Assembly: GCF_003053565.1 (NCBI RefSeq)
Contig: NZ_QAXS01000002.1
Location: 1 to 64,000, forward strand
DNA: 64,000 bases
Direction of reading: 5' to 3'
Source of the DNA: Halanaerobium saccharolyticum
GTDB lineage: Bacteria > Bacillota > Halanaerobiia > Halanaerobiales > Halanaerobiaceae
The notes beneath the pieces were generated by a model, which saw only the letters and a program-made list of their open reading frames with translations, was not told where the DNA came from and made no database searches. The number at the start of each line of letters is the position of its first letter. Within the stretch, counting starts at the first letter, position 1. Made by a program: the position numbers and the translations under genes. Positions 1-64,000 of the stretch are shown here, piece by piece.

Positions 1-119
1 GATAAAGGGAAATATTGGTTTCAGGTTGGGGTGAAAAATTTTGAAAGGTGCTATTAAGCCTTATCAATCAAGGGCTTATTTAGCCGAAAATCTTAAAAAT
101 TTGATCAGGGGTGATAAGT

Positions 120-1238
120 ATGAAAAGTTCCTTTACGATTGGACATTTATTTGGAATTCCCGTTAAAATACATGTCAGCCTTTTAATTATTCTTCCTTTT
201 TTCGCCTGGGCTTTTGGTAATAATATCGTTTATCTAACAGAAAATACTGATATAGCAAGAAGGCAGCTGCTTTTAAATCCCTATCTACTCGGGTTTATTA
301 TGGCGGTTATGCTTTTTATTAGTATCCTGATTCATGAGCTGGCACATTCACTTGTAGCCAGAACAAAGGATGTGGAAACTACAGATATTACTCTAATGCT
401 CTTTGGCGGTCTGGCAAATATCGAAGAAATATCCAAAGATCCTAAAGATGAAATGAAAATTGCAGCCAGCGGACCGCTGACCAGTCTGGCTTTGGGTTTG
501 ATTTTTGTCTTTGCCGCTAGTCTTGCACCTAACTTTATCCTGGAAGATTTCAGGCTGATAATTTTATATACAGGTCAGCTAAATATTTTTCTTGCAATCT
601 TTAATTTGCTGCCTGCCTTTCCCTCAGATGGAGGCCGAATTCTCAGAGCTTTTATTGCCCAGCGCACTTCTTTTAGGCGGGCAACAGAGATTGCTTCCAA
701 ATTTGGTAAGGGTTTTGCTCTAATGTTTGGTATTTTAGGTTTTATGAGCGGAAACTTTCTCTTAGTCTTTATTGCCTTTTTCATCTATATAGGTGCCGCT
801 CAGGAACACCAATTCAGCAATATTAAGAGTGCTCTTTCAAACTTAAAGGTAAAGGATTTAATGACTAAGGAGGTTAAAACAGTACCGGTTAATATGAGTG
901 TCCACCGCTTAATAGAAAAAATGTTTAATGATAAACATTCTGGTTTCCCTGTGCTGAGGGACGATAAAGTAGTTGGTATTGTAACCATGGAAGATGCACA
1001 GAAGATAAATCAGGAAGAATACCGCAACACTCCGGTCCAGACAATAATGAACAAAGAACTGCACTGTGTTGGGGAAAATGATGAGCTTTATGAGGCATTT
1101 AAACTTCTTTTCCAGAAAGACATTGGCCGACTGCTGGTAATGGAGGGTGAGGAACTTAAAGGAATTATCACCCGCTCAGATGTAATGACCGGACTTAGAG
1201 TTAGACAGTTAGAAAATATAAATAAAGAGGAGCTGTAA
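120..1238 (+). CDS. Site-2 protease family (M50) membrane metalloprotease with two CBS domains
   Basis: Intramembrane zinc protease of the SpoIVFB/YwhC-like branch. Zinc-binding HELAH lies at about residues 72-76 inside a membrane segment. The second family motif, NLLPAFPSDGG, lies at about residues 162-172. The N-terminal ~230 residues carry about six hydrophobic segments. The C-terminal ~130 residues form two CBS repeats starting near VKDLMTKEV, which in this family sense nucleotides and gate proteolysis. The substrate is unknown. I chose ATG at 120 because AGGGG sits 9 bases upstream; an in-frame GTG at 111 would overlap that ribosome site. A DUF2177 gene follows 3 bases after the stop, so the two are probably co-transcribed. 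Confidence 0.88.
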   Translation: MKSSFTIGHLFGIPVKIHVSLLIILPFFAWAFGNNIVYLTENTDIARRQLLLNPYLLGFIMAVMLFISILIHELAHSLVARTKDVETTDITLMLFGGLANIEEISKDPKDEMKIAASGPLTSLALGLIFVFAASLAPNFILEDFRLIILYTGQLNIFLAIFNLLPAFPSDGGRILRAFIAQRTSFRRATEIASKFGKGFALMFGILGFMSGNFLLVFIAFFIYIGAAQEHQFSNIKSALSNLKVKDLMTKEVKTVPVNMSVHRLIEKMFNDKHSGFPVLRDDKVVGIVTMEDAQKINQEEYRNTPVQTIMNKELHCVGENDELYEAFKLLFQKDIGRLLVMEGEELKGIITRSDVMTGLRVRQLENINKEEL

Positions 1239-1241
1239 GCA

Positions 1242-1640
1242 ATGGTATTTTTAAAAAATTATCTCATCACATTTATAATTTTTTTGGTGATTGATTTTAT
1301 CTGGCTGGGAGCAGTGGCCAGAAATCTTTACCGCAATCAGCTGGGATTTTTGATGAAAGAAAACTTTAATATGACTGCTGCTTTTATTTTCTATCTGCTT
1401 TTTACGGCCGGTCTGGTTTTCTTTGTTCTTAATCAAGCCCTGGCAATTTCCAGCTGGCAGTATGCCTTATTTGCCGGTATGTTTTTTGGACTGATAACTT
1501 ATTCTACTTATGATCTGACAAATCTCGCTACAATTAAGGACTGGCCCCTGACAATTACAATTATCGATTTAATCTGGGGAACATTTCTTGGTGGAATAAC
1601 TTCTTATTTAAGCTATATTGTGATTAATTATTTCAGATAA
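1242..1640 (+). CDS. DUF2177 family integral membrane protein
   Basis: Protein of 132 residues with about four hydrophobic helices and few charged residues. The N-terminal pattern FLVIDFIWLGAVARNLYR and the later YDLTNLATIKDWP stretch are what I know of the DUF2177 family, whose function is not established. It starts 3 bases after the M50 protease stop, with the ribosome site (AGAGGAG) inside the end of that gene, so the two are probably translated from one message. No charged pore motif or catalytic residue is apparent. Assignment to the family is fairly sure, but no function can be given. Confidence 0.8.
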   Translation: MVFLKNYLITFIIFLVIDFIWLGAVARNLYRNQLGFLMKENFNMTAAFIFYLLFTAGLVFFVLNQALAISSWQYALFAGMFFGLITYSTYDLTNLATIKDWPLTITIIDLIWGTFLGGITSYLSYIVINYFR

Positions 1641-1774
1641 ATTTTAAATTATTTTTTCAAATTCATAATTCCTTCATAATTTGCTCCTATAATTAAGTCA
1701 GAAGTTAAGAAAAGCATTAATGAAAATTAAAGTTCATTAATGACAAAACAAAAATTTATGAGGAGTGAATTAAT

Positions 1775-2419
1775 ATGAAGAAATTATTAATTAGTTTAAT
1801 GGTGCTGGCTTTTGTAGTCTCAGTTTTTACAGGTGCAGTTTTTGCTCAGGGTCCCCAGTCTAAGATGGGACCGGCAGCCAACCAGCCCCGCTACAATGAA
1901 GATGCAGGAGAGTTTGGAATTGGTTATAACAGAGTTGAGTTAAGTGAAGAGCAGATTAATGAAATTGCAGATTTAAGAAATGAATTTTATACTCAAACTG
2001 AGGATTTAAGAGATCAGCTTAGAGATTTAAACCGTGAACTTAGAGATCAAGAATTCCGCGGTGCATCTAATGCTGAGATTGGTGAAATTGAAGATAAGAT
2101 CGAAGAAGTTTTAGTGCAGATGGATGAAAAAAGACTCAGCAATCAGGAAAAAATGGAAGCAGTTTTAACTGAAGAACAGCTGGCTTTAATTGCAGAAAAC
2201 CGTCAAAACTATGAAGAGCGTTATCAAAATCGTTTTAATAATGATTTTGGACCGGGATCTCAAAGAGGTTTTGGCAGAAGCGGCTACTCAAGATTTGATG
2301 AAGACTATCATTATGGTATGATGGGCAGAAGTAATTTTGGAGCTAGATCTGGTGGATTCCGCAGTGGTGGAGCTTACAATAGAAGTGTTTCTGGCTTTGG
2401 ACCCGGTTGGTGTCACTAA
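1775..2419 (+). CDS. Secreted Spy/CpxP-like helical protein with Gly/Arg-rich tail
   Basis: A signal peptide (MKKLLISLMVLAFVVSVFTGAVFA) is followed by a mature helical region. Residues about 50-150 are rich in Glu, Arg, Asn and Gln, with LTEEQ-type heptads as in the Spy/CpxP/periplasmic heavy-metal-sensor group of chaperone-like proteins. The last ~60 residues are different: low complexity, rich in Gly, Arg, Ser, Phe and Tyr, ending in GPGWCH. The product is therefore probably periplasmic or envelope-associated, possibly binding unfolded protein or metal. That is inference from family shape, not from a catalytic motif. It is monocistronic, with a good ribosome site (GAGGAG) and a bidirectional terminator after it. 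Confidence 0.65.
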   Translation: MKKLLISLMVLAFVVSVFTGAVFAQGPQSKMGPAANQPRYNEDAGEFGIGYNRVELSEEQINEIADLRNEFYTQTEDLRDQLRDLNRELRDQEFRGASNAEIGEIEDKIEEVLVQMDEKRLSNQEKMEAVLTEEQLALIAENRQNYEERYQNRFNNDFGPGSQRGFGRSGYSRFDEDYHYGMMGRSNFGARSGGFRSGGAYNRSVSGFGPGWCH

Positions 2420-2442
2420 ATTTTAATAAAGTTAAGCAAATG

Positions 2443-2470
2443 AAAAAGGCCGGCTAAAACCGGCCTTTTT
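2443..2470. terminator. Bidirectional intrinsic terminator
   Basis: GGCCGG / CCGGCC stem with a 6-base loop, flanked by five A on the left and five T on the right. It separates the convergent Spy-like gene (+) and the secreted repeat protein gene (-), and reads as a terminator in both directions. Confidence 0.9.
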
Positions 2471-2500
2471 AAAGTTTGGCTGTTTAATTTAAAACAAATC

Positions 2501-3319
2501 TTAATTAAAAAGATCACTCAGATCAATCTTAATATCGAACTGAATATCTACTCCATTATCATCATCTGGATCCTCATCAGCCCAGTCATCATTATCCCAG
2601 TCACCGCCATCATCGTCCCAATCATCGTCTTCTTCTAAATCATTATATCTTTCTCTTAATTCTTCATAAACAATATCTTTAGTTACCCGGCGGCCCCTGC
2701 CTTCTTTTTTGATAGTTCGACCAGTATTTAAATTTTTGTAATAGTAACTGTACTTTTGATTTGCATGGTGGACTTCAAGTTTTTCTATCATATTGCGGTC
2801 CCGGTAATAATATTCATATTTTTGATTTTTAATTTCTATTTTTTCTTCGACTCCAGTCCGCTGATTATTATATTTATAATCATAATTATTGCCGCGTACC
2901 TTGATTATTTCAGTTCCGCCGTTGAACTCATATTTTTTATCATATTTTTTAGTATCAAGTGGTGGGAAGTGTCTTTCGCGGTAAGGATGTCTAAATCTGA
3001 CCAGCTCATCATCAAAGATGATCGATGGCATTCCATAATAATAGTGAAATTCATTAATTCTTTCGCGATTTCTGACCAGTCTCTCCAGATCACCCTGATC
3101 AAGTTTTTTATCTGAGTTGCTGTAATAATAAAGAATTAAACTGATATCCTTACTATCCAGCCCCAGACGAGCCATATATTCTACATCTTCACTGTCAACA
3201 TCTTTAAAAATCCTAACCAAAAGCTTCTTATCAAAGTCATCCAGCTCAACTGCAGCTGCAGAAATTGAACTAAAAATTATCATTATTAAAATACTGAAAA
3301 TAGTGATTTTTTTAAGCAT
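2501..3319 (-). CDS. Secreted protein with Tyr-rich 21-residue repeats and an acidic Trp/Asp tail
   Basis: Not recognised. Residues 1-24 are a signal peptide ending ISAAAVE. Residues ~25-110 are mixed helical and charged. Residues ~127-208 contain about four tandem units of roughly 21 residues built on the pattern N-x2-Y-x-Y-x-Y followed by a charged K-I-E-x-K strand, which suggests stacked beta hairpins. Residues ~228-258 are extremely acidic and contain regularly spaced Trp (DDDWDDDGGDWDNDDWADED), a possible cation-binding or polymer-binding tail. The start at 3319 has a strong GGGAGG site. The protein is probably exported to the periplasm or surface. The gene stands alone and faces the previous gene. 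Confidence 0.6.
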   Translation of the reverse strand: MLKKITIFSILIMIIFSSISAAAVELDDFDKKLLVRIFKDVDSEDVEYMARLGLDSKDISLILYYYSNSDKKLDQGDLERLVRNRERINEFHYYYGMPSIIFDDELVRFRHPYRERHFPPLDTKKYDKKYEFNGGTEIIKVRGNNYDYKYNNQRTGVEEKIEIKNQKYEYYYRDRNMIEKLEVHHANQKYSYYYKNLNTGRTIKKEGRGRRVTKDIVYEELRERYNDLEEDDDWDDDGGDWDNDDWADEDPDDDNGVDIQFDIKIDLSDLFN

Positions 3320-3410
3320 ATTTTTTACCTCCCGGCAGTTTTAATTTAATTTTCCTCTACTTTTATTATAATCTGAATTTAATTCATTTACAATGATCAA
3401 AGTGTGATAT

Positions 3411-3439
3411 TTGAAAAAGCTGATGATCTGTAATAAAAT
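3411..3439 (+). promoter_or_regulatory. Sigma-A-type promoter for hemerythrin-cheX
   Basis: TTGAAA at 3411-3416 and TAAAAT at 3434-3439 with a 17-base spacer, 45 bases before the hemerythrin start. Confidence 0.6.
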
Positions 3440-3484
3440 ATAAGCAGTCTTTAATTTTTACATATTTGACAGAGGAGTGAAAAA

Positions 3485-3916
3485 ATGATCTGGAGAGAAG
3501 AATATAAAATTGGAGTAGAACTGGTAGATGAACAGCATCAGGAACTTTTTAAGCGCCTGGGAGATTTTATTCAGACTGTAAGAAGTGATCAAGAAAATTC
3601 AGAGAAGAAAAAAGAGGTAGAAAGAACTTTGAATTTTATGGGCGAATATGTAGTGACTCACTTTGATGCTGAAGAGGCTCTGCAGAAAAGATTTAATTAC
3701 CCTGATTTTGAGGAGCATCATCAAATTCATGAAGATTTCAAAGCAGAAGTTGCAGAATTTCAGGAAAAATATAGTGCAGATGAATATGATGATGATTTTC
3801 TGCTGGAATTCAGCGGCCGGCTTTTAACCTGGCTGATCAACCATGTTGCTTCAACTGATCAGGATATTGGGGAACATATAAACTCTGTAAAAGAGAAAGA
3901 GGAGGAACTAAAGTAA
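3485..3916 (+). CDS. Bacteriohemerythrin
   Basis: A 143-residue four-helix di-iron protein that binds O2. The metal ligands are all visible in order: H18 (DEQHQELF), His and Glu of THFDAEE, the two His of HHQIHEDF, and His and Asp of INHVASTDQD. In anaerobes these proteins act as oxygen sensors, scavengers or carriers. The stop overlaps the next start (TAATG), so translation is coupled to the CheX-like gene. That pairing hints at redox or O2 input to a signalling pathway, which is an inference. Length is normal for a single-domain bacterial hemerythrin. Confidence 0.93.
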   Translation: MIWREEYKIGVELVDEQHQELFKRLGDFIQTVRSDQENSEKKKEVERTLNFMGEYVVTHFDAEEALQKRFNYPDFEEHHQIHEDFKAEVAEFQEKYSADEYDDDFLLEFSGRLLTWLINHVASTDQDIGEHINSVKEKEEELK

Positions 3917-4371
3917 TGGATGTAAAATACTTAAATCCAATAATTGCAGCAACCGATTCAGTTTTTCAAACCATGCTTTCAGTAAAGCCGGAAAAGGGAG
4001 AAGTTTCAATTCAGGAAGATCTGGTAACTGATAAGGAGGCAAATGTAATTATTGGCATGACAGGAGATATAAAAGGATCTATAGTATACAGTTTTTCCAA
4101 AGAAATGGCTTTAAAGGTAGTCGAAGCGATGTCAGGAATGGAAATGGAGGAACTTGATAAATTTGTAACCTCAGCCATGGGGGAATTAGGAAATATTATC
4201 AGCGGTAAGGCAACAACCGGCTTAGCTGAGCAGGATTTAAGCTGTGATATTGCTCCTCCACAGATTGTAACAGGTAAAAATATCAATATTAGTTCTGAAG
4301 CAGATAAAGTATTAATGGTTAAATTTAATACGGATCTGGGAGAATTTGATGTTGGTTTTTCAATTAATTAG
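3916..4371 (+). CDS. CheX-like chemotaxis phosphatase family protein
   Basis: A 151-residue protein of the CheC/CheX/FliY fold. CheX dephosphorylates CheY-P using an E-x2-N pair on a long helix. Here the candidate is Glu and Asn of GELGNIISGKA at about residue 91-95. The beginning, MDVKYLNPIIAATDSVF, is typical of stand-alone CheX proteins. It overlaps the hemerythrin stop by one base. No other chemotaxis genes are nearby, so it may act on an unlinked response regulator. A terminator follows at once. Confidence 0.85.
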   Translation: MDVKYLNPIIAATDSVFQTMLSVKPEKGEVSIQEDLVTDKEANVIIGMTGDIKGSIVYSFSKEMALKVVEAMSGMEMEELDKFVTSAMGELGNIISGKATTGLAEQDLSCDIAPPQIVTGKNINISSEADKVLMVKFNTDLGEFDVGFSIN

Positions 4372-4376
4372 TATTT

Positions 4377-4396
4377 AAAGCTCCTGCGGGAGCTTT
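4377..4396 (+). terminator. Intrinsic terminator of the hemerythrin-cheX operon
   Basis: AAAGCTCC and GGGAGCTTTT arms with a 3-4 base loop, starting 6 bases after the cheX stop. Confidence 0.85.
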
Positions 4397-4504
4397 TCTC
4401 ATTTTGGGCAGGATAATTTTTTTAATTGGAGAATAATATATATAATAGTAAATCTTTAGTTATCAATTTAGCAGTTAAAATTATTATGGATGGGGGCATA
4501 AATT

Positions 4505-5029
4505 ATGGAGGAAATCTATCAGTATAATAAATATAAATTTTTAGAAAAGCTTTATACTCCAGTAGGGATTTTTCTGGCAGGTATTTTGCTGCAGTTTTTT
4601 TATCCCGGGATTGGTTTTTATCAGCGAATTTTAATTTATTTGGTTTATTTATCAGGAGTTTTATTATTTGCTTTTGATGCTCTGCCAATAATAATCAGCA
4701 CTTATAAAGTCTGGAACAAAGAGATTATTTTAACCAATAGAACAATTGTGCTTAAAGGTGATGATCATTTAAAAACAATAGTTGTCAATAGAAGAGATAT
4801 TGAAAGAATAATTTTCCGCTCTTTAAGGGGGGAGGATGTTGAGATTCCTCATTTTCAAAAGCTTGAAGATATTGATGAGCAATTATTCGAGCTGGCAGGC
4901 CGCAAATTAATCATAGAATTTGATGCAGAAACTGCAGAAGATGAATTAATTATTTATTTAGAATTACTGCCTGAGGAATTTTTAGAGGAATTTATTAAAT
5001 GGTATCAGGCCGATATTGCGCTTAAATAA
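4505..5029 (+). CDS. Small membrane protein with two TM segments and a cytoplasmic beta domain
   Basis: Not firmly recognised. The 174-residue protein has two hydrophobic helices in residues ~18-70 (LAGILLQFFYP and LIYLVYLSGVLLFAF). A soluble C-terminal part follows whose pattern (EIILTNRTIVLKGDDHLKTIVVNRRDIERIIF) resembles bacterial PH-like or YcxB-type domains that follow a short TM hairpin. The C-terminus is acidic. Start ATG 4505 has a weak GGGGG site. It is a single gene followed by a hairpin. The domain resemblance is a guess from strand pattern. Confidence 0.6.
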   Translation: MEEIYQYNKYKFLEKLYTPVGIFLAGILLQFFYPGIGFYQRILIYLVYLSGVLLFAFDALPIIISTYKVWNKEIILTNRTIVLKGDDHLKTIVVNRRDIERIIFRSLRGEDVEIPHFQKLEDIDEQLFELAGRKLIIEFDAETAEDELIIYLELLPEEFLEEFIKWYQADIALK

Positions 5030-5052
5030 TGACATATATTTTGCAATTTTAA

Positions 5053-5075
5053 ATCCGGCGGTAATCCCGTCGGAT
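5053..5075 (+). terminator. Hairpin downstream of the small membrane protein gene (weak terminator)
   Basis: ATCCGGCGG and CCGTCGGAT arms form a 9-bp stem with one G-T pair and a 5-base loop. No clear T-run follows, so it may instead stabilise the transcript end. Confidence 0.4.
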
Positions 5076-5126
5076 ATTAGATTATAATTCTAAAAATTTT
5101 AACTAATAGAACTATTCCCCTGGTTA

Positions 5127-5155
5127 TTGACATTTGTTTATAAATATAATATTGT
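5127..5155 (+). promoter_or_regulatory. Sigma-A-type promoter of the polyferredoxin/reductase fusion
   Basis: Perfect TTGACA -35 at 5127-5132, 17-base spacer, TATTGT -10 at 5150-5155, about 41 bases before the start codon. Confidence 0.6.
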
Positions 5156-5196
5156 ATTATCCAGATATATAAATATTATAACTAGGAGGATTATCA

Positions 5197-6672
5197 ATGG
5201 AAAATATAGAATCAATATATTATATTGAAACAAATCGAACGTTTACCCTGCTGAGAAAATATGCCTGGATTTTTACTTTAACCGTTGCAATCGGAGGGCT
5301 CTGGTTTCCAAAGTTTGGACTTTTTGTACTGCCGGTAATTGCGGGGCTTTCTTTGACATCGTTTTTTAAAGGCCGCTACTGGTGTGGAAATATCTGTCCC
5401 CATGGAAGTTTATTTGACTCAGTACTGCTGCAGTTTAGTAAAAATAGAGAGATCCCACATTTTTTTAAATCAAAATTTTTAAGAATTTCTTTTTTCTTAT
5501 TTTTTTCCTTCCAAATTGGAAGAAAATTGGTCAGTGTCATAAACATTTATGGTCAGGCCCCATTTCTTGACAAATTGGGCTTTATTTTTGTAGCCAGTTA
5601 TTTAATGGTAACAGTTTTAGGTGGGATAACCTCTTTTTTTTATTCTCCCAGAACCTGGTGTCAATTTTGTCCAATGGGCAGCATCCAGCATATGAGTTAT
5701 AAAGCTGGAAAAAACCTTGGCATTAACAATGAGACTGATGCTAAAGTAACTATAGAGTCTACTGATCTCTGTCATGAATGTGGAATGTGTGCTCGAGTCT
5801 GTCCGATGCAGCTTGATCCATATTTAGAGTGGAATGAAGATGGTCAGCTGGATAACGAGAAATGTATTCGCTGTAATACCTGTGTGGAAAACTGTCCGGC
5901 AGGAATTTTAGAGATAAAAAATAACTCAGCTGATGAATTTAATATCTGGGAAGAAGGAGAACTTGATTATTATCACAAGGATAATATCAGGGCAAAAATC
6001 GAAGAAATAAGAGAGCTTTCTGGAAATATCAAAGAATTTTCTTTCAGACTAATGGAGCCACCCCACATCGATGTAGAAGCAGGCCAGTTTATACTGGTAA
6101 AAGTCTCTGATAAACATCAGATGTATAGAGCTTATTCAATCGCTGGAATAGAGGATGATGGCAGTTTGATTAAGGTAACAGTAATGAGAATTACAGATGG
6201 TTATGGAACCAGCATTATCTTCTCAGATTTTGAAGAGGGACAGGTAATTGAACTTAAGGGACCAATGGGGCACGAATTAGTAGTTGACAAAGATGCAGAA
6301 GATGTAATGCTTGTTGGGGGAGGAATTGGAATTACACCCTTTATACCAATCGTTGAAGATATAGTCCACAATGATAATCACATAAAAAATGCAAAGTTAA
6401 TTTATGGGGTTAACGAGGAAGATCAGTTCCTCTACCGAGACTTTTTTGAGGAAATGGATGCAGAATCTGATAAATTTGATTTTGTTCCGGTCGTTGCCTT
6501 TGATGACAACTGGAATGGAGAAAAGGGATTTGTCACTGATGTGATGGATAAATATGAGCTTGATGACTATAAAATATATATGTGTGGACCGGGGCCAATG
6601 GAGGCTGCAGCCAGACAGCTCTTAGAAGAAAAGGATTTTGATCAGAGCCACATCTATGCCGAATCTACTTAA
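5197..6672 (+). CDS. NapH-like membrane polyferredoxin fused to an FAD/NAD(P) oxidoreductase
   Basis: A 491-residue two-part protein. The N-terminal ~180 residues carry about four membrane helices and the two NapH/RdxA-type cysteine motifs (WCGNICPHG near residue 62, WCQFCPMGS near 153). Residues ~190-235 hold two [4Fe-4S] ferredoxin motifs (CHECGMCARVCP and CIRCNTCVENCP). From ~260 a ferredoxin-NADP reductase-like module begins, with an FAD-binding RAYSIAG, the nucleotide motif GGGIGITPF near 373 and MCGPGPME near 461. The whole protein could pass electrons between NAD(P)H and a membrane or periplasmic acceptor through FAD and Fe-S centres. The partner is unknown. It is transcribed alone. 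Confidence 0.8.
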   Translation: MENIESIYYIETNRTFTLLRKYAWIFTLTVAIGGLWFPKFGLFVLPVIAGLSLTSFFKGRYWCGNICPHGSLFDSVLLQFSKNREIPHFFKSKFLRISFFLFFSFQIGRKLVSVINIYGQAPFLDKLGFIFVASYLMVTVLGGITSFFYSPRTWCQFCPMGSIQHMSYKAGKNLGINNETDAKVTIESTDLCHECGMCARVCPMQLDPYLEWNEDGQLDNEKCIRCNTCVENCPAGILEIKNNSADEFNIWEEGELDYYHKDNIRAKIEEIRELSGNIKEFSFRLMEPPHIDVEAGQFILVKVSDKHQMYRAYSIAGIEDDGSLIKVTVMRITDGYGTSIIFSDFEEGQVIELKGPMGHELVVDKDAEDVMLVGGGIGITPFIPIVEDIVHNDNHIKNAKLIYGVNEEDQFLYRDFFEEMDAESDKFDFVPVVAFDDNWNGEKGFVTDVMDKYELDDYKIYMCGPGPMEAAARQLLEEKDFDQSHIYAEST

Positions 6673-6674
6673 AT

Positions 6675-6956
6675 TTAAGACTGCAGATCTTCCAGATCAT
6701 AAAAGAAAGAAAGTATTTCTGCGATAACAGTATATAATTCTTCGGGAATTTCATCTCCGATATTTAGTTCAGCCAGAACCTGGACAACATCCTTATCTTC
6801 TCTAATTGGGATGTTTTCCTGTCTGGCTTTTTTTATTATCATCTCCGCTATACTTCCCTTACCACTGGCAATAATTTTTGGAGCTCGATCAGTATTTTGA
6901 TTATATTTTAAAGCAACTGTTTTTTTAGTTTCAGAGTTTTTTTTATCTGCTGTCAT
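6675..6956 (-). CDS. FlhB C-terminal-domain homologue (YlqH/FlhX-like)
   Basis: A 93-residue protein matching the cytoplasmic C-terminal domain of the flagellar export switch FlhB (VALKYNQNTDRAPKIIASGKG...AEMIIKKARQENIPI). It has no membrane part, and the autocleavage NPTH motif of full FlhB is absent. Such short homologues occur in many Firmicutes and can partly substitute for the FlhB C-domain in export-substrate switching. It lies 63 bases downstream of a FliK-like gene, the same pairing as ylqG-ylqH in Bacillus, outside any flagellar operon in this window. A good GAGG ribosome site precedes ATG at 6956. Confidence 0.87.
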   Translation of the reverse strand: MTADKKNSETKKTVALKYNQNTDRAPKIIASGKGSIAEMIIKKARQENIPIREDKDVVQVLAELNIGDEIPEELYTVIAEILSFFYDLEDLQS

Positions 6957-7019
6957 CTTTATTACCTCATTCCAAAAGTTATGAATTATAATTTAAAAAC
7001 TTATTTTGCAGCGATTAAG

Positions 7020-8612
7020 TTAGATCTTAATATCTATATGTCTGTACTGACCTTCCTCGTCAAGTTCGTTTAACTCATTTAAAATCAATTTATTAAAAAA
7101 CTGATTTTTTTCTTCAGCTAGATTACTAAAATTCTTGATTCGAACACTGTTAATCTTAAATCCTTCCTGCTTTAGAGCCGACTGTAGTCTGCCAAAATTT
7201 GATTCAATTAAATTTGCAGTCTGAGCACTTTCAGTAAAAAAAGTAGTCTTAATATTTTTCTGATCGACATTAACTTTTGTCTGAATTGGTCCTATATTTT
7301 CGAATTCTAAGATAAAAGAGATATTATAGCCTTTATTAGAATTCTGACTGCCAGCACCATCACTTTCTTCCTTTTCCACCTTTAAAAGCAGAGAGGATAA
7401 TTTATTATTCGGCAGCTGCACAGGAATTTCTAGGGCGAGCATCAGGGGTGAATTTTGATTCTGCTGCTGCAGATTGATCAATTTCTGGCCCAGAATATTG
7501 TCTGCTATTTTTTCTTCATTTTCCCCGCCGGTTTTATTAAATAGAGAGAGAATCTGGTTTGAAATTTTACTCTGAGCAGCTAGGCTTTCTGCAATTTCTG
7601 AGCTGGAAGAGCTTAGATTGACAGCTGTTTCCGTTTCACTGAGCAGGGGAAAATCTTGATTATTCAAATTGGTTAAGATTTGACTTTTATCAGTTAAATT
7701 TTCAGCAAACTGATTAATGTTTCCTTCAAAATGAGCTGCTGTTTCTCTGATTATGCTTTCTGTGAGGGGCAGCTGATTATTTTCGAGGAAGGAAAAAGCT
7801 TTTAAAAGTGCGAGCTTTTCGGCACTTCCTTCAATGTTATTATCAGCCAGAAAATTATTTAGAATTTTAAGCGTATCCTGATCAAAATTCTGGCCGAGGC
7901 TCTTAAAATTATTTAAAATCAAATTTTTAATTTCCTGGTCCAGCTGATTAAAATTATTCAAAATCTGAGGGTTAAGGTTCTGATTTTCAGTCAGCTCTGC
8001 TGGAATATCAGCTGTAGATTCCAGATTACCGCTGAGGGAATTTAAGGAGCCAAGATCAGCATTAGATAAAGCTTCCTGGTTGGCCTCAGCCTGAATCTGC
8101 TGGTTTAAATTATCAAAGTTGAGCAGAGAACTTTTTAGATCGGCTAAGTCCAGATCACTAAGCAGATTATTCAGCTGCTCCTGAGATAATGTATTATCTG
8201 AACCCATAAACTGCTCGAGCATCGAACTGAGATTTCCATTACTATTAAAAACTGAGCGCAGACCACTGATTAGCTTTTCCGAAAGGGGAAGCCCATTACT
8301 TTCCAAAAAGGCAAAGGCTTTGATCACAGCCATTTTATCTTCTGCTGTTGTGGCCGGATTCTGATCAAGGTACTGAAGCAGGCTGCCGACAGTTTTTTCG
8401 CTGAGGGGCATCTCCAGTTTAGCCCAGCTGTCTAAAAGCATTTTTTGGGTATCATCTTCGAGAGAAGCCAGCAGACGAAAAATTTCAGGCAGCAGTTCAG
8501 CACTCTCACTTTTAGCCTGGCTCTCATCAGTGCTGATATTATCTGTGTTTAAAGCCTGTCTGAGCATTCCTATATCGAGTTTTCTAATTGGTGCCAGACC
8601 ATTTAAGTCCAT
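7020..8612 (-). CDS. FliK-like hook-length control C-terminal domain protein (YlqG-like)
   Basis: About 530 residues. The long N-terminal part is helical, rich in Leu, Asn, Gln and Ser, and low in complexity. It contains two related stretches (AFAFLESNGLPLSEKLI near residue 110 and AFSFLENNQLPLTESII near 275), so it carries an internal repeat. The last ~130 residues (SFILEFENIGPIQTKVNVDQ...) fit the FliK C-terminal fold that contacts FlhB. Start ATG 8612 is preferred because GGGAGTG lies just upstream; an ATG ten codons earlier at 8642 has only a poor site. Operon partner: the FlhB-like gene. Role inferred: export-apparatus substrate switching. Confidence 0.7.
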   Translation of the reverse strand: MDLNGLAPIRKLDIGMLRQALNTDNISTDESQAKSESAELLPEIFRLLASLEDDTQKMLLDSWAKLEMPLSEKTVGSLLQYLDQNPATTAEDKMAVIKAFAFLESNGLPLSEKLISGLRSVFNSNGNLSSMLEQFMGSDNTLSQEQLNNLLSDLDLADLKSSLLNFDNLNQQIQAEANQEALSNADLGSLNSLSGNLESTADIPAELTENQNLNPQILNNFNQLDQEIKNLILNNFKSLGQNFDQDTLKILNNFLADNNIEGSAEKLALLKAFSFLENNQLPLTESIIRETAAHFEGNINQFAENLTDKSQILTNLNNQDFPLLSETETAVNLSSSSSEIAESLAAQSKISNQILSLFNKTGGENEEKIADNILGQKLINLQQQNQNSPLMLALEIPVQLPNNKLSSLLLKVEKEESDGAGSQNSNKGYNISFILEFENIGPIQTKVNVDQKNIKTTFFTESAQTANLIESNFGRLQSALKQEGFKINSVRIKNFSNLAEEKNQFFNKLILNELNELDEEGQYRHIDIKI

Positions 8613-8797
8613 AAATTTCACTCCCGGGATATTATATTCCATTACTTACTCTTTATTTCGATAAAATTGATTGAAATCCTCTAAAAACTCATATATTATT
8701 ATAGCAGAGGTTAAGAATCTCTTTAAAGATTATTTTCAAATAAAAAATTAAATTACTCTATTTTTATAAATTTATAAAATCGTAAAGGAGGTTAATC

Positions 8798-9103
8798 ATG
8801 TCTGATAAATGTGGAAACTGCGGCTGTGGTTCACATAATGCAGATGATAACTGTGCCAGCCAGCAGTTGAGTGAGGAAGAATTGGAAAAGATATTAAAAG
8901 AAAAATCAGAACACAGCAGGAAATATACTGTTGAATATAGAATTAGTCTGCAGGAGATGAAATGTGAGGCTGAGGTTTTAATTGATCGGGTTAAAGCTTA
9001 TACAGGAATCGTTGACGAAATTGAATTTACCGAAGAAGAATTAATAATATCCTACGATGATCGTTTAATAACCCCGGCTGAAATTTCTGATCTAGTCCAA
9101 TAA
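8798..9103 (+). CDS. Small Cys-rich protein with degenerate HMA-like domain
   Basis: Not named. The 101-residue protein begins with a cysteine cluster (C5, C8, C10, C19 in CGNCGCGSHNADDNC) that could bind a metal or Fe-S centre. After a charged helix, residues ~40-101 show a beta-alpha-beta-beta-alpha pattern ending YDDRLITPAEISDLV. This resembles a heavy-metal-associated (HMA) fold with only one cysteine left in the loop (EMKCEAEV). The AAAGGAGG ribosome site is excellent. It lies 18 bases before a TIGR00266 gene, probably in one transcript. Metal binding is an inference. Confidence 0.6.
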   Translation: MSDKCGNCGCGSHNADDNCASQQLSEEELEKILKEKSEHSRKYTVEYRISLQEMKCEAEVLIDRVKAYTGIVDEIEFTEEELIISYDDRLITPAEISDLVQ

Positions 9104-9121
9104 AAGAAAAGAGGAGATTTA

Positions 9122-9919
9122 ATGCTGAGCCATGAGATTGATTACGAAATTATAGGTGATGATATGCAGGTTGTGGAAGTTGAACTGGATCCTGAAGAAA
9201 CAGTGATTGCTGAAGCAGGAGCAATGAACTGGATGGATAATGGGATTTCTTTTGAGGCCAAGATGGGAGATGGAACTGAGGTAGATAAGTCGATTTTAGG
9301 AAAAATATTTGGAGCCGGCAAGCGAGCTATTACCGGTGAATCAATATTTATGACTCATTTTACCAATAAGGATTACGGCAAAAAGAAAATAGCCTTTGCC
9401 GCTCCTTATCCCGGTAAAATCATTGCCCTTGACCTGGCAGAAATGCCGCAGAATCAGTTTACCTGTCAGAAAGATGCTTTTTTATGTGCTGCTCTGGGAA
9501 CAAAGGTAGATATAACATTTAGTAAGCGTTTTGGTAGTGGACTATTTGGCGGCGAAGGTTTTATTCTACAGAAGTTAAGTGGTGACGGCAGAGCCTTTGT
9601 TCATGCCGGGGGAACAGTGGTCAAAAAAGAACTAAAAAACGAAAAACTTAAAGTAGATACTGGTTGTCTGGTCGGTTTTACGTCTGGTATTGATTACAGC
9701 ATTGAGCGAGCAGGTGAATTAAAGTCCATGCTCTTTGGTGGGGAAGGTTTATTTTTAGCCACCCTGCAGGGGACAGGTACAGTTTATCTGCAGAGTCTGC
9801 CATTTTCCAGACTTGCAGATCGAATTATTAAAAGCGCACCTCGAGTTTCGGGCAAACAAAAGGGAGAGGGTTCTGTACTGGGACAGATCGGTAATATGCT
9901 GGATGGGGATAATTTTTAA
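9122..9919 (+). CDS. TIGR00266/AIM24 family protein
   Basis: A 265-residue beta-rich protein of the AIM24 family, recognised by [21 protein letters not shown], the Gly-rich [15 protein letters not shown] and [24 protein letters not shown] near the C-terminus. Bacterial members are widespread and mostly uncharacterised; the fold is a tryptophan-RNA-binding-attenuator-like trimer. No signal peptide or TM segment is seen, so it is cytoplasmic or peripheral. It is co-directional with the Cys-rich gene 18 bases upstream. No terminator hairpin is obvious downstream. Confidence 0.85.
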
Positions 9920-10029
9920 TCAAATTGTAATCTCTTTAACTTGCAAAGCCTCCCTGAATATTAGATAATGTATATTAATACCTATAAAATTAATAATATA
10001 CTGAAAAAATAAATAAGGGAGGTAATAGA

Positions 10030-10707
10030 ATGTTAACTTTAAAAGAGATAAAAGCCAATCCTGATTTTCAGCATATGATCAAAGAAGCAAATCATTATCT
10101 GTCAGAAAAAGGATATACAGAACACGGTTTTCGTCATGTTAATTTTGTCTCTGATACCACCAAAAGAATTCTAAAAGACTTAGGTTTTGATAAAAAAACA
10201 GTTGAACTGGGAGCTATTGCCGGTTATCTGCATGATGTGGGCAACATGTTTAATCGCAAACACCATGGAATATCAGGTGCCAATATAGTCTATACTGAAC
10301 TGCGCCGGCTGGATGTTCCTTTAGAAGATATAACAAAAATAACAACAGCAATTGCCAATCATGATGTAGAGATTGGTCAGGCTGTAAGTCCTATTACTGC
10401 TGCCCTGATTCTGGCTGATAAGAGTGATGCTCACAGAACCAGGGTTAATAAAAAGGATTCTACTTTTATCCATGATCGGGTAAATCTGGCTATCAGAGAT
10501 TCCAAGATTTCTGTAGATGCGGAAGAAGAAACAATCACCTTAAGTATCGATTATGATTCTTCGATCAGTCAGGTAATGGACTATTTCGAAATTTATTTAT
10601 ACCGAATGGAACTGTGTAAGGAGGCAGCAAAGTATTTAGGCTGCAGATTCAGACTATTGATCAATGAGATTGAGCTTTTAGGTCATGTTAATTATCAGGA
10701 AAGTTAA
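10030..10707 (+). CDS. HD domain phosphohydrolase
   Basis: A 225-residue protein with a complete HD-domain metal site: His of HGFRHVNFV, the HD pair in GYLHDVGN, the HH of RKHHG and the Asp of LILADKSDAHR. Single-domain proteins of this type hydrolyse nucleotides or phosphoesters. The substrate cannot be told from sequence. A strong AGGGAGG site precedes the ATG. An fxsA gene follows 38 bases later, so the two may share a transcript. No sensor domain is attached, unlike the HD-GYP protein at 14614. Confidence 0.85.
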   Translation: MLTLKEIKANPDFQHMIKEANHYLSEKGYTEHGFRHVNFVSDTTKRILKDLGFDKKTVELGAIAGYLHDVGNMFNRKHHGISGANIVYTELRRLDVPLEDITKITTAIANHDVEIGQAVSPITAALILADKSDAHRTRVNKKDSTFIHDRVNLAIRDSKISVDAEEETITLSIDYDSSISQVMDYFEIYLYRMELCKEAAKYLGCRFRLLINEIELLGHVNYQES

Positions 10708-10745
10708 TGAAAATAAATTATGTAATTTAATTGAGGAAGGTAATT

Positions 10746-11255
10746 ATGTTTTTTAAATTGTTAATGATTTTTATTTTAGTACCACTGATTGAACTTTATT
10801 TTTTACTGGAGATCAGTCAATTCATTGGAGTTTTCACTACTGTAATGGTTATTGTTTTTACAGGAGCTGCCGGGATTAGCATTGCCAGAAGACAGGGTTA
10901 TCAGGTAGTCAGTAATATTCGTACCACCCTTAATCAGGGCAAGATGCCGACAGATGATTTAATTAGTGCTTTTTTGATTCTAATCGGTGGAGTAACGCTT
11001 TTAACACCGGGATTTTTGACTGATATCACAGGTTTTCTACTGATATTACCGGGTTCTCGGGATCTAATAGCAGCTTTAGTCAAAAAATATTTCCTAAAAT
11101 ATGTTAAGGAAAATAAAGTTGAAGTTCATTACGGGAGCCAGTTTAAGCAGCAGAGAAATAAGCAGCAGAAAAATGATAAATATGCTGATTATGAGGATGA
11201 TTTTATCGATGTCGAGGCTGAAAAGGTAGAAGAAGATGAAGATTTAAAACATTAA
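10746..11255 (+). CDS. fxsA: FxsA family membrane protein
   Basis: A cytoplasmic-membrane protein of ~169 residues with about three hydrophobic segments. The FxsA core is visible: PLIELYFLLEISQFIGVFTT, then GAAGISIARRQGYQ and LLTPGFLTDITGFLLILPGSR. Family knowledge comes from E. coli FxsA, which lessens F-plasmid exclusion of phage T7; its normal function is unclear. The C-terminal ~45 residues are hydrophilic and strongly acidic. ATG at 10746 has GAGGAAGG just upstream. An in-frame TTG at 10731 lies inside that site and is rejected. A strong terminator follows. Confidence 0.85.
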   Translation: MFFKLLMIFILVPLIELYFLLEISQFIGVFTTVMVIVFTGAAGISIARRQGYQVVSNIRTTLNQGKMPTDDLISAFLILIGGVTLLTPGFLTDITGFLLILPGSRDLIAALVKKYFLKYVKENKVEVHYGSQFKQQRNKQQKNDKYADYEDDFIDVEAEKVEEDEDLKH

Positions 11256-11270
11256 AAATCAGTAAATACA

Positions 11271-11310
11271 AAAAAGAGGAGCCAGTCTCAGACTGAGAGC
11301 TCCTCTTTTT
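11271..11310. terminator. Intrinsic terminator between fxsA and the convergent PLC-like gene
   Basis: AAAAAGAGGAGC and GCTCCTCTTTTT arms form a 12-bp stem around a 16-base insert that can itself pair (CAGTCTCAGACTGAGA). A and T tracts on both sides make it usable from both strands. Confidence 0.9.
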
Positions 11311-11325
11311 GAGTTCTTATTTAAT

Positions 11326-11940
11326 TTATGCATTTTGATAGAGCAGACGATGTCTTAGATTGAAAACATGAGCAAAAGCGTAATTCTCCTCTAACTGCAT
11401 TTCGTAAATCAGCTTATTGGTCATCAGAATAGAGACTCTAAAAGCTGATGCTAAATCATCTTCAAAACTGTATTCTCTCTCTAAAAACTCTGCATGTTCT
11501 TTTTCAATAAAAGTCTCCAGATCATTTCTATAGACAAATTTCTCTTCTAATTCTCGTTTAAAAAAATCAGGGTGCAGATTCTGAGCGTGCTGATTTAATT
11601 TCCATTCGTGAAAAATATGGACTGTTTTCTCCCAGAGTGTTCCCGGGTCAAGCTCAGGGTCATTATGGGCTCTGCAGAAATAATCTGCAATATAGTGAAA
11701 CAATTCTCCCAGTTTAACTGCAAATTTATAGGGATTCTGATCCGGATTCATATCCTTTAATTCTTCAAATTGCTGATAAAATATTTCCATAGTTTCATCT
11801 TTAAAGTGGCTTATATCTCCTTTAATAAAATCAGGCTTCATACTTCCCCAGGCCAGCGCCGTTGTGGAAAGCCAGATATCATTTTTAGCAAAATGATCGT
11901 GGATTTTATAAGCCAGCATCTTGTGTGTTCTAGTATCCAG
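11326..11940 (-). CDS. Zinc-dependent phospholipase C-like family protein (probable CTG start)
   Basis: A roughly 204-residue cytoplasmic protein of the bacterial zinc-dependent PLC-like family. Likely metal ligands are the Asp in WGSMKPDF, the His/Asp set in FHYIADYFCRAHND and the His residues of FHEWKLNQHAQN. The first ATG is at 11919, but it has no ribosome site. Seven codons upstream, CTG at 11940 lies 8 bases after GGGAGG and adds the peptide DTRTHK. This includes a Thr-His pair that family members carry near their N-terminus and that may be a zinc ligand. No ATG, GTG or TTG lies between. If CTG is not used, the protein starts at 11919. Substrate unknown. Confidence 0.75.
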   Translation of the reverse strand: MDTRTHKMLAYKIHDHFAKNDIWLSTTALAWGSMKPDFIKGDISHFKDETMEIFYQQFEELKDMNPDQNPYKFAVKLGELFHYIADYFCRAHNDPELDPGTLWEKTVHIFHEWKLNQHAQNLHPDFFKRELEEKFVYRNDLETFIEKEHAEFLEREYSFEDDLASAFRVSILMTNKLIYEMQLEENYAFAHVFNLRHRLLYQNA

Positions 11941-12172
11941 TGTTAATACCTCCCGGTAATTTTAAAGCCTTTTCAACAAATTTCGATATATTAATCATAA
12001 CATATTTTAAGCCTGTTTAGCAAATGGATTAATTTTCCTCAAAAATCTCTGTGAGAAGAAAAATTTAATTATTGAATCTAAAACTTTATTTTGATAAGAT
12101 TTTAAGTGAAATAACTATTCTAAACAAAATCTAACTTAAGTTTAATTCAATTGAGCTAAGATTTCTGTTAAA
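11941..12172. other. Intergenic region between the divergent PLC-like gene and rpiA
   Basis: AT-rich, no open frame with a ribosome site, no strong hairpin. It should hold the promoter of the minus-strand PLC-like gene, which I could not fix. Confidence 0.5.
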
Positions 12173-12201
12173 TTGTTTACTGGATATTGATTAAGCATAA
12201 T
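12173..12201 (+). promoter_or_regulatory. Sigma-A-type promoter of rpiA
   Basis: TTGTTT at 12173-12178, 17-base spacer, CATAAT at 12196-12201. A second possible -10 (TATAAT) lies a few bases downstream. Confidence 0.5.
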
Positions 12202-12233
12202 TATAATCAAATAAATAAGAGGAGAGATAAGAG

Positions 12234-12902
12234 ATGAAAGCAAAAAAACTTACAGGAGAAAAAGCAGCAGAATATATTGAAGATGGAATGGTAATTGGCC
12301 TCGGCACCGGCTCCACCGCTTATTATGCAATTAAAAAGGTGGGGGAAATGGTCAGAAATGGATTAAAGGTAAAAGCTGTACCCACTTCTAAAGAAACTGC
12401 AGAACTGGCAGCAGCAGAAGGTATTGAACTGGTCGAACTGGCAAATGTTGAAGCACTGGATTTGACCATTGATGGTGCTGATGAGGTTGATCCGGATTTT
12501 AACCTGATCAAAGGTGGTGGAGGGGCACTGCTTAGAGAAAAAATTGTTGCCTCAGCAACCGATAAATTAATAATTGTTGTTGATGAATCAAAAATGGTAG
12601 AAAATCTCGGTGCTTTCCCCCTGCCGGTAGAGGTGACTCCTTTCAGCTGGCAGTATACACAGCGGATGATTGAGAAATTCAGCTGCAGCTCCGAAATCAG
12701 AAAAGAAGACGGCGAAATTTTTGTAACTGATAACGACAATTATATTTTAGACTGTAATTTTGGAAAAATTGAAGATCCCGTCAAAATAGCGGTTGAATTA
12801 AATAAACTGCCGGGAGTAGTTGAAAATGGAATTTTTGCTGAAATGGCAGAAATAGTTGTTGTGGGCTATAATGACGGCCATGTTGAAGTCTTAGAAAAGT
12901 AA
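12234..12902 (+). CDS. rpiA: Ribose-5-phosphate isomerase A
   Basis: Interconverts ribose 5-phosphate and ribulose 5-phosphate in the non-oxidative pentose phosphate pathway, in the cytoplasm. The 222-residue length is normal. The phosphate and substrate loops GLGTGSTAYYAI, DGADEVDPDFNLIKGGGGAL with catalytic Asp, and the KIVASATDK segment are intact. It is a single gene with its own promoter and terminator. Transketolase, the next enzyme family of this pathway, is at 43250 in the same window. Confidence 0.97.
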   Translation: MKAKKLTGEKAAEYIEDGMVIGLGTGSTAYYAIKKVGEMVRNGLKVKAVPTSKETAELAAAEGIELVELANVEALDLTIDGADEVDPDFNLIKGGGGALLREKIVASATDKLIIVVDESKMVENLGAFPLPVEVTPFSWQYTQRMIEKFSCSSEIRKEDGEIFVTDNDNYILDCNFGKIEDPVKIAVELNKLPGVVENGIFAEMAEIVVVGYNDGHVEVLEK

Positions 12903-12913
12903 TTGAATAATTA

Positions 12914-12948
12914 AAAAGGGGAGCCGGCATCTGCTGAGCTCCCCTTTT
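12914..12948 (+). terminator. Intrinsic terminator of rpiA
   Basis: AAAAGGGGAGC and GCTCCCCTTTT arms around a 13-base loop, 11 bases after the stop. The A/T tracts make it usable by the convergent permease genes too. Confidence 0.9.
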
Positions 12949-12996
12949 AAGTCTAAAATTATTCAGTTTAATTTAAAAGCAACTTTTTTAAGTGGA

Positions 12997-13521
12997 CTAA
13001 GTATTTTCAGATATTTTTTCTAAATCCTTTGCTGCCAGTATTTTTTCCATCAAAATACTGCTGATAATAACCAGCGGAATAGAAATTGCCCAGCGGATTG
13101 CTGTAAAAGAAACTCCAACATAACTTGCTTCAAAAAGAGTCATTGGAATCCTGCAGATTGCAGCTGTGCCGATATAACTAAAGATTATGCGCGGGCTTGC
13201 TCCTTTTTTATACAGAGCTGCTGCAACTGGAAAGGCGACATATAAGCCCCCAACAGTTGTGCTGGCCAGAATAATTGCCCACAGGTAGGCAAGAAAACCG
13301 GATTCTTCTCCCAGATGTTTTTCAATTGTTTCTTTATCAACCCAGACCTCAAATAATCCAATCAAAAGAAAAACTGCAGGGACAAATTTGATCATTGTTA
13401 AAAAGAATGAATAAAAATTATCGAAAACTCCCTGGGCAGTATTTAAATCCAATATAAATCCAGCCGCTGTAAAAATTACAAAAATAATAAATAACCAGTA
13501 ATCCTTTAAGTGTTTTGTCAT
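12997..13521 (-). CDS. PF03773-type permease, second half-protein
   Basis: A 174-residue membrane protein with about five hydrophobic helices, resembling half of the YraQ/ArsP-type permeases (PF03773). It shares a pattern with the gene upstream of it: a KHLGEESG loop, then TTVGGLYVAFPVAAALYKKGAS, then a C-terminal helix hairpin. The two products therefore look like paralogous halves that assemble as one transporter. Its ATG overlaps the preceding stop by one base (TAATG), so translation is coupled. Substrate is unknown; family members have been linked to metal, organoarsenical or thiol-related export. Confidence 0.75.
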   Translation of the reverse strand: MTKHLKDYWLFIIFVIFTAAGFILDLNTAQGVFDNFYSFFLTMIKFVPAVFLLIGLFEVWVDKETIEKHLGEESGFLAYLWAIILASTTVGGLYVAFPVAAALYKKGASPRIIFSYIGTAAICRIPMTLFEASYVGVSFTAIRWAISIPLVIISSILMEKILAAKDLEKISENT

Positions 13522-14000
13522 TAGATAAACAGCTCCCCGTAAAAAAGACCAATTGCAATTGAGACTATAATCGCCATCACCAGAGAGATTAAGTTTCTGA
13601 TAACGGTAATCTTAAGGCCGAAAAAGTCTTTTTCTACCGGATAGGTAACAAGTCCCACCATCATCAGGGTTGTTGTAAAGGCTGCAATAACAGTATAACT
13701 AACCCCTTTTTCCAGCAGTATTCCTGCCAGTGGAAAGGCAACAAAACCAGGCATAAAAGCAAGCGAACCAAGACCTCCTGCCAGTGCTACTCCAACTGCA
13801 CCACTGCCATCTCCTAGAAACTTCAAAATCAGCTCATCAGAAACAAAATACAAAGAAAAAGCAACCAGAATTATCATATTCAAAAAAACTGGCGAATTTT
13901 TGCGTATTTTTTTCAGCCCAATCTTTAAACCCCTGATTGTTTTTTCACGATCAATAATAAATAAAATAGCTGTTAGTGCTGCTGTAAAATAATAAATCAT
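13521..14000 (-). CDS. PF03773-type permease, first half-protein
   Basis: A 159-residue membrane protein with about five hydrophobic helices. The pattern KFLGDGSG ... LGSLAFMPGFVAFPLAGILLEKGVS ... RNLISLVMAII parallels the downstream gene. I interpret the pair as a split, internally duplicated permease. The start ATG at 14000 has no ribosome site of its own. Instead an 8-codon ORF with an AGGGGG site upstream ends in a TGA that overlaps this ATG, so initiation may depend on coupling. No usual partner gene is adjacent. Confidence 0.75.
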   Translation of the reverse strand: MIYYFTAALTAILFIIDREKTIRGLKIGLKKIRKNSPVFLNMIILVAFSLYFVSDELILKFLGDGSGAVGVALAGGLGSLAFMPGFVAFPLAGILLEKGVSYTVIAAFTTTLMMVGLVTYPVEKDFFGLKITVIRNLISLVMAIIVSIAIGLFYGELFI

Positions 14001-14023
14001 ATAATTTCGTTTTTAAATAGCAT
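13997..14023 (-). CDS. Possible 8-codon leader ORF coupled to the permease genes
   Basis: ATG at 14023 reads MLFKNEII and stops at a TGA overlapping the permease ATG (ATGA). AGGGGG lies 11 bases upstream, and the permease start lacks any site. It could be a coupling leader. It is short enough to arise by chance. Confidence 0.3.
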   Translation of the reverse strand: MLFKNEII

Positions 14024-14151
14024 AAAAACAATTTCCCCCTGTTGTGTTATTATAACTAAATTTAAGTACCTGTATATTATAACTGCGATTTAATCTGTTT
14101 TCTATGCGCCAGCTCACATAATATTTATAAATTCAAATATAAATAAAATAT
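14024..14151. other. Intergenic region upstream of the permease genes
   Basis: AT-rich. On the minus strand a TATAAT (complement of 14049-14054) could be the permease -10, but no convincing -35 is seen. Confidence 0.3.
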
Positions 14152-14177
14152 AAAACCGCTCCCGAAAGAGCGGTTTT
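14152..14177. terminator. Intrinsic terminator downstream of the glutaredoxin-like gene
   Basis: AAAACCGCTC and GAGCGGTTTT form a perfect 10-bp stem with a 6-base loop, 21 bases after the minus-strand glutaredoxin stop. Confidence 0.9.
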
Positions 14178-14197
14178 AGTTGAATATCAGCAAGGCT

Positions 14198-14443
14198 TTA
14201 ATCTTCAACCAGATTACTTTTCAACCAGCTGATAATATCATCAGACTCATATAAGGGTTCATCATCAATAAATAAACAGGGAACCTGCCTTTTTCCTCCG
14301 ACTTTTATTAGTTCAGATTCTGCTTTTTGATCCTGATTAATATTTTTAAGTTCAATCTGATCTAAATCATTTCTGTCAATAAATTTGGTTACTTTTCTGC
14401 AGTAAGGACAGGTTGGGTAATAATATAATACCAGGTCATACAT
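14198..14443 (-). CDS. Glutaredoxin-like protein (CPYC active site)
   Basis: An 81-residue thioredoxin-fold protein with the dithiol site YPTCPYCRKV at residues ~9-18. It also has the cis-proline region RQVPCLFIDDEPLYES and the C-terminal SDDIISWLK helix typical of glutaredoxins. It reduces disulfides or mixed disulfides in the cytoplasm. The electron donor in a Firmicute lacking glutathione is uncertain. An extra cysteine follows the cis-proline (VPCLF). The AAAGGATG ribosome site is adequate. Monocistronic. Confidence 0.87.
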   Translation of the reverse strand: MYDLVLYYYPTCPYCRKVTKFIDRNDLDQIELKNINQDQKAESELIKVGGKRQVPCLFIDDEPLYESDDIISWLKSNLVED

Positions 14444-14536
14444 TTTATCATCCTTTCTTATTCAAGATCTGATGCCTTAAAATATAATTTCTATTTAAAT
14501 GGAAAAAATCCTTTATTAAATTTTAATTGAAAATAA

Positions 14537-14566
14537 TTACATATATTTGTAAAAATATGTTATAAT
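14537..14566 (+). promoter_or_regulatory. Promoter of the HD-GYP gene
   Basis: TTACAT at 14537-14542, 18-base spacer, perfect TATAAT at 14561-14566, 48 bases before the start. Confidence 0.5.
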
Positions 14567-14613
14567 GAAGAAGAAATAAACTTAATTAGTGGTTGAGAGC
14601 GAAAGGAGTATTT

Positions 14614-15696
14614 ATGTATGAGCAGCAGTTTCTTTTAAATGAAAGAGAAAAACTTGAAGATTCAGATTTAATTAATTATTTTCTTAAGCTGGCTGAACTT
14701 AATTCTAATCTTGAGACGATAGTTGATTTAATTGAAAAGACAAATAAGACAGACACAGAAATCGACTTTTTAAATTTAATTTTAAATAAAGGATTTAACT
14801 TAATCCCCGAGGCTGATTACGGCAGAATTGTAATCAACCATCAGGATTCTGCCTATTTTTTAGAAAAGATTTATCGGGAAGAGCTGTTAAATTTTGACCT
14901 GGATAATTTTAAGAAGCAGGAGCCTGTCAGCCGAAGCAGAGATATTTTATTTAAATCACAGCCGGTAAATAAAAAAATAATTATAAATTTAAAGCTTGAT
15001 CAGCAATTTTTAGGAGCGGTAATCTTATATATTTCTGGGGAGACTTATAAGAGCTTCAGCAGGGAGTCAGTTAAAATTGCGTCTATCTTAGAAAAAATAG
15101 CTTCATCATATTTAACAGCTAAGAGTTATCAAAAACTGCAGCAAAAATTTAAGCGGGAGGTTATTCTATCTTTAAGCAATCTGCTTGCTATTCATGATCA
15201 GTACACAGAAGGACACAACCAGCAGGTTGCTAAATTGAGTAAAGATCTTGCTCGGGCTGCCGGTTTGACTAAAAGTGAAATTGAGAAAGCTTACTGGAGC
15301 GGTATGCTGCATGATATAGGTAAAACATTGATTCCGGTTTCAATTTTAACTAAAAATGGACCTTTAACCAAAGAGGAATTTTTTAGAATCAAAAAACATC
15401 CCGAATGGGCCTACAGAGCTTTAAAAGATTCAGCAGAATTAAAGGATATAGCAAAATATGTACTTCACCACCATGAAAAGTGGGATGGAAGTGGATATCC
15501 TGATCAGCTGACAGGAACTGAAATCCCCCTAATTTCCCAGATTGTTTCTATAGCAGATGCCTGGGATGCTATGACATCCAACCGTGCCTATCGAAAGGCT
15601 CTCAGCAGAAAAGAGGCCCTTAAAAGAATAAAAATTAATCGAGGTAAACAGTTTTCTCCCTGGCTTACAGATGTATTTCTGGATAATATTAGCTGA
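14614..15696 (+). CDS. HD-GYP domain protein with N-terminal GAF-like region
   Basis: About 360 residues. Residues ~30-185 look like a GAF-type sensor. The C-terminal ~170 residues are a complete HD-GYP domain: GHNQQVAKLS, GMLHDIGKTLIP, IKKHPEWAYR, LHHHEKWDGSGYPDQLTG and SIADAWDAMTSNRAYR. HD-GYP proteins hydrolyse cyclic di-GMP or related nucleotides. With all metal and GYP residues present, activity is likely. ATG 14614 follows AAAGGAG; the in-frame TTG at 14593 is upstream of that site and is rejected. No GGDEF gene is nearby. Confidence 0.88.
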   Translation: MYEQQFLLNEREKLEDSDLINYFLKLAELNSNLETIVDLIEKTNKTDTEIDFLNLILNKGFNLIPEADYGRIVINHQDSAYFLEKIYREELLNFDLDNFKKQEPVSRSRDILFKSQPVNKKIIINLKLDQQFLGAVILYISGETYKSFSRESVKIASILEKIASSYLTAKSYQKLQQKFKREVILSLSNLLAIHDQYTEGHNQQVAKLSKDLARAAGLTKSEIEKAYWSGMLHDIGKTLIPVSILTKNGPLTKEEFFRIKKHPEWAYRALKDSAELKDIAKYVLHHHEKWDGSGYPDQLTGTEIPLISQIVSIADAWDAMTSNRAYRKALSRKEALKRIKINRGKQFSPWLTDVFLDNIS

Positions 15697-15731
15697 AGTA
15701 AATATTTAATTTCATTTTTAGCATTAAAGTC

Positions 15732-15760
15732 TTTAAATAGTCCGCTGTTTCTGTTATAAT
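15732..15760 (+). promoter_or_regulatory. Promoter of the LysM-M23 peptidase gene
   Basis: TTTAAA at 15732-15737, 17-base spacer, perfect TATAAT at 15755-15760. Confidence 0.55.
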
Positions 15761-15829
15761 AGTAAAGTAGATAACAATTTTACTCAATAAGAGAAATTTT
15801 TAATAAAAGACCAAAAGGTGGAGAAAAAA

Positions 15830-16960
15830 TTGAGAAGAAGAGAGCGCTTAACAGGTTTTTTTATCATATTTATTTTGCTTACTTTTTCTGCCTACAGTAA
15901 TTCAATGAATGTAGGTGGACGAGCCGGAATTGCAGACAGACAGCTGAGCAAAACTGGACAGAGGACCAATGGGCAGCAGATGCGAGTTTTAAGTAACAGT
16001 GAGCAGAAACTTAATGCTTCAGTTCCAGAACAGAGCCTGCAGCCTGAAAATAAGCTTGATTTAGAGTCTGATCGGACATCAAGTCCGGATTCAGAGCGGA
16101 AGTCCAATTCACTAGATATAGATCAGACCAAAGAAAATAGAGAGCAGAATATAGAAGCTGAGCGAGAAGATAAGAAAATTTTTACGGAACAGAGAGCAGA
16201 AAACAATCCAGAGCAGCAGACAGCCTTTGAAAAAAGATATGAACCAGAATTAATCGATCAGGTTAAAGTACATAAAGTTAGAAGTGGAGAAACTCTCTGG
16301 GATATAGCTCATCAGCATGGTTTAAATATTGATTCCTTAATTGGAGCCAATAATATCAGCAATATGAACAGCATCAAGCCAGGACAGGAATTTAAAATTT
16401 TACCTGTTAAAGGTATTATTTATAGAGTTTCACCAGGAGAAAGTGTGGCCAGTATTGCCCGCAAATTTAATCTTAAAGTTGAAACAGTTATGGAAGATAA
16501 TAATCTTGAAGATTCTTCAAAGCTTAAAATAGACCAAAAACTGGTATTAAGAGGTGCTAAACCAGAATTTAGTTATCAGGATCGCCTGGATCAGAAATTT
16601 ATGTATCCAATTAATACCCGGATCACCTCTTATTATGGACCCCGCTGGGGAAGAATTCACGAAGGTCTTGATTTTGCAGCGCCAATGGGCAGCCCAATTA
16701 GAGCAGTCAGCTCAGGTAGGGTTGTCTACAGCGGCTGGGCCACAGGCTACGGTTATGTAGTAATCATTGAGCATCAAAGAGGTTTAAGAACACTTTATGC
16801 ACATAACTCTAAACTTCTGGTCAGTGTCGGTGAATCAGTTGGTAAGGGAGAAGTCATTTCTCGCTCCGGTAATACCGGAAATTCTACAGGACCTCACCTT
16901 CACTTTGAAGTTCAGGTTAACGGCCGACCGGAAAACCCTTTAAACTATATCAACAAATAA
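15830..16960 (+). CDS. LysM and M23 domain murein endopeptidase-like protein
   Basis: An exported cell-wall hydrolase of ~376 residues. Residues ~8-25 form a signal anchor. Residues ~40-145 are a hydrophilic linker rich in Gln, Glu and Ser. Two LysM repeats follow (KVHKVRSGETLWDIAHQHG and IIYRVSPGESVASIARKFN), which bind peptidoglycan glycan. The M23 domain has both metal motifs, HEGLDFA and HLHFE, plus the TLYAH element, so it should be an active zinc endopeptidase cleaving peptide cross-links. Start TTG 15830 is chosen because GGTGGAG lies 6 bases upstream; a GTG at 15818 is part of that site. Confidence 0.9.
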   Translation: MRRRERLTGFFIIFILLTFSAYSNSMNVGGRAGIADRQLSKTGQRTNGQQMRVLSNSEQKLNASVPEQSLQPENKLDLESDRTSSPDSERKSNSLDIDQTKENREQNIEAEREDKKIFTEQRAENNPEQQTAFEKRYEPELIDQVKVHKVRSGETLWDIAHQHGLNIDSLIGANNISNMNSIKPGQEFKILPVKGIIYRVSPGESVASIARKFNLKVETVMEDNNLEDSSKLKIDQKLVLRGAKPEFSYQDRLDQKFMYPINTRITSYYGPRWGRIHEGLDFAAPMGSPIRAVSSGRVVYSGWATGYGYVVIIEHQRGLRTLYAHNSKLLVSVGESVGKGEVISRSGNTGNSTGPHLHFEVQVNGRPENPLNYINK

Positions 16961-16981
16961 AATTAAAATAATTGAATTTCA

Positions 16982-17016
16982 AACTCCTCATTATTAATTT
17001 AGTGAGGAGTTTTCTT
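16982..17016 (+). terminator. Intrinsic terminator of the LysM-M23 gene
   Basis: AACTCCTCA and TGAGGAGTTTTC arms around a 12-base AT-rich loop, 22 bases after the stop. Confidence 0.85.
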
Positions 17017-17061
17017 TATTTAGAGGGATTATATCTGAGTATTAACTGGATAAGCGTACTC

Positions 17062-17090
17062 TTGACATTAAAATCCAGATAACTTATAAT
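17062..17090 (+). promoter_or_regulatory. Consensus promoter of the metal ATPase operon
   Basis: Perfect TTGACA (17062-17067), exact 17-base spacer and perfect TATAAT (17085-17090). Such a strong promoter is expected to be held off by a repressor, and an ArsR-type operator follows at once. Confidence 0.85.
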
Positions 17091-17100
17091 TAATATATGA

Positions 17101-17126
17101 AATACTTGAATAATTGTTCATATATC
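17101..17126 (+). promoter_or_regulatory. Probable ArsR/SmtB-type operator
   Basis: An imperfect 12-2-12 palindrome with arms AATACTTGAATA and TGTTCATATATC, 8 of 12 positions symmetric, of the TGAA-N-TTCA type bound by SmtB/CadC/CzrA repressors. It covers about +5 to +30 of the transcript, where repressor would block initiation or escape. The linked ArsR gene at 19318 is the obvious ligand. Confidence 0.65.
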
Positions 17127-17149
17127 ATAAATAAGATGAGGTGGAAATA

Positions 17150-19300
17150 ATGCAGCAGACAGCAGATAAGAATAAAAAAAGTGAAAAAGAATTTGAACTG
17201 GAAGGTTTAAACTGTTCCAATTGTGCCTTAAAAATTGAGGATCAGATTAAAAATCTGGAGGGTATGGAGGATGTGGAGCTTAATTTTGCTACCTCTACCC
17301 TTAAAGTTGCAGCAGAAGAATCAAGGCTGGAAAAAATTAGAGAAGAGCTGCAGCAGATTTCAGATCGAATTGAACCCGGGGTTAAAGTTAAAAATAAAGG
17401 GGAAGACAGAGATCAAGTCAATTCTGGCAGCTCTCTAAAGGAATATCTCTGGCAGAAGAAAAATATTTTTATCGGCAGTATCTTTTTCATTGCTGCTTTA
17501 AGTTTTGCTCATTTAAATCTTTTTGCGGGGACTATTTTTAATAGTCTGGCTTTACCTGCTTACATAACAGCATATTTTTTAATCGGCTACCCTGTCTTAA
17601 AGTCGGCAGTTTTAAATATCGGTCAGGGTCAGATTTTCGATGAAAACTTTTTAATGGTAATTGCTACTATTGGAGCTTTTGGAATCAGAGAATATCCGGA
17701 AGCTGTAGCTGTAATGCTGTTTTATATGGTGGGTGAGTTATTTCAGGAAAGAGCAGTCAACAATTCCCGGCGCTCAATAAAAGATTTGATGGATATTCAG
17801 CCTGAATACGCCAATTTAATCAAAGATGACGAGATTATTAAAGTGGAACCAGAAAGCTTAAGTGTTGGTAATTTAATTGCCGTTAAACCCGGTGAGAAAA
17901 TACCGGTTGATGGGGAAATTGTCAGTGGAGAAACAGCCCTCGAAACCTCAGCGCTAACAGGAGAGTCACTGCCCAAAGATGCTGCTGAGGGTGATCAGGT
18001 TTTAAGTGGGATGATAAATCTAAATAAACTGATTACAGTTAAAGTCACTAAGGAATACAAGGATTCCACTGTTAAAAAGATCCTGGAGCTGGTGGAGAAT
18101 GCAAGTTCCAAAAAAGCTCCAACAGAACAGTTTATCAGCAAATTTGCCCGCTATTATACACCTTTTGTGGTGCTGACAGCTGCTTTAGTTGCTGTTTTAC
18201 CTCCACTTTTTACAGGTGCAGCCTTCAGCCAGTGGTTTTACAGAGCTTTAATTTTTCTGGTAGTTTCCTGTCCCTGTGCTCTGGTTGTATCGATTCCCCT
18301 TGGTTTTTTTGGGGGGATTGGGCTGGCTTCCAAAAATGGAATCCTGGTCAAAGGCGGCAACTATCTGGAAGCTTTAAATGAACTGGATACTATTGTTTTT
18401 GATAAAACTGGTACTCTAACAGAAGGCGATTTTAAAGTTACAGAAGTAAATATTTACAGTCAGCACAGCCGGGATCAAATATTAAAATTGGCTGCTGAAG
18501 TGGAGCAGTTTTCTAATCATCCAATTGCAAAGTCAATTGTTGAGGCAGCTTCTGATTTCAAAAAACATTCAGCGGCAGCTGACTATCAGGAAATTTCGGG
18601 AGCCGGGATTAAAGCGGAGCTGAATAATAATCTTATTTTAGCAGGAAACGAAAGACTTATGCAGAAAAATAATATAGAGTTCAAAAAAGCAGAAAGTAGT
18701 GGTACAGCAGTTTATTTAGCTCAAAATGGTCAATTTTTGGCTTCAATTATTATATCTGATCAGCTGAAGCCGGACTCAGAATTTGCAGTTTCCGGTCTCA
18801 AAAAGCTGGGAATTAAGAATTTAGCAATGCTGACAGGTGACAACCAGTTAGCTGCAGCAGATATTTCAGCAAGCCTGGGGCTTGATAATTACTATGCTGA
18901 GCTTTTACCTGACCAGAAGGTAGAAAAAGTAGAAGAGCTGCTGCAGAGTTCCAAAAAACTGGCTTTTGTCGGAGATGGTATTAATGATGCACCTGTACTT
19001 GCCCGCTCAGATTTAGGGATTGCGATGGGCGGTCTTGGTTCAGATGCTGCGATTGAAGCTGCAGATGTGGTGCTGATGACTGATGAGCCTGCTAAAATTG
19101 TTTCAGCTTTAAAAATTGCTGCTAAAACTAAAAAACTGGTCTGGCAGAATATTATTATGGCTCTTTCAATTAAAGCTGCTGTTATGATCTTAAGTATTTT
19201 TGGTCTGGCATCAATGTGGGCAGCAGTATTTGCAGATGTTGGAGTTGCTTTAATGGCAGTCTTTAATGTGATGAGAATTTTGAAGACAGAAGAGATTTAA
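17150..19300 (+). CDS. P1B-type heavy-metal efflux ATPase (Cd/Zn/Pb type)
   Basis: A 716-residue metal pump in the cytoplasmic membrane. An N-terminal HMA domain carries CxxC (GLNCSNC, C22 and C25). The transmembrane metal site is SCPCALV. The phosphorylation motif is DKTGTLTEG, with HP in NHPIAKSI and the hinge GDGINDAPVL. The CPC form together with the adjacent CadC-like regulator points to Cd(II)/Zn(II)/Pb(II) rather than Cu(I). ATG 17150 lies just after GAGGTGG; GTG 17141 is inside that site. The arsR gene follows 17 bases later, in one operon. Confidence 0.93.
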   Translation: MQQTADKNKKSEKEFELEGLNCSNCALKIEDQIKNLEGMEDVELNFATSTLKVAAEESRLEKIREELQQISDRIEPGVKVKNKGEDRDQVNSGSSLKEYLWQKKNIFIGSIFFIAALSFAHLNLFAGTIFNSLALPAYITAYFLIGYPVLKSAVLNIGQGQIFDENFLMVIATIGAFGIREYPEAVAVMLFYMVGELFQERAVNNSRRSIKDLMDIQPEYANLIKDDEIIKVEPESLSVGNLIAVKPGEKIPVDGEIVSGETALETSALTGESLPKDAAEGDQVLSGMINLNKLITVKVTKEYKDSTVKKILELVENASSKKAPTEQFISKFARYYTPFVVLTAALVAVLPPLFTGAAFSQWFYRALIFLVVSCPCALVVSIPLGFFGGIGLASKNGILVKGGNYLEALNELDTIVFDKTGTLTEGDFKVTEVNIYSQHSRDQILKLAAEVEQFSNHPIAKSIVEAASDFKKHSAAADYQEISGAGIKAELNNNLILAGNERLMQKNNIEFKKAESSGTAVYLAQNGQFLASIIISDQLKPDSEFAVSGLKKLGIKNLAMLTGDNQLAAADISASLGLDNYYAELLPDQKVEKVEELLQSSKKLAFVGDGINDAPVLARSDLGIAMGGLGSDAAIEAADVVLMTDEPAKIVSALKIAAKTKKLVWQNIIMALSIKAAVMILSIFGLASMWAAVFADVGVALMAVFNVMRILKTEEI

Positions 19301-19317
19301 GAAATGGAGTGAATAAA

Positions 19318-19695
19318 ATGGTAGCTGAACTAAAGGAAAAGGCGATCTGTGATATTTGTGAGGTTTTTAATCCAGATAACCAGGTAGTAGAGGTAATGAA
19401 GGAAAAGGAGCTGGCAGATGAGGTAGTTTATGATCTGGCAGAGCTATTTAAGACTATGGGAGATCCAACCCGGATTAAAATTCTCTATGCCTTAAAAGAA
19501 AGGGAACTCTGTGTTTGTGATCTTTCCGAGCTGCTTGAGATGAGTGCGTCTGCTATCTCACACCAGCTTAGAGTTTTAAGAAATAATAAGCTGGTTAAAT
19601 ACCGCAAAGAGGGGCGCTCAGTCTATTATTCACTTGATGATGATCATGTAATGTGTCTTTTTGGTCAGGGACTTGAACATGTACTTGAAGATTAG
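19318..19695 (+). CDS. ArsR/SmtB family metal-sensing repressor, CadC-like
   Basis: A 125-residue winged-helix repressor that should release DNA on binding metal. The helix-turn-helix is LCVCDLSELLEMSASAISHQLRVLR, preceded by the family signature FKTMGDPTRIKILYAL. It has the CadC-type thiolate set: C11 and C14 near the N-terminus (CDIC) and C65 and C67 in ELCVCDL. It also has a candidate alpha-5 zinc site (DDHV...GLEHVLED), so both sensor sites known in this family may be present. It autoregulates if it binds the palindrome at 17101. ATG 19318 fits TGGAG spacing better than GTG 19309. Confidence 0.92.
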   Translation: MVAELKEKAICDICEVFNPDNQVVEVMKEKELADEVVYDLAELFKTMGDPTRIKILYALKERELCVCDLSELLEMSASAISHQLRVLRNNKLVKYRKEGRSVYYSLDDDHVMCLFGQGLEHVLED

Positions 19696-19767
19696 ATAGA
19701 CAGCAGTAAAATTTATCCAACAAATTTTTATCCAGATAATTATAATAACTCCGTAGAGGAAGATTTA

Positions 19768-20400
19768 ATGACTCAAATGAATGCAGTACTGCTGGCAGGA
19801 GGAGCAAGCAGCCGTTTCGGCAGTGATAAGGCTCTAATTCCTTTTGCCGGCATGAGATTAATTGAATATATCTACCATAATTTAAATAGCAATTTTGACA
19901 GGGTAATTGTAGTGGGCTCTAAAAAGGATTATTCTTTTCTCAAAGAAGCCGAAATTAGAGATGATATCTATCAGAACTGTGGACCACTGGCCGGCATCTA
20001 TACCGGTCTTTATTTTTCTGACAGCAGTTATAATTTTGTCTGCGGCTGTGATATGCCCTTTTTAAATAAAAATTACTTTGATTTTATTAAAAGAGAGCGA
20101 ACTTTAAACCCAGAAGCTGAGATTATTGTACCTCAGTTTAATGGTTATCTGGAACCACTGGCTGCTCTTTATCAGCGTTCTCTGCTCCCTGTGATCAAAA
20201 AAGAAATTCTAAACAATAATCTTAGACTTAAATCTTTTTATCCAGAGAGCAGGAAAAAAGTAATTAAGGAAGAAGTATTAAAAAGACAATTTAATCTTAA
20301 AAAGCTTTTTTTTAATCTTAATTATCCTGAAGATCAAAATGTGGCATTAAAATATTTAAATAAGGAGGCAGGGAGTTTTGAAAAAGATAGGAATTACTAA
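19768..20400 (+). CDS. mobA: Molybdenum cofactor guanylyltransferase
   Basis: Transfers GMP from GTP to molybdopterin to make the guanine dinucleotide form of Moco. The 210-residue Rossmann-type protein has the NTP-binding LLAGGASSRFGSDKALIPF at the N-terminus, the GGPLAGIYTGL-like region (here CGPLAGIYTGL) and the metal-binding CDMPFLN. The C-terminal part matches family length. It precedes and overlaps by 23 bases an M16 peptidase gene in another frame. The rest of the Moco genes begin at 26565, after valS. Confidence 0.92.
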   Translation: MTQMNAVLLAGGASSRFGSDKALIPFAGMRLIEYIYHNLNSNFDRVIVVGSKKDYSFLKEAEIRDDIYQNCGPLAGIYTGLYFSDSSYNFVCGCDMPFLNKNYFDFIKRERTLNPEAEIIVPQFNGYLEPLAALYQRSLLPVIKKEILNNNLRLKSFYPESRKKVIKEEVLKRQFNLKKLFFNLNYPEDQNVALKYLNKEAGSFEKDRNY

Positions 20401-21751
20401 AAAAAGCAAATTATTTTTGATTTTCATGTGTTTTTTATCACTAATACTGTTTTATTCTCTGCAGACTGCAGCAGAGGATATTGTGCTGCAGGAGCCAGCT
20501 TACCAGCAGTTTGAACTGGATAATGGAATGCAGTTTATGGTGTTTCCGGATCATTCGATTCCTTTAATCAGATATTCTATTTATTATAATGTAGGTTCAA
20601 TCGATGAGCAAAATAATCAGACCGGGATTTCTCATTTCCTAGAACATCTGATGTTTCTGGGAACAGAAAATCTTCCTGAAGGTGAGATTGATGATTTGAT
20701 TTCTTCGGTTGGCGGTCAGCTAAATGCTGCTACCAGTTTTGACTACACTTATTATTACCATGAGGTTCCGGCTTCGATGCTGGAACTGGTAATGGCCCTG
20801 GAGTCAGATCGGATGCAGAATTTAAAATTTAATGATGCTGAAATCAACCGGGAACGAGAAGTAATCAAACAGGAAAGAAGAATGCGCACTGAAAATAATA
20901 TCTTCTCCCGGGGCTTTGAAGAGATTAAAGCTCATGCATTTAAAGATAGTTATTTGGAGCATAATGTTATCGGCTGGATGGAAGATATCAACAGCATTTC
21001 ACCTCAGCAGCTGCAGAATTATTACCAGCGGTATTATTCACCAAACAATTCTTTAGTGGTTGTCAGTGGTGATCTGGAGGCCGAGATGGTTAAAAAGCTG
21101 GCTGAAGAGTATTATGGCTCCTACCAGGCAGCTGAGATTGACCGCAAAGAATTTAAACTGCCGGCTCAGCTGGCAGAGAAGACTAAAAAAGTTGAATTAA
21201 ATACTAATATTCCCTATGCACTTCAGCTCTACAGAATTCCAGCTGCTGATCAGCTTGAAATAACAGCCTTAGAAATTTTTCTCGATATTCTGGCAAACAG
21301 CCAGAGTTCACGGCTTAAGCAGAAGCTGCAGCAGGAGGCTGGTATAATTTTAGACAGTGGGGCTTTTCTCTATCCCCTGCGCACGGATTCTTTTGCCCTG
21401 ATCTACTTTATTCCTTCAAATCAGAATTTAGTTGAGCAGGCACAGCAGGCTTTTGATAGGGAGCTGGAAAAAATATTTACTGAGGGTATAACTGCCCAGG
21501 AATTTGAGATGGTTAAAAAGCAGTACCAGAAATCTTTAATTTTTTCTCAAAAGGATATTAACTCAGCAGCTTCCACTTATGCTTTAAATGAACTGCGCTT
21601 TAATCAGGCAGATTTAATAGAAGCAAAAATAGAGTATATCAATAATTTGGGTAGAGAAGAGCTAATTCGAACTGCCAAAAAATATTTCAGTCCAGACCAG
21701 CGGACAAAAGGCTATATTTTACCGGAAAATAAAGGTGGTGCTCAGCAGTGA
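20378..21751 (+). CDS. M16 family zinc peptidase, catalytic subunit type
   Basis: A 457-residue exported protein with a signal sequence in residues ~12-33. The inverted zinc motif HFLEHLMF is present, with the distal Glu in REREVIKQE about 75 residues on, so it should be an active metallopeptidase. The paired gene downstream lacks the zinc motif, the usual active/inactive pairing of M16B heterodimers, in which the partner binds substrate. In Gram-negative-type cells these pairs act in the periplasm, so the pair supports a diderm envelope. Start TTG 20378 has GGGAG close upstream, inside mobA. Confidence 0.88.
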   Translation: MKKIGITKKSKLFLIFMCFLSLILFYSLQTAAEDIVLQEPAYQQFELDNGMQFMVFPDHSIPLIRYSIYYNVGSIDEQNNQTGISHFLEHLMFLGTENLPEGEIDDLISSVGGQLNAATSFDYTYYYHEVPASMLELVMALESDRMQNLKFNDAEINREREVIKQERRMRTENNIFSRGFEEIKAHAFKDSYLEHNVIGWMEDINSISPQQLQNYYQRYYSPNNSLVVVSGDLEAEMVKKLAEEYYGSYQAAEIDRKEFKLPAQLAEKTKKVELNTNIPYALQLYRIPAADQLEITALEIFLDILANSQSSRLKQKLQQEAGIILDSGAFLYPLRTDSFALIYFIPSNQNLVEQAQQAFDRELEKIFTEGITAQEFEMVKKQYQKSLIFSQKDINSAASTYALNELRFNQADLIEAKIEYINNLGREELIRTAKKYFSPDQRTKGYILPENKGGAQQ

Positions 21752-23220
21752 CTAAAATTAAGAATATTTTATTTTACAGCCTGATTATGATCCTGGTTTT
21801 TAGTTTTAATCTTTCTGCAGGCACTGATCAATTCAGCCCTGATTTTTTTAGAGAACTGGCAGAGGTGGTAAACGAAAAACCTGAGATTGAGGTACCTGAT
21901 TATCAGCTTATGGAGCTGGAAAATGGGATGAGATTTTATCTGCTTGAGGATAAGAGCCTGCCGATTGTGGAAGTCAGGGGTTATATCAATGGTGGTAAAA
22001 TTAACGAAAGCAGGAATAATGCCGGGATAACATCTCTAATGACAGAACTGATGCTCAAAGCAAGCGAAAATTACAGTGAAAGTGAATTTTCTCTTTTTAA
22101 AGAAATTAACGCTCTCTCCTTAAATCTGGGCGCTGGCTCAGATAGGATTTCAATCAGTGGAAATTCTTTAAATACTGAAACTGAAGAACTACTTTCCCTG
22201 CTGGCTGAAGTTCTGATTAGACCAGAATTTGCAGGCAGCCACTTTGCGAGAACTGTCGCAGAATATCAGCAGCTCTACAGGCAGCAGTTCTATAATGATT
22301 CAGCTTTATTAAATATGCACTTTTTTAAGAATCTATATGGAGAGCATCCTTATGGTTATAATTATAATTACAATCTAATCTTAGAATTTTTAAATCAGGT
22401 TGATTCCAAAATGGTGGAGGATTTTTACAGTAAAATTGTTCAACCTGAGCGAATTTCAATTGCTATTAGTGGAGACTTCGAAATGGAAGCTTTAAAGACC
22501 AGGCTTAAAAGAAATTTTGCCAGCTGGGAAAATGCGAGTGAGAAGCCAGCTGAAAGCTATGTTAGTGTTAATCCAAAAATTCATCAAAAAATAATTGTCG
22601 TTGATAAAGCTGATGCCACTCAGGCCAATATGAGGCTGGGCTATAATTTTTATACCAGCAGTTATCCGAAAAGAATTCCCTTTTTAATGGCAAATCGAAT
22701 ATTTGGCAGTGGTGGATTTAACAGCCGCCTGATGGAGAATCTCCGCAGTGAAAAGGGTTATGTTTATGGTACTAATGCTCAGGTCAGATATAATGATTAT
22801 GGAGGAGCTTATTTTATCAATTTAAGTCTTGATCCCGAAAAAGCCCTTGCTGGTATGGAAGCTGTTAAAGAAGAGATGCTTAAGCTTAAGACAGCTAAAG
22901 ATCCTTTTCAGGAAAAAGAGCTCTTTGAAAACATTAATCTCTATAATGCGGTTTTCCCCAAAGCCTATCAGCACCAGATAGATGTGCTGGAGGAGATTGT
23001 TTATCAGCTCGAATTTGAGAATGGCTCAAAAAATTATCTAAATAATTTCATCAAACAGTATAATGGACTTGAGGCCGCAGAAGTTCAGCAGATTTTTGCA
23101 GAGGAACTTTATCCGGAGATTTTATTTACAGTAATTGTCGGTCCCAAAGAAAAAATACTGCCCCAGTTTAAAGAAGCCGGACTTGAGGTAGAAGTAATTG
23201 AGAATCCGGTTTTAAATTGA
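21748..23220 (+). CDS. M16 family peptidase-like protein, non-catalytic partner
   Basis: A 490-residue exported protein with a signal sequence in residues ~5-25. Where the catalytic HxxEH should be, it reads SLMTELML, so zinc binding is lost. The substrate-binding R-Y element is kept: SRLMENLRSEKGYVYG. Together with the gene it overlaps by four bases (GTGA), it should form an M16B heterodimer in which the first subunit cuts and this one grips the peptide. Protein substrate unknown. The valS leader promoter starts about 20 bases after the stop. Confidence 0.88.
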   Translation: MTKIKNILFYSLIMILVFSFNLSAGTDQFSPDFFRELAEVVNEKPEIEVPDYQLMELENGMRFYLLEDKSLPIVEVRGYINGGKINESRNNAGITSLMTELMLKASENYSESEFSLFKEINALSLNLGAGSDRISISGNSLNTETEELLSLLAEVLIRPEFAGSHFARTVAEYQQLYRQQFYNDSALLNMHFFKNLYGEHPYGYNYNYNLILEFLNQVDSKMVEDFYSKIVQPERISIAISGDFEMEALKTRLKRNFASWENASEKPAESYVSVNPKIHQKIIVVDKADATQANMRLGYNFYTSSYPKRIPFLMANRIFGSGGFNSRLMENLRSEKGYVYGTNAQVRYNDYGGAYFINLSLDPEKALAGMEAVKEEMLKLKTAKDPFQEKELFENINLYNAVFPKAYQHQIDVLEEIVYQLEFENGSKNYLNNFIKQYNGLEAAEVQQIFAEELYPEILFTVIVGPKEKILPQFKEAGLEVEVIENPVLN

Positions 23221-23238
23221 CTGAGTAGATTTTAGCTC

Positions 23239-23268
23239 TTGACAGCAGACTGGATTATGAGATATTAT
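23239..23268 (+). promoter_or_regulatory. Promoter of the T-box-valS transcript
   Basis: Perfect TTGACA at 23239-23244, 18-base spacer, TATTAT at 23263-23268. Confidence 0.6.
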
Positions 23269-23279
23269 AATAACGATAG

Positions 23280-23582
23280 TTGAATAATTAAAAACTTTGA
23301 TGAGAAGTAGTAATTTTCCTTGAAGCTGAAAGAGAATGGAATCCAGCGGCTGTAAGATTCCAGCAGTTAAAGAAAATGAAGTCGTCTCTGAGTTTTGCTG
23401 ACCAGGCGGATTTAAAAATAGCAGCAGAGCAGCTAATTGCTGTTATTATAATCTGAATTAATCAGCAGCGGCACAGCAGTCGTTAACTAATGAGAGCTTT
23501 CTGCAGTATAAGCAGGAAGAACTAAGGTGGTACCGCGAATTAAACGCTCTTTCGTCCTTAACTGGATGAGAGGGCTTTTTTT
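23280..23582 (+). ncRNA. T-box leader (tRNA-Val-sensing riboswitch) of valS
   Basis: The conserved T-box sequence AAGGTGGTACCGCG is at 23524-23537. Its TGGT bulge would pair with the ACCA end of uncharged tRNA. Upstream are a Stem I start with GATGAGAAGTAGTA (k-turn and AGTA) and its partner TCTGAGT near 23386. Between these lies GTC at 23381-23383, a Val codon in the position of the specifier. The downstream terminator has arms GCTCTTTCGTCC and GGATGAGAGGGC, followed by seven T. Uncharged tRNA-Val should favour the antiterminator and valS expression. The exact specifier position is inferred, since a second GTC follows directly. Confidence 0.9.
23546..23582 (+). terminator. Regulated terminator of the valS T-box
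   Basis: A 12-bp stem (GCTCTTTCGTCC / GGATGAGAGGGC with G-T pairs), short loop, T7 run. It competes with the antiterminator that contains the T-box sequence. Confidence 0.85.
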
Positions 23583-23646
23583 ATACCTTAGATATAATTA
23601 TTAAATTTTAGTGATTTTAGATTATTATTAATGGAGGGGAATAAAA

Positions 23647-26301
23647 GTGGAAAACTTAGAAAAAACTTATGATCCGGCCAAAACCGAAGATAAATGGTAT
23701 GAGTACTGGCTGGAAAACAATTATTTTGCACCAAGGGAAAAAAGAGAAGATGAGAAGGGGACCTTTAGTATTGTGATGCCTCCCCCAAATATCACAGGTC
23801 AGCTGCATATGGGCCATGCCCTGGATAATACCTTACAGGATATTTTAACCCGCTGGAAGAGAATGCAGGGCTACCGCTCCTTATGGCTGCCCGGTACTGA
23901 CCACGCAAGTATTGCAACTGAGGTTAAAGTTGTAGATAAGATGAGGGAAGAAGGAATAGAAAAGGAAGATATGACCAGGAATGAGTTTTTAGAAAAAGCC
24001 TGGGAGTGGAAGGAAGAATACGGAACCAGAATCACCAATCAGCTCAAAAAAATGGGCTCATCCTGTGACTGGTCCCGGGAGAGATTTACCCTGGATGAAG
24101 GCTGCTCAGATGCGGTAGAAGAAGTTTTTATTAAATTATATGAGGAAGGCTTAATTTACCAGGGAGACTATATTGTTAACTGGTGTCCAAGCTGCCACAC
24201 TACTTTAAGTGATATCGAGGTTGAACACAAAGAGACGGAAGGTAAATTCTATCACTACAAATATCCCTATAAAGACCGGGAGGGCTATATTACAATTGCT
24301 ACCACCAGACCGGAAACAATGCTTGGAGATACTGCAATTGCTGTTCACCCATCTGATGAGCGCTACAAAGATCTGGTTGGAGAAAAGGTAATTGTACCCT
24401 TAGTTAACCGTGAAATCGAAATCATTGCTGATGAATATGTAGACAGTGAATTTGGAACCGGAATGGTTAAGGTAACACCTGCCCATGACCCAAATGACTT
24501 TGAGATCGGCCGCCGCAATGATTTAGAGATTGTGACTGTAATCGATGAAGATGCTAAAATGACCGAAGCTGCCGGTGAAGCTTATGCCGGACTGGACCGC
24601 TATGAGGCCCGCAAAAAGGTAATTGAGGACCTTGAAAAAGAAGGTCTGCTGGTTAAAATTGAAGACCATATGCACAATGTTGGTGAATGCTACCGCTGTG
24701 ATACAGTAATTGAGCCTTTAATTTCCAAGCAGTGGTTTGTTAAGATGCAGCCCCTGGCCGAGCCGGCAATTGAAGCTGTTGAAGATAGCGATATTAATTT
24801 TGTGCCTGACCGCTTTTCCAAAGTATATATGAACTGGATGAATAATATCCGCGACTGGTGTATTTCCCGTCAGCTCTGGTGGGGCCACCGAATTCCGGTT
24901 TATTACTGTAATGACTGTGATGAGGTAATTGTAAGTAAAGAAGAACCTGAGAGCTGTCCCAACTGCGGCAGCACCAATCTGCGTCAGGATGAGGATGTTT
25001 TAGATACCTGGTTCTCATCTGCACTCTGGCCATTTTCAACCTTAGGCTGGCCGGAAGAGACTGCTGACTTAGAGAGCTTTTATCCAACTGATGTCCTGGT
25101 AACCGGTAGAGATATCATTTTCTTCTGGGTGGCTCGGATGATCTTTATGGGACTTAAATTCCAGGATGAAAAACCTTTCTCAGATATCTATATTCACGGT
25201 CTGATTCGTGATGCTCAGGGAAGAAAGATGAGTAAATCCTTAGGTAATGGAATTGATCCTTTAGATATTATCGATCAATTTGGAGCAGATGCGCTGCGCT
25301 TTACCTTGATTACTGGTAATACCCCGGGTAATGATATGCGCTTTAGAGAAGAAAGACTGGAAGCAAGCCGCAACTTTGCCAATAAGATCTGGAATGCTTC
25401 CCGCTTTGTGCTGATGAACCTGGAGGATTTTGAGCTGGAATCTGTTGATGAGGCTGATTTAAAACCAACTCTGGCTGATGACTGGATGCAGAGCCGCTTA
25501 AATACTGTAGCCGGAGAAATTGATGATGCTCTGGAGAGATATAATTTTGGGGAAATGTCAAGCTCCTTATATGATTTTATCTGGAATGAGTTCTGTGACT
25601 GGTATATTGAACTTCTCAAGGCCAGATTATATCAGGATGAAGATCCGAAAGCGAAACTGACAGCCCAGTTTTATGCGCTCAATACTTTAGAAAGTCTGCT
25701 CAGACTGCTGCACCCTGTAATGCCCTTTATCACAGAAGAAATCTGGCAGAAACTGCCGGGAACTGAAGGGACTATTATGCGGGCCCAGTATCCTGAGAAA
25801 AATGAAGAGGATATAAATGCTGCTGCAGTGGAAAAGATGGATCTGGTGATGAGTGTGATCAAGTCTGTTAGAAATATCAGAAATGAAATGAAGGTTAATC
25901 CCGGCCGCAGAATCAAAGCACTGCTTGCTGCACCTGAGGCCAAGCTTGCTATTTTAGAAGAAGGACGAGAATATATTGAAAACTTAGCCCGGATCAAAGA
26001 GCTAAAAATAGGTGGAGATGAGCTTGAGCGACCTGATAAGGTGTCAACTTCTATAGTTAAAGAGGTTGAGGTAATTCTGCCGCTTGAAGGTATGATTGAC
26101 CTGGATAAAGAGATAGAAAGAATGGAAAAAGAAATAGAAGAGATGGATTTTGAAATCAAAAGAGCAGAAGGTAAACTAAATAATGAAGGCTTTGTCAATA
26201 ATGCGCCTGCCGATTTAGTTGAAGGAGAAAAACAGAAACTCAAAGAATACAGAGAAAAGAAAGAAAAGCTGATTGAACGCAAAAAAGAATTAGCTGAGTA
26301 A
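23647..26301 (+). CDS. valS: Valyl-tRNA synthetase
   Basis: Charges tRNA-Val. The 884-residue class I enzyme has the HIGH-type signature PPNITGQLHMGHAL near residue 42 and KMSKS within GRKMSKSLGNG. It also has a CP1 editing domain between them and the WWGHRIPVYYC segment with zinc-type cysteines (CNDCDEV, CPNCGS). The C-terminal ~65 residues form the coiled-coil arm (LDKEIERMEKEIEEMDFEIKR). Start GTG 23647 has GGAGGGG upstream. Expression is controlled by the T-box leader. Confidence 0.98.
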   Translation: MENLEKTYDPAKTEDKWYEYWLENNYFAPREKREDEKGTFSIVMPPPNITGQLHMGHALDNTLQDILTRWKRMQGYRSLWLPGTDHASIATEVKVVDKMREEGIEKEDMTRNEFLEKAWEWKEEYGTRITNQLKKMGSSCDWSRERFTLDEGCSDAVEEVFIKLYEEGLIYQGDYIVNWCPSCHTTLSDIEVEHKETEGKFYHYKYPYKDREGYITIATTRPETMLGDTAIAVHPSDERYKDLVGEKVIVPLVNREIEIIADEYVDSEFGTGMVKVTPAHDPNDFEIGRRNDLEIVTVIDEDAKMTEAAGEAYAGLDRYEARKKVIEDLEKEGLLVKIEDHMHNVGECYRCDTVIEPLISKQWFVKMQPLAEPAIEAVEDSDINFVPDRFSKVYMNWMNNIRDWCISRQLWWGHRIPVYYCNDCDEVIVSKEEPESCPNCGSTNLRQDEDVLDTWFSSALWPFSTLGWPEETADLESFYPTDVLVTGRDIIFFWVARMIFMGLKFQDEKPFSDIYIHGLIRDAQGRKMSKSLGNGIDPLDIIDQFGADALRFTLITGNTPGNDMRFREERLEASRNFANKIWNASRFVLMNLEDFELESVDEADLKPTLADDWMQSRLNTVAGEIDDALERYNFGEMSSSLYDFIWNEFCDWYIELLKARLYQDEDPKAKLTAQFYALNTLESLLRLLHPVMPFITEEIWQKLPGTEGTIMRAQYPEKNEEDINAAAVEKMDLVMSVIKSVRNIRNEMKVNPGRRIKALLAAPEAKLAILEEGREYIENLARIKELKIGGDELERPDKVSTSIVKEVEVILPLEGMIDLDKEIERMEKEIEEMDFEIKRAEGKLNNEGFVNNAPADLVEGEKQKLKEYREKKEKLIERKKELAE

Positions 26302-26313
26302 GTTTAATGTTAA

Positions 26314-26376
26314 GGTACCGGGTCCAAAGCGGTCGTTTTGGACCCGGTACAATAAAACCTTTTTGGACCTGGTTAA
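26314..26376. repeat. Extragenic palindrome, copy 1 (GTACCGGGTCC type)
   Basis: Perfect 14-bp stem GTACCGGGTCCAAA (26315-26328) / TTTGGACCCGGTAC (26337-26350) around an 8-base loop. A third, partial arm (TTTTTGGACCTGGTT) begins at about 26360. It lies just after valS. The motif recurs at 33034 and 36527, always between genes, so it is a dispersed family rather than only a terminator. Confidence 0.7.
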
Positions 26377-26391
26377 AAAGATATAATTCAC

Positions 26392-26417
26392 AAAGGCTGG
26401 CTGTTGCCGGCTTTTTT
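26392..26417 (+). terminator. Intrinsic terminator of valS
   Basis: AAAGGCTGGC and GCCGGCTTTTTT arms with a TGTT loop and T-run, placed after the extragenic palindrome. Confidence 0.8.
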
Positions 26418-26564
26418 ATATTTTTCTTAAATAAATTAATTTTTAATATCGTTATTTTTTAATATTCAAAAAAGGATTTCCAACTTTTAACTAGAATAAA
26501 TTTTATAGAGAAGCCAAATTTTTTGAATATTTTTATATCAGTTGGAAGGGATGAATAATCTATT

Positions 26565-27818
26565 ATGAGAGAATTTTTAGAATTAAATCCCCCGGAGAAA
26601 TTCTGGGAAGAAATTAAATCTTTTTTAAGTAATAAAAGTTTGAGCAGAGAAAAATTAAATCTGGAAAATTCTTTAGGCAGAATTCTGGCAGAAGATATCT
26701 TTTCTCCAGTTGATCTGCCTCCTTTTAGCCGCTCTACAGTTGATGGTTATGCGGTCAAAGCTGCTGATACAGCTGGAGCTTCAGCTTCGATGCCGACCTA
26801 TTTTGAGATTGCAGGCAGTATAGAAATGGGGAAGGGAACTGAACTGAAGTTAAAAAATGGTCAGGCAGCAGCTATTCCAACGGGTGGAATGCTGCCAGAA
26901 GGTGCAGATGCGGTTTTAATGATTGAAGACACAGAAAAAATTGATGAAAATACAATTGAGAGCTTTAAATCACTGGCAGCAGGCGAAAACCTGGTTCAGA
27001 AGGCAGAAGACATAGCTGCAGGTGAATTACTCTTTAAAAAGGGGCATAAGCTAATGGCCCGCGATATTGGAGCACTTGCTGGACTCGGGATCACTGAATT
27101 TAATGCTTTCAGCAGGGCAGAGGTCTCAGTTATTTCTACTGGAGACGAATTAATTTCAGCAGAGGCTGAAGCAGATGCCGGTCAAATTAGAGATATTAAC
27201 AGTTATTCTATAACTTCTTATTTGAATAAAATTGGAGCAGCTGCCAAAAAAGTGGGAATAGTAGAAGATAAATTTGAAAAACTAAAAGAAGCTGTCAAAA
27301 ATGAGCTGGGTCAGGATTTAGTCCTGATATCAGGCGGCAGCTCAGTTGGAATCAAGGATATGACCATTGATCTGCTTAATTCTTTAGGAGAGCCCGGAGT
27401 TCTCCTGCACGGCCTGGCAATTAAACCAGGTAAACCGACAATTTTAGCAGTTATTGAGGATACAATTGTTATTGGTCTTCCCGGCCATCCAGCATCTGCC
27501 TGGACAGTTAATAATATTTTAGTTGCCGAGATTGTAAGGGTATTAAATGGCGAAAAAGAAGCAGCTGAAATTGGAATTAAAGAGAATAAATATCCAATCA
27601 AAGCTCAATTAACAAGAAGTCTGGTTTCAGATAAGGGACGAGAAGAATATATTCCGGTTAGAATTATCAAAGAAAATAACAAATTGTTGGCAGAACCTCT
27701 GCTGGGAAAATCAAGTCTAATAACCAATTTAGCCCATGGCGATGCTCTTTTGCGAGTTCCCAGAAATCAGGAGGGGAAAGAAAAAGGAGAGTTAGTTGAG
27801 CTGACTCTGATTGAATAA
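26565..27818 (+). CDS. moeA: Molybdopterin molybdenumtransferase MoeA
   Basis: Inserts molybdate into adenylylated molybdopterin. The 417-residue protein has all MoeA landmarks: LPPFSRSTVDGYAVKA, PTGGMLPEGADAVLMIED, the MogA-like core SGGSSVGIKDMT, HGLAIKPGKPT and GLPGHPASAWTV, with the short C-terminal domain IV. The ribosome site GGAAGGG is 14 bases from the ATG, unusually far, so translation may be weak. It heads a run of seven co-directional cofactor genes to 33018. Confidence 0.95.
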   Translation: MREFLELNPPEKFWEEIKSFLSNKSLSREKLNLENSLGRILAEDIFSPVDLPPFSRSTVDGYAVKAADTAGASASMPTYFEIAGSIEMGKGTELKLKNGQAAAIPTGGMLPEGADAVLMIEDTEKIDENTIESFKSLAAGENLVQKAEDIAAGELLFKKGHKLMARDIGALAGLGITEFNAFSRAEVSVISTGDELISAEAEADAGQIRDINSYSITSYLNKIGAAAKKVGIVEDKFEKLKEAVKNELGQDLVLISGGSSVGIKDMTIDLLNSLGEPGVLLHGLAIKPGKPTILAVIEDTIVIGLPGHPASAWTVNNILVAEIVRVLNGEKEAAEIGIKENKYPIKAQLTRSLVSDKGREEYIPVRIIKENNKLLAEPLLGKSSLITNLAHGDALLRVPRNQEGKEKGELVELTLIE

Positions 27819-27893
27819 GATTAATAACAGGTCCAATCTAAAAATATATTGATTTGTTGATTTAAATAAATAGTTAAAGAGAGGAATTAGGCT

Positions 27894-29807
27894 ATGGTAA
27901 AAAAATACTTAGATAAAATATCACTTGCTGATGCTCTAAAAAAATTAAAAAACAATTTTAAAGATTTAAGAACAGCGACTGAAAAAATCAAAACTACTGC
28001 AGCTGAGGGGAGAGTTAGCGCAGAGGCAGTTAAAGCTGCCCGCTCAGCTCCGGATTATTATGCTTCGGCAATGGACGGAATAGCAGTTAAAGCTCAGCTG
28101 ACTGCAGGTGCCAGCGAGAGAAATCCAGTTCAATTAAAAATTGGCAGAGATGCAGTAGCTGTAGATACCGGGGACCCGATTCCGGAGCAGTTTAATGCAG
28201 TAATAAAAATTGAAGAAGTAAATCAGATTGATCAAAACACATATCAGATTGAAAAGGGAGTTCCAGCCTGGAATCACATTCGCTCGATCGGAGAGAGTGC
28301 GGTTAAAGGGAATCTTTTAGTTACAACAGCTCACCGGATAAAAGATTATGATATTGGTGCCCTGTTGGAAGCGGGAGTAACAGAAGTTGAGGTTTATCAG
28401 AAACCGCAGATTACAATAATTCCAACCGGAGATGAACTGGTTGAAGCCGAAGCAGCTCCAAAAAGAGGAGAATTAGTAGAATTTAATTCTCAGATGGTGA
28501 GGGCTGCCTTAAAAAAATGGGGCGCAGAGGTCAAAATCTCGGATATAATTCCCGATCAGAAGAATTTAATTGAAAAAGCTCTAACAGCAGCGGCAGAAAA
28601 AAGTGATATGCTTATTGTTCTCTCCGGTTCTTCAGCCGGCAGAGGAGACTATACAATTGATATTTTGAAAGAAAAGGGAGAAATTTTATTTCACGGTGTA
28701 AATATAATGCCCGGCAAACCATTGATAGCAGCTGAAATAGACGGGAAGCCAGTTTTTGGGCTGCCTGGCTACCCACTTTCTGCCTGGCTTGATAATCAGC
28801 TATTTGTTCGGGAACTGGTATCTCAGCTGCAGGGAATACAGGCAGCTGATTTTAATCAAATTGAAGCTGAAGTAAAAAGAAAAGTTCCCTCTGATATTGG
28901 TCTGGAGGAATTTTTGCGGGTTAACTTAACTGTTGATGCTGAGGGTAAGTATACAGCAGTACCTTTAAAAAGAGGTTCATCAGCTATGGAATCAATTTTA
29001 AAGGCTGATGGAATTATGCGGATTGCCGAAAATAAAGAAGGTCTGCATCCAGGTGATAAGGCGCCCGTGATTTTATTAAAGGAAAAAAATAAAATAAAAA
29101 ATGATTTACTTTTAATCGGCAGCCATGATCTGAGCCTGGATTTAATCAGGAATCAGCTGCACCAAAAAAATTATAATTTTGATTTAAAACTGCAGACAGT
29201 TGGCTCAATGGCAGGTTTAACTGCTCTCCGCCGGGGAGAATCACAGCTGGCTGGAGCCCATCTGCTTGACCCGGAAACTGGAGAATATAATATTTCGTAT
29301 TTGCAGAGGTTTTTTAAAGGCGAAAAACTGGTAGTTCTTAATCTCGTCCACCGGGAGCAGGGCTTATACCTCAAACCGGGTAATCCCAAAAAGATCAATG
29401 CTCTCCAGGACTTAACCGAAGCCGAGATTAATTATATTAACCGACAGCGGGGTGCGGGCACCAGAGTTTTATTTGATTATTTGCTGGCAGAAAACGGAAT
29501 TGAACCAGAGCAAATATCAGGTTATGAAAAAGAAGAATTTACCCATATCGCTGCAGCAGCAGCTGTTGGCAGAGGTTCAGCAGATGCAGCTTTAGGTATT
29601 CGGGCTGCAGCAGAAGTTATGGAAGTTGATTTTCTGCCCCTGGCGGAGGAAAGGTATGATCTAATATTCCGGGAAGAAATTCTGGAGCAGCCCCAAATTC
29701 AGGCTTTAATAGAATTGATTAGTCAGGATCAGCTGAAAACTGAAATTGAAAAATTGGGCGGTTATCAGTGCCGAAATACCGGAGAAATTAAAATTCTGGA
29801 TTTATAA
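27894..29807 (+). CDS. MoeA fused to a periplasmic-binding-protein-like (LysR substrate-type) domain
   Basis: A 637-residue fusion. Residues 1-~400 are a second MoeA (APDYYASAMDGIAVKA, DTGDPIPEQFNAV, LSGSSAGRGDYT, HGVNIMPGKPLIA, GLPGYPLSAW). Residues ~403-630 are a PBP-like ligand-binding domain (LLLIGSHDLSLDLIRNQL, GSMAGLTALRRGESQLAGAHLLD, NRQRGAGTRVLFDYLL). Similar fusions occur in anaerobes and archaea that handle molybdenum or tungsten. The extra domain may bind oxyanion or a cofactor intermediate, which is inference. Divergence from the neighbouring moeA suggests the two copies have different metal or step preferences. Confidence 0.93.
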   Translation: MVKKYLDKISLADALKKLKNNFKDLRTATEKIKTTAAEGRVSAEAVKAARSAPDYYASAMDGIAVKAQLTAGASERNPVQLKIGRDAVAVDTGDPIPEQFNAVIKIEEVNQIDQNTYQIEKGVPAWNHIRSIGESAVKGNLLVTTAHRIKDYDIGALLEAGVTEVEVYQKPQITIIPTGDELVEAEAAPKRGELVEFNSQMVRAALKKWGAEVKISDIIPDQKNLIEKALTAAAEKSDMLIVLSGSSAGRGDYTIDILKEKGEILFHGVNIMPGKPLIAAEIDGKPVFGLPGYPLSAWLDNQLFVRELVSQLQGIQAADFNQIEAEVKRKVPSDIGLEEFLRVNLTVDAEGKYTAVPLKRGSSAMESILKADGIMRIAENKEGLHPGDKAPVILLKEKNKIKNDLLLIGSHDLSLDLIRNQLHQKNYNFDLKLQTVGSMAGLTALRRGESQLAGAHLLDPETGEYNISYLQRFFKGEKLVVLNLVHREQGLYLKPGNPKKINALQDLTEAEINYINRQRGAGTRVLFDYLLAENGIEPEQISGYEKEEFTHIAAAAAVGRGSADAALGIRAAAEVMEVDFLPLAEERYDLIFREEILEQPQIQALIELISQDQLKTEIEKLGGYQCRNTGEIKILDL

Positions 29808-29820
29808 TGGAGGCCACAAA

Positions 29821-30780
29821 ATGCAGAAACTAAATGATCAGCTGGGTCGAGAAATAGATTACTTAAGAATCTCAATAACTGACCGCTGCAACCTCCGCTG
29901 CCGCTACTGTATGCCGGCAGAAGGAGTCGAAAATAAAGATCATCAGGATATTTTAAGCTATGAAGAAATTTTAAAAATTGTAGAAACTGGAATTAAGTTG
30001 GGTATCAAAAAAGTTAGAATTACCGGAGGAGAGCCTCTGGTGCGGCTGGGGGTAGAAGATTTCATCTCAGATTTAAACAGGCTTCAGTTAGATGATATCT
30101 CTATGACTTCAAATGCAGTTTTACTCTCAGAAAAAGCTCAGCAGTTAAAAAAGGCAGGTCTGGATCGAATAAATATCAGTCTGGATACTCTTAAACCAGA
30201 AAAATTCAAAAAAATTACAAGAAGAGACAATCTGGCTGAGGTATTAAAAGGGATTAGTGCGGCTTTAAATGCCGGTCTGGATCCAGTCAAATTAAATGTT
30301 GTTGTCATGCGCGGAGTCAATGATGATGAATTATTTGACTTTGTTGAACTAAGCCGAAAGAAAAATTTGAGCATCAGATTTATAGAATATATGCCCTTAG
30401 GTGGGGAGGCTGAAGCAGAAAAATTTATCAGCACAAAGGAAATCAAAGAACTAATCAGTGAAAAATATCAACTTCTGCCTGCAGTCAGTAAGGGTAGTGG
30501 ACCGGCAGTCTATTTTAAGATTGAAGGAGCAGCAGGAAAGCTCGGCTTTATTTCAGCTCTAAGTGAACATTTCTGCAGCAGCTGTAATCGCCTGCGCCTG
30601 ACTGCCGATGGCAAGTTTAAACCATGCCTGGCATCAAATCAGGAAGTTAAATTAGCCGGTATTAATGAAAAAGAAATCATCGCTGCTTACAGGCAGGCCT
30701 TAAAAATTAAACCTGCCTGTCATAATCTTAATTTTGAGCAGCAGGATTACAGCAGAAATATGTCCCAGATCGGAGGCTAA
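29821..30780 (+). CDS. moaA: GTP 3',8-cyclase MoaA (radical SAM)
   Basis: Catalyses the first step of molybdopterin synthesis with S-adenosylmethionine. A 319-residue protein with the radical SAM cluster TDRCNLRCRYCMP and a second C-terminal cluster CSSCNRLRL...FKPC. The SAM-binding TGGEPLVR and the GTP-region pieces are intact. The ATG at 29821 follows GGAGG by 8 bases. A longer open frame back to 29746 overlaps the previous gene and is rejected. The stop precedes the moaC start by 7 bases. Confidence 0.95.
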   Translation: MQKLNDQLGREIDYLRISITDRCNLRCRYCMPAEGVENKDHQDILSYEEILKIVETGIKLGIKKVRITGGEPLVRLGVEDFISDLNRLQLDDISMTSNAVLLSEKAQQLKKAGLDRINISLDTLKPEKFKKITRRDNLAEVLKGISAALNAGLDPVKLNVVVMRGVNDDELFDFVELSRKKNLSIRFIEYMPLGGEAEAEKFISTKEIKELISEKYQLLPAVSKGSGPAVYFKIEGAAGKLGFISALSEHFCSSCNRLRLTADGKFKPCLASNQEVKLAGINEKEIIAAYRQALKIKPACHNLNFEQQDYSRNMSQIGG

Positions 30781-30787
30781 AATAAAG

Positions 30788-31282
30788 ATGAGTGAAGATA
30801 ATTCAAAAAAAGAATTTTCCCATATAGATCAAAATGGCAGGGTAAAAATGGTAGATGTTTCAAAGAAGGAAATAAGTGAGCGTACAGCCAGAGCAGCTGG
30901 CGAAATCAAAATGAAGCCAGAGACTTTAAAGAAGATTAAAAAGGGTAATTTAAAAAAAGGAGCTGTTATTGAAACAGCCAGGATAGCAGGAATTACCGGG
31001 GCCAAAAAGACTTCAGATTTAATTCCAATGTGCCATCCCCTGCTTTTAAGCAGCATTAAAGTAGACTTTGACCTTGATTTTAAAGATAAAATAATAATTA
31101 CAGCAGAAGTTAAAAACAGCGGCCAGACAGGAGTTGAGATGGAGGCTCTGACGGCTGTAAATCTGGCAGCTCTGACAATTTATGATATGGCCAAAGCAGT
31201 TGATAAGTCGATGGAAATCAATAATATTAGACTAATTTATAAAGCCGGAGGGAAGAGTGGAATCTATGAGCGAGCAGAATAA
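30788..31282 (+). CDS. moaC: Cyclic pyranopterin monophosphate synthase MoaC
   Basis: Converts the MoaA product to cyclic pyranopterin monophosphate. It has 164 residues with the signature LIPMCHPLLLSSIKVD, the catalytic-region MEALTAVNLAALTIYDMAKAVDKSM and IRLIYKAGGKSG. Start ATG 30788 is preferred, as it lies 11 bases from GGAGG in the end of moaA. The longer frame from 30734 overlaps moaA without a site. No moaD or moaE gene lies in the window for the next step. Confidence 0.95.
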   Translation: MSEDNSKKEFSHIDQNGRVKMVDVSKKEISERTARAAGEIKMKPETLKKIKKGNLKKGAVIETARIAGITGAKKTSDLIPMCHPLLLSSIKVDFDLDFKDKIIITAEVKNSGQTGVEMEALTAVNLAALTIYDMAKAVDKSMEINNIRLIYKAGGKSGIYERAE

Positions 31283-31790
31283 CTTCAAAATAAAAACAGC
31301 AGTTTTAACTATCAGTGACAAGGGCTCAAGAGGTGAAAGAAAAGATTTGAGCGGACCGGTAATTAAAGAAATGATGGAAAATATCGGGGCAGAAATTGTC
31401 TACGAAGAAATAATTGCCGATGAAAAAGCAGAGATTGAGGAGACTTTAAGCAGGATTGCTGACCAGAAAAAAGCTGATTTAATTTTAACTACCGGGGGCA
31501 CCGGCTTTGCTAAAAGAGATATTACTCCAGAAGCAACTCTGGCGGTTATCGAAAAAGAGGTGCCTGGAATCCCGGAAAAAATTAGAGCAGATACAATTTC
31601 CATCACCCCTCAGGCTGCACTCTCTCGGGCCAGAGCGGGTATCAGAAAACAGACTTTAATTATTAACTTTCCCGGCAGTCCCAAAGCAGTCCGTGAATGT
31701 CTTGAGGCAGTAATCGAAATTATTCCTCACGGTGTTAAAATCTTAAAGGGAGAAATAACCGAACATCAGCACAGTCATAAAAATAAATAA
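31266..31790 (+). CDS. MogA/MoaB family molybdopterin adenylyltransferase
   Basis: A 174-residue protein that adenylylates molybdopterin before MoeA acts. Landmarks: TISDKGSRGERKDLSGP near the start, LTTGGTGFAKRDITPEAT in the pterin-binding loop and INFPGSPKAVRECLE. Start ATG 31266 overlaps the moaC end by 17 bases. A GTG at 31257 is also in frame, with GGAGGG nearby, so three more residues are possible. MogA and MoaB cannot be told apart here by sequence alone. Confidence 0.92.
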   Translation: MSEQNNFKIKTAVLTISDKGSRGERKDLSGPVIKEMMENIGAEIVYEEIIADEKAEIEETLSRIADQKKADLILTTGGTGFAKRDITPEATLAVIEKEVPGIPEKIRADTISITPQAALSRARAGIRKQTLIINFPGSPKAVRECLEAVIEIIPHGVKILKGEITEHQHSHKNK

Positions 31791-31807
31791 ATTAAGAGGT
31801 GTGGTAA

Positions 31808-32245
31808 ATGGAAGCAAGAGTAAAGGCAGTTTGTTTGAGTGAAGAAAAGGGAACAACCAAAAAAGTAATTAATAAAGGTGAGCTGCTTGAAAATTATGGG
31901 CTTCAAGGTGATGCTCATGCCGGTAAATGGCACCGACAGCTTAGCTTATTAGACAGCAGCAGCATAGATAAGATGCGGGGTCAGGGCTATGAACTCAATT
32001 TTGGTGATTTTGCCGAAAACATTACAACTGAAGGTCTAGAGAATTTATTTGAACTCCCTGTGGGTCAGCAGCTCAGAATTAATGGAGAGATTTTACTGGA
32101 AATAACTCAGATCGGAAAAAAATGCCACCACGACTGTGAGATCAGGCAGACAATTGGAGACTGTGTAATGCCCAGAGAAGGAGTTTTTGCCAGAGTAATT
32201 AAAGGTGGAGAAGTTAAAGCCGGCGATAAAATAGAAATTCTGTAG
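31808..32245 (+). CDS. MOSC domain protein
   Basis: A 145-residue stand-alone MOSC (molybdenum cofactor sulfurase C-terminal) domain, a beta-barrel that carries Moco or sulfur. Recognised by GLQGDAHAGKWHRQLSLLD, the TEGLENLFELPVGQQL stretch and GKKCHHDCEIRQTIGDCVMPREGVFARV. The last contains the conserved cysteine region thought to bind sulfur or the cofactor. It lies 18 bases after mog, with a good AGAGGTG site, and so belongs to the Moco operon. Comparable MOSC genes are common neighbours of moaC and mog in anaerobes. Confidence 0.92.
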   Translation: MEARVKAVCLSEEKGTTKKVINKGELLENYGLQGDAHAGKWHRQLSLLDSSSIDKMRGQGYELNFGDFAENITTEGLENLFELPVGQQLRINGEILLEITQIGKKCHHDCEIRQTIGDCVMPREGVFARVIKGGEVKAGDKIEIL

Positions 32246-32412
32246 CCTCAGCTCAGAATAATCATTAAAACAGTGGGGATATAAAATATTTTTGACTAAG
32301 ATTTGATTTTTTACTGATAATCCCTTACTATTTTATTGGGAAGATCTCTTTCTGGTGAAAAATAACACAATTGATTTTAACCAATAAATTGAATCTATAA
32401 GGAGGAATAATT

Positions 32413-33018
32413 ATGGAAATGATAGGAGTCAGCGCTTCTGCCAGTAAGGCTGGTAAGACGACTTTAATTTCCTTAATGTTAGAAGACAGCTGTGCCAAAA
32501 CAGCAGTTATCAAAACATCGATCAATAATGAACTTGATCAATATAAGGTGATTAATGATCCAAAAATAATTAATCAGGCAGGTACAGATACAGCAAGAGT
32601 TGTTGAGCATGGAGCTGATAAAGTAATACTTTTAGAGAGTCCTGCAGCAGAACTGCCGAGTGCCTACCAGCTGGCCCGCAACCTTCTCGATGATGATATA
32701 GACAGACTTTTTATCGAAGGAAATACGATTATTAATTTTTTGAATCCGGATCTGCTTTTTTATTTAGAAAATAAAGATGAACCAGAAAAGGAATCAGCTA
32801 AAATGGTAAAAAACAGAGCAAATATCAAGATTAACACCAATACCCTACTTTCTGCAGGGAAGCTCAATGGACTGCCCTTTATAATTCAGCCCGAAAAAAT
32901 GACCTGTTATCAGGCTCATCTCTTAGCTGATTTACTTAAAATGTCTGTTCCTCAGATCGGTAAAATTGTTAAAGAACAGGATGTAAAAATAGTGAAATGT
33001 CAGTTGGGTTTATTCTAA
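32413..33018 (+). CDS. MobB-like P-loop nucleotide-binding protein
   Basis: A 201-residue protein with a Walker A near the start (SASKAGKTTLI). A region follows with TDTARVVEHGADKVILLESPA, which resembles the GTP-binding MobB family used with MobA. It lacks the usual H-x-H and D-T-x-R spacing seen in many MobB proteins, and the C-terminal ~70 residues are unlike E. coli MobB. Its position after the MOSC gene supports a cofactor role. It has its own AAGGAGG site. An extragenic palindrome follows. Confidence 0.65.
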   Translation: MEMIGVSASASKAGKTTLISLMLEDSCAKTAVIKTSINNELDQYKVINDPKIINQAGTDTARVVEHGADKVILLESPAAELPSAYQLARNLLDDDIDRLFIEGNTIINFLNPDLLFYLENKDEPEKESAKMVKNRANIKINTNTLLSAGKLNGLPFIIQPEKMTCYQAHLLADLLKMSVPQIGKIVKEQDVKIVKCQLGLF

Positions 33019-33033
33019 TCTAAAATGAATGCT

Positions 33034-33114
33034 GGTACCGGGTACCTGGAAATATTTAGCAAAAACAAATCCTGTTATCAAATAAATTCCAGATATTTCT
33101 AAGTACCCGGTACC
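33034..33114. repeat. Extragenic palindrome, copy 2
   Basis: An 81-base inverted repeat whose outer arms begin GGTACCGGGTAC (33034-33045 and its complement ending at 33114). They stay mostly paired for about 26 positions through GAAATAT. GGTACCGGGTACC in the left arm is itself self-complementary. Central loop ~29 bases. It lies between the mobB-like gene and the fabH promoter. Confidence 0.7.
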
Positions 33115-33136
33115 CTTATTATTTTTTTTGCTAAAC

Positions 33137-33165
33137 TTGACTAAGAGTCGAAAAAGTGATAAATT
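33137..33165 (+). promoter_or_regulatory. Possible promoter of fabH
   Basis: TTGACT at 33137-33142, 17-base spacer, TAAATT at 33160-33165. I saw no clear FapR-type palindrome. Confidence 0.4.
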
Positions 33166-33196
33166 ACATATAGACAAACTAAGGAAGGTGAATATT

Positions 33197-34186
33197 TTGC
33201 GTAGAGCAACTATAACAGGTCTGGGTAAATATCTCCCGGAAAAAGTAATGACAAATCATGATTTAGAAGACATAGTAGATACAAGTGACGAATGGATAAG
33301 AACAAGAACAGGAATCGAAAAAAGGAGAATTGCTGCTGATGATCAGGCGGCATCAGATTTAGGAGTTGAAGCTGCAAAAGAAGCATTAAAAGATGCAAAA
33401 CTTGCTGCAGAAGATTTAGATTTGATTATAGTAGCAACAATTACTCCGGATATGATGTTTCCAGCTACTGCCTGTATTATTCAGGATAAAATAGGAGCCA
33501 AAAATGCAGCAGCATTTGATCTAGAGGCCGGCTGCTCCGGTTTTGTATATGGAGTCAGTGTAGCGGCCAATTTTATTGAATCAGGAATGTATGATAATGT
33601 GATGGTCATTGGAACTGAGGTGCTTTCCAAAATTTTAAACTGGGAAGACCGAGGTACCTGTGTCTTATTTGGTGATGGAGCTGGAGCAGCAGTTCTTTCG
33701 GCTGCAGATAAAGGTGGGATTCTGGCTACTGATTTAGGTTCAGATGGTTCAGGTGCAGATACTTTATATCAGCCAGCTGGAGGTTCAAGACAGCCTGCAT
33801 CTCATGAGACTATTGATAATGCCGGTCATTATCTCTATATGGAAGGTACCCCAGTCTTTAAATTCGCTGTTAAAACAATGGGGAAAGCTTCACTAAAAGT
33901 GCTCAAAAAAGCCGGAGTTAAAAAAGAGGAAGTTGATTTACTTGTTCCTCACCAGGCAAACACCAGAATTATTGGAGCGGCAGCAAAGAGATTAAAGTTA
34001 TCCGATGATCAGGTTTATGTAAATCTGCCTGAATATGGGAACACCTCAGCTGCTTCAGTCCCAATTGCGCTGGCAGAGGCAAAAGAAAAAGGGAAATTAA
34101 ATAATGGTGATAAGGTAGTACTGGTAGCTTTTGGTGCCGGTTTAACCTGGGCATCTGCAGTAATGGAGTGGAATGACCTTAAATAA
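33197..34186 (+). CDS. fabH: Beta-ketoacyl-ACP synthase III (FabH)
   Basis: Condenses acetyl-CoA with malonyl-ACP to start fatty-acid synthesis. The 329-residue enzyme has the catalytic triad: Cys near residue 113 in DLEAGCSGFVYG, His in LVPHQANTRI and Asn in YGNTSAASV. Start TTG 33197 lies 6 bases after AAGGAAGGTG. The frame extends 23 codons upstream, but through the promoter region. Followed by fabD, with a 120-base gap that may hold another promoter. Confidence 0.95.
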   Translation: MRRATITGLGKYLPEKVMTNHDLEDIVDTSDEWIRTRTGIEKRRIAADDQAASDLGVEAAKEALKDAKLAAEDLDLIIVATITPDMMFPATACIIQDKIGAKNAAAFDLEAGCSGFVYGVSVAANFIESGMYDNVMVIGTEVLSKILNWEDRGTCVLFGDGAGAAVLSAADKGGILATDLGSDGSGADTLYQPAGGSRQPASHETIDNAGHYLYMEGTPVFKFAVKTMGKASLKVLKKAGVKKEEVDLLVPHQANTRIIGAAAKRLKLSDDQVYVNLPEYGNTSAASVPIALAEAKEKGKLNNGDKVVLVAFGAGLTWASAVMEWNDLK

Positions 34187-34306
34187 TTATTCTAATAAAT
34201 TATAAAAACTGAAAGAAAAAATAGATTTCTAAATAAATGATTTTAAAAGTAAAATTAATATACTGGAAGATTAAGTGAAAAAAATATTTAACTGGAGGCT
34301 TTTCAA

Positions 34307-35236
34307 ATGAGTGACAACTTAGTATTTATGTTTTCAGGACAGGGTTCACAGTATGTAGGTATGGGAAAAGAGCTTTATGAAAACCATGAAGCAGCAAAAA
34401 AGGTCTTAGATGAGGCCGATCAGATTCTGGATTTTGATCTTAAAGATATGATCTTTAATGGTCCGGAAGAAGATCTAAATAACACTAAAAACACCCAGCC
34501 TGCAATTTATACAGTGAGTGCTATGGTGAAGGCAGTTCTGGCTGAAAATGGACTTGAGCCAGCTGCAGCAGCAGGCCACAGCCTGGGAGAATATTCAGCC
34601 CTTCATGCCGCTGGTGTTCTGTCATTTGAAGATGGTTTAAAATTGGTGCGCCGCCGTGGTGAACTGATGGATCAGGCAGATCCAGAAGGTAAAGGGACTA
34701 TGGCAGCAGTGATTGGACTTGCTGATGAGGAAGTTGAAGCGGTTTTAAATCAGGTTGATGGTATTGTAACAGTAGCTAACTATAATTCTCCCGGTCAGGT
34801 AGTTATCTCTGGTGAGGTAGAAGCAGTTGGTAAAGCAGAAGAACTCTTAGCCGAAAAGGGAGCCAAAAGAGTTATTCCCCTTTCAGTTAGTGGAGCATTT
34901 CACTCACCCTTAATGGAGCCGGCAAAAGAAGAGCTAAAAAATACAATCGAAGCAGTTGATTTTAATGATGCTCAGATTCCTTTAATTGCCAATGTTACAG
35001 CTGATTATGTCAAAGAAAGCAGTGAGATTAAGGCTGCACTGATTAAACAGCTGGATAACAGTGTGCGCTGGGTAGAAACTATTGAGCTTTTTAAAGCTGA
35101 TGACTACGAAGATTATGTTGAAGTTGGCCCGGGCAGAGTTCTAAAAGGTCTGATGAGAAGAATTGACCGCTCATTAAATGCCTATAATGTTGAAGATGAA
35201 AAAAGCCTTAAAAAGACATTAAAGAAATTAAAATAA
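34307..35236 (+). CDS. fabD: Malonyl-CoA:ACP transacylase (FabD)
   Basis: Moves malonyl from CoA to acyl carrier protein. The 309-residue protein has the nucleophile Ser92 in GHSLGEYSAL, GQGSQYVGMG at the N-terminus, the arginine of RRGELMDQ and the catalytic His of SGAFHSPLM. The next gene is fabF, only 38 bases away, where many Firmicutes have fabG and acpP. The GGAGG site is good. Confidence 0.97.
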   Translation: MSDNLVFMFSGQGSQYVGMGKELYENHEAAKKVLDEADQILDFDLKDMIFNGPEEDLNNTKNTQPAIYTVSAMVKAVLAENGLEPAAAAGHSLGEYSALHAAGVLSFEDGLKLVRRRGELMDQADPEGKGTMAAVIGLADEEVEAVLNQVDGIVTVANYNSPGQVVISGEVEAVGKAEELLAEKGAKRVIPLSVSGAFHSPLMEPAKEELKNTIEAVDFNDAQIPLIANVTADYVKESSEIKAALIKQLDNSVRWVETIELFKADDYEDYVEVGPGRVLKGLMRRIDRSLNAYNVEDEKSLKKTLKKLK

Positions 35237-35274
35237 TAAATTTAATCAGATTGATTTAGGAGGAGATTATTTAA

Positions 35275-36513
35275 ATGAGTAAAAGAGTTGTAATTACAGG
35301 TGCAGGTGTTGTTCATTCTTTGGGTACAGAATTAGAAGAATTCTGGGAAAATATTAAAGCTGAAAAATCAGGTATCTCTAAAATCGAAAATTTTGATGCT
35401 GCCGATTTTCCAAGTCAAATTGGAGCTGAGCTTAAAGATTTTGATCCAGGAGATTACATAGAGCGCAAGGAAGCAAAAAGACTTGCACTTTACAGTCAGT
35501 ATGCAATTGTTTCAGCAATGAAGGCCTTAGAAAATGCAGGTTTAGAAATTACTGATGAGATTGCTGATCGAACAGGAGTTATAGTTGGTTCCGCTATTGG
35601 TGGAATTGAAGTTTTTGAAGAACAGGTAGAAAGACTTCACAGCCGGGGACCGAGAAGAGTTAGTCCTTTCTTTATTCCAATGATGATTTCTAACATGGCT
35701 GCCGGTAATGTTGCTATTTATTCCGGGGCAAAGGGGCCAAATATGAATACTGTAACAGCATGTGCATCAGCTACTACAGCAATTGGCGAGGCTTTTGAGA
35801 CAATTAAGAGAGGTGCCGCTGATATAATGATTGCTGGAGGTACAGAAGCTTCGATTACACCTTCTGCAGTTGCAGGTTTTGGTAATATGAAAGCTCTCTC
35901 AACCAGAAATGATGAGCCTGAGAAAGCAAGCCGTCCTTTTGATAAGGATAGAGATGGCTTTGTTATCGGTGAAGGTGCCGGTATTATGATTTTAGAGACT
36001 TTAGAAAGTGCTAAAAAGCGGGGAGCTAATATCATTGCTGAGGTTGTTGGTTATGGTGCTTCCGGTGATGCTTACCATATTACATCTCCAGCTCCAGAGG
36101 GAGAAGGTGCTGTTAGAGCTATGAAGGCAGCAGTTGAAAGAGCAGGTATGAAGCCTGAAGAAATCAATTATATTAATGCCCATGGTACATCAACACCTTT
36201 AAATGATCAGTACGAATCAACAGCGATCAAAAAGCTATTTGGTGATCATGCTTATAAGCTGAAAGTTTCATCTACCAAGTCAATGACCGGTCACTTACTT
36301 GGTGCTGCTGGTGGAGTTGAAGCAATTATTTCTGCTATGGCAGTTAAAGAAAATGTTGTACCTCCTACTATGAATTTTGAAGAAGGAGGCGAAGGCTGTG
36401 ACCTTGATTATCAGCCAAATAAAGCAGGAGAAGCTGAAATTAATGCTGCTTTAAGTAATTCCTTTGGTTTTGGTGGTCAGAATGCCTGTATTGTAATTAA
36501 AAAATATAAGTAA
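35275..36513 (+). CDS. fabF: Beta-ketoacyl-ACP synthase II (FabF)
   Basis: The elongation condensing enzyme of fatty-acid synthesis, 412 residues. The active-site Cys is in TACASATTAIGEA near residue 163, with the two His in NAHGTSTPLND and STKSMTGHLLGAAGG and the C-terminal SFGFGGQNAC. It follows fabD at once with a strong AGGAGG site. An extragenic palindrome then a terminator close the operon. Confidence 0.97.
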   Translation: MSKRVVITGAGVVHSLGTELEEFWENIKAEKSGISKIENFDAADFPSQIGAELKDFDPGDYIERKEAKRLALYSQYAIVSAMKALENAGLEITDEIADRTGVIVGSAIGGIEVFEEQVERLHSRGPRRVSPFFIPMMISNMAAGNVAIYSGAKGPNMNTVTACASATTAIGEAFETIKRGAADIMIAGGTEASITPSAVAGFGNMKALSTRNDEPEKASRPFDKDRDGFVIGEGAGIMILETLESAKKRGANIIAEVVGYGASGDAYHITSPAPEGEGAVRAMKAAVERAGMKPEEINYINAHGTSTPLNDQYESTAIKKLFGDHAYKLKVSSTKSMTGHLLGAAGGVEAIISAMAVKENVVPPTMNFEEGGEGCDLDYQPNKAGEAEINAALSNSFGFGGQNACIVIKKYK

Positions 36514-36526
36514 TAATAGATATACT

Positions 36527-36568
36527 CTTGTACCAGGTTCAAAACCCCCGTTTTGAACCTGGTACAAG
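36527..36568. repeat. Extragenic palindrome, copy 3 (GTACCAGGTTC type)
   Basis: Perfect 19-bp stem, CTTGTACCAGGTTCAAAAC (36527-36545) with its complement (36550-36568), loop of four C. It has the same design as copies 1 and 2: a GTACC-x-GGT core followed by an A-rich inner part. It lies 14 bases after fabF, before a separate terminator. Confidence 0.7.
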
Positions 36569-36601
36569 TAAATGAATTCACAAATAAAATTATTTTTAAT
36601 G

Positions 36602-36628
36602 AGATCTGCCTGGCGGCAGGTCTTTTTT
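36602..36628 (+). terminator. Intrinsic terminator of the fab operon
   Basis: AGATCTGCC and GGCAGGTCT arms, 4-base loop, then TTTTT. Confidence 0.85.
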
Positions 36629-36657
36629 CTATTTAGGCATTATTCTCTAAAAATATG

Positions 36658-36686
36658 TTGTAATTTTCAGAAATATATTATATTAT
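36658..36686 (+). promoter_or_regulatory. Promoter of the carbamate kinase gene
   Basis: TTGTAA at 36658-36663, 17-base spacer, TATTAT at 36681-36686. Confidence 0.45.
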
Positions 36687-36751
36687 TGTTATATAGTTAA
36701 ATTATATTTAATTTTTTAATTTAAAATTAATATTTATCTGGAGGTTATAGG

Positions 36752-37681
36752 ATGAGACTGACAATTGCTTTAGGTGGAAATGCAATTTTAAAACCAGGAC
36801 AGAAAGGAACAGCAGCTGAACAGATGAACAATGTTTATCAGAGTTGTTTACAGATTGGAGAATTAGCTGCCTCAGGCCATGAAATTGTAATTACCCATGG
36901 AAATGGACCACAGGTTGGGAATATATTATTACAGCAGGCTGCCGCCAGCAAGATTCCGGCACTGCCCCTTGATTTTTGTGGAGCTCAAACCCAGGGATTT
37001 ATAGGTTATATGATTCAGAACAGCCTTTTAAATGTTTTTAAAGATAAAAATATTAAACTACATAGTACTTCAGTAGTAACTCAGGTTTTAGTTGATCAGG
37101 ATGATCCTGCCTTTGATACCCCTTCAAAACCTGTTGGACCTTTTTTTGATAAAGCACATGCTAAAAAACAGGAAAAAGAAAAGGGAGAAAAATGGGTGGA
37201 AGACAGCGGCCGCGGCTGGAGAAGAGTTGTACCATCACCGCAGCCACTTAAAATAATGGAAAAAGATTTAATTAATGATTTAATCGAAAATAAGAGGATT
37301 GTCATTGCTGCTGGAGGAGGCGGAATTCCAGTAGTAGAAAAGGAAAACGAATTAAAGGGTGTTGAGGCAGTTATTGATAAGGATCGGGCCGGCTGCATTC
37401 TGGCTCAGAATACAGACTCTGATTTCTTTTTAATTTTAACAGATGTAGATAATGTGATGATAAATTATGGTACAGCTGAAGAAAAGGCTCTGGGCGAAAT
37501 TACAATTGAAGAAATCGAAAAACATCTATCTGAAGGACAGTTTGGCAGAGGAAGTATGGCACCTAAGGTAGAATCAGCAGTCAAATTTGTAAGAGAAGGT
37601 GGAAAAAAAGCTGTAATTACCTCTTTAAATAAAGTTAGCGGGGCTGTAAAAGGTGAGGCTGGAACAATAATTGTTAAATAA
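36752..37681 (+). CDS. arcC: Carbamate kinase
   Basis: Interconverts carbamoyl phosphate plus ADP with ATP plus carbamate, usually for ATP gain from arginine or purine breakdown. The 309-residue protein has ALGGNAILKPGQ, HGNGPQVGNILLQ, the GWRRVVPSPQP segment and the nucleotide region VIAAGGGGIPVV followed by VIDKDRAG. No arcA or arcB gene is beside it, so its carbamoyl phosphate source is encoded elsewhere. Monocistronic with promoter and terminator. Confidence 0.96.
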   Translation: MRLTIALGGNAILKPGQKGTAAEQMNNVYQSCLQIGELAASGHEIVITHGNGPQVGNILLQQAAASKIPALPLDFCGAQTQGFIGYMIQNSLLNVFKDKNIKLHSTSVVTQVLVDQDDPAFDTPSKPVGPFFDKAHAKKQEKEKGEKWVEDSGRGWRRVVPSPQPLKIMEKDLINDLIENKRIVIAAGGGGIPVVEKENELKGVEAVIDKDRAGCILAQNTDSDFFLILTDVDNVMINYGTAEEKALGEITIEEIEKHLSEGQFGRGSMAPKVESAVKFVREGGKKAVITSLNKVSGAVKGEAGTIIVK

Positions 37682-37692
37682 TGATTTTGTGG

Positions 37693-37723
37693 AGGGAGTT
37701 GATTTTAAATTGACTCCCTTTTT
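37693..37723 (+). terminator. Intrinsic terminator of arcC
   Basis: AGGGAGT and ACTCCCT arms around a 13-base AT loop, then TTTT, 12 bases after the stop. Confidence 0.8.
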
Positions 37724-37799
37724 AACATGGTTTATGCAGTCTTATTATCCTGAGTCTTTGTATTCACTAATTTAAATTGATAAAAATATATCAATTGCC

Positions 37800-37828
37800 T
37801 TTACATTAGAGAAATATAATGCTATGAT
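37800..37828 (+). promoter_or_regulatory. Promoter of the LacI-family regulator
   Basis: TTTACA at 37800-37805, 17-base spacer, TATGAT at 37823-37828. A small inverted repeat (ATTGATA / TATCAAT, 37776-37795) lies just upstream. Confidence 0.45.
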
Positions 37829-37852
37829 TTTAACAGATTATTTTTTTATACT

Positions 37853-37874
37853 TTTTTGCAACCGGTTGCAAAAA
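37853..37874 (+). promoter_or_regulatory. LacI-family operator (perfect 22-bp palindrome)
   Basis: The centre GCAACCGGTTGC is flanked by five T and five A, perfectly symmetric around a CG step as in LacI/GalR operators. It lies ~25 bases after the -10 and 21 bases before the regulator start, which suggests autorepression. Confidence 0.8.
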
Positions 37875-37895
37875 TTAAAAAGTGGGGAATAATAA

Positions 37896-38906
37896 ATGGA
37901 AATTAAAATGTCTGATATTGCAGAAATGGCAGGAGTTTCAAAATCAACAGTTTCTCGTGCCCTAAAAAATGACTGCAGAGTCAAAGAAGAAACCAAAAAT
38001 AATATTCTAAAGATTGCCAGAAAATATAACTATCAGCCAAATAAAGTTGCTCAGGCACTTGCAGAAAAAAACACTAAGATTATAGCTGTGATTTTACCTT
38101 CAGCTCCACGATCCGTTTCAGACCCCTTTTTTCTGGAATTTCTGCATGGAGTTAATAATGCAGCCTATCAGCAGGGGTACAGTCTAACTATTCCACCAGT
38201 TGAAAAAGAAAACTTTGCATCTTTTAAAGAAATTAATCAAAAAATAAATTTTGATGGGGTTATCCTAACCGAACCTCAACTCAATGATCCGCGAATAAAA
38301 TATCTTCAAGAAAATAAAATACCTTTTGTTTTTAATGGCAATCCCATGGCTGATAGAGATATTTCCTGGGTTGATACAGATAACCAGTTGGGGGCTTATC
38401 AGGCTGTAGATTATTTAATAAAAAAGGGCCACAAAAAAATTGCCACAATAACAGGTCCTTTAAATTTGGTGGCTGGTAAATACAGGTTAGAAGGTTATCT
38501 TCAGGCTTTAAAGGAGAATAATCTTCAGCTAAATGAGGATTGGATTATCGAATCTGATTTTACAGAAAAAGGAGCCCACTTAGCTGCCAAAAATTTGATC
38601 AAAGATTATAATGAAATTTCAGCAGTTTTTGCTGCTAACGATTTAATGGCACTTGGAATTATTAAGTCTCTGAAAGATGCAGGGATTAGAATTCCTGAGG
38701 ATCTTTCGCTAATTGCCTTTGATTCAATTAAAATGGGCGAATATATAGAGCCGCCATTAACAACTATTAAAAACACAGGACTGGAAAAGGGAGAAAAAGC
38801 TGTCGAGCTCCTGATTAAAATAATTGAAAATCAGGATCTGGCAGGGAAACATATTTTATATCCTCCTGAATTAGTGGTCAGAGATTCAGTTCAGGACATA
38901 AATTAA
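37896..38906 (+). CDS. LacI/GalR family transcriptional regulator
   Basis: A 336-residue repressor. Residues 4-24 are the helix-turn-helix (MSDIAEMAGVSKSTVSRALKN) with the hinge helix near YQPNKVAQALAEK. The rest is a sugar-binding PBP-like domain ending NTGLEKGEKAVELLI and LVVRDS. Its operator lies directly upstream. The GH65 phosphorylase and DMT transporter genes downstream are the likely targets, with a disaccharide or sugar phosphate as effector (inference from neighbourhood). Confidence 0.93.
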   Translation: MEIKMSDIAEMAGVSKSTVSRALKNDCRVKEETKNNILKIARKYNYQPNKVAQALAEKNTKIIAVILPSAPRSVSDPFFLEFLHGVNNAAYQQGYSLTIPPVEKENFASFKEINQKINFDGVILTEPQLNDPRIKYLQENKIPFVFNGNPMADRDISWVDTDNQLGAYQAVDYLIKKGHKKIATITGPLNLVAGKYRLEGYLQALKENNLQLNEDWIIESDFTEKGAHLAAKNLIKDYNEISAVFAANDLMALGIIKSLKDAGIRIPEDLSLIAFDSIKMGEYIEPPLTTIKNTGLEKGEKAVELLIKIIENQDLAGKHILYPPELVVRDSVQDIN

Positions 38907-39007
38907 ATCTTTCTTCTCACATTAAATTGAAATTATTCCTAAAAAAATATATAATCAACCTGAGGTCAATTATTTTATTTTTTAAGGAAAGAAGGTAATT
39001 TTAAAAT

Positions 39008-39820
39008 ATGAAAGTATATGCTCTTGTTGGACCCAGTGGAACAGGGAAAAGTCACCGGGCAGTTTTGCTGGCAAATCAGTATCAGATTCCACTGATAGTT
39101 GATGATGGACTTTTAATCTATGCCGGTAAAATTATGGCGGGAAGCTCTGCCAAAAGAGAAGAAAGTAAAATGGGAGCCATCAGACGGGCTTTATTTTTTG
39201 ATGAAAAACAAACGGAAGAAGTTAAAAAATGTCTAAAAAAACTTAATGAAGATAAAATATTAATTCTGGGAACTTCAACTGGAATGGTCGAAAGAATTGA
39301 TGAAAGACTTGAACTTGGAGGAATTGATCAGTATATTGATATTAAAGATATTTCTTCAGCAGAGGAAATAGAAAAAGCACTTTCAGTACGCAACAATGAG
39401 GGAAAACACGTAATTCCAGTGCCGACAATTGAGGTTGAGCAGGATTTTTCCGGTTATTTACTCCACTCTTTAGAACTCTTTTTTAAAAAAGACAATCAGA
39501 CTGTCAGACATGAAAAAAGTATTGTTCGGCCAAGGTTCAGCTTTTACGGGAATTTAAGTATTAGTAACCGGGTTCTGGTTGATCTAATTGAATATTTGAT
39601 TAATAAATATCCTAAAATAACCGAGTTTAAAAAAGTTAAAGTTGAAGAAACAAATAACCAGTTATTTATCAATTTATCCCTGGAGATTGTCTATGGCATC
39701 AAAATTAGAAAATTTATTAAAGAATTTAAAGCAGCTTTAAAAGAACACCTGGAAAATAATACAGGAATTAATGTTAAAGAAATTAATATAGAAGTATATT
39801 CTCTCAAAGTGAGGGAATAA
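39008..39820 (+). CDS. P-loop ATPase domain joined to an Asp23/Gls24-like domain
   Basis: No named family known to me. The 270-residue protein starts with a Walker A (GPSGTGKSH, residues 8-16) in a kinase or ATPase-like fold of ~150 residues that includes ILGTSTGMVERIDERL. Residues ~180-267 match the Asp23/Gls24 (DUF322) alpha-beta domain found in envelope-stress proteins (NRVLVDLIEYLINKYPKI ... NTGINVKEINIEV). No TM segment. It lies between the LacI regulator and GH65, 22 bases before the latter. The combination could be an ATP-dependent sensor or chaperone of the envelope, which is inference. Confidence 0.65.
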   Translation: MKVYALVGPSGTGKSHRAVLLANQYQIPLIVDDGLLIYAGKIMAGSSAKREESKMGAIRRALFFDEKQTEEVKKCLKKLNEDKILILGTSTGMVERIDERLELGGIDQYIDIKDISSAEEIEKALSVRNNEGKHVIPVPTIEVEQDFSGYLLHSLELFFKKDNQTVRHEKSIVRPRFSFYGNLSISNRVLVDLIEYLINKYPKITEFKKVKVEETNNQLFINLSLEIVYGIKIRKFIKEFKAALKEHLENNTGINVKEINIEVYSLKVRE

Positions 39821-39842
39821 AAATTTAAGGAGGGGACTTGAT

Positions 39843-42179
39843 TTGAGAACATATCACGCCAGAAAAATGGATAAAGAGGCAATTTATCCTTCTCAGGCCT
39901 GGAAAATTACTGAGGAAGAATTTCTCTTAGACCACAACCACCACAATGAGGCTATTTTTACTCTGGGTAATGGTTATATGGGACTGCGGGGAACTCTGGA
40001 AGAAGATTATCCGGGGAGTGAAGATACTTCAACTCCAGGTTTTTATATTAATGGAGTTTATGCGTCAGAAAAAATAATGTATGGAGAAGAAGCTCCGAAT
40101 TTACCCCAAAATGGTCAGACAATGGTTAATTTAGCTGACTGGAGTGAAATTAATCTCTATATTAACGAAGAAAAATTAAATTTATTAAAGGGACAGATCT
40201 TAGATTACAAACGCGAATTGGACCTGCAGCAGGGGGTTTTAAGGCGTAAAATTCTCTGGGAAGACCGCCAGGGAAGAAAGATAGAGGTTAAAATTACACG
40301 TTTAATTTCTTTAAGCAGGGAACATATTGGGGCTATCAGATATCAGTTTAAAGCGATAAACTTTTCCGGTAAGATCAGTGTTAATTCTGCTGTCAATGGA
40401 GATGTCAGCAACCACCACCACCTGCGGGATAAAAAAGCTTTAGAAGTCATAGAAAGCGAAGTTGATACCAATACCGGCCATCTTTTACATAGAGTTAAAA
40501 GCACAAACTTTAAGGTTGCCTATGTGGTAGAACATCTGCTTGATGAGCGCTCTAAGGATAACGCGGAGGTTAAAAAAAGATCATCCGATAACCGGGTTGA
40601 CTGGATTTTTGACATCAGTGCAGTTGAGGGTGAAGAATATACAATCGATAAAATTGTTGGGGTCAATCACAGTCAGGAAGAGGGCGAAAACCCTCTCAGT
40701 GATGCTAGAGCTTCAGCTGCCAGAGCTTCAATTACCGGTTTTGAAAACCTGGTCGAAGAACAGGCAGAATTTATGTCAGGTTACTGGCAGGATGTAGATG
40801 TTAAAATTGATGGAGATGATTCGCTGCAGCAGGCATTTAGATTCAATGCTTTTCATATTCTGCAGGCTACAGGTAAGGATGGTCAGACAAGTGTAGCTGC
40901 CAAGGGAATTAGTGGTGAGTATTATGAAGGTCATTATTTCTGGGATACAGAAAGTTATATACTGCCCTTTTATGCTTTTCAGCGGCCGGAAGTAGCAAGA
41001 AATTTGCTGCTCTTTAGATATAATACTCTAGATAAAGCTCGAAAAAACGCTGAGCGGATGAAGCTTAATGGTGTATTATTCCCCTGGCGAACAATTAACG
41101 GAGAAGAGGCATCCGGCTTTTTTATGGGCTCAACCGTACAGTATCATATCAATGCTGATATTGCCTATGCTGTTAATCTCTATTACCAGGTAAGCAGGGA
41201 CCAGGAGTTTATTGAAAATTACGGTCTGGAAATTTTAATTGAAACAGCTCGGATGTGGCTCAGCCTGGGCAGCTATATTCCAATGAAGAATAATCAATTC
41301 TGCTTCAATGTAGTCTGCGGTCCGGATGAATATAAACCCGGTGTAAACAATAATGCCTACACTAATTATATGGCTAAATTTAATCTGGATACAGCGGTTA
41401 AAATGGCTGAGATCATTAAAGAAAGAGCGCCTGAAAAATACAAAAGACTCTCAGAGCGGATAGGATTAACCGAAAATGAAATTAAAGAGATGAAGGAAAT
41501 TAAAGAAGATATTTATCTGCCGCACAATGAGGAATTAGAAATCACCCCTCAGGATGACTCATTTCTTTATAAGAATCCAATTGAGGTAGATAATATACCT
41601 GATGCTGAATTGCCTCTGGTTAAAAACTGGCATCCGCTGATTATCTGGCGCTATCAGGTGATCAAACAGGCTGATGTGATACTATTGATGCTCCAGCTTG
41701 GGGATCAGTTTGGCCGTGATTTAAAGATTAGAAATTATGATTATTATGAACCCAAAACTACCCATGATTCATCTCTATCTCCGGCAATTTACAGTATTCT
41801 GGCCTCAGAGATAGGTTACAAAAATCAGGCCTATAATTACTTTATGCAGACTGCTCGCCTTGACCTGGATGATTATAATGAAAATGCCTATCAGGGAGTT
41901 CATACTGCCTGTATGGGTGGAACCTGGCTGGCTCTGGTGCAGGGTTTTGGTGGGATGAGAATGTTTAATGGTAAATTATACTTCCATCCTCATCTGCCGG
42001 ACGGCTGGAATGAATATCAATTTAGACTCCGTTTTAAGGGAAGTCAGATTGAGGTTACAGTTAAAGAAAATCAGGTTAAATATATGCTGATTTCCGGGGA
42101 TAAAGTAGAATTCAAGCACTATGATCAGCTGATTGTTCTGGAAGAAAGTAATTTAAGTCAGGAAGTAGAAATACAATAA
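39843..42179 (+). CDS. Glycoside hydrolase family 65 disaccharide phosphorylase
   Basis: A 778-residue inverting phosphorylase that cleaves an alpha-glucoside (trehalose, maltose, kojibiose or nigerose type) with phosphate to glucose and beta-glucose 1-phosphate. The catalytic acid is the Glu of VVCGPDEYKPGVNNNAYTN; ISGEYYEGHYFWDTESY and the N-terminal super-sandwich ending in HNHHNEAIFTLGNGYMGLRG are typical. The exact substrate cannot be set from sequence. A beta-phosphoglucomutase gene, the usual neighbour, is absent here. Start TTG 39843 lies 7 bases after AAGGAGGGG; the next Met is residue 9. Confidence 0.9.
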   Translation: MRTYHARKMDKEAIYPSQAWKITEEEFLLDHNHHNEAIFTLGNGYMGLRGTLEEDYPGSEDTSTPGFYINGVYASEKIMYGEEAPNLPQNGQTMVNLADWSEINLYINEEKLNLLKGQILDYKRELDLQQGVLRRKILWEDRQGRKIEVKITRLISLSREHIGAIRYQFKAINFSGKISVNSAVNGDVSNHHHLRDKKALEVIESEVDTNTGHLLHRVKSTNFKVAYVVEHLLDERSKDNAEVKKRSSDNRVDWIFDISAVEGEEYTIDKIVGVNHSQEEGENPLSDARASAARASITGFENLVEEQAEFMSGYWQDVDVKIDGDDSLQQAFRFNAFHILQATGKDGQTSVAAKGISGEYYEGHYFWDTESYILPFYAFQRPEVARNLLLFRYNTLDKARKNAERMKLNGVLFPWRTINGEEASGFFMGSTVQYHINADIAYAVNLYYQVSRDQEFIENYGLEILIETARMWLSLGSYIPMKNNQFCFNVVCGPDEYKPGVNNNAYTNYMAKFNLDTAVKMAEIIKERAPEKYKRLSERIGLTENEIKEMKEIKEDIYLPHNEELEITPQDDSFLYKNPIEVDNIPDAELPLVKNWHPLIIWRYQVIKQADVILLMLQLGDQFGRDLKIRNYDYYEPKTTHDSSLSPAIYSILASEIGYKNQAYNYFMQTARLDLDDYNENAYQGVHTACMGGTWLALVQGFGGMRMFNGKLYFHPHLPDGWNEYQFRLRFKGSQIEVTVKENQVKYMLISGDKVEFKHYDQLIVLEESNLSQEVEIQ

Positions 42180-42203
42180 ATTTAAAAAAGCAGGTGTGAT
42201 AAA

Positions 42204-43103
42204 ATGGATTTTAAAAAAAAGATATATATACTGCTTGCAGTTGGAATTTTCTTTTTATCACTCTCTGGAATACTTATTAAAATAGTTTCAGCACCACCGC
42301 TGATAACTGCCTTTTACAGAATGTTATTTACAGTTCTGCTTTTAAGTCCTTATTTCTTTTTCAAACATAAAAGCAAGGCACGTTATTTTCTGGATTACCG
42401 ACCTTTACTGGTCGGTTTTCTCTTAGCGGTTCATTTTATTTTGTGGATTAGTTCTATTCAGTATACTGATATTTCCAATTCAGTTATTTTTGTGGCCCTG
42501 CAGCCGCTGTTCACAATTATTTTAGAGTATTTGTTTGCCAGAGAAGATTTGAAAGAAGGAGCAGTCATCGGGATTATTATGGCAGTTATTGGCAGTACAG
42601 TTATTAGTATTGGAGATTTATATCAGTTGGGGGATAAGCTTTTTGGTAATTTTCTTGCTCTTTCGGCAGCTTTATTTGCCTCCTCCTATCTTTTTATCGG
42701 CAGAGGGGTGCGAAAAAAACTTGATTATTTTCCCTACCTCTATATTTTATATACATATGCCGCCATATTTTTAGGAATCGGTGTTTATCTATTTGATATT
42801 CCTTTTACCGGTCACGGCTTAAATAATTATCTGCTCTTTTTGGCGCTGGCTGTTGGACCGACTCTGATTGGGCATTCAATTCTCAATTATGCAGTTCGCT
42901 ATCTCTCAACATCTATTGTTTCTTTATCAATCCTGGGAGAGCCAATTTTAACCACCTTTTTAGCCTGGTTAATCTTAAATGAACAGGTAAGACTGACAAC
43001 TATGATTGGAGGCGCTTTTATTCTGGGAGGAATTTATCTAGCCTCTGTCTATAATAACCATCAAAAACGGAGGCGGAGTGAGTTAAATGAGGCTCAGAGT
43101 TAA
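42204..43103 (+). CDS. EamA/DMT family transporter
   Basis: A 299-residue membrane protein with ten predicted hydrophobic helices in two EamA repeats: FYRMLFTVLLLSPYF and AVHFILWISSIQYTDISNSVIFVALQPLFTIILEY in the first, and LSTSIVSLSILGEPILTTFLAWLILNE in the second. Family members export metabolites or drugs by exchange or proton motive force. Substrate is unknown; the position after GH65 would fit a sugar-linked solute, a weak inference. The C-terminal tail is basic. A 12-bp hairpin overlaps its stop. Confidence 0.85.
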   Translation: MDFKKKIYILLAVGIFFLSLSGILIKIVSAPPLITAFYRMLFTVLLLSPYFFFKHKSKARYFLDYRPLLVGFLLAVHFILWISSIQYTDISNSVIFVALQPLFTIILEYLFAREDLKEGAVIGIIMAVIGSTVISIGDLYQLGDKLFGNFLALSAALFASSYLFIGRGVRKKLDYFPYLYILYTYAAIFLGIGVYLFDIPFTGHGLNNYLLFLALAVGPTLIGHSILNYAVRYLSTSIVSLSILGEPILTTFLAWLILNEQVRLTTMIGGAFILGGIYLASVYNNHQKRRRSELNEAQS

Positions 43104-43125
43104 TTTATGGCTTAAATTAACTCTG
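43095..43125 (+). terminator. Hairpin at the end of the DMT transporter gene
   Basis: CAGAGTTAATTT and AAATTAACTCTG form a perfect 12-bp stem with a 7-base loop. It includes the stop codon. Only a short T-rich stretch follows, so termination may be partial. Confidence 0.5.
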
Positions 43126-43178
43126 TTAGTCATTAATAAACTTCTGCATCTTAAACTGAAATTATTTATTTGTCTGAC

Positions 43179-43207
43179 TGGACATTTTATGGCTTAACAT
43201 ATAAAAT
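43179..43207 (+). promoter_or_regulatory. Promoter of transketolase
   Basis: TGGACA at 43179-43184, 17-base spacer, TAAAAT at 43202-43207. Confidence 0.5.
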
Positions 43208-43249
43208 AATAGTTGAGAAAACTTTATTTAATTCTGGGAGGGATAAATT

Positions 43250-45214
43250 TTGTTAAAAGAAGTTGCAAATACAGTAAGAGGATTATCTGCAGACATTGTA
43301 GAAAAGGCAAATTCTGGTCATCCAGGAATGCCGATTGGCTGTGCTGATATTGGTGCCCTATTATTCGGAGAAGTAATGGATATGGATGCTTCAAAATCAG
43401 ACTGGCCGGATAGAGATCGTTTTGTACTGTCAGCAGGACATGGATCAGCATTTTTATACTCATTTTTACACCTAAAAGGTTATGATCTTTCCATGGAGGA
43501 CCTGAAAAACTTTAGACAGCTCCATTCTAAAACACCAGGTCACCCCGAGTATGGAGAAACAGATGGAGTAGAGACCACAACCGGACCCTTAGGCCAGGGC
43601 TTTACCAATGCAGTTGGAATGTCATTAGCCGAAAAGATGCTGGCAGAAAAATATAACACAGAAGAACACACAATTGTAGACCACTATACCTACACAATTA
43701 TGGGTGATGGCTGTATGATGGAGGGTATCACCTCTGAGGCAGCATCACTGGCCGGACATTTAGGTCTTGATAAGTTAATTGCAATCTATGATGATAATGA
43801 TATTTCTATTGCCGGCAGCACCAATCTGTCCTTTACCGAATCAGTAGCCGACCGCTTTAAGGCTTTTGGCTGGCAGGTAATAGAAAATGTAGACGGACAC
43901 AATATCGATCAGCTAAGAGATGCGATCAACCAGGGTAAATCTGATAAAGACAGACCGACCTTAATTATGGCTAAAACTCATATCGCCTTAGGAGCACCAA
44001 ACAAGCAGGATACAGCAGATGCTCACGGTGCACCTTTAGGAGAAGATGAGATCAAAGGCTTAAAAGAAAAGTTTGGACTGCCTCTAGACAAGAAATTCTA
44101 TGTTTCAGATGAGGTCAAAGAATTCTTCCGCAAGCAGGCGGCTGAGATGCAGGATAAAAGACTGGAATGGGAAGCAGAGTTTAAAGCCTGGGCTGAAGCA
44201 AACCCTGGACTGAAAAAAGAATGGGATCAGGCAATGAGCCTCAAACTTCCTGTTGACTTAAAAGAAGAAATTATGGACTTAGAGATAGAAGCTCCAATAG
44301 CTACCAGAAAATCAGCTGGAGCAGCTTTAAGCAAAGTATTTGAAGTAGTACCTTATTTAGTTGGTGGTTCAGCAGACTTAGCTCCTTCAACTAAAACCTA
44401 TAACGGAGAATACGGAGAGGTGCAGAAAGGTAACTACTCCGGCCGCAACTTCCGCTTTGGTGTCAGAGAACACGCGATGGGAGCCATTGTTAATGGTATT
44501 TCCTTACACCAGGGCCTAAGACCATTTGCAGCAACCTTCTTAACCTTTGCTGATTATATGCGTCCGGCAATCAGACTGGCAGCTTTAATGAAGCAGCCTG
44601 TAATCTATGTCTTTACTCATGATTCAGTCTTTGTTGGAGAAGATGGACCAACCCATCAGCCGATAGAGCATGTTGAATCCTTAAGAATTATCCCCGGACT
44701 TAAAGTTTTAAGACCTGGAGACGAAGAAGAAGCCAAGGCTGCCTGGGTAGAAGCCCTGGAAACAACAGACCAGCCAACAGCTCTAATTCTAACCAGACAG
44801 AACTTAAAGCATATCGAAAAATATCAGGGTCTGGATAACTTCAACAATGGCGGCTACTTTGTCAGCAAACCAGAAGATGCAGATACAATGATCTTTGCCA
44901 GCGGTAGTGAAGTTAACCTGGCAGAAGAGAGTGCTAAACTTCTTGCAGAAAAAGGTATCAAAGCTGCAGTAGTATCAGTACCAGAAAGAAGAAAGTTCGA
45001 AGAATATGCAGCAGATCATAAGCTGCCAGAAGTTAAGTTAAGAGTAGCAGTCGAAGCAGGAGTAACAACTGGCTGGTACAAAATTGTTGGTAGAGACGGC
45101 CTGGTTATCGGACTTGACCGCTTTGGTTTAAGTGGAAAAGGTCAGGAAGTTGGAGAAGAATTAGGCTTTAAAGCAGAAAAAGTTGCAGCAGAGATTGAAG
45201 CAGCTTTAAAATAG
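43250..45214 (+). CDS. tkt: Transketolase
   Basis: Thiamine diphosphate enzyme that moves two-carbon units between ketose and aldose phosphates in the pentose phosphate pathway. The 654-residue full-length form carries the TPP motif (MGDGCMMEG...), SGHPGMPIGCADIG, LSAGHGSAFLYSFLHL, GVREHAMGAIVNG and HDSVFVGEDGPTHQP. It is a complete single-chain enzyme, not split into two subunits. Start TTG 43250 follows GGGAGG. It works with rpiA at 12234. Confidence 0.97.
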   Translation: MLKEVANTVRGLSADIVEKANSGHPGMPIGCADIGALLFGEVMDMDASKSDWPDRDRFVLSAGHGSAFLYSFLHLKGYDLSMEDLKNFRQLHSKTPGHPEYGETDGVETTTGPLGQGFTNAVGMSLAEKMLAEKYNTEEHTIVDHYTYTIMGDGCMMEGITSEAASLAGHLGLDKLIAIYDDNDISIAGSTNLSFTESVADRFKAFGWQVIENVDGHNIDQLRDAINQGKSDKDRPTLIMAKTHIALGAPNKQDTADAHGAPLGEDEIKGLKEKFGLPLDKKFYVSDEVKEFFRKQAAEMQDKRLEWEAEFKAWAEANPGLKKEWDQAMSLKLPVDLKEEIMDLEIEAPIATRKSAGAALSKVFEVVPYLVGGSADLAPSTKTYNGEYGEVQKGNYSGRNFRFGVREHAMGAIVNGISLHQGLRPFAATFLTFADYMRPAIRLAALMKQPVIYVFTHDSVFVGEDGPTHQPIEHVESLRIIPGLKVLRPGDEEEAKAAWVEALETTDQPTALILTRQNLKHIEKYQGLDNFNNGGYFVSKPEDADTMIFASGSEVNLAEESAKLLAEKGIKAAVVSVPERRKFEEYAADHKLPEVKLRVAVEAGVTTGWYKIVGRDGLVIGLDRFGLSGKGQEVGEELGFKAEKVAAEIEAALK

Positions 45215-45265
45215 TATAATATAAGTACTAGAAAAATTAATATTTAATCAGGATTGAGTAAATGA

Positions 45266-45316
45266 AAAAATCCGTCCAGAGCAGATCAGTTAGCTGATCA
45301 GTTGGGCGGATTTTCT
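45266..45316 (+). terminator. Intrinsic terminator of tkt
   Basis: AAAAAATCCGTCC and GGGCGGATTTTC outer arms with an inner hairpin (GATCAG / CTGATC). Confidence 0.8.
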
Positions 45317-45364
45317 TCCTTTTAGCTGATGGTTTTTATTTTTATAAACCACTTTCAAGTTTAA

Positions 45365-45796
45365 TTAAATATAATACCAGTTTAAAAGTGCTATTACTGC
45401 TCCCAGCAGAACTCCAGCAAATACTTCAAAAGGAGTATGGCCGATTAATTCTTTTAAATCTTCTTTGATCAACAGCTGTCTCTCTTTGACAGAGGATTTA
45501 TTTTCAAGGTGTTTGATCAGATTGTTTAAGACATTTGCCTGCTGGCCTACTGCCCGCCGGACACCACTGGCATCATAAGTTACAATTAAAGCGAAAACAG
45601 TTACAATGGCAAAAAGGTCAGAAGAAAAGCCGTGTTTTAAGCCAACTGTAATTGTGAGAGCTGAAACAAAAGAAGAGTGAGAGCTGGGCATTCCTCCAGA
45701 AGTGAAAAAGGTATAAAAATTCATTGGTCTAATAAAAAATATTTTTAAAAATTGAGCTGCAAAAAGCGAAAAAATTGATACTCCCAGTAATGACAT
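45365..45796 (-). CDS. Divergent PAP2 family membrane protein (YuiD-like, DUF212)
   Basis: A 143-residue membrane protein with about four helices. The DUF212 core is SGGMPSSHSSFVSALTITVGLKHG and the later TYDASGVRRAVGQQANVLNNL; the C-terminal helix ends PFEVFAGVLLGAVIALL after LIGHT. The family is distantly related to PAP2 phosphatases and keeps the PSSH box, but its activity is not established in bacteria. The GGGGGAG site is excellent. It is divergent from folC. Confidence 0.9.
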   Translation of the reverse strand: MSLLGVSIFSLFAAQFLKIFFIRPMNFYTFFTSGGMPSSHSSFVSALTITVGLKHGFSSDLFAIVTVFALIVTYDASGVRRAVGQQANVLNNLIKHLENKSSVKERQLLIKEDLKELIGHTPFEVFAGVLLGAVIALLNWYYI

Positions 45797-45828
45797 GTGA
45801 TCTCCCCCAAATAGTTAGATATTAATTT

Positions 45829-45857
45829 TTGTTCTTTTCTCCATTTTTGTGTATAAT
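45829..45857 (+). promoter_or_regulatory. Promoter of folC
   Basis: TTGTTC at 45829-45834, 17-base spacer, perfect TATAAT at 45852-45857. Confidence 0.55.
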
Positions 45858-45926
45858 AATAATAGTGCCTTAATATATTTTATCTTAAAAATGCTATTTA
45901 ATGCAAATATAGAACTGGAGGAAATT

Positions 45927-47255
45927 ATGGATCCTTTTAAATATATAAATTCTTTATCGCTGTTTGGAAGCGAAGCCGGCTATAAACCGGGCCTGGAGCG
46001 GATCAGAAAATTACTGAAGTATCTAGGAAACCCGCAGCGTGATTTAGATGTAATACACATTGCAGGGACAAATGGTAAAGGTTCAACTGCAGCTATTTTA
46101 GAACGAATTTACAGAGAAGCAGGTTATAAAACTGCTCTTTACAGCTCACCTCATTTTTTTCATTTTAATGAGCGGATTAAAATAAACGGCAGGCCCTGTT
46201 CGACCTATGAACTGGAAGAAATCACTGCTGAAGTTAAACTGGCAGCTGAAAAATTGAAAGAGCAGACCGGGGTAGAAGCCAGTTTTTTCGAAATTGTAAC
46301 TGCCACCGCTTTCAAATATTTTAAACAGCATGACCCAGAAATAGTAATTCTGGAAACCGGACTCGGAGGCAGGCTTGATGCTACTAATATTGTTAAAAAA
46401 CCACTTTTATCGCTGATTACCAATATCAGTCTGGAACACCGGGAATTTCTGGGAGACACAATTGCTGAAATAGCAGCTGAAAAAGCAGGAATCATCAAAG
46501 AAAATTCTAAAGTAATTACGGCTATTGAGCAGCCTGAAGCACTCCGTGTGATCCAAAATAAAGCTCGAGCTAAAAATTCAAAGTTTATTGCTTTAAGTAA
46601 GGAATATGATTTAATTAAGAGCAGTGGTAATCTAAGAGAAAATATTATCCATTTAAAAAGAAAAGGGAAAAATAAAGCTGAATATCGACTATCACTTTTG
46701 GGCGAACATCAGGCTGTAAATACTGCGCTGGCTTTAAGGTCTGTAGAAGAATTATCAGACTCCTATCCGGTGGAAAAAAATGAAATTAAGCGGGCTCTGG
46801 CGGATATTTACTGGCCGGGGAGAATGGAGAAAATTTATGAGAACCCTCTGATCATTCTGGATGGTGCCCATAATCCAGCAGCGTTTAGAGAACTGCTTAA
46901 AAATATTAGCAGTTCTAAATCTGAATATAAAGAGCTGCATTTTGTTTTTTCTGTTCTTAAAGATAAGGACCTTGCTGCTATTTTAACAGAATTTATTAAT
47001 TATAATCTCAGCCCAAAATTTTATCTGGCTGAAAATAACTCTTTTAGGACAATTAAAATTGAAGATTTAGCTGAGCAGGTTAAATCGAAAAAATTTGAAT
47101 ATCAGATCTATAATAATTTATCCAATGCCAGTCGAGCAGCTTTTGAGAATGCTGAAAAAGCTGATTTAATTGCTGCAGCTGGCTCATTCAATACAGTTTT
47201 TGAAGCTGGAGTTGAATTTATGTCAAATAATATTAGAGGTGGAGAAAATGAATAA
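45927..47255 (+). CDS. folC: Folylpolyglutamate synthase / dihydrofolate synthase
   Basis: Adds glutamate to dihydropteroate and folates. A Mur-ligase-type enzyme of 442 residues with the P-loop HIAGTNGKGSTAAIL, SSPHFFHFNERIKING and ETGLGGRLDATN. The C-terminal region has ILDGAHNPAAF and the SVEEL-type and HFVFSVLKDKD segments. ATG 45927 follows CTGGAGG; the open frame extends upstream through the promoter and is not used. The last codons overlap the SPOR gene start. Confidence 0.93.
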   Translation: MDPFKYINSLSLFGSEAGYKPGLERIRKLLKYLGNPQRDLDVIHIAGTNGKGSTAAILERIYREAGYKTALYSSPHFFHFNERIKINGRPCSTYELEEITAEVKLAAEKLKEQTGVEASFFEIVTATAFKYFKQHDPEIVILETGLGGRLDATNIVKKPLLSLITNISLEHREFLGDTIAEIAAEKAGIIKENSKVITAIEQPEALRVIQNKARAKNSKFIALSKEYDLIKSSGNLRENIIHLKRKGKNKAEYRLSLLGEHQAVNTALALRSVEELSDSYPVEKNEIKRALADIYWPGRMEKIYENPLIILDGAHNPAAFRELLKNISSSKSEYKELHFVFSVLKDKDLAAILTEFINYNLSPKFYLAENNSFRTIKIEDLAEQVKSKKFEYQIYNNLSNASRAAFENAEKADLIAAAGSFNTVFEAGVEFMSNNIRGGENE

Positions 47256-47832
47256 AAAAGAAAATGGATTTTCTTTAGTTGTGGTAGTTATTTTTATGTC
47301 AATAGCTGCTCTATTTATTGGTTATCTAACCGGAAGCTATTTGATTTCTTTTCTGGTAGAGGAGGATGAGTCTCCAGAAATGGCAGACCAGGCACAGAAT
47401 CCGCCTGCTGTCACTCAGGAGCCGCAGGAAGAAAGCAAGCCGGAATCAGAAGAAGTAAATAACAGTCAAAATAATCTCACCGCACCTACAGAAGAAGAAC
47501 AGCAGATTGCTGTTGAGCAGGCAGGCCAAAGTCAAACTGAGACAGCTGCTCCAGAACCAGAGCAGAGTCCAGAAGAAACAACTGCTGATAATTCTACCCC
47601 AAATAGTGAAGAGCCAGGTGGCTTTGGGGTCCAGATTGGAGCTTTTTCCAATTATAATAATGCTCTAACAGTAAAAGAAACAGTTTCAGAGCTTGGCTAT
47701 CAGGTTTTAATTACAGATAGCAGTCCTCATCAGGTTCAGGTAATTGGCTATAAAAATAGAGATGAGGCCGAATCTGCAGCTGCTGATCTGGAGGAAGAAG
47801 GATATCCTGGATTCATAGTCATTCGTGAATAA
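47248..47832 (+). CDS. Single-pass membrane protein with C-terminal SPOR domain
   Basis: A 194-residue protein with a TM helix at residues ~8-33 (FSLVVVVIFMSIAALFIGYL), an acidic Gln/Glu/Pro-rich linker of ~90 residues, and a SPOR domain (GGFGVQIGAFSNYNNALTVKETVSELGYQVLI to the end). SPOR domains bind denuded glycan strands at the division septum, so a cell-wall or division role outside the membrane is likely. Its ATG overlaps the folC stop region by 8 bases, so the two are coupled. Confidence 0.85.
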   Translation: MNKKENGFSLVVVVIFMSIAALFIGYLTGSYLISFLVEEDESPEMADQAQNPPAVTQEPQEESKPESEEVNNSQNNLTAPTEEEQQIAVEQAGQSQTETAAPEPEQSPEETTADNSTPNSEEPGGFGVQIGAFSNYNNALTVKETVSELGYQVLITDSSPHQVQVIGYKNRDEAESAAADLEEEGYPGFIVIRE

Positions 47833-47852
47833 AATCTTTTTCTCAAATAGTG

Positions 47853-47881
47853 TTGTTCTTATTTAACAATTAGTATATAAT
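47853..47881 (+). promoter_or_regulatory. Promoter of the rnf operon
   Basis: TTGTTC at 47853-47858, 17-base spacer, perfect TATAAT at 47876-47881; about 92 bases of leader before rnfC. Confidence 0.6.
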
Positions 47882-47973
47882 AATTTATGGTTTGCATTCT
47901 AAATTTAAATTTATAGTAAATTTTTCAATTATAAATTTTCTTAGAAAAAATATATAAGGGGTGAAATTATATA

Positions 47974-49299
47974 GTGAAGGCTTTGACTTTTAAACAGGGT
48001 ATACATCCTGAATATAACAAGGATTTAACCAAGGATAAACCCTTAAAAAATGCTAAACGTCCTGAGGAAGTTATTATTCCTCTAAAACAGCACATAGGTG
48101 CACCGCTGAAGGTACTTGTCAGCAAGGGTGATCAGGTTGATATGGGCCAGAAAATTGCTGATAGTGACAGTTTTGTCTGTGCTCCTATTCATGCTTCTGT
48201 CTCTGGGACAGTAAAAGAAATTAGAAAAGTAACAGATCCAGGTGGAAATATTGTAGATGCTGTAGTTATTGAGGCAGCCGAAGAAGATTTTCTTAATTCT
48301 GGTCTGGAAAAACATGAGAGTTTAGATCAGCTCGATGCAGCTCAAATTAGAAAAATCATCAGAGAGGCAGGAATAGTAGGTATGGGTGGAGCGATGTTTC
48401 CAACTCATGTTAAGGTGTCAGTTCCTGATGATAAAAATGTTGATTATGTGATTTTAAATGGAGCAGAATGTGAGCCTTATCTAACAGTTGACCATCGAGT
48501 AATGGTGGAGAGGCCTAAGAGTATTGTTTTTGGTTTAAAAGCTTTAATGAAGGCTGCAAGTGCGCCCAAAGGAATTATTGGAATTGAGGAAAATAAACCT
48601 GAGGCAATCGAAAGTATGCAGGATGCAGTTAAAGATGAAGAAAATATTGAAGTTCAGGCTTTAGAAACAAAATATCCTCAGGGTGGAGAAAAAATGCTGA
48701 TTGAAGCGATACTCGGCAGAGAAGTTCCAGCCGGTGGCCTGCCGCTTGATGTTGGGGTTGTTGTTAATAATACTTCAACAGCTGCTGCAGTTGCTGATGC
48801 AATTAGAGACGGAAAGCCACTTTATGAAAGATCTATTTCAATTACAGGTAGGGGAATAAATTCTCCTCAAAATTTAATTTATCGAATTGGTACCAATATT
48901 GGTGACCTTGTTGAAGAAGCAGGCGGCTTAAAAGAAGATGCTGCCAAAGTGATAACAGGTGGACCAATGATGGGAGCAGCTCAGAAGCATTTAAATATTC
49001 CGGGAGTTAAAGGAACTTCTGGTATTCTTGTTTTAGTTAGAGATGAGGTTGAAGATTATGAACCATCTCCCTGTATTAACTGTGCAAAATGTGTGGATGC
49101 CTGTCCGATGTTTTTGATGCCGACTCAGCTGGTTAATTATGCAAAAAATGATATGGTAGATGAACTGGAAGAATGGCAGGTATTAAGCTGTATTGAATGT
49201 GGATCCTGTTCCTTTGTCTGTCCGGCTAAAATACCTCTGGTACATCATCTGCGTCTGGGTAAGGCACAGGTAATGGCGAAAAAAAGAGAAGAGAATTAA
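47974..49299 (+). CDS. rnfC: Rnf complex subunit RnfC
   Basis: The NADH/flavin-binding peripheral subunit of the Rnf ion-translocating ferredoxin:NAD oxidoreductase. The 441-residue protein has the Nqo1-like core (VGMGGAMFPTHVKVS, ILNGAECEPYLTVDHR, YPQGGEKMLIEAILGREVPAGG). It ends with two [4Fe-4S] motifs (CINCAKCVDACPMFLMP and CIECGSCSFVCPAKIP). Start GTG 47974 lies downstream of AGGGGTG. First gene of the C-D-G-E-A-B order used by clostridial-type operons. Confidence 0.97.
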   Translation: MKALTFKQGIHPEYNKDLTKDKPLKNAKRPEEVIIPLKQHIGAPLKVLVSKGDQVDMGQKIADSDSFVCAPIHASVSGTVKEIRKVTDPGGNIVDAVVIEAAEEDFLNSGLEKHESLDQLDAAQIRKIIREAGIVGMGGAMFPTHVKVSVPDDKNVDYVILNGAECEPYLTVDHRVMVERPKSIVFGLKALMKAASAPKGIIGIEENKPEAIESMQDAVKDEENIEVQALETKYPQGGEKMLIEAILGREVPAGGLPLDVGVVVNNTSTAAAVADAIRDGKPLYERSISITGRGINSPQNLIYRIGTNIGDLVEEAGGLKEDAAKVITGGPMMGAAQKHLNIPGVKGTSGILVLVRDEVEDYEPSPCINCAKCVDACPMFLMPTQLVNYAKNDMVDELEEWQVLSCIECGSCSFVCPAKIPLVHHLRLGKAQVMAKKREEN

Positions 49300-49314
49300 G
49301 GAGGATAATCAATA

Positions 49315-50223
49315 ATGAATAATGAACTAATTGTAACATCCTCACCACATGTCAGAGCCCGTGATTCAGTTCAAAAAATCATGTGGTCAGTTGTTATTGC
49401 TCTGCTGCCAGCAGTTTTTGCTGCGGTTTATTTCTTTAAAGCAAGAGCGATTTCAGTGATTCTGACAGCTGTTGCTGGTGCGGTTTTAACAGAATACATA
49501 TTTCAAAAAATAAGAAATAAAAAAATTGCGGTTAAGGATGGGAGTGCGGTTGTAACTGGATTACTTCTGGCACTGACTCTGCCACCTTCTATACCACTCT
49601 GGACAGCTTTTTTTGGTTCAGTGGTAGCAATTGGACTTGGAAAACAGGTTTTTGGTGGGATTGGTCAAAATCCATTTAACCCTGCTTTAGTGGGTAGAGC
49701 TTTTCTAACAGCAGCCTATCCAGTTTTAATGACAACCTGGACTGTAGATGGTGTTTCTTCTGCAACTCCTTTAAGTCAGATGAAGATGGATGGAATTGCA
49801 ACTGATACCTGGAATCTTTTTGTCGGACAAATTGGTGGTTCTTTAGGAGAAACATCTGCTTTAGCTCTATTATTAGGTTTTGCCTACCTTCTTTATAAGG
49901 GCTATGTTAACTGGAGAATTCCTCTGGCAATGGTGGGAACAGTGTTTTTAGGTACTTTTGCCTTTGGTGTAGATCCGATTTTCCATCTTTTTGCCGGTGG
50001 TTTAATGCTGGGTGCCTTATTTATGGCAACAGATATGGTTTCCAGTCCAACAACAAAGTTGGGACGCTGGATTTTCGGTATCGGAGCCGGTCTTCTGGTA
50101 GTAATTATCAGACTCTGGGGTGGATATCCAGAAGGTGTAATGTACAGTATTTTATTAATGAATACAGCAGTTCCTTTAATTAACAGATATACCAGACCTC
50201 GCAGTTTAGGAGAGGTGAGATAA
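49315..50223 (+). CDS. rnfD: Rnf complex subunit RnfD
   Basis: A 302-residue membrane subunit with about eight helices that carries a covalent FMN. The attachment threonine is probably the T of SSATPLSQM, and other conserved stretches are GGIGQNPFNPALVGRAFL and MATDMVSSPTTKLGRWIFG. The FMN is normally attached by ApbE, and no apbE gene occurs in the window. It lies 15 bases after rnfC with an AAGGAGG site and abuts rnfG. Confidence 0.96.
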   Translation: MNNELIVTSSPHVRARDSVQKIMWSVVIALLPAVFAAVYFFKARAISVILTAVAGAVLTEYIFQKIRNKKIAVKDGSAVVTGLLLALTLPPSIPLWTAFFGSVVAIGLGKQVFGGIGQNPFNPALVGRAFLTAAYPVLMTTWTVDGVSSATPLSQMKMDGIATDTWNLFVGQIGGSLGETSALALLLGFAYLLYKGYVNWRIPLAMVGTVFLGTFAFGVDPIFHLFAGGLMLGALFMATDMVSSPTTKLGRWIFGIGAGLLVVIIRLWGGYPEGVMYSILLMNTAVPLINRYTRPRSLGEVR

Positions 50224-50784
50224 ATGGAAAAAAATAGCACAAAAAAATTAGTTTTAACTTTAGCTACTATAGGTATTATTTCTGCTTTACTGCTGACTTT
50301 TGTTTATGAGTGGACAACACCTTATATTCAGGCCAATCAGGCTGAAGCCAGAAAACAGGCGATAAATGAGGTTCTGCCTGATGTAGCAGAAGTAGAAGAG
50401 GTAGAGAAGAACGGAAATATATTTTATGAAGGCTATGATGCTCAGGGTGAGCAGATCGGTGTCGCTTTCCAAAATAGCGGTGGCGGCTATAATGGTGCCA
50501 TTGAGATCATGATCGGTGTTGACCCGGAAAGCGATAAAATTTATAAGATTAGTGTCTTAAATCACCAGGAAACACCGGGTCTGGGTGCCAGAATAACAGA
50601 GAGTGAGTTTAAGTCCAACTTTGAAGACAAGCCTTTTGGAGATTATAATGTTGTAAAAACTCCTCCCTCTGAAGAAATGCAGGTTCAGGCTATTGCAGGA
50701 GCAACGATTTCTTCAGAAAGTGCGACCAGAATTATTGAAGATGCTTTAGAAAAAATTAATTCAGCTTATGGAGGTGGGAATTAA
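50224..50784 (+). CDS. rnfG: Rnf complex subunit RnfG
   Basis: A 186-residue subunit with one N-terminal TM helix and an extracytoplasmic FMN-binding domain. The flavinylation site is the Thr of IAGATISSES near residue 163, matching the SGAT-x-TS consensus. HQETPGLGARITESEF is also typical. It starts directly after the rnfD stop with the ribosome site (GGAGAGG) inside rnfD. Covalent FMN on RnfG and RnfD forms part of the trans-membrane electron path. Confidence 0.96.
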   Translation: MEKNSTKKLVLTLATIGIISALLLTFVYEWTTPYIQANQAEARKQAINEVLPDVAEVEEVEKNGNIFYEGYDAQGEQIGVAFQNSGGGYNGAIEIMIGVDPESDKIYKISVLNHQETPGLGARITESEFKSNFEDKPFGDYNVVKTPPSEEMQVQAIAGATISSESATRIIEDALEKINSAYGGGN

Positions 50785-51392
50785 TGTCTTTAGATTTTAA
50801 ACAGATAGTTTCAGATTTTAAAAATGGCCTCTGGGCTGAAAATCCAATTATTAGACTTGTAATTGGTATGTGTCCAACCCTTGCTGTAACTAATACTTCA
50901 GCAAATGGACTGGCAATGGGACTGGCAACTTCTTTTGTGTTGATTATGTCCGAAATAGTAATTTCTTTAATAAAAAAATTAATTCCGGCTAATGTGCGGA
51001 TTCCAAGTTACATACTTATTATCGCTACTTTTGTAACCTTTACAGATTACTTTTTAAAGGCATTTTTCCCGGGGATAGCTGCCTCACTCAGTATTTTTAT
51101 TCCGCTGATTGTAGTTAACTGTCTGATCTTAGGTCGCCAGGAAGCTTTTGCTTCTAAACATTCGACCCCGCGAGCTATTGCAGATGGAATTGGGATGGGC
51201 TTAGGTTTCACCTGGGTTCTGACTCTGCTGGGAATGATTAGAGAGTTTTTTGGTATGGGCTCAATGTTTGGGGTACAGTTACTGGGAGAATGGTATCGTC
51301 CAATGGTAATTATGGTACTACCTGCTGGAGCTTTTATTACTTTAGGAATTTTAGTTGGAATTATGAATCAGATCAGCAGGGAGGGTAAATAA
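50784..51392 (+). CDS. rnfE: Rnf complex subunit RnfE
   Basis: A 202-residue integral membrane subunit with about six helices, one half of the RnfA/RnfE antiparallel pair. Signature stretches are GMCPTLAVTNTSANGLAMGLA, containing the conserved Cys near the membrane, and PLIVVNCLILGRQEAFASK. It overlaps rnfG by one base (TAATG) and rnfA by one base. Thought to bind an Fe-S centre with RnfA inside the membrane and to take part in ion translocation. Confidence 0.96.
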   Translation: MSLDFKQIVSDFKNGLWAENPIIRLVIGMCPTLAVTNTSANGLAMGLATSFVLIMSEIVISLIKKLIPANVRIPSYILIIATFVTFTDYFLKAFFPGIAASLSIFIPLIVVNCLILGRQEAFASKHSTPRAIADGIGMGLGFTWVLTLLGMIREFFGMGSMFGVQLLGEWYRPMVIMVLPAGAFITLGILVGIMNQISREGK

Positions 51393-51982
51393 TGGAAGAA
51401 TTCACACAGATATTATTATTATTTATCAGTACTGTTTTAATCAATAACTTTATCCTGGTTAGATTTTTAGGGATCTGTCCCTTTTTAGGTGTGTCAAAAC
51501 AGGTGGAAACAGCATTCAGTATGGGGCTTGCTACAACCTTTGTTATGACCCTGACTGCAGCTGCAACCTGGTTGATCAACACTTTTATTTTAGAAGCATT
51601 TAACTTACCATTTCTGCAGTATGTTTCCTTTATTATTGTAATTGCTTCTTTAGTACAGTTTGTTGAAATGTTTATTAAGAAAACAAGTCCGGTTTTATAT
51701 AAAGCTTTAGGTATTTTCCTGCCCCTAATTACCACCAACTGTGCAATTATGGGACTGGCTTTACTGATTCCATTAAACGGCTACAGTTTTATTGCCAGTG
51801 TTGTTTTTGGTTTCGGTGCTGGTGTAGGTTTTACCTTAGCGATAGTTTTAATGGCTGGTTTAAGAGAAAAATTAGAATTTGGCGATGTACCGGGAGTATT
51901 AAAAGGTGTTCCAGTTACCCTGATTATAGCGGGTATTATGGCAATGGCTTTTATGGGCTTTTCCGGTCTCATCTCAATGTAG
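51392..51982 (+). CDS. rnfA: Rnf complex subunit RnfA
   Basis: A 196-residue integral membrane subunit, paralogous to RnfE, with about six helices. Motifs: FILVRFLGICPFLGVSK and PLITTNCAIMGLALL, each holding one of the cysteines that pair with those of RnfE. Start overlaps the rnfE stop. rnfB follows 20 bases later with a GGAGGTGG site. Confidence 0.96.
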   Translation: MEEFTQILLLFISTVLINNFILVRFLGICPFLGVSKQVETAFSMGLATTFVMTLTAAATWLINTFILEAFNLPFLQYVSFIIVIASLVQFVEMFIKKTSPVLYKALGIFLPLITTNCAIMGLALLIPLNGYSFIASVVFGFGAGVGFTLAIVLMAGLREKLEFGDVPGVLKGVPVTLIIAGIMAMAFMGFSGLISM

Positions 51983-52002
51983 TGGAGGTGGCAGTAAATT
52001 AA

Positions 52003-52995
52003 ATGAATCCAACATATTTATATTCTTTAATTAGTATGGGAGGAATTGCAGCCTTTTTAGCGGCTGGCCTGGGATTTGCTTCAGAACATTTTAAAGTTGA
52101 GCAGGATCCAAGAGTCGGTAAAGTTGAGGATGCACTTCCCGGAGCTAACTGTGGAGCCTGTGGTTATGCAGGTTGTGAGGCTTTTGCCGAAGCAGTAGTT
52201 AATGGAGAGGCACCAGTAGGAGGCTGTCCTGTTGGTGGAGATAATGTAGCATCAAATATCGCAGATATTATGGGAGCTGATGCAGGTAGTTCTGATAAAG
52301 TAGTTGCTGAATTACTCTGTGGTGGCGGTATTAAAGAAACAACTAAATCTGGAAAATATCAGGGAATTGAAACCTGTAAAGCCGCTCATTCAGTTAATGG
52401 TGGCGAAAAAGAATGTCAGTACAGCTGCCTTGGTTTTGGTGATTGTGAGGTCGTCTGTCCCTTTGATGCTATTGAGATGAGTGAAAACGGTTTGCCACAG
52501 ATAGACTATGATAAATGTACAGGCTGCGGCAAATGTGTAGAAGAATGTCCGCGTAATGTCTTAATTCTGGCACCTTTATCAGGTCAGACTCATATCAGAT
52601 GTTCATCTCACAATACTGGTAAAATTGTCCGTAAAACATGTGAGGTTGGCTGTATCGGATGCAGTCTCTGTGCTAAGGTCTGCCCGGTTGATGCAATAGA
52701 GATGAAGGATAATCTGGCAGTGATCGATTACGAAAAATGTGTTAACTGTGGTAAATGTGCAGAAAAGTGTCCAACAGGAACAATTGAATTTCAGGGAAGA
52801 TGGATAGAAAAAGTTGAAATCAATGATAAATGTGTGGGCTGTACTCTCTGTGCTAAAGCATGTCCGGTTGACTGTATCGATGGAGAAGTTAAAAAGCTCC
52901 ACGAAATTGATCAGGAGAGATGTATTCAGTGTGGGCTCTGTTATGAAGCCTGTAATGTTGACGCAGTTGATGTTTTTTATAAAGATGAAAATTAA
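52003..52995 (+). CDS. rnfB: Rnf complex subunit RnfB (polyferredoxin)
   Basis: The ferredoxin-accepting subunit, 330 residues. One N-terminal TM helix is followed by the [4Fe-4S] domain CGACGYAGCEAF...CPVGG. Six further ferredoxin-type motifs follow (CLGFGDCEVVCP, CTGCGKCVEECP, CIGCSLCAKVCP, CVNCGKCAEKCP, CVGCTLCAKACP, CIQCGLCYEAC). That is the long clostridial form of RnfB; proteobacterial RnfB has fewer clusters. Last gene of the operon, followed by a strong terminator. Confidence 0.96.
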   Translation: MNPTYLYSLISMGGIAAFLAAGLGFASEHFKVEQDPRVGKVEDALPGANCGACGYAGCEAFAEAVVNGEAPVGGCPVGGDNVASNIADIMGADAGSSDKVVAELLCGGGIKETTKSGKYQGIETCKAAHSVNGGEKECQYSCLGFGDCEVVCPFDAIEMSENGLPQIDYDKCTGCGKCVEECPRNVLILAPLSGQTHIRCSSHNTGKIVRKTCEVGCIGCSLCAKVCPVDAIEMKDNLAVIDYEKCVNCGKCAEKCPTGTIEFQGRWIEKVEINDKCVGCTLCAKACPVDCIDGEVKKLHEIDQERCIQCGLCYEACNVDAVDVFYKDEN

Positions 52996-53010
52996 TAATT
53001 AATTGCTTTT

Positions 53011-53039
53011 AAACCCGCCTTTTAAAAGGGCGGGTTTTT
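53011..53039 (+). terminator. Intrinsic terminator of the rnf operon
   Basis: AAACCCGCC and GGGCGGGTTTTT, with the TTTTAAAA between them extending the stem. Starts 15 bases after rnfB. Confidence 0.9.
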
Positions 53040-53055
53040 GACTTTGCTCAGAGTG

Positions 53056-53084
53056 TGGACATCAGAGGTAAAAGATGTTAAAAT
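53056..53084 (+). promoter_or_regulatory. Promoter of the NusG-II/Gx-transporter/maf group
   Basis: TGGACA at 53056-53061, 17-base spacer, TAAAAT at 53079-53084. Confidence 0.5.
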
Positions 53085-53126
53085 ATATAGTAATGGTAGT
53101 AAAAAAGAAATCAGTGGTGAATTTAA

Positions 53127-53537
53127 TTGAAAATAAATGATATTTTAACATTATATGATAAAATTTTGATTGGCTTTGTAATTATTTTAAGCCTTATTTT
53201 ATTGTTGATTCCTTTCTATTATTTTGGCTCACCTGCTGAAGGTGAAGAACTGATTTTAAAGGTGCAGCAGGGAGATGAATTGATTAAAACTGTTGCGGTG
53301 GCCGATAGTTATGATGAGCCAATAGTTTTTGAAGTTGAAGGGCCAATTGGAATCCACACAATAGAGGTTAATCAGGGTCGAGTTAGAGTTCAGGAGGCAC
53401 CGGCTGATGATCCGCTCAAAATCTGCGAAAAAACAGGCTGGGTTGACAGGGAAGGACCAATTATTGTCTGTGTACCTAATTCTCTAAGCCTCTGGCTGGA
53501 AAGTACAAACTCAGACATAGATGGGATGAGCTGGTAG
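53127..53537 (+). CDS. NusG domain II-containing protein
   Basis: A 136-residue protein with one N-terminal TM helix (residues ~12-32) and an external NusG-II-type beta domain. The typical end is KICEKTGWVDREGPIIVCVPNSLSLWLE, with two cysteines. This gene often sits next to Rnf and Gx-transporter genes in Clostridia, but its function is not established. Start TTG 53127 has a moderate GTGGTGA site. It is one base from the next gene. Confidence 0.85.
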   Translation: MKINDILTLYDKILIGFVIILSLILLLIPFYYFGSPAEGEELILKVQQGDELIKTVAVADSYDEPIVFEVEGPIGIHTIEVNQGRVRVQEAPADDPLKICEKTGWVDREGPIIVCVPNSLSLWLESTNSDIDGMSW

Positions 53538-53538
53538 G

Positions 53539-54078
53539 ATGAAAAAAACTAAAAAAATAGTAGTCATTTCATTGTTAATTTCTCTGGGTCTGGTTTTACA
53601 CCTGGTGGAGAGCTTTTTTCCACTTTCGGCAGTTGTTCCAGGTGCCAAACTGGGACTGGCAAATATCGTATCTTTAATTGCCATTTCTTTATTTGGTTTT
53701 GGGGCGGCTTTTCAGGTTGTTATTTTTAGAGTCGTTTTAGGATCTCTGCTTGCGGGGACTTTTATGACAATCAATTTTTATTTAAGTTTCAGCGGTGGAA
53801 TTTTAAGTTTTCTTTTAATGTATCTTGCTTATTATTTTTTCAAGGAATATTTTTCTTTAATCGGAATCAGCATCATTGGTGCTGTTGCTCATAATACAGC
53901 TCAAATAACAGCTGCCTATTTTATTATTGCCAACCGCGGAATATTTTATTACCTTCCATTTTTAGTCCTGCTTGCTTTACCGACTGGATTTGGAGTGGGG
54001 CTGGTCAGCTTTTTTACTTTAAAACATTTACCGTACTCAATTACTGGGGGTAATTTTAATGATCAAAAAAGCAAATAA
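53539..54078 (+). CDS. Gx transporter family membrane protein
   Basis: A 179-residue integral membrane protein with about five helices. Landmarks: LHLVESFFPLSAVVPGAKLGLANIVSLIAISLFG near the N-terminus and GAVAHNTAQITAAYFII. This family (once confused with heptaprenyl diphosphate synthase component I) resembles ECF-type substrate-binding S-components; the substrate is unknown. It often co-occurs with NusG-II and flavinylation genes, so a flavin-related role has been suggested. Its end overlaps maf by 20 bases. Confidence 0.87.
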   Translation: MKKTKKIVVISLLISLGLVLHLVESFFPLSAVVPGAKLGLANIVSLIAISLFGFGAAFQVVIFRVVLGSLLAGTFMTINFYLSFSGGILSFLLMYLAYYFFKEYFSLIGISIIGAVAHNTAQITAAYFIIANRGIFYYLPFLVLLALPTGFGVGLVSFFTLKHLPYSITGGNFNDQKSK

Positions 54079-54664
54079 TATAAAAAGTGATCTGAAATTG
54101 GTTTTAGCTTCAGCTTCTCCTCGGCGAGAAGAAATTTTAACACAGTTAAATTTAAAATTTACTATTGTACCTTCAAAAATTGATGAATCAGCTTTTGACC
54201 ACAGTGACCCGGTTGAGCTGGTCAAAGTTCTGGCAGAAAAAAAGGCCAGTTCTGTTTCAAAACTGGTAGAGGATGCTCTGATTATTGCTGCTGATACAGT
54301 AGTAGTCCATAATGATCAAATCTTAGGAAAACCAGGCAATAAATTTGAAGCAAGAAAAATGCTTAAACAGTTAAGCTCAGATAAGCATCAGGTTATAACC
54401 GGGGTTGCAGTTTTAAATTCCCGGACAGGCGAAAGCTATCTTGATTATAATATTACCGAGGTTAAAATGACTGCTTTAAGTGAGAGCGAAATAGAAAATT
54501 ATGTTGAAACTGGAGAACCGCTGGACAAGGCTGGAGCCTATGCTATTCAGGGTTTTGGAGGTCTTTTTGTGGAAGAAATAAAAGGATCTTATTATTCGGT
54601 GATGGGACTTCCCATTCACCAGCTTGCTGATTTAATGGATAAATTTAATTATGGAATCTTATAA
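54059..54664 (+). CDS. maf: Maf family nucleotide pyrophosphatase
   Basis: Hydrolyses dTTP, UTP or modified nucleotides; in Bacillus it also influences septum formation. The 201-residue protein has the core KLVLASASPRREEIL, SKIDESAF, AADTVVV, LGKPGN and the YAIQGFGGLFVEEIKGSYYSVMGLP segment. The order maf-radC-mreB is a classical Firmicute cell-shape locus. The start overlaps the transporter gene, with GGGGG 9 bases upstream. Confidence 0.95.
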   Translation: MIKKANNIKSDLKLVLASASPRREEILTQLNLKFTIVPSKIDESAFDHSDPVELVKVLAEKKASSVSKLVEDALIIAADTVVVHNDQILGKPGNKFEARKMLKQLSSDKHQVITGVAVLNSRTGESYLDYNITEVKMTALSESEIENYVETGEPLDKAGAYAIQGFGGLFVEEIKGSYYSVMGLPIHQLADLMDKFNYGIL

Positions 54665-54684
54665 GAGAAAGGAGCTAATTTTTG

Positions 54685-55380
54685 ATGGAAGGTCTGCAGA
54701 CCAATTTCACCATCAAAGAACTGCCAGCTGAGGAAAGACCACGAGAGAAATTACTGAAAAAAGGAAGCAAATATTTATCAACTGCTGAGCTGCTGGCGCT
54801 GATTATTAGGACTGGAAATAAGGAGAGGACTGCTGTTGAACTGGCACAGGATCTGCTCAGCTTTTATGGCGGTCTGGAAGGACTTCAGGATTTAAGCTGC
54901 GAAGAACTGCAGCAGATTAACGGCATCGGAACTGCTAAGGCGGCTCAGATTAATGCTGTAACTGAGCTCAGCCGCAGAATATCAGCTCTTAAAAATCAAA
55001 AAAGAGATCTGGTAAGCAATCCAATTCAGGCGGCAGAACTGCTGGTCGGAGAAATGCGCTTTTTAAAGCAGGAAGTTCTGCGGGTGATTCTGCTCGATGT
55101 AAAAAATAAAGTAATTGCTATTCCTGAAATTTCACGCGGAGGACTTTCAAGCTCGATTGTTCATCCCCGGGAAGTATTTAAAGAAGCGATTAGACGCAGC
55201 AGTGCAGCTATGATTCTAGTTCACAACCATCCAAGTGGTGACCCAACTCCCAGTGCTGATGATATAAGTATTACCAAAAAACTTGTCAGGACCGGAAAAA
55301 TAATTGGAATCGAAGTAATGGATCATATTATAATTGCCGGAGATAAATATTTAAGTTTTAAAGAAAAAGCTTTGTTTTAA
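54685..55380 (+). CDS. radC: RadC family JAB/MPN+ protein
   Basis: A 231-residue protein with an N-terminal helix-hairpin-helix region (LSCEELQQINGIGTAKAAQI) and a C-terminal JAMM metal site (HNHPSGDPTPSADD). A role in DNA repair was proposed and is now doubtful; it may be a metallo-isopeptidase or nuclease-like protein. ATG 54685 and a TTG just before it are both possible starts after AAAGGAG. Confidence 0.93.
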   Translation: MEGLQTNFTIKELPAEERPREKLLKKGSKYLSTAELLALIIRTGNKERTAVELAQDLLSFYGGLEGLQDLSCEELQQINGIGTAKAAQINAVTELSRRISALKNQKRDLVSNPIQAAELLVGEMRFLKQEVLRVILLDVKNKVIAIPEISRGGLSSSIVHPREVFKEAIRRSSAAMILVHNHPSGDPTPSADDISITKKLVRTGKIIGIEVMDHIIIAGDKYLSFKEKALF

Positions 55381-55444
55381 TTTTTTTGAATAAATTTATT
55401 AATTTTAATTTGATTTTATATAATTTGAAAGGGGTTTTAAGTAA

Positions 55445-56485
55445 ATGGTTTTTAAATTTTTAAGTGCACCATTCTCAAGGGATATGGGTGTTGACCTTGG
55501 GACAGCAAATACACTGGTTTATATTAAAGGGAAGGGTATCTTAATTAGAGAACCCTCAGTTGTTGCTTTAAAGAAGGACAAGCAGGAAGTACTTGCTGTC
55601 GGGGATGAAGCTAAGAGAATGATTGGTAGAACACCCGGTAATATTATAGCAGTAAGACCGATGAAGGATGGAGTTATTGCAGATTTTGATGTTACAGAAT
55701 CAATGCTCCGTTATTTTATAACCAAAGCTCATAAGAGAAGTAGAATGGTTAGACCGAGAATAATTATCTGTGTTCCTTCGGGAGTAACAGAAGTAGAAAA
55801 GAGAGCGGTAATTGATGCTGCTGTTCATGCTGGAGCCAGAGAAGCCTATTTAATTGAGGAGCCGATGGCGGCAGCAATTGGAGCTGGCTTACCGGTTCAT
55901 GAGCCCACCGGAAACATGATTGTTGATATTGGTGGAGGAACTACAGAAGTTGCAGTTATTTCTCTGGGAGGTATTGTAACCAGCCGTTCGATCAGAATTG
56001 GTGGAGATGATATGGATGCTGCCATTGTTCAGTATGTAAAGAGAAAGTATAATCTGATGATCGGTGAAAGAACTGCCGAAGAAATTAAAATTGAAATTGG
56101 AGCTGCTTTCAGCGATAACCCTGAAGGCATTAAAGAAATTAGAGGCCGTGATTTAGTCAGCGGTTTACCAAAAACTATAGAAATTAACGGTGAAGAAATT
56201 CAGAAGGCTTTAGAAGAACCGGTAGTTAATATTATTGATGCAGTCAAAATGACCTTAGAAAAAACTCCACCAGAACTTGCCTCTGATGTAATGGATAGAG
56301 GTATTATCTTAACCGGTGGTGGTGCTTTACTGCAGGGTCTTGATAAACTGCTGATTGATGAGACTCAGATGCCGGTACATATTGCAGATGAGCCTCTAGA
56401 TTGTGTTGCTAAAGGAACAGGAATTGCCTTAGAAGAAATTGATTCTTTAAAAAAGATCTTAATTACACCCAAAAAACTATCATAG
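55445..56485 (+). CDS. mreB: Rod-shape actin homologue MreB
   Basis: A cytoskeletal ATPase that organises lateral wall synthesis, 346 residues. Nucleotide-binding stretches are [44 protein letters not shown] and [14 protein letters not shown]. It starts the mreB-mreC-mreD-PBP2 group. A short hydrophobic beginning (FKFLSAPF) could be the membrane-associating element. Confidence 0.97.
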
Positions 56486-56497
56486 GGGGTGTACCTG

Positions 56498-57430
56498 TTG
56501 TTTAAATTTAACAGGAATACTTTAATTGCAGCAGTTCTGGTAATCACTCTTATTATAATCGTATCATTTCTTTATTTTAGCGATCTTAATTTACCTTTTA
56601 TTAACTGGCTGAGTGATCTAATTTACAATACAATTACTCCTGTCCTTAATCTGATTCATCATCTTGTAGAAAATATTAAAAATTACTTTATTACTTTATT
56701 TTCAATTGATGAAGTTAATCAGGAGATTAAAGAACTGCGTCAAAAAAATAGCACTCTCGAGAGGCAGATTCTTTTTTTAGAAAATATAAATCGAGAAAAT
56801 AAAAGGCTGCGAGATCTTCTTGCTTTTAAAGAAAAAGTTGATTATCAGATGCAGGGTGCTGAAGTGATTGCTAATTCTCCTTCAATCTGGGAAAAAACCA
56901 TAACTATAAACCGCGGCAGCAGAGATGGAGTTCAGGATCGAATGCCGGTTATAAGTTATCAGGGTTTTCTAGTAGGAAGAATAGAAAATACAGGCAGTAA
57001 TTCTGCTCAGGTTCGCTTAATCACTGATCAGGATTTTGTTGTTGGCGGTATAATTGCCAGAACTGAATCCAGAGAGATTGGACTGGTTAGAGGCAGCGGC
57101 AGAGATGATCAGCCTAATATTATGGATAATATAGCCTGGGATGCTGATTTAGAAACCGGTGATATTGTTCTAAGCTCGGGTTTATCAAATAATTTTCCAG
57201 CCGGTTTAAAAATCGGAGAGGTTAGAAAAGTTGAAACTGATAATTACGGCCTTTCTCAGAAAGCTGAGATAAATTTATTTATCAGTGATATTACTCTGGA
57301 AGAGGTAATGGTAATTAAGAATTTTGATTCAAAAATCAGCGGTGATATTGAAACCGAGCAAAACGCATTGAATGAAGACAGTGAAACAGCTGAAGCAATT
57401 GGAGAAGATGAGGAAATTGAAGAAAATTAG
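56498..57430 (+). CDS. mreC: Rod-shape-determining protein MreC
   Basis: A 310-residue elongasome protein: short cytoplasmic N-terminus, TM helix at ~8-28 (LIAAVLVITLIIIVSFLYF), coiled coil around residues 70-105 (INQEIKELRQKNSTLERQI-like), then a beta-rich domain (INRGSRDGVQDRMPVIS...). The acidic C-terminal tail of ~35 residues (EQNALNEDSETAEAIGEDEEIEEN) is extra. TTG 56498 has AGGGGGTG 6 bases upstream; a GTG at 56489 lies in that site. Confidence 0.92.
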   Translation: MFKFNRNTLIAAVLVITLIIIVSFLYFSDLNLPFINWLSDLIYNTITPVLNLIHHLVENIKNYFITLFSIDEVNQEIKELRQKNSTLERQILFLENINRENKRLRDLLAFKEKVDYQMQGAEVIANSPSIWEKTITINRGSRDGVQDRMPVISYQGFLVGRIENTGSNSAQVRLITDQDFVVGGIIARTESREIGLVRGSGRDDQPNIMDNIAWDADLETGDIVLSSGLSNNFPAGLKIGEVRKVETDNYGLSQKAEINLFISDITLEEVMVIKNFDSKISGDIETEQNALNEDSETAEAIGEDEEIEEN

Positions 57431-57460
57431 GCTTACTATGTTTATAATGGAGAGGTTAAA

Positions 57461-57958
57461 TTGAAAAAATATATTTATAATATTTTAATATTACTCTTTC
57501 TCTTAATCTGCCAGTTATCTATGGCTGTTATTTTCCCATCTTTAAGACTGATACCGGACTTTATACTTATTTATATTGTAGTTAGAGCTATAATTTTTGG
57601 AGCTAAAGATGCAATGATTTATGGAGCTTTTGGAGGTCTTTTTCAGGATGTTTTTTTAACATCTTTTATTGGCCTATTTACACCGGTAAAAACAGCTGTT
57701 GCTTTTTTGGCTGCTTTATTATCAGGCCGCTTTTTTCCTGAGAATTTATTAATTCCTCCATTAGGAGTATTTATGGCGACAGTGGTTCACGAATTATTAT
57801 ATCTGCTTCTGAAAGAAAATTATTTATTTGCGGCTAATTATTTAGTCTTAATCAAAGAAATAATCCTGCCACTGGCTGCTTTAAATGCCCTGATTACCTT
57901 TTTTGCTTATTTAGTTTATTTTCTCTGGGGAGGATGGGGTATAAGTGGACAGACATAA
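57461..57958 (+). CDS. mreD: Rod-shape-determining protein MreD
   Basis: A 165-residue integral membrane protein with about five helices and the family features PSLRLIPDFILIYIVVRAIIFG and GAFGGLFQDVFLTSFIGLF. It recruits or links the wall synthesis enzymes to MreC. Start TTG 57461 follows GGAGAGG. The end overlaps the PBP2 start by 14 bases. Confidence 0.9.
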   Translation: MKKYIYNILILLFLLICQLSMAVIFPSLRLIPDFILIYIVVRAIIFGAKDAMIYGAFGGLFQDVFLTSFIGLFTPVKTAVAFLAALLSGRFFPENLLIPPLGVFMATVVHELLYLLLKENYLFAANYLVLIKEIILPLAALNALITFFAYLVYFLWGGWGISGQT

Positions 57959-59831
57959 AATACTAAGAGTAGTTATTCTTATGATTTTTATTATTTTATT
58001 GTCGAGGGCTGCTTATCTTCAGATGGCACGGGGAGATTATTACTATGAACTTTCAGAAGGTAATCGGATTTCCGTTAGACCAATAAATGCCCCCCGCGGT
58101 AGAATTTATGACAGGCGGGGAGAGATTATAGTTTCTAACAGGCTTACTTATAATTTGTATCTGATGCAGAATGAAATTCCACCAGATAGATCAGCAGAAG
58201 AAATTTTAAATCAGCTGGCAGAACTAAGCAGTCTGGCTGAATCTCGTCTGGTCTCAAATTATAACAGTGCAGAACCTAAATCAGCGATAGATCCAATACT
58301 TCTTGCGCGTCATTTAAGCAAAGAAGATATGGTAATTATAGCAGAAAACAAAGATATCTTATCCGGACTGCTTGTCAAAGAGTCTTCAATGCGGGATTAT
58401 ATTTATCCTGCAGAACTTGTTCATACTACAGGTTATATAGGTGAGATCAATGAAGAGGAACTGGTTTCATATAATGAAGCCGGCTATAATTATCGTGGTG
58501 GTGATTTTGTTGGTAAAAGTGGACTGGAAAGAGAATATGAATTTTATTTAAATGGTGAACGCGGAGCTGAGCAGATAGAGGTTAACAGTAGAGGAGAAAA
58601 AATAAAGACTATCGGAATTAAAAAACCTGAGCCGGGCAGTGATCTGATTTTAAATATTGATTTTTCACTGCAGAGTGCTGTCGAAAAACTGCTGGCTGAA
58701 AATTATCAGAACTTAAGAGAAAAGGCAGAAGAAGATGAGGATTTATCAATGCCGACCGGTATTTCAGCTGTAGTAATGGATATTGATACAGGCGGTATTT
58801 TAAGCAGTGTCAGTTTGCCAGATTACAGTTTAAATTTATTTGCAAAGGGGATCAGCAGCAGTGACTATCAGGAACTGGTTAATGACCCTTTACGGCCAAT
58901 GCTTGATAGAAATATAATGACAGCTGTACCTCCTGGTTCTATATTCAAACTGGTAACCGGGACAGCAGCAATGGAAGAACTGGGTGTTAGGGCCAGTACC
59001 AGTTTTTATGATTCCAATGGTACTTTTTCTATTCCAAACTGGTCACGACCCTTTAGAAACTGGAATCCGGTAGGTGAGGGAAAACTGGATTTTGTTAAGG
59101 CAATTGCTCGTTCCAACAATGTAGTTTTTTACGAGCTTGGCTATGAATTATATAAAGAATATAATGGCGATAAACTGGCAGAATATGCCCGAAAGTATGG
59201 ACTGGGCAGCAAAACAGGTATAGATCTTCCTTCAGAAAAAAAGGGGCTGGTCCCTGATGACCAGTGGAAGAGAAAGCAGCTTAACACAGGCTGGTATCCA
59301 GGAGATTCAGTCAACCTATCAATTGGCCAGGGCAGCCTGCTGACAACACCGGTTCAAATCGTCAGTTTAATTTCTACTATCGCGGCTGATGGATTGGGAT
59401 ATAAGCCTCAGATAGTTAACAAAATTAGAAATGCTGATGGTCAAATAGAAAAAGAATTTGACCCGGAGATTAATATTGATTTAAGAGATCAAATTGACAG
59501 CAGTGTATTTGTGGCTATCAAAGAAGGAATGCATGATGTAATCAATAAAAGTTATGGTACAGCCTCCAGACATTTTAATGATTTTCCACTGACTGCTGCC
59601 GGTAAAACCGGTACAGCTCAGACAGGAGGGGCCAACCACGCCTGGTTTGGCGGGTTTGTTCCCTATGATAACCCTCAGATAGCTGTAGTGGTATTTATAG
59701 AAAATGGGGAATCCAGTGCTTTTTCTGTACCTATAGCTAGAGAAATTATGGAGTATTATTTTGGTTTCAAAAATCACCATAATAATCGAAAAAAGATTTA
59801 TTATTATCAGGAGGAAAAAGCTAACGGCTGA
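57945..59831 (+). CDS. mrdA: Penicillin-binding protein 2 (class B transpeptidase)
   Basis: The elongation-specific cross-linking enzyme, 628 residues. N-terminal TM helix (residues ~6-25), dimerisation domain with PRGRIYDRRGEIIVSNRLTYNLY, then the transpeptidase domain: active-site SxxK in PPGSIFKLVTG, SxN in ARSNNVVFYEL and KTG in AGKTGTAQTGG. It works with RodA (61653) and MreBCD. GTG 57945 has GGAGG upstream. Confidence 0.95.
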   Translation: MDRHKILRVVILMIFIILLSRAAYLQMARGDYYYELSEGNRISVRPINAPRGRIYDRRGEIIVSNRLTYNLYLMQNEIPPDRSAEEILNQLAELSSLAESRLVSNYNSAEPKSAIDPILLARHLSKEDMVIIAENKDILSGLLVKESSMRDYIYPAELVHTTGYIGEINEEELVSYNEAGYNYRGGDFVGKSGLEREYEFYLNGERGAEQIEVNSRGEKIKTIGIKKPEPGSDLILNIDFSLQSAVEKLLAENYQNLREKAEEDEDLSMPTGISAVVMDIDTGGILSSVSLPDYSLNLFAKGISSSDYQELVNDPLRPMLDRNIMTAVPPGSIFKLVTGTAAMEELGVRASTSFYDSNGTFSIPNWSRPFRNWNPVGEGKLDFVKAIARSNNVVFYELGYELYKEYNGDKLAEYARKYGLGSKTGIDLPSEKKGLVPDDQWKRKQLNTGWYPGDSVNLSIGQGSLLTTPVQIVSLISTIAADGLGYKPQIVNKIRNADGQIEKEFDPEINIDLRDQIDSSVFVAIKEGMHDVINKSYGTASRHFNDFPLTAAGKTGTAQTGGANHAWFGGFVPYDNPQIAVVVFIENGESSAFSVPIAREIMEYYFGFKNHHNNRKKIYYYQEEKANG

Positions 59832-59937
59832 TTAACTTTATAAAGATCCTTAATTAGTCAGTATTTTTACAGTTCAGGCAGGACTTTGAACTTAATTAAA
59901 GAATATATTAAAAAGTGTTTAACTGAGGAGAGATCTT

Positions 59938-60543
59938 ATGGCTTCTGTATTTTCATTTCAGGCAGTTTCAGATGGTATAGTAATGAATTTTCGTGATGGC
60001 AGTACCTTTGGTAATATCAAAAAGGCTGTCAGTCTTCATGCAGCTGAAGCGTCTGACTTTTTTACAGGTGTTAATCTGTATTTAAACTTAAGTGGACTGG
60101 AATTGGCATATGAACAGCTGGAAGAATTGATGGAAATAGTAAAGAATTATAATCAGGTTAATAAAATTTATTTTACAGCTCGCAAAATTGAAACTGAAGA
60201 AAAGATGGATGCCCAGCAATCAGATGCTGTAATTATTAACAGAACCCTGAGATCTGGACAGAGGGTCAAGCATCAGGCCAATGTTGTGATTGTTGGTGAT
60301 GTTAACCCCGGAGCTGAAGTTATAGCGGGTGGAGACATTATTGTTTTTGGAAGACTGAGGGGTGTGGTTCATGCAGGTGCAGGCGGCAGCAAAGATTCTC
60401 AGGTTGCAGCTTTAAAATTGAACCCAACCCAGTTAAGAATTGCGTCCTTAATTGCTCGTTCACCTGATGATAGTGATAGTTCAAAACTTCAGGCAGAAAG
60501 AGCATTTATAGAAGATGATCAAATTATGGTTGAGAAAATTTAG
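59938..60543 (+). CDS. minC: Septum site-determining protein MinC
   Basis: An inhibitor of FtsZ ring assembly near the poles, 201 residues, with an N-terminal domain and a C-terminal beta-helix domain (SGQRVKHQANVVIVGDVNPGAEVIAGGDIIVFGRLRGVVHAGAGG). MinD recruits it to the membrane through that domain. It lies 107 bases after PBP2 and is followed by minD and minE, so all three Min components are present. Confidence 0.95.
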   Translation: MASVFSFQAVSDGIVMNFRDGSTFGNIKKAVSLHAAEASDFFTGVNLYLNLSGLELAYEQLEELMEIVKNYNQVNKIYFTARKIETEEKMDAQQSDAVIINRTLRSGQRVKHQANVVIVGDVNPGAEVIAGGDIIVFGRLRGVVHAGAGGSKDSQVAALKLNPTQLRIASLIARSPDDSDSSKLQAERAFIEDDQIMVEKI

Positions 60544-60566
60544 AATAAACCCAGGGGGGATGAAAT

Positions 60567-61361
60567 TTGGCAGGCAAAACAATTGTTATTACTTCAGGTA
60601 AAGGTGGAGTAGGAAAAACTACTTCTTCAGCAAATATTGGTACTGCCCTGGCAATGCAGGGGAATAAAGTGTGCTTAATAGATGCTGATATTGGTCTTAG
60701 AAATTTGGATGTTGTTATGGGATTGGAAAATAGAATAGTTTATGATATTGTTGATGTTGTTGAAAGCAACTGTCGGCTGGAGCAGGCTATGATCAGAGAT
60801 AAGCGTTATGATGGTCTTTATTTACTACCAGCTGCACAGACAAGAGATAAAACTTCTGTAACTCCTTTTCAGATGAAGGAGCTTATTGAAAAATTAAAAG
60901 AAGATATGGATTTTATTGTTGTTGACTCACCAGCGGGAATCGAGCAGGGTTTTAAAAATGCAATTGCTGGTGCAGACAGAGCAATTATTGTTACTACACC
61001 CGAAATTTCTGCTGTCCGTGATGCTGACCGGATTATTGGTCTGCTGGAAGCAGAAGGTCTGCGTGATCCAGAAGTTATTATCAACAGGATTAGAGCAGAT
61101 ATGGTTGACCGCGGAGACATGATGGGTATTGATGATATGATAGAGATACTGGCTATTGATTTAATAGGTATTGTTCCGGAAGATGAAGGTATTGTAGTTT
61201 CTACTAATAAAGGTGAACCGATTGCCTTAAATGATAATGCTAAAGCAGGTCAGGCTTACCGCAATATTGCCCGCAGAATTATGGGTGAAGATCTGCCGAT
61301 GATGCCGTTAGAAAAAGATAGTTTTATAACCAGATTCAAAAAATTAGTTGGTTTATCTTAA
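60567..61361 (+). CDS. minD: Septum site-determining ATPase MinD
   Basis: A 264-residue deviant Walker A ATPase (TSGKGGVGKTTSSANIG) that dimerises on the membrane with ATP and recruits MinC; MinE stimulates its hydrolysis. The C-terminal amphipathic targeting helix FITRFKKLVGLS is present. Switch motif: VVDSPAGIEQGF. Start TTG 60567 follows AGGGGGGA. It is followed by an unusual minE start. Confidence 0.97.
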   Translation: MAGKTIVITSGKGGVGKTTSSANIGTALAMQGNKVCLIDADIGLRNLDVVMGLENRIVYDIVDVVESNCRLEQAMIRDKRYDGLYLLPAAQTRDKTSVTPFQMKELIEKLKEDMDFIVVDSPAGIEQGFKNAIAGADRAIIVTTPEISAVRDADRIIGLLEAEGLRDPEVIINRIRADMVDRGDMMGIDDMIEILAIDLIGIVPEDEGIVVSTNKGEPIALNDNAKAGQAYRNIARRIMGEDLPMMPLEKDSFITRFKKLVGLS

Positions 61362-61379
61362 TATAAGGGGGGGAGTAAA

Positions 61380-61637
61380 ATCGATATATTAAAGTGGCTC
61401 GGTTTGAAAAGTGATGACAAAAAGAGTAAGAGTGTAGCAAAGGAAAGACTGCAGTTTGTTCTTGTTCAGGATAGAGTGAAATTGACTCCAGATGAAATGG
61501 ATGCAATGCGTGATGAATTAATAGGTGTTTTGAGTAAATATATAGATGTTGATTCTCAAAAGATTGAAATGGATGTTAAACGAGAGGACGATATGACTGC
61601 CTTAGTTGCAAATTTCCCCCTCAAGGGTTCAAAATAG
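61380..61637 (+). CDS. minE: Cell division topological specificity factor MinE (apparent ATC start)
   Basis: Stimulates MinD ATPase to drive pole-to-pole oscillation. From ATC 61380 the reading is (M)DILKWLGLKSDDKK..., matching the conserved amphipathic membrane-targeting N-terminus of MinE; the MinD-contact segment ERLQFVLVQDR and the C-terminal dimer domain follow. Between the minD stop and this ATC the same frame has no ATG, GTG or TTG. The first standard start, TTG 61404, would remove the targeting helix. GGGGGGAG lies 4-5 bases before ATC, ideal spacing. I therefore infer a non-canonical AUC start, giving 85 residues. Confidence 0.8.
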   Translation: MDILKWLGLKSDDKKSKSVAKERLQFVLVQDRVKLTPDEMDAMRDELIGVLSKYIDVDSQKIEMDVKREDDMTALVANFPLKGSK

Positions 61638-61652
61638 AGGGGTTGTTCCAAT

Positions 61653-62792
61653 ATGTACTGGAATAAAAAATTCCTGCGTTATTTAAATTTTAATGTACCA
61701 TTTGCTGTGATTCTGTTAATTATTATTGGTTTTGTCAGCATTAGTTCTGCTGTCGAAATCAATCAGGTAGACAGTGGTGCTTTAAGGTTTTTACAAAAAC
61801 AGGCAGTCTCAGTTGTACTGGGACTGCTGGTTGTTTTTATTCTGCAGGCTTTTGATTATAAAATTTTTAAAGAATATGCAGCAGTTATTTATGTTTCAAT
61901 GCTTTTGATGCTGACAGCAACTATATTTTTGGGTCAGGGTGTTGCCGGCGGGGCACACTGGATCAGTATTGGTGCCTTTAACCTGCAGACTTCAGAATTA
62001 TCTAAAATTATGTTGATTTTAGTTCTGGCAGCAGTAATTGACAATAATTCTGATGATATGGGCTATTTAAAGGGGATGTTTTTGCCTTCGATAATTGCCT
62101 TTATTCCCTTTGTGCTGGTTATTTTACAAAATGATCTGGGGACTGCCCTGGTTTTATTTTTTATTTATTTAGTAATGCTTTTTGCTGGCGGCGGTAATTT
62201 TAAATATATGGCGGCAGTTTTTGGTGGTGGTTTTCTTTTACTGGTACTTATAATAACGGCTCATGTTGTGCTTGATACACCACTACCATTTTTAAAAGAG
62301 TATCAGTTAAATAGATTAATAGTGTTTATAAATCCCAATATTGACCCCCACGGCAGCGGCTATAATATCATTCAGTCGATAATTGCCCTTGGTTCAGGCA
62401 GAACTTTTGGTAAGGGTCTTTTTGCAGGCACTCAAAATCAGCTTAATTTTCTGCCGGAAAAACATACTGACTTTATATTTTCAGTAATTGGGGAAGAATT
62501 TGGATTTTTAGGTTCAGCAGTTGTAATACTTTTATTTTTATATTTACTCTGGCAGTTTTTAAATATAGCAGAAAATGCCAGGGACCGCTATGGCTATCTG
62601 GTTGTGATTGGGGTAATGGCAATGTTTTTATTTCATGTCTTAGAAAATATCGGCATGACAATGGGAATTATGCCGATTACGGGTATTCCCCTGCCTTTTA
62701 TCAGTTACGGGGGAACATTTATGCTGACCTCACTGACTGCAGTGGCAATAGTAATAAATATAAACTTAAGAAAAAATAAATTGATGTTTTAA
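61653..62792 (+). CDS. rodA: FtsW/RodA/SpoVE family peptidoglycan polymerase (RodA)
   Basis: A SEDS glycosyltransferase that polymerises lipid II for cell elongation, 379 residues with about ten TM helices. Family motifs: GAHWISIGAFNLQTSELSKI and YNIIQSIIALGSGRTFGKGLFAGTQNQLNFLPEKHTDFIFSVIGEEFGF, with the end GIPLPFISYGGTFMLTSLTAVAIVININLR. Partner of PBP2 at 57945, in the same gene group. It follows minE by 15 bases. The catalytic Asp region (EKHTDFIFS) is present. Confidence 0.95.
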   Translation: MYWNKKFLRYLNFNVPFAVILLIIIGFVSISSAVEINQVDSGALRFLQKQAVSVVLGLLVVFILQAFDYKIFKEYAAVIYVSMLLMLTATIFLGQGVAGGAHWISIGAFNLQTSELSKIMLILVLAAVIDNNSDDMGYLKGMFLPSIIAFIPFVLVILQNDLGTALVLFFIYLVMLFAGGGNFKYMAAVFGGGFLLLVLIITAHVVLDTPLPFLKEYQLNRLIVFINPNIDPHGSGYNIIQSIIALGSGRTFGKGLFAGTQNQLNFLPEKHTDFIFSVIGEEFGFLGSAVVILLFLYLLWQFLNIAENARDRYGYLVVIGVMAMFLFHVLENIGMTMGIMPITGIPLPFISYGGTFMLTSLTAVAIVININLRKNKLMF

Positions 62793-62808
62793 ATTATGAG
62801 GTGGTTTT

Positions 62809-64000
62809 TTGCAGTATAAGAAAAAAATTATAGAAAATTTATATAAAATTTCCAGTCCGGAGCGCTATACTGGTAATGAATGGAATTCTATTCAAAAGGA
62901 CTGGCAGCCGGAGAGCCTAAAAGTGGCTCTGGCCTTTCCCGATGTATATGAAATCGGTATGTCACATCTGGGCCTGAAGATTTTATACCATTTAATCAAC
63001 CGAGAAGAGAATATGCTGGCGGAGAGGGTTTATGCTCCCTGGCAGGACATGGAAGATTTAATGAAAGAAGAAGAGATTCCACTTTATACTCTGGAGTCTT
63101 ATCATGAAATTAAAGATTTTGATATTTTAGGTTTTACCCTGCAGTACGAAATGAGCTACACCAATATTTTAAATATGCTTGACTTAAGCGGTCTTTCTAT
63201 TTATGCTGACGAGAGAGCAGAAGAAGATCCACTGGTAATTGCCGGCGGCTCAACTGTATTTAACTCTGAACCAATAGCAGAGTTTATTGACCTCTTTTTT
63301 GTAGGAGAGGCAGAAGCTTTTATTGTTGAACTCTTAAATAAATATAAAGATCTAAAGGCTCAGGGATTAAAAAAAGATGAGATTCTAAAGAAGCTAAATA
63401 AAATGCCCGGAGTTTATGTTCCTTCACTCTACAGTGAGGAATATGGTGAGCAGGGTGAGATTTTAGCTTTAAACTCAGCCCCGGGTGAAAAAGATAGGGT
63501 TAAAAAACAGGTAGTTCAGAATTTGGATCAGGCTTTTTACCCCACAGATTTTATAGTTCCCTACCGCGATACAGTGCACGAAAGAGTTGTTTTAGAAATT
63601 TCGCGCGGCTGTACCAGAAGCTGCCGGTTCTGTGCTGCTGGAATGGCCTACAGGCCGGTAAGAGAAAGAAGTGTTGAGCGCTTAATGGAATTGGCTGAGA
63701 AAGCTTTAAAGTCAACAGGTTATGATGAGATTTCTTTAACTTCTCTCAGTACAGTCGATTATACTGAGGCCAAAAAACTGGTGCAGCAGATGACAGAAAG
63801 ATTTAGTGACAAAATGATCAGTGTTTCTTTATCTTCACTGCGGGTCGACAAATTTTCTGTTGAACTGGCCGAAGAAGTCAACAAAGTTCGTAAAACCGGT
63901 TTAACCTTTGCACCTGAGGCAGGGACACAGCGCTTAAGAGATGTGATCAATAAAAATATCAGTGAAGAGGATATCTACAGTGCAGCCCGCTCTGCTTTTG
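62809..64000 (+). CDS. TIGR03960-type B12-binding/radical SAM protein (cut by window end)
   Basis: Partial: about 397 codons, open to the window end. Residues ~30-170 form the B12-binding-like domain (VALAFPDVYEIGMSHLGLKILYHLIN). A radical SAM cluster is then clear: EISRGCTRSCRFCAAGMAYRPVRERS. The family is commonly found near mreB, rodA, rplU and ribonuclease G genes, and its substrate is unknown. Start TTG 62809 has GAGGTGG 4 bases upstream. It probably belongs to the same transcript as rodA. Confidence 0.9.
   Translation, partial: MQYKKKIIENLYKISSPERYTGNEWNSIQKDWQPESLKVALAFPDVYEIGMSHLGLKILYHLINREENMLAERVYAPWQDMEDLMKEEEIPLYTLESYHEIKDFDILGFTLQYEMSYTNILNMLDLSGLSIYADERAEEDPLVIAGGSTVFNSEPIAEFIDLFFVGEAEAFIVELLNKYKDLKAQGLKKDEILKKLNKMPGVYVPSLYSEEYGEQGEILALNSAPGEKDRVKKQVVQNLDQAFYPTDFIVPYRDTVHERVVLEISRGCTRSCRFCAAGMAYRPVRERSVERLMELAEKALKSTGYDEISLTSLSTVDYTEAKKLVQQMTERFSDKMISVSLSSLRVDKFSVELAEEVNKVRKTGLTFAPEAGTQRLRDVINKNISEEDIYSAARSAF

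Follow-up and report, generated by a model that had tools for sequence, protein, structure and literature searches.

The minE locus

The window analysed here, a 64,000-nucleotide stretch of the Halanaerobium saccharolyticum genome (NCBI RefSeq assembly GCF_003053565.1, contig NZ_QAXS01000002.1, positions 1 to 64,000), carries on its forward strand the gene order mreC/mreD-like, PBP2-like, minC-like, minD, minE and rodA-like (Table 1), in which all but minD and minE are named by translation and gene order. The minE product matches both Pfam PF03776 (E 2.5e-23, 82.2 bits, cut-off 25) and NCBIfam TIGR01215 (E 2.5e-22, 78.7 bits, cut-off 49.3), and the gene directly adjoins minD, with 18 nt between the end of minD (61361) and an ATC codon at 61380. 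In the minE frame, six codons (TAT AAG GGG GGG AGT AAA) lead from the minD TAA to this ATC and seven more (GAT ATA TTA AAG TGG CTC GGT) lead from the ATC to TTG 61404; the first-pass annotation had stated that the frame holds no ATG, GTG or TTG from the minD stop to this TTG, and our re-reading of the sequence agrees. An open reading frame finder restricted to ATG, GTG and TTG begins the gene at 61404, for a product of 77 amino acids. The segment DILKWLGL, encoded immediately after the ATC, is one that we take, from established knowledge of Escherichia coli MinE, to be the expected membrane-targeting segment.

Upstream of the ATC lies a run of seven G's (61367–61373) followed by AG, and a strong Shine–Dalgarno (SD) sequence had been placed 4–5 bases before the codon: an SD is indeed present, but its best anti-SD register, AAGGGGG, ends 8 nt before the ATC. 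The predicted SD:anti-SD duplex has an energy of −11.6 kcal/mol, a value exceeded in strength by 27% of genes, such that the minE SD is good, though not exceptional. Folding of a single 81 nt sequence around the start gave weak structure only (−6.8 kcal/mol). The SD-N8-ATH motif by itself shows no enrichment in the window (two observed versus 1.5 expected from shuffling), and the evidence for an AUC start comes from conservation rather than from the motif.

Table 1. Coordinates of the minE start region and its neighbouring genes in the window.
Feature	Position	Strand	Remarks
minD	60567..61361	+	TTG start, TAA stop 61359-61361; open reading frame call; MinD/ParA-type P-loop family matches
Shine-Dalgarno AAGGGGG	61365..61371	+	anti-SD pairing with one G-U; 8 nt 5' of ATC
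minE, predicted AUC start codon	61380..61382	+	ATC in 14/14 of the family; AUH in almost all of the 38 genomes of the order
minE	61380..61637	+	85 codons from AUC, then stop TAG 61635-61637; family-model matches
DILKWLGL N-terminal segment	61383..61406	+	missing if start is TTG 61404; conserved in family
TTG, first canonical in-frame codon of minE	61404..61406	+	rejected as start
rodA/ftsW-like gene	61653..62792	+	ATG start; open reading frame call; named by translation and position

Start codons across the Halanaerobiales

We located minE by protein search in all 38 Halanaerobiales genomes examined and read the start region in every one of them, including a family set of 14 Halanaerobiaceae (12 Halanaerobium and two of other genera). 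Within the family the start position is ATC in 14 of 14 genomes, preceded at 7–8 nt by AAGGGGG or GAGGGGG, and AAGGRGG at 7–8 nt from an AUH codon (AUC, AUU or AUA) recurs through the order. Of all 38 genomes, about 27 have ATC here, seven or eight ATT, two (G022 and G033) ATA and one ATG-ATA. Beyond the Halanaerobiaceae, ATC occurs in families f2, f5 and f6, most of f7 and one genus of f4, and ATT in the remaining f4 genera; the SD of G029 (TTGGAGG) was overlooked by the automatic rule, and one genome (G025), whose SD is doubled, is readable as either ATC or ATT. The alignment of relatives that the first-pass annotation had proposed for establishing the identity of this codon thus returned ATC throughout the family and AUH order-wide, and the DILKWLG segment, on whose presence in relatives its reading depended, is kept in them.

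In 31 of the 38 genomes the frame from the upstream stop to the AUH codon contains no ATG, GTG or TTG, and hence no canonical start able to yield the conserved MinE N-terminus. The exceptions are varied: in four genomes of genus g6 an ATG lies two codons 5′ of the AUH codon, but just 2 nt from the SD; in G019 the ATG precedes the SD; in G029 the canonical codon lies at or before it; and in G015 (family f3, locus L028) a usable ATG is found one codon before ATA, 5 nt from the SD. This last genome, nested in the tree described below, is the sole member of the order with a well-placed minE ATG, which is probably a reversion.

The conserved ATC might be read as a mere conserved isoleucine, and we therefore compared it with the 41 other invariant isoleucine columns of minD, minE and rodA in the 14 family genomes, a better control than any probability based on independence. 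None of these 41 columns keeps a single codon, whereas the minE ATC does, and the isoleucine codons neighbouring it vary among the same genomes. ATC is also the rarest isoleucine codon (14% across the order), and it fills 90% of the minE start column (29 aligned rows, the distant f4 ATT rows being unaligned) as against at most 46% of any other isoleucine column examined. The chance of ATC in 14 of 14 genomes, given an ATC share of 47/574, is approximately 6e-16 assuming independence, although the genomes are not independent. A plain isoleucine would be expected to drift among ATT, ATA and ATC; isoleucine itself could be conserved in MinE, yet its ATC spelling would then not be. We consequently rejected the plain-isoleucine reading: the codon is conserved beyond amino-acid need and at a fixed distance from the SD, as a start codon would be. 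The codon itself appears to fall opposite residue 2 (Leu/Ile) of MinE from the outgroups, not opposite residue 1.

Outgroups and evolutionary history

Approximately 70 further minE loci from Bacillota of the same and other classes were also read, and in essentially every readable case minE begins with ATG, GTG or TTG near an SD; three loci (L063, L065, L251) were improperly read due to a misplaced anchor, and for several loci the choice of canonical start is ambiguous, with two or more candidates. A FastTree phylogeny of MinD, the MinE core and RodA places the Halanaerobiales in one clade (support 0.96), the deepest branch of which (G014) has minE ATC. The simplest history consistent with this tree has the AUH start arising a single time, in the ancestor of the order, with G015 later returning to ATG.

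The N-termini suggest how such an origin may have come about. Outgroup MinE proteins often begin M-[LI]-[DE], whereas those of the order read [ATH]-[DGESN], so that the AUH codon looks like a former codon 2. We propose that the original minE start codon was lost and that the adjoining Ile-2 codon took over as start, an event that would have occurred once, at the base of the Halanaerobiales, with the AUH start then being retained by selection. A gene elsewhere in the window, maf (54083–54661; L196, G008:C1:1374478), has AAG ATT AAA in G008, with a strong SD 8 nt ahead of the ATT, where several other Halanaerobium species have ATG ATT (or ATC/ATA) AAA; this is possibly a fresh switch to an AUU start and a recent parallel to minE.

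Taken together, AUC, AUU or AUA codons at a fixed SD distance throughout the order, the loss of TTG 61404 in relatives and the canonical starts of outgroups argue for the start first proposed from the window, and we put the probability that minE translation begins at AUC 61380 at roughly 0.88.

infC and other candidate AUH starts

The gene for initiation factor IF3, infC, starts with ATC in 29 of 30 order genomes and with ATT in the other (L090–L119, including L092), in each case after a strong SD. The initiator tRNAs that were read have a CAU anticodon, such that AUC would be decoded with a third-base mismatch.

We also scanned for strong SDs lacking a canonical start in 800 kb of G008 plus the window and in samples of G017, G039 and G044. 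In G008 and the window the scan returned infC, minE and a few others, while the G039 and G044 samples (741 genes) contained no convincing AUH start. The resulting excess over outgroups is no more than suggestive (8/1166 versus 0/741, Fisher p 0.026), with candidates picked by eye and minE counted twice; leaving minE aside gives 6/1166, a number too small to carry weight. An ECF transporter-like gene (L227:12345, L260–L273) is without a canonical start; of the 14 family genomes, 13 have ATA and the remaining one ATT. A GDPD-like gene (L223:7222, L280–L293) has an apparent ATT start after GGAGGTGGAATA in Halanaerobium, replaced by ATC in a single genome; the triplet directly ahead of this codon is TAA in G007 and GTG in G006. 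Candidates from G017 include DUF421-like and lipoprotein-like genes (named by translation), and further candidate ATT starts with a strong SD and no nearby canonical codon lie at G017:C1:591044, G017:C1:696253 and G008:C1:953544.

Alternative explanations

Three alternatives would dispense with an ordinary AUC start altogether. Translation might begin at TTG 61404, the first canonical codon in the minE frame, or at a later canonical codon, to give a truncated protein, and the TTG-started product does still match TIGR01215 (77.4 versus 78.7 bits). This TTG is, however, almost devoid of an SD (−2.8 kcal/mol, weaker than in 98.5% of genes), the eight codons preceding it are conserved as protein in the family, and the codon itself is TTA, CTT or TTT in many relatives. 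Where it is lost, the next canonical codon is usually an ATG 39–41 codons in, which would remove the N-terminal half of MinE; eight of the 14 family genomes have no canonical codon downstream until 32–41 codons in, with about half of MinE gone. We regard such a start as very improbable. Production of MinE by read-through of the minD stop codon or by frameshifting, with no need of a start codon, is if anything less credible still: minE in the window does follow the minD TAA directly and in the same frame, but the relative phase of the two genes is not fixed across the order (18, 18 and two of 38 genomes), which argues against a read-through fusion; several genomes have an extra in-frame stop before the AUH codon, and the conserved SD would be superfluous. 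Equally implausible is a variant initiator tRNA that decodes ATC. A search of the order for the usual GGG/CCC anticodon-stem pattern returned zero matches, as A29-U41 replaces the first of the three conserved G-C pairs in the initiator tRNA (L140–L168) and certain second copies also have G31-U39. The anticodons read are nonetheless CAU, and the A29-U41 variant, not seen by pattern search in families f8 and f11, also occurs in families f9 and f10, the minE starts of which are canonical; it is thus insufficient as a cause of the AUH start.

A fourth explanation accepts the AUC start and denies it a regulatory role: the old start was lost, the SD makes AUC sufficient, and drift or lineage tolerance retains it. 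Other genes of these genomes also show AUH starts, and the maf gene of one species, with its recent loss of ATG and a neighbouring ATT now at SD spacing, is what such a process might produce. A single third-base mutation would restore AUG, yet only G015, nested in the tree, has a clear canonical alternative in the entire order. We consider this explanation a lesser possibility, to be taken seriously.

A model for MinE expression

Near-cognate AUU and AUC starts are rare in bacteria, infC being the best-known case; such starts are inefficient, and IF3 discriminates against them. The suggestion in the first-pass annotation that AUC could hold MinE low relative to MinD is in keeping with this behaviour. 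To our knowledge very few bacterial genes besides infC retain a near-cognate start over the long term. The ratio of MinD to MinE, in turn, sets Min behaviour and oscillation. Given this background, we lean modestly towards the view that the AUC start was selected for low or IF3-tuned MinE. An ordinary initiator tRNA would begin minE at AUC, aided by the good SD 8 nt upstream, and the weak start would cut the yield of MinE per mRNA relative to that of MinD from the adjoining upstream gene, with lowered MinE benefiting the MinD:MinE ratio. The same start would render minE sensitive to IF3, itself the product of an AUC-started gene in these bacteria, and this sensitivity would tie MinE output to the condition of the translation apparatus. 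The AUC start of infC and the CAU initiator tRNA make it likely that minE is an IF3-discriminated gene, like Streptomyces sigR. A broader and rather doubtful extension is that AUH codons form a regular minority start class in these bacteria (approximately 0.5–1% of genes, the ECF transporter-like, GDPD-like and DUF421-like genes among them), of which minE would be the deepest conserved member besides infC; IF3 would then set the output of a whole gene set and couple division to the capacity for translation, and the A-U pair at 29-41 of the initiator tRNA might make such starts easier.

Several known systems resemble this arrangement in part. Both infC and minE have an AUH start after a strong SD, with AUC used for infC in these very genomes, but IF3 regulates its own gene, whereas MinE is not known to take part in initiation. 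In E. coli, an AUU start limits the output of pcnB, which shares an AUH start with minE and is otherwise a different gene in a different phylum. A further case is Streptomyces sigR, where a GTC start is repressed by IF3, responds to IF3 level and to IF3 mutants, and holds SigR below RsrA (PMC5472188). Both genes combine a conserved non-canonical start and a strong ribosome binding site with a product kept in ratio with a neighbour-encoded partner; sigR, however, has GTC, encodes a transcription factor and has had its IF3 repression demonstrated by experiment, whereas minE has AUC, encodes a cell-division factor and would be subject to IF3 by analogy. In Staphylococcus aureus, the yield from AUA and AUU starts preceded by extended SDs is approximately 10% of that from AUG, rising to as much as 30% for ccpN in rich medium (PMC13009471). 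Like minE, ccpN (AUA) and cvfC1 (AUU) are Bacillota genes with conserved AUH starts and strong SDs; their starts were shown by ribosome profiling and reporters, while that of minE is predicted from sequence comparison.

We found no prior report of a non-canonical minE start in the open-licence PMC literature searched. The comparisons presented here widen the predicted AUC start from one genome to an order-wide trait, and on their evidence minE joins the few genes whose non-canonical start is conserved. It also lends itself well to testing: Min behaviour depends on the MinD:MinE ratio, so that start-codon strength has a readable phenotype. Gene finders limited to ATG, GTG and TTG would truncate or miss MinE across an entire order, and the AUC start of minE would link the placement of cell division to IF3.
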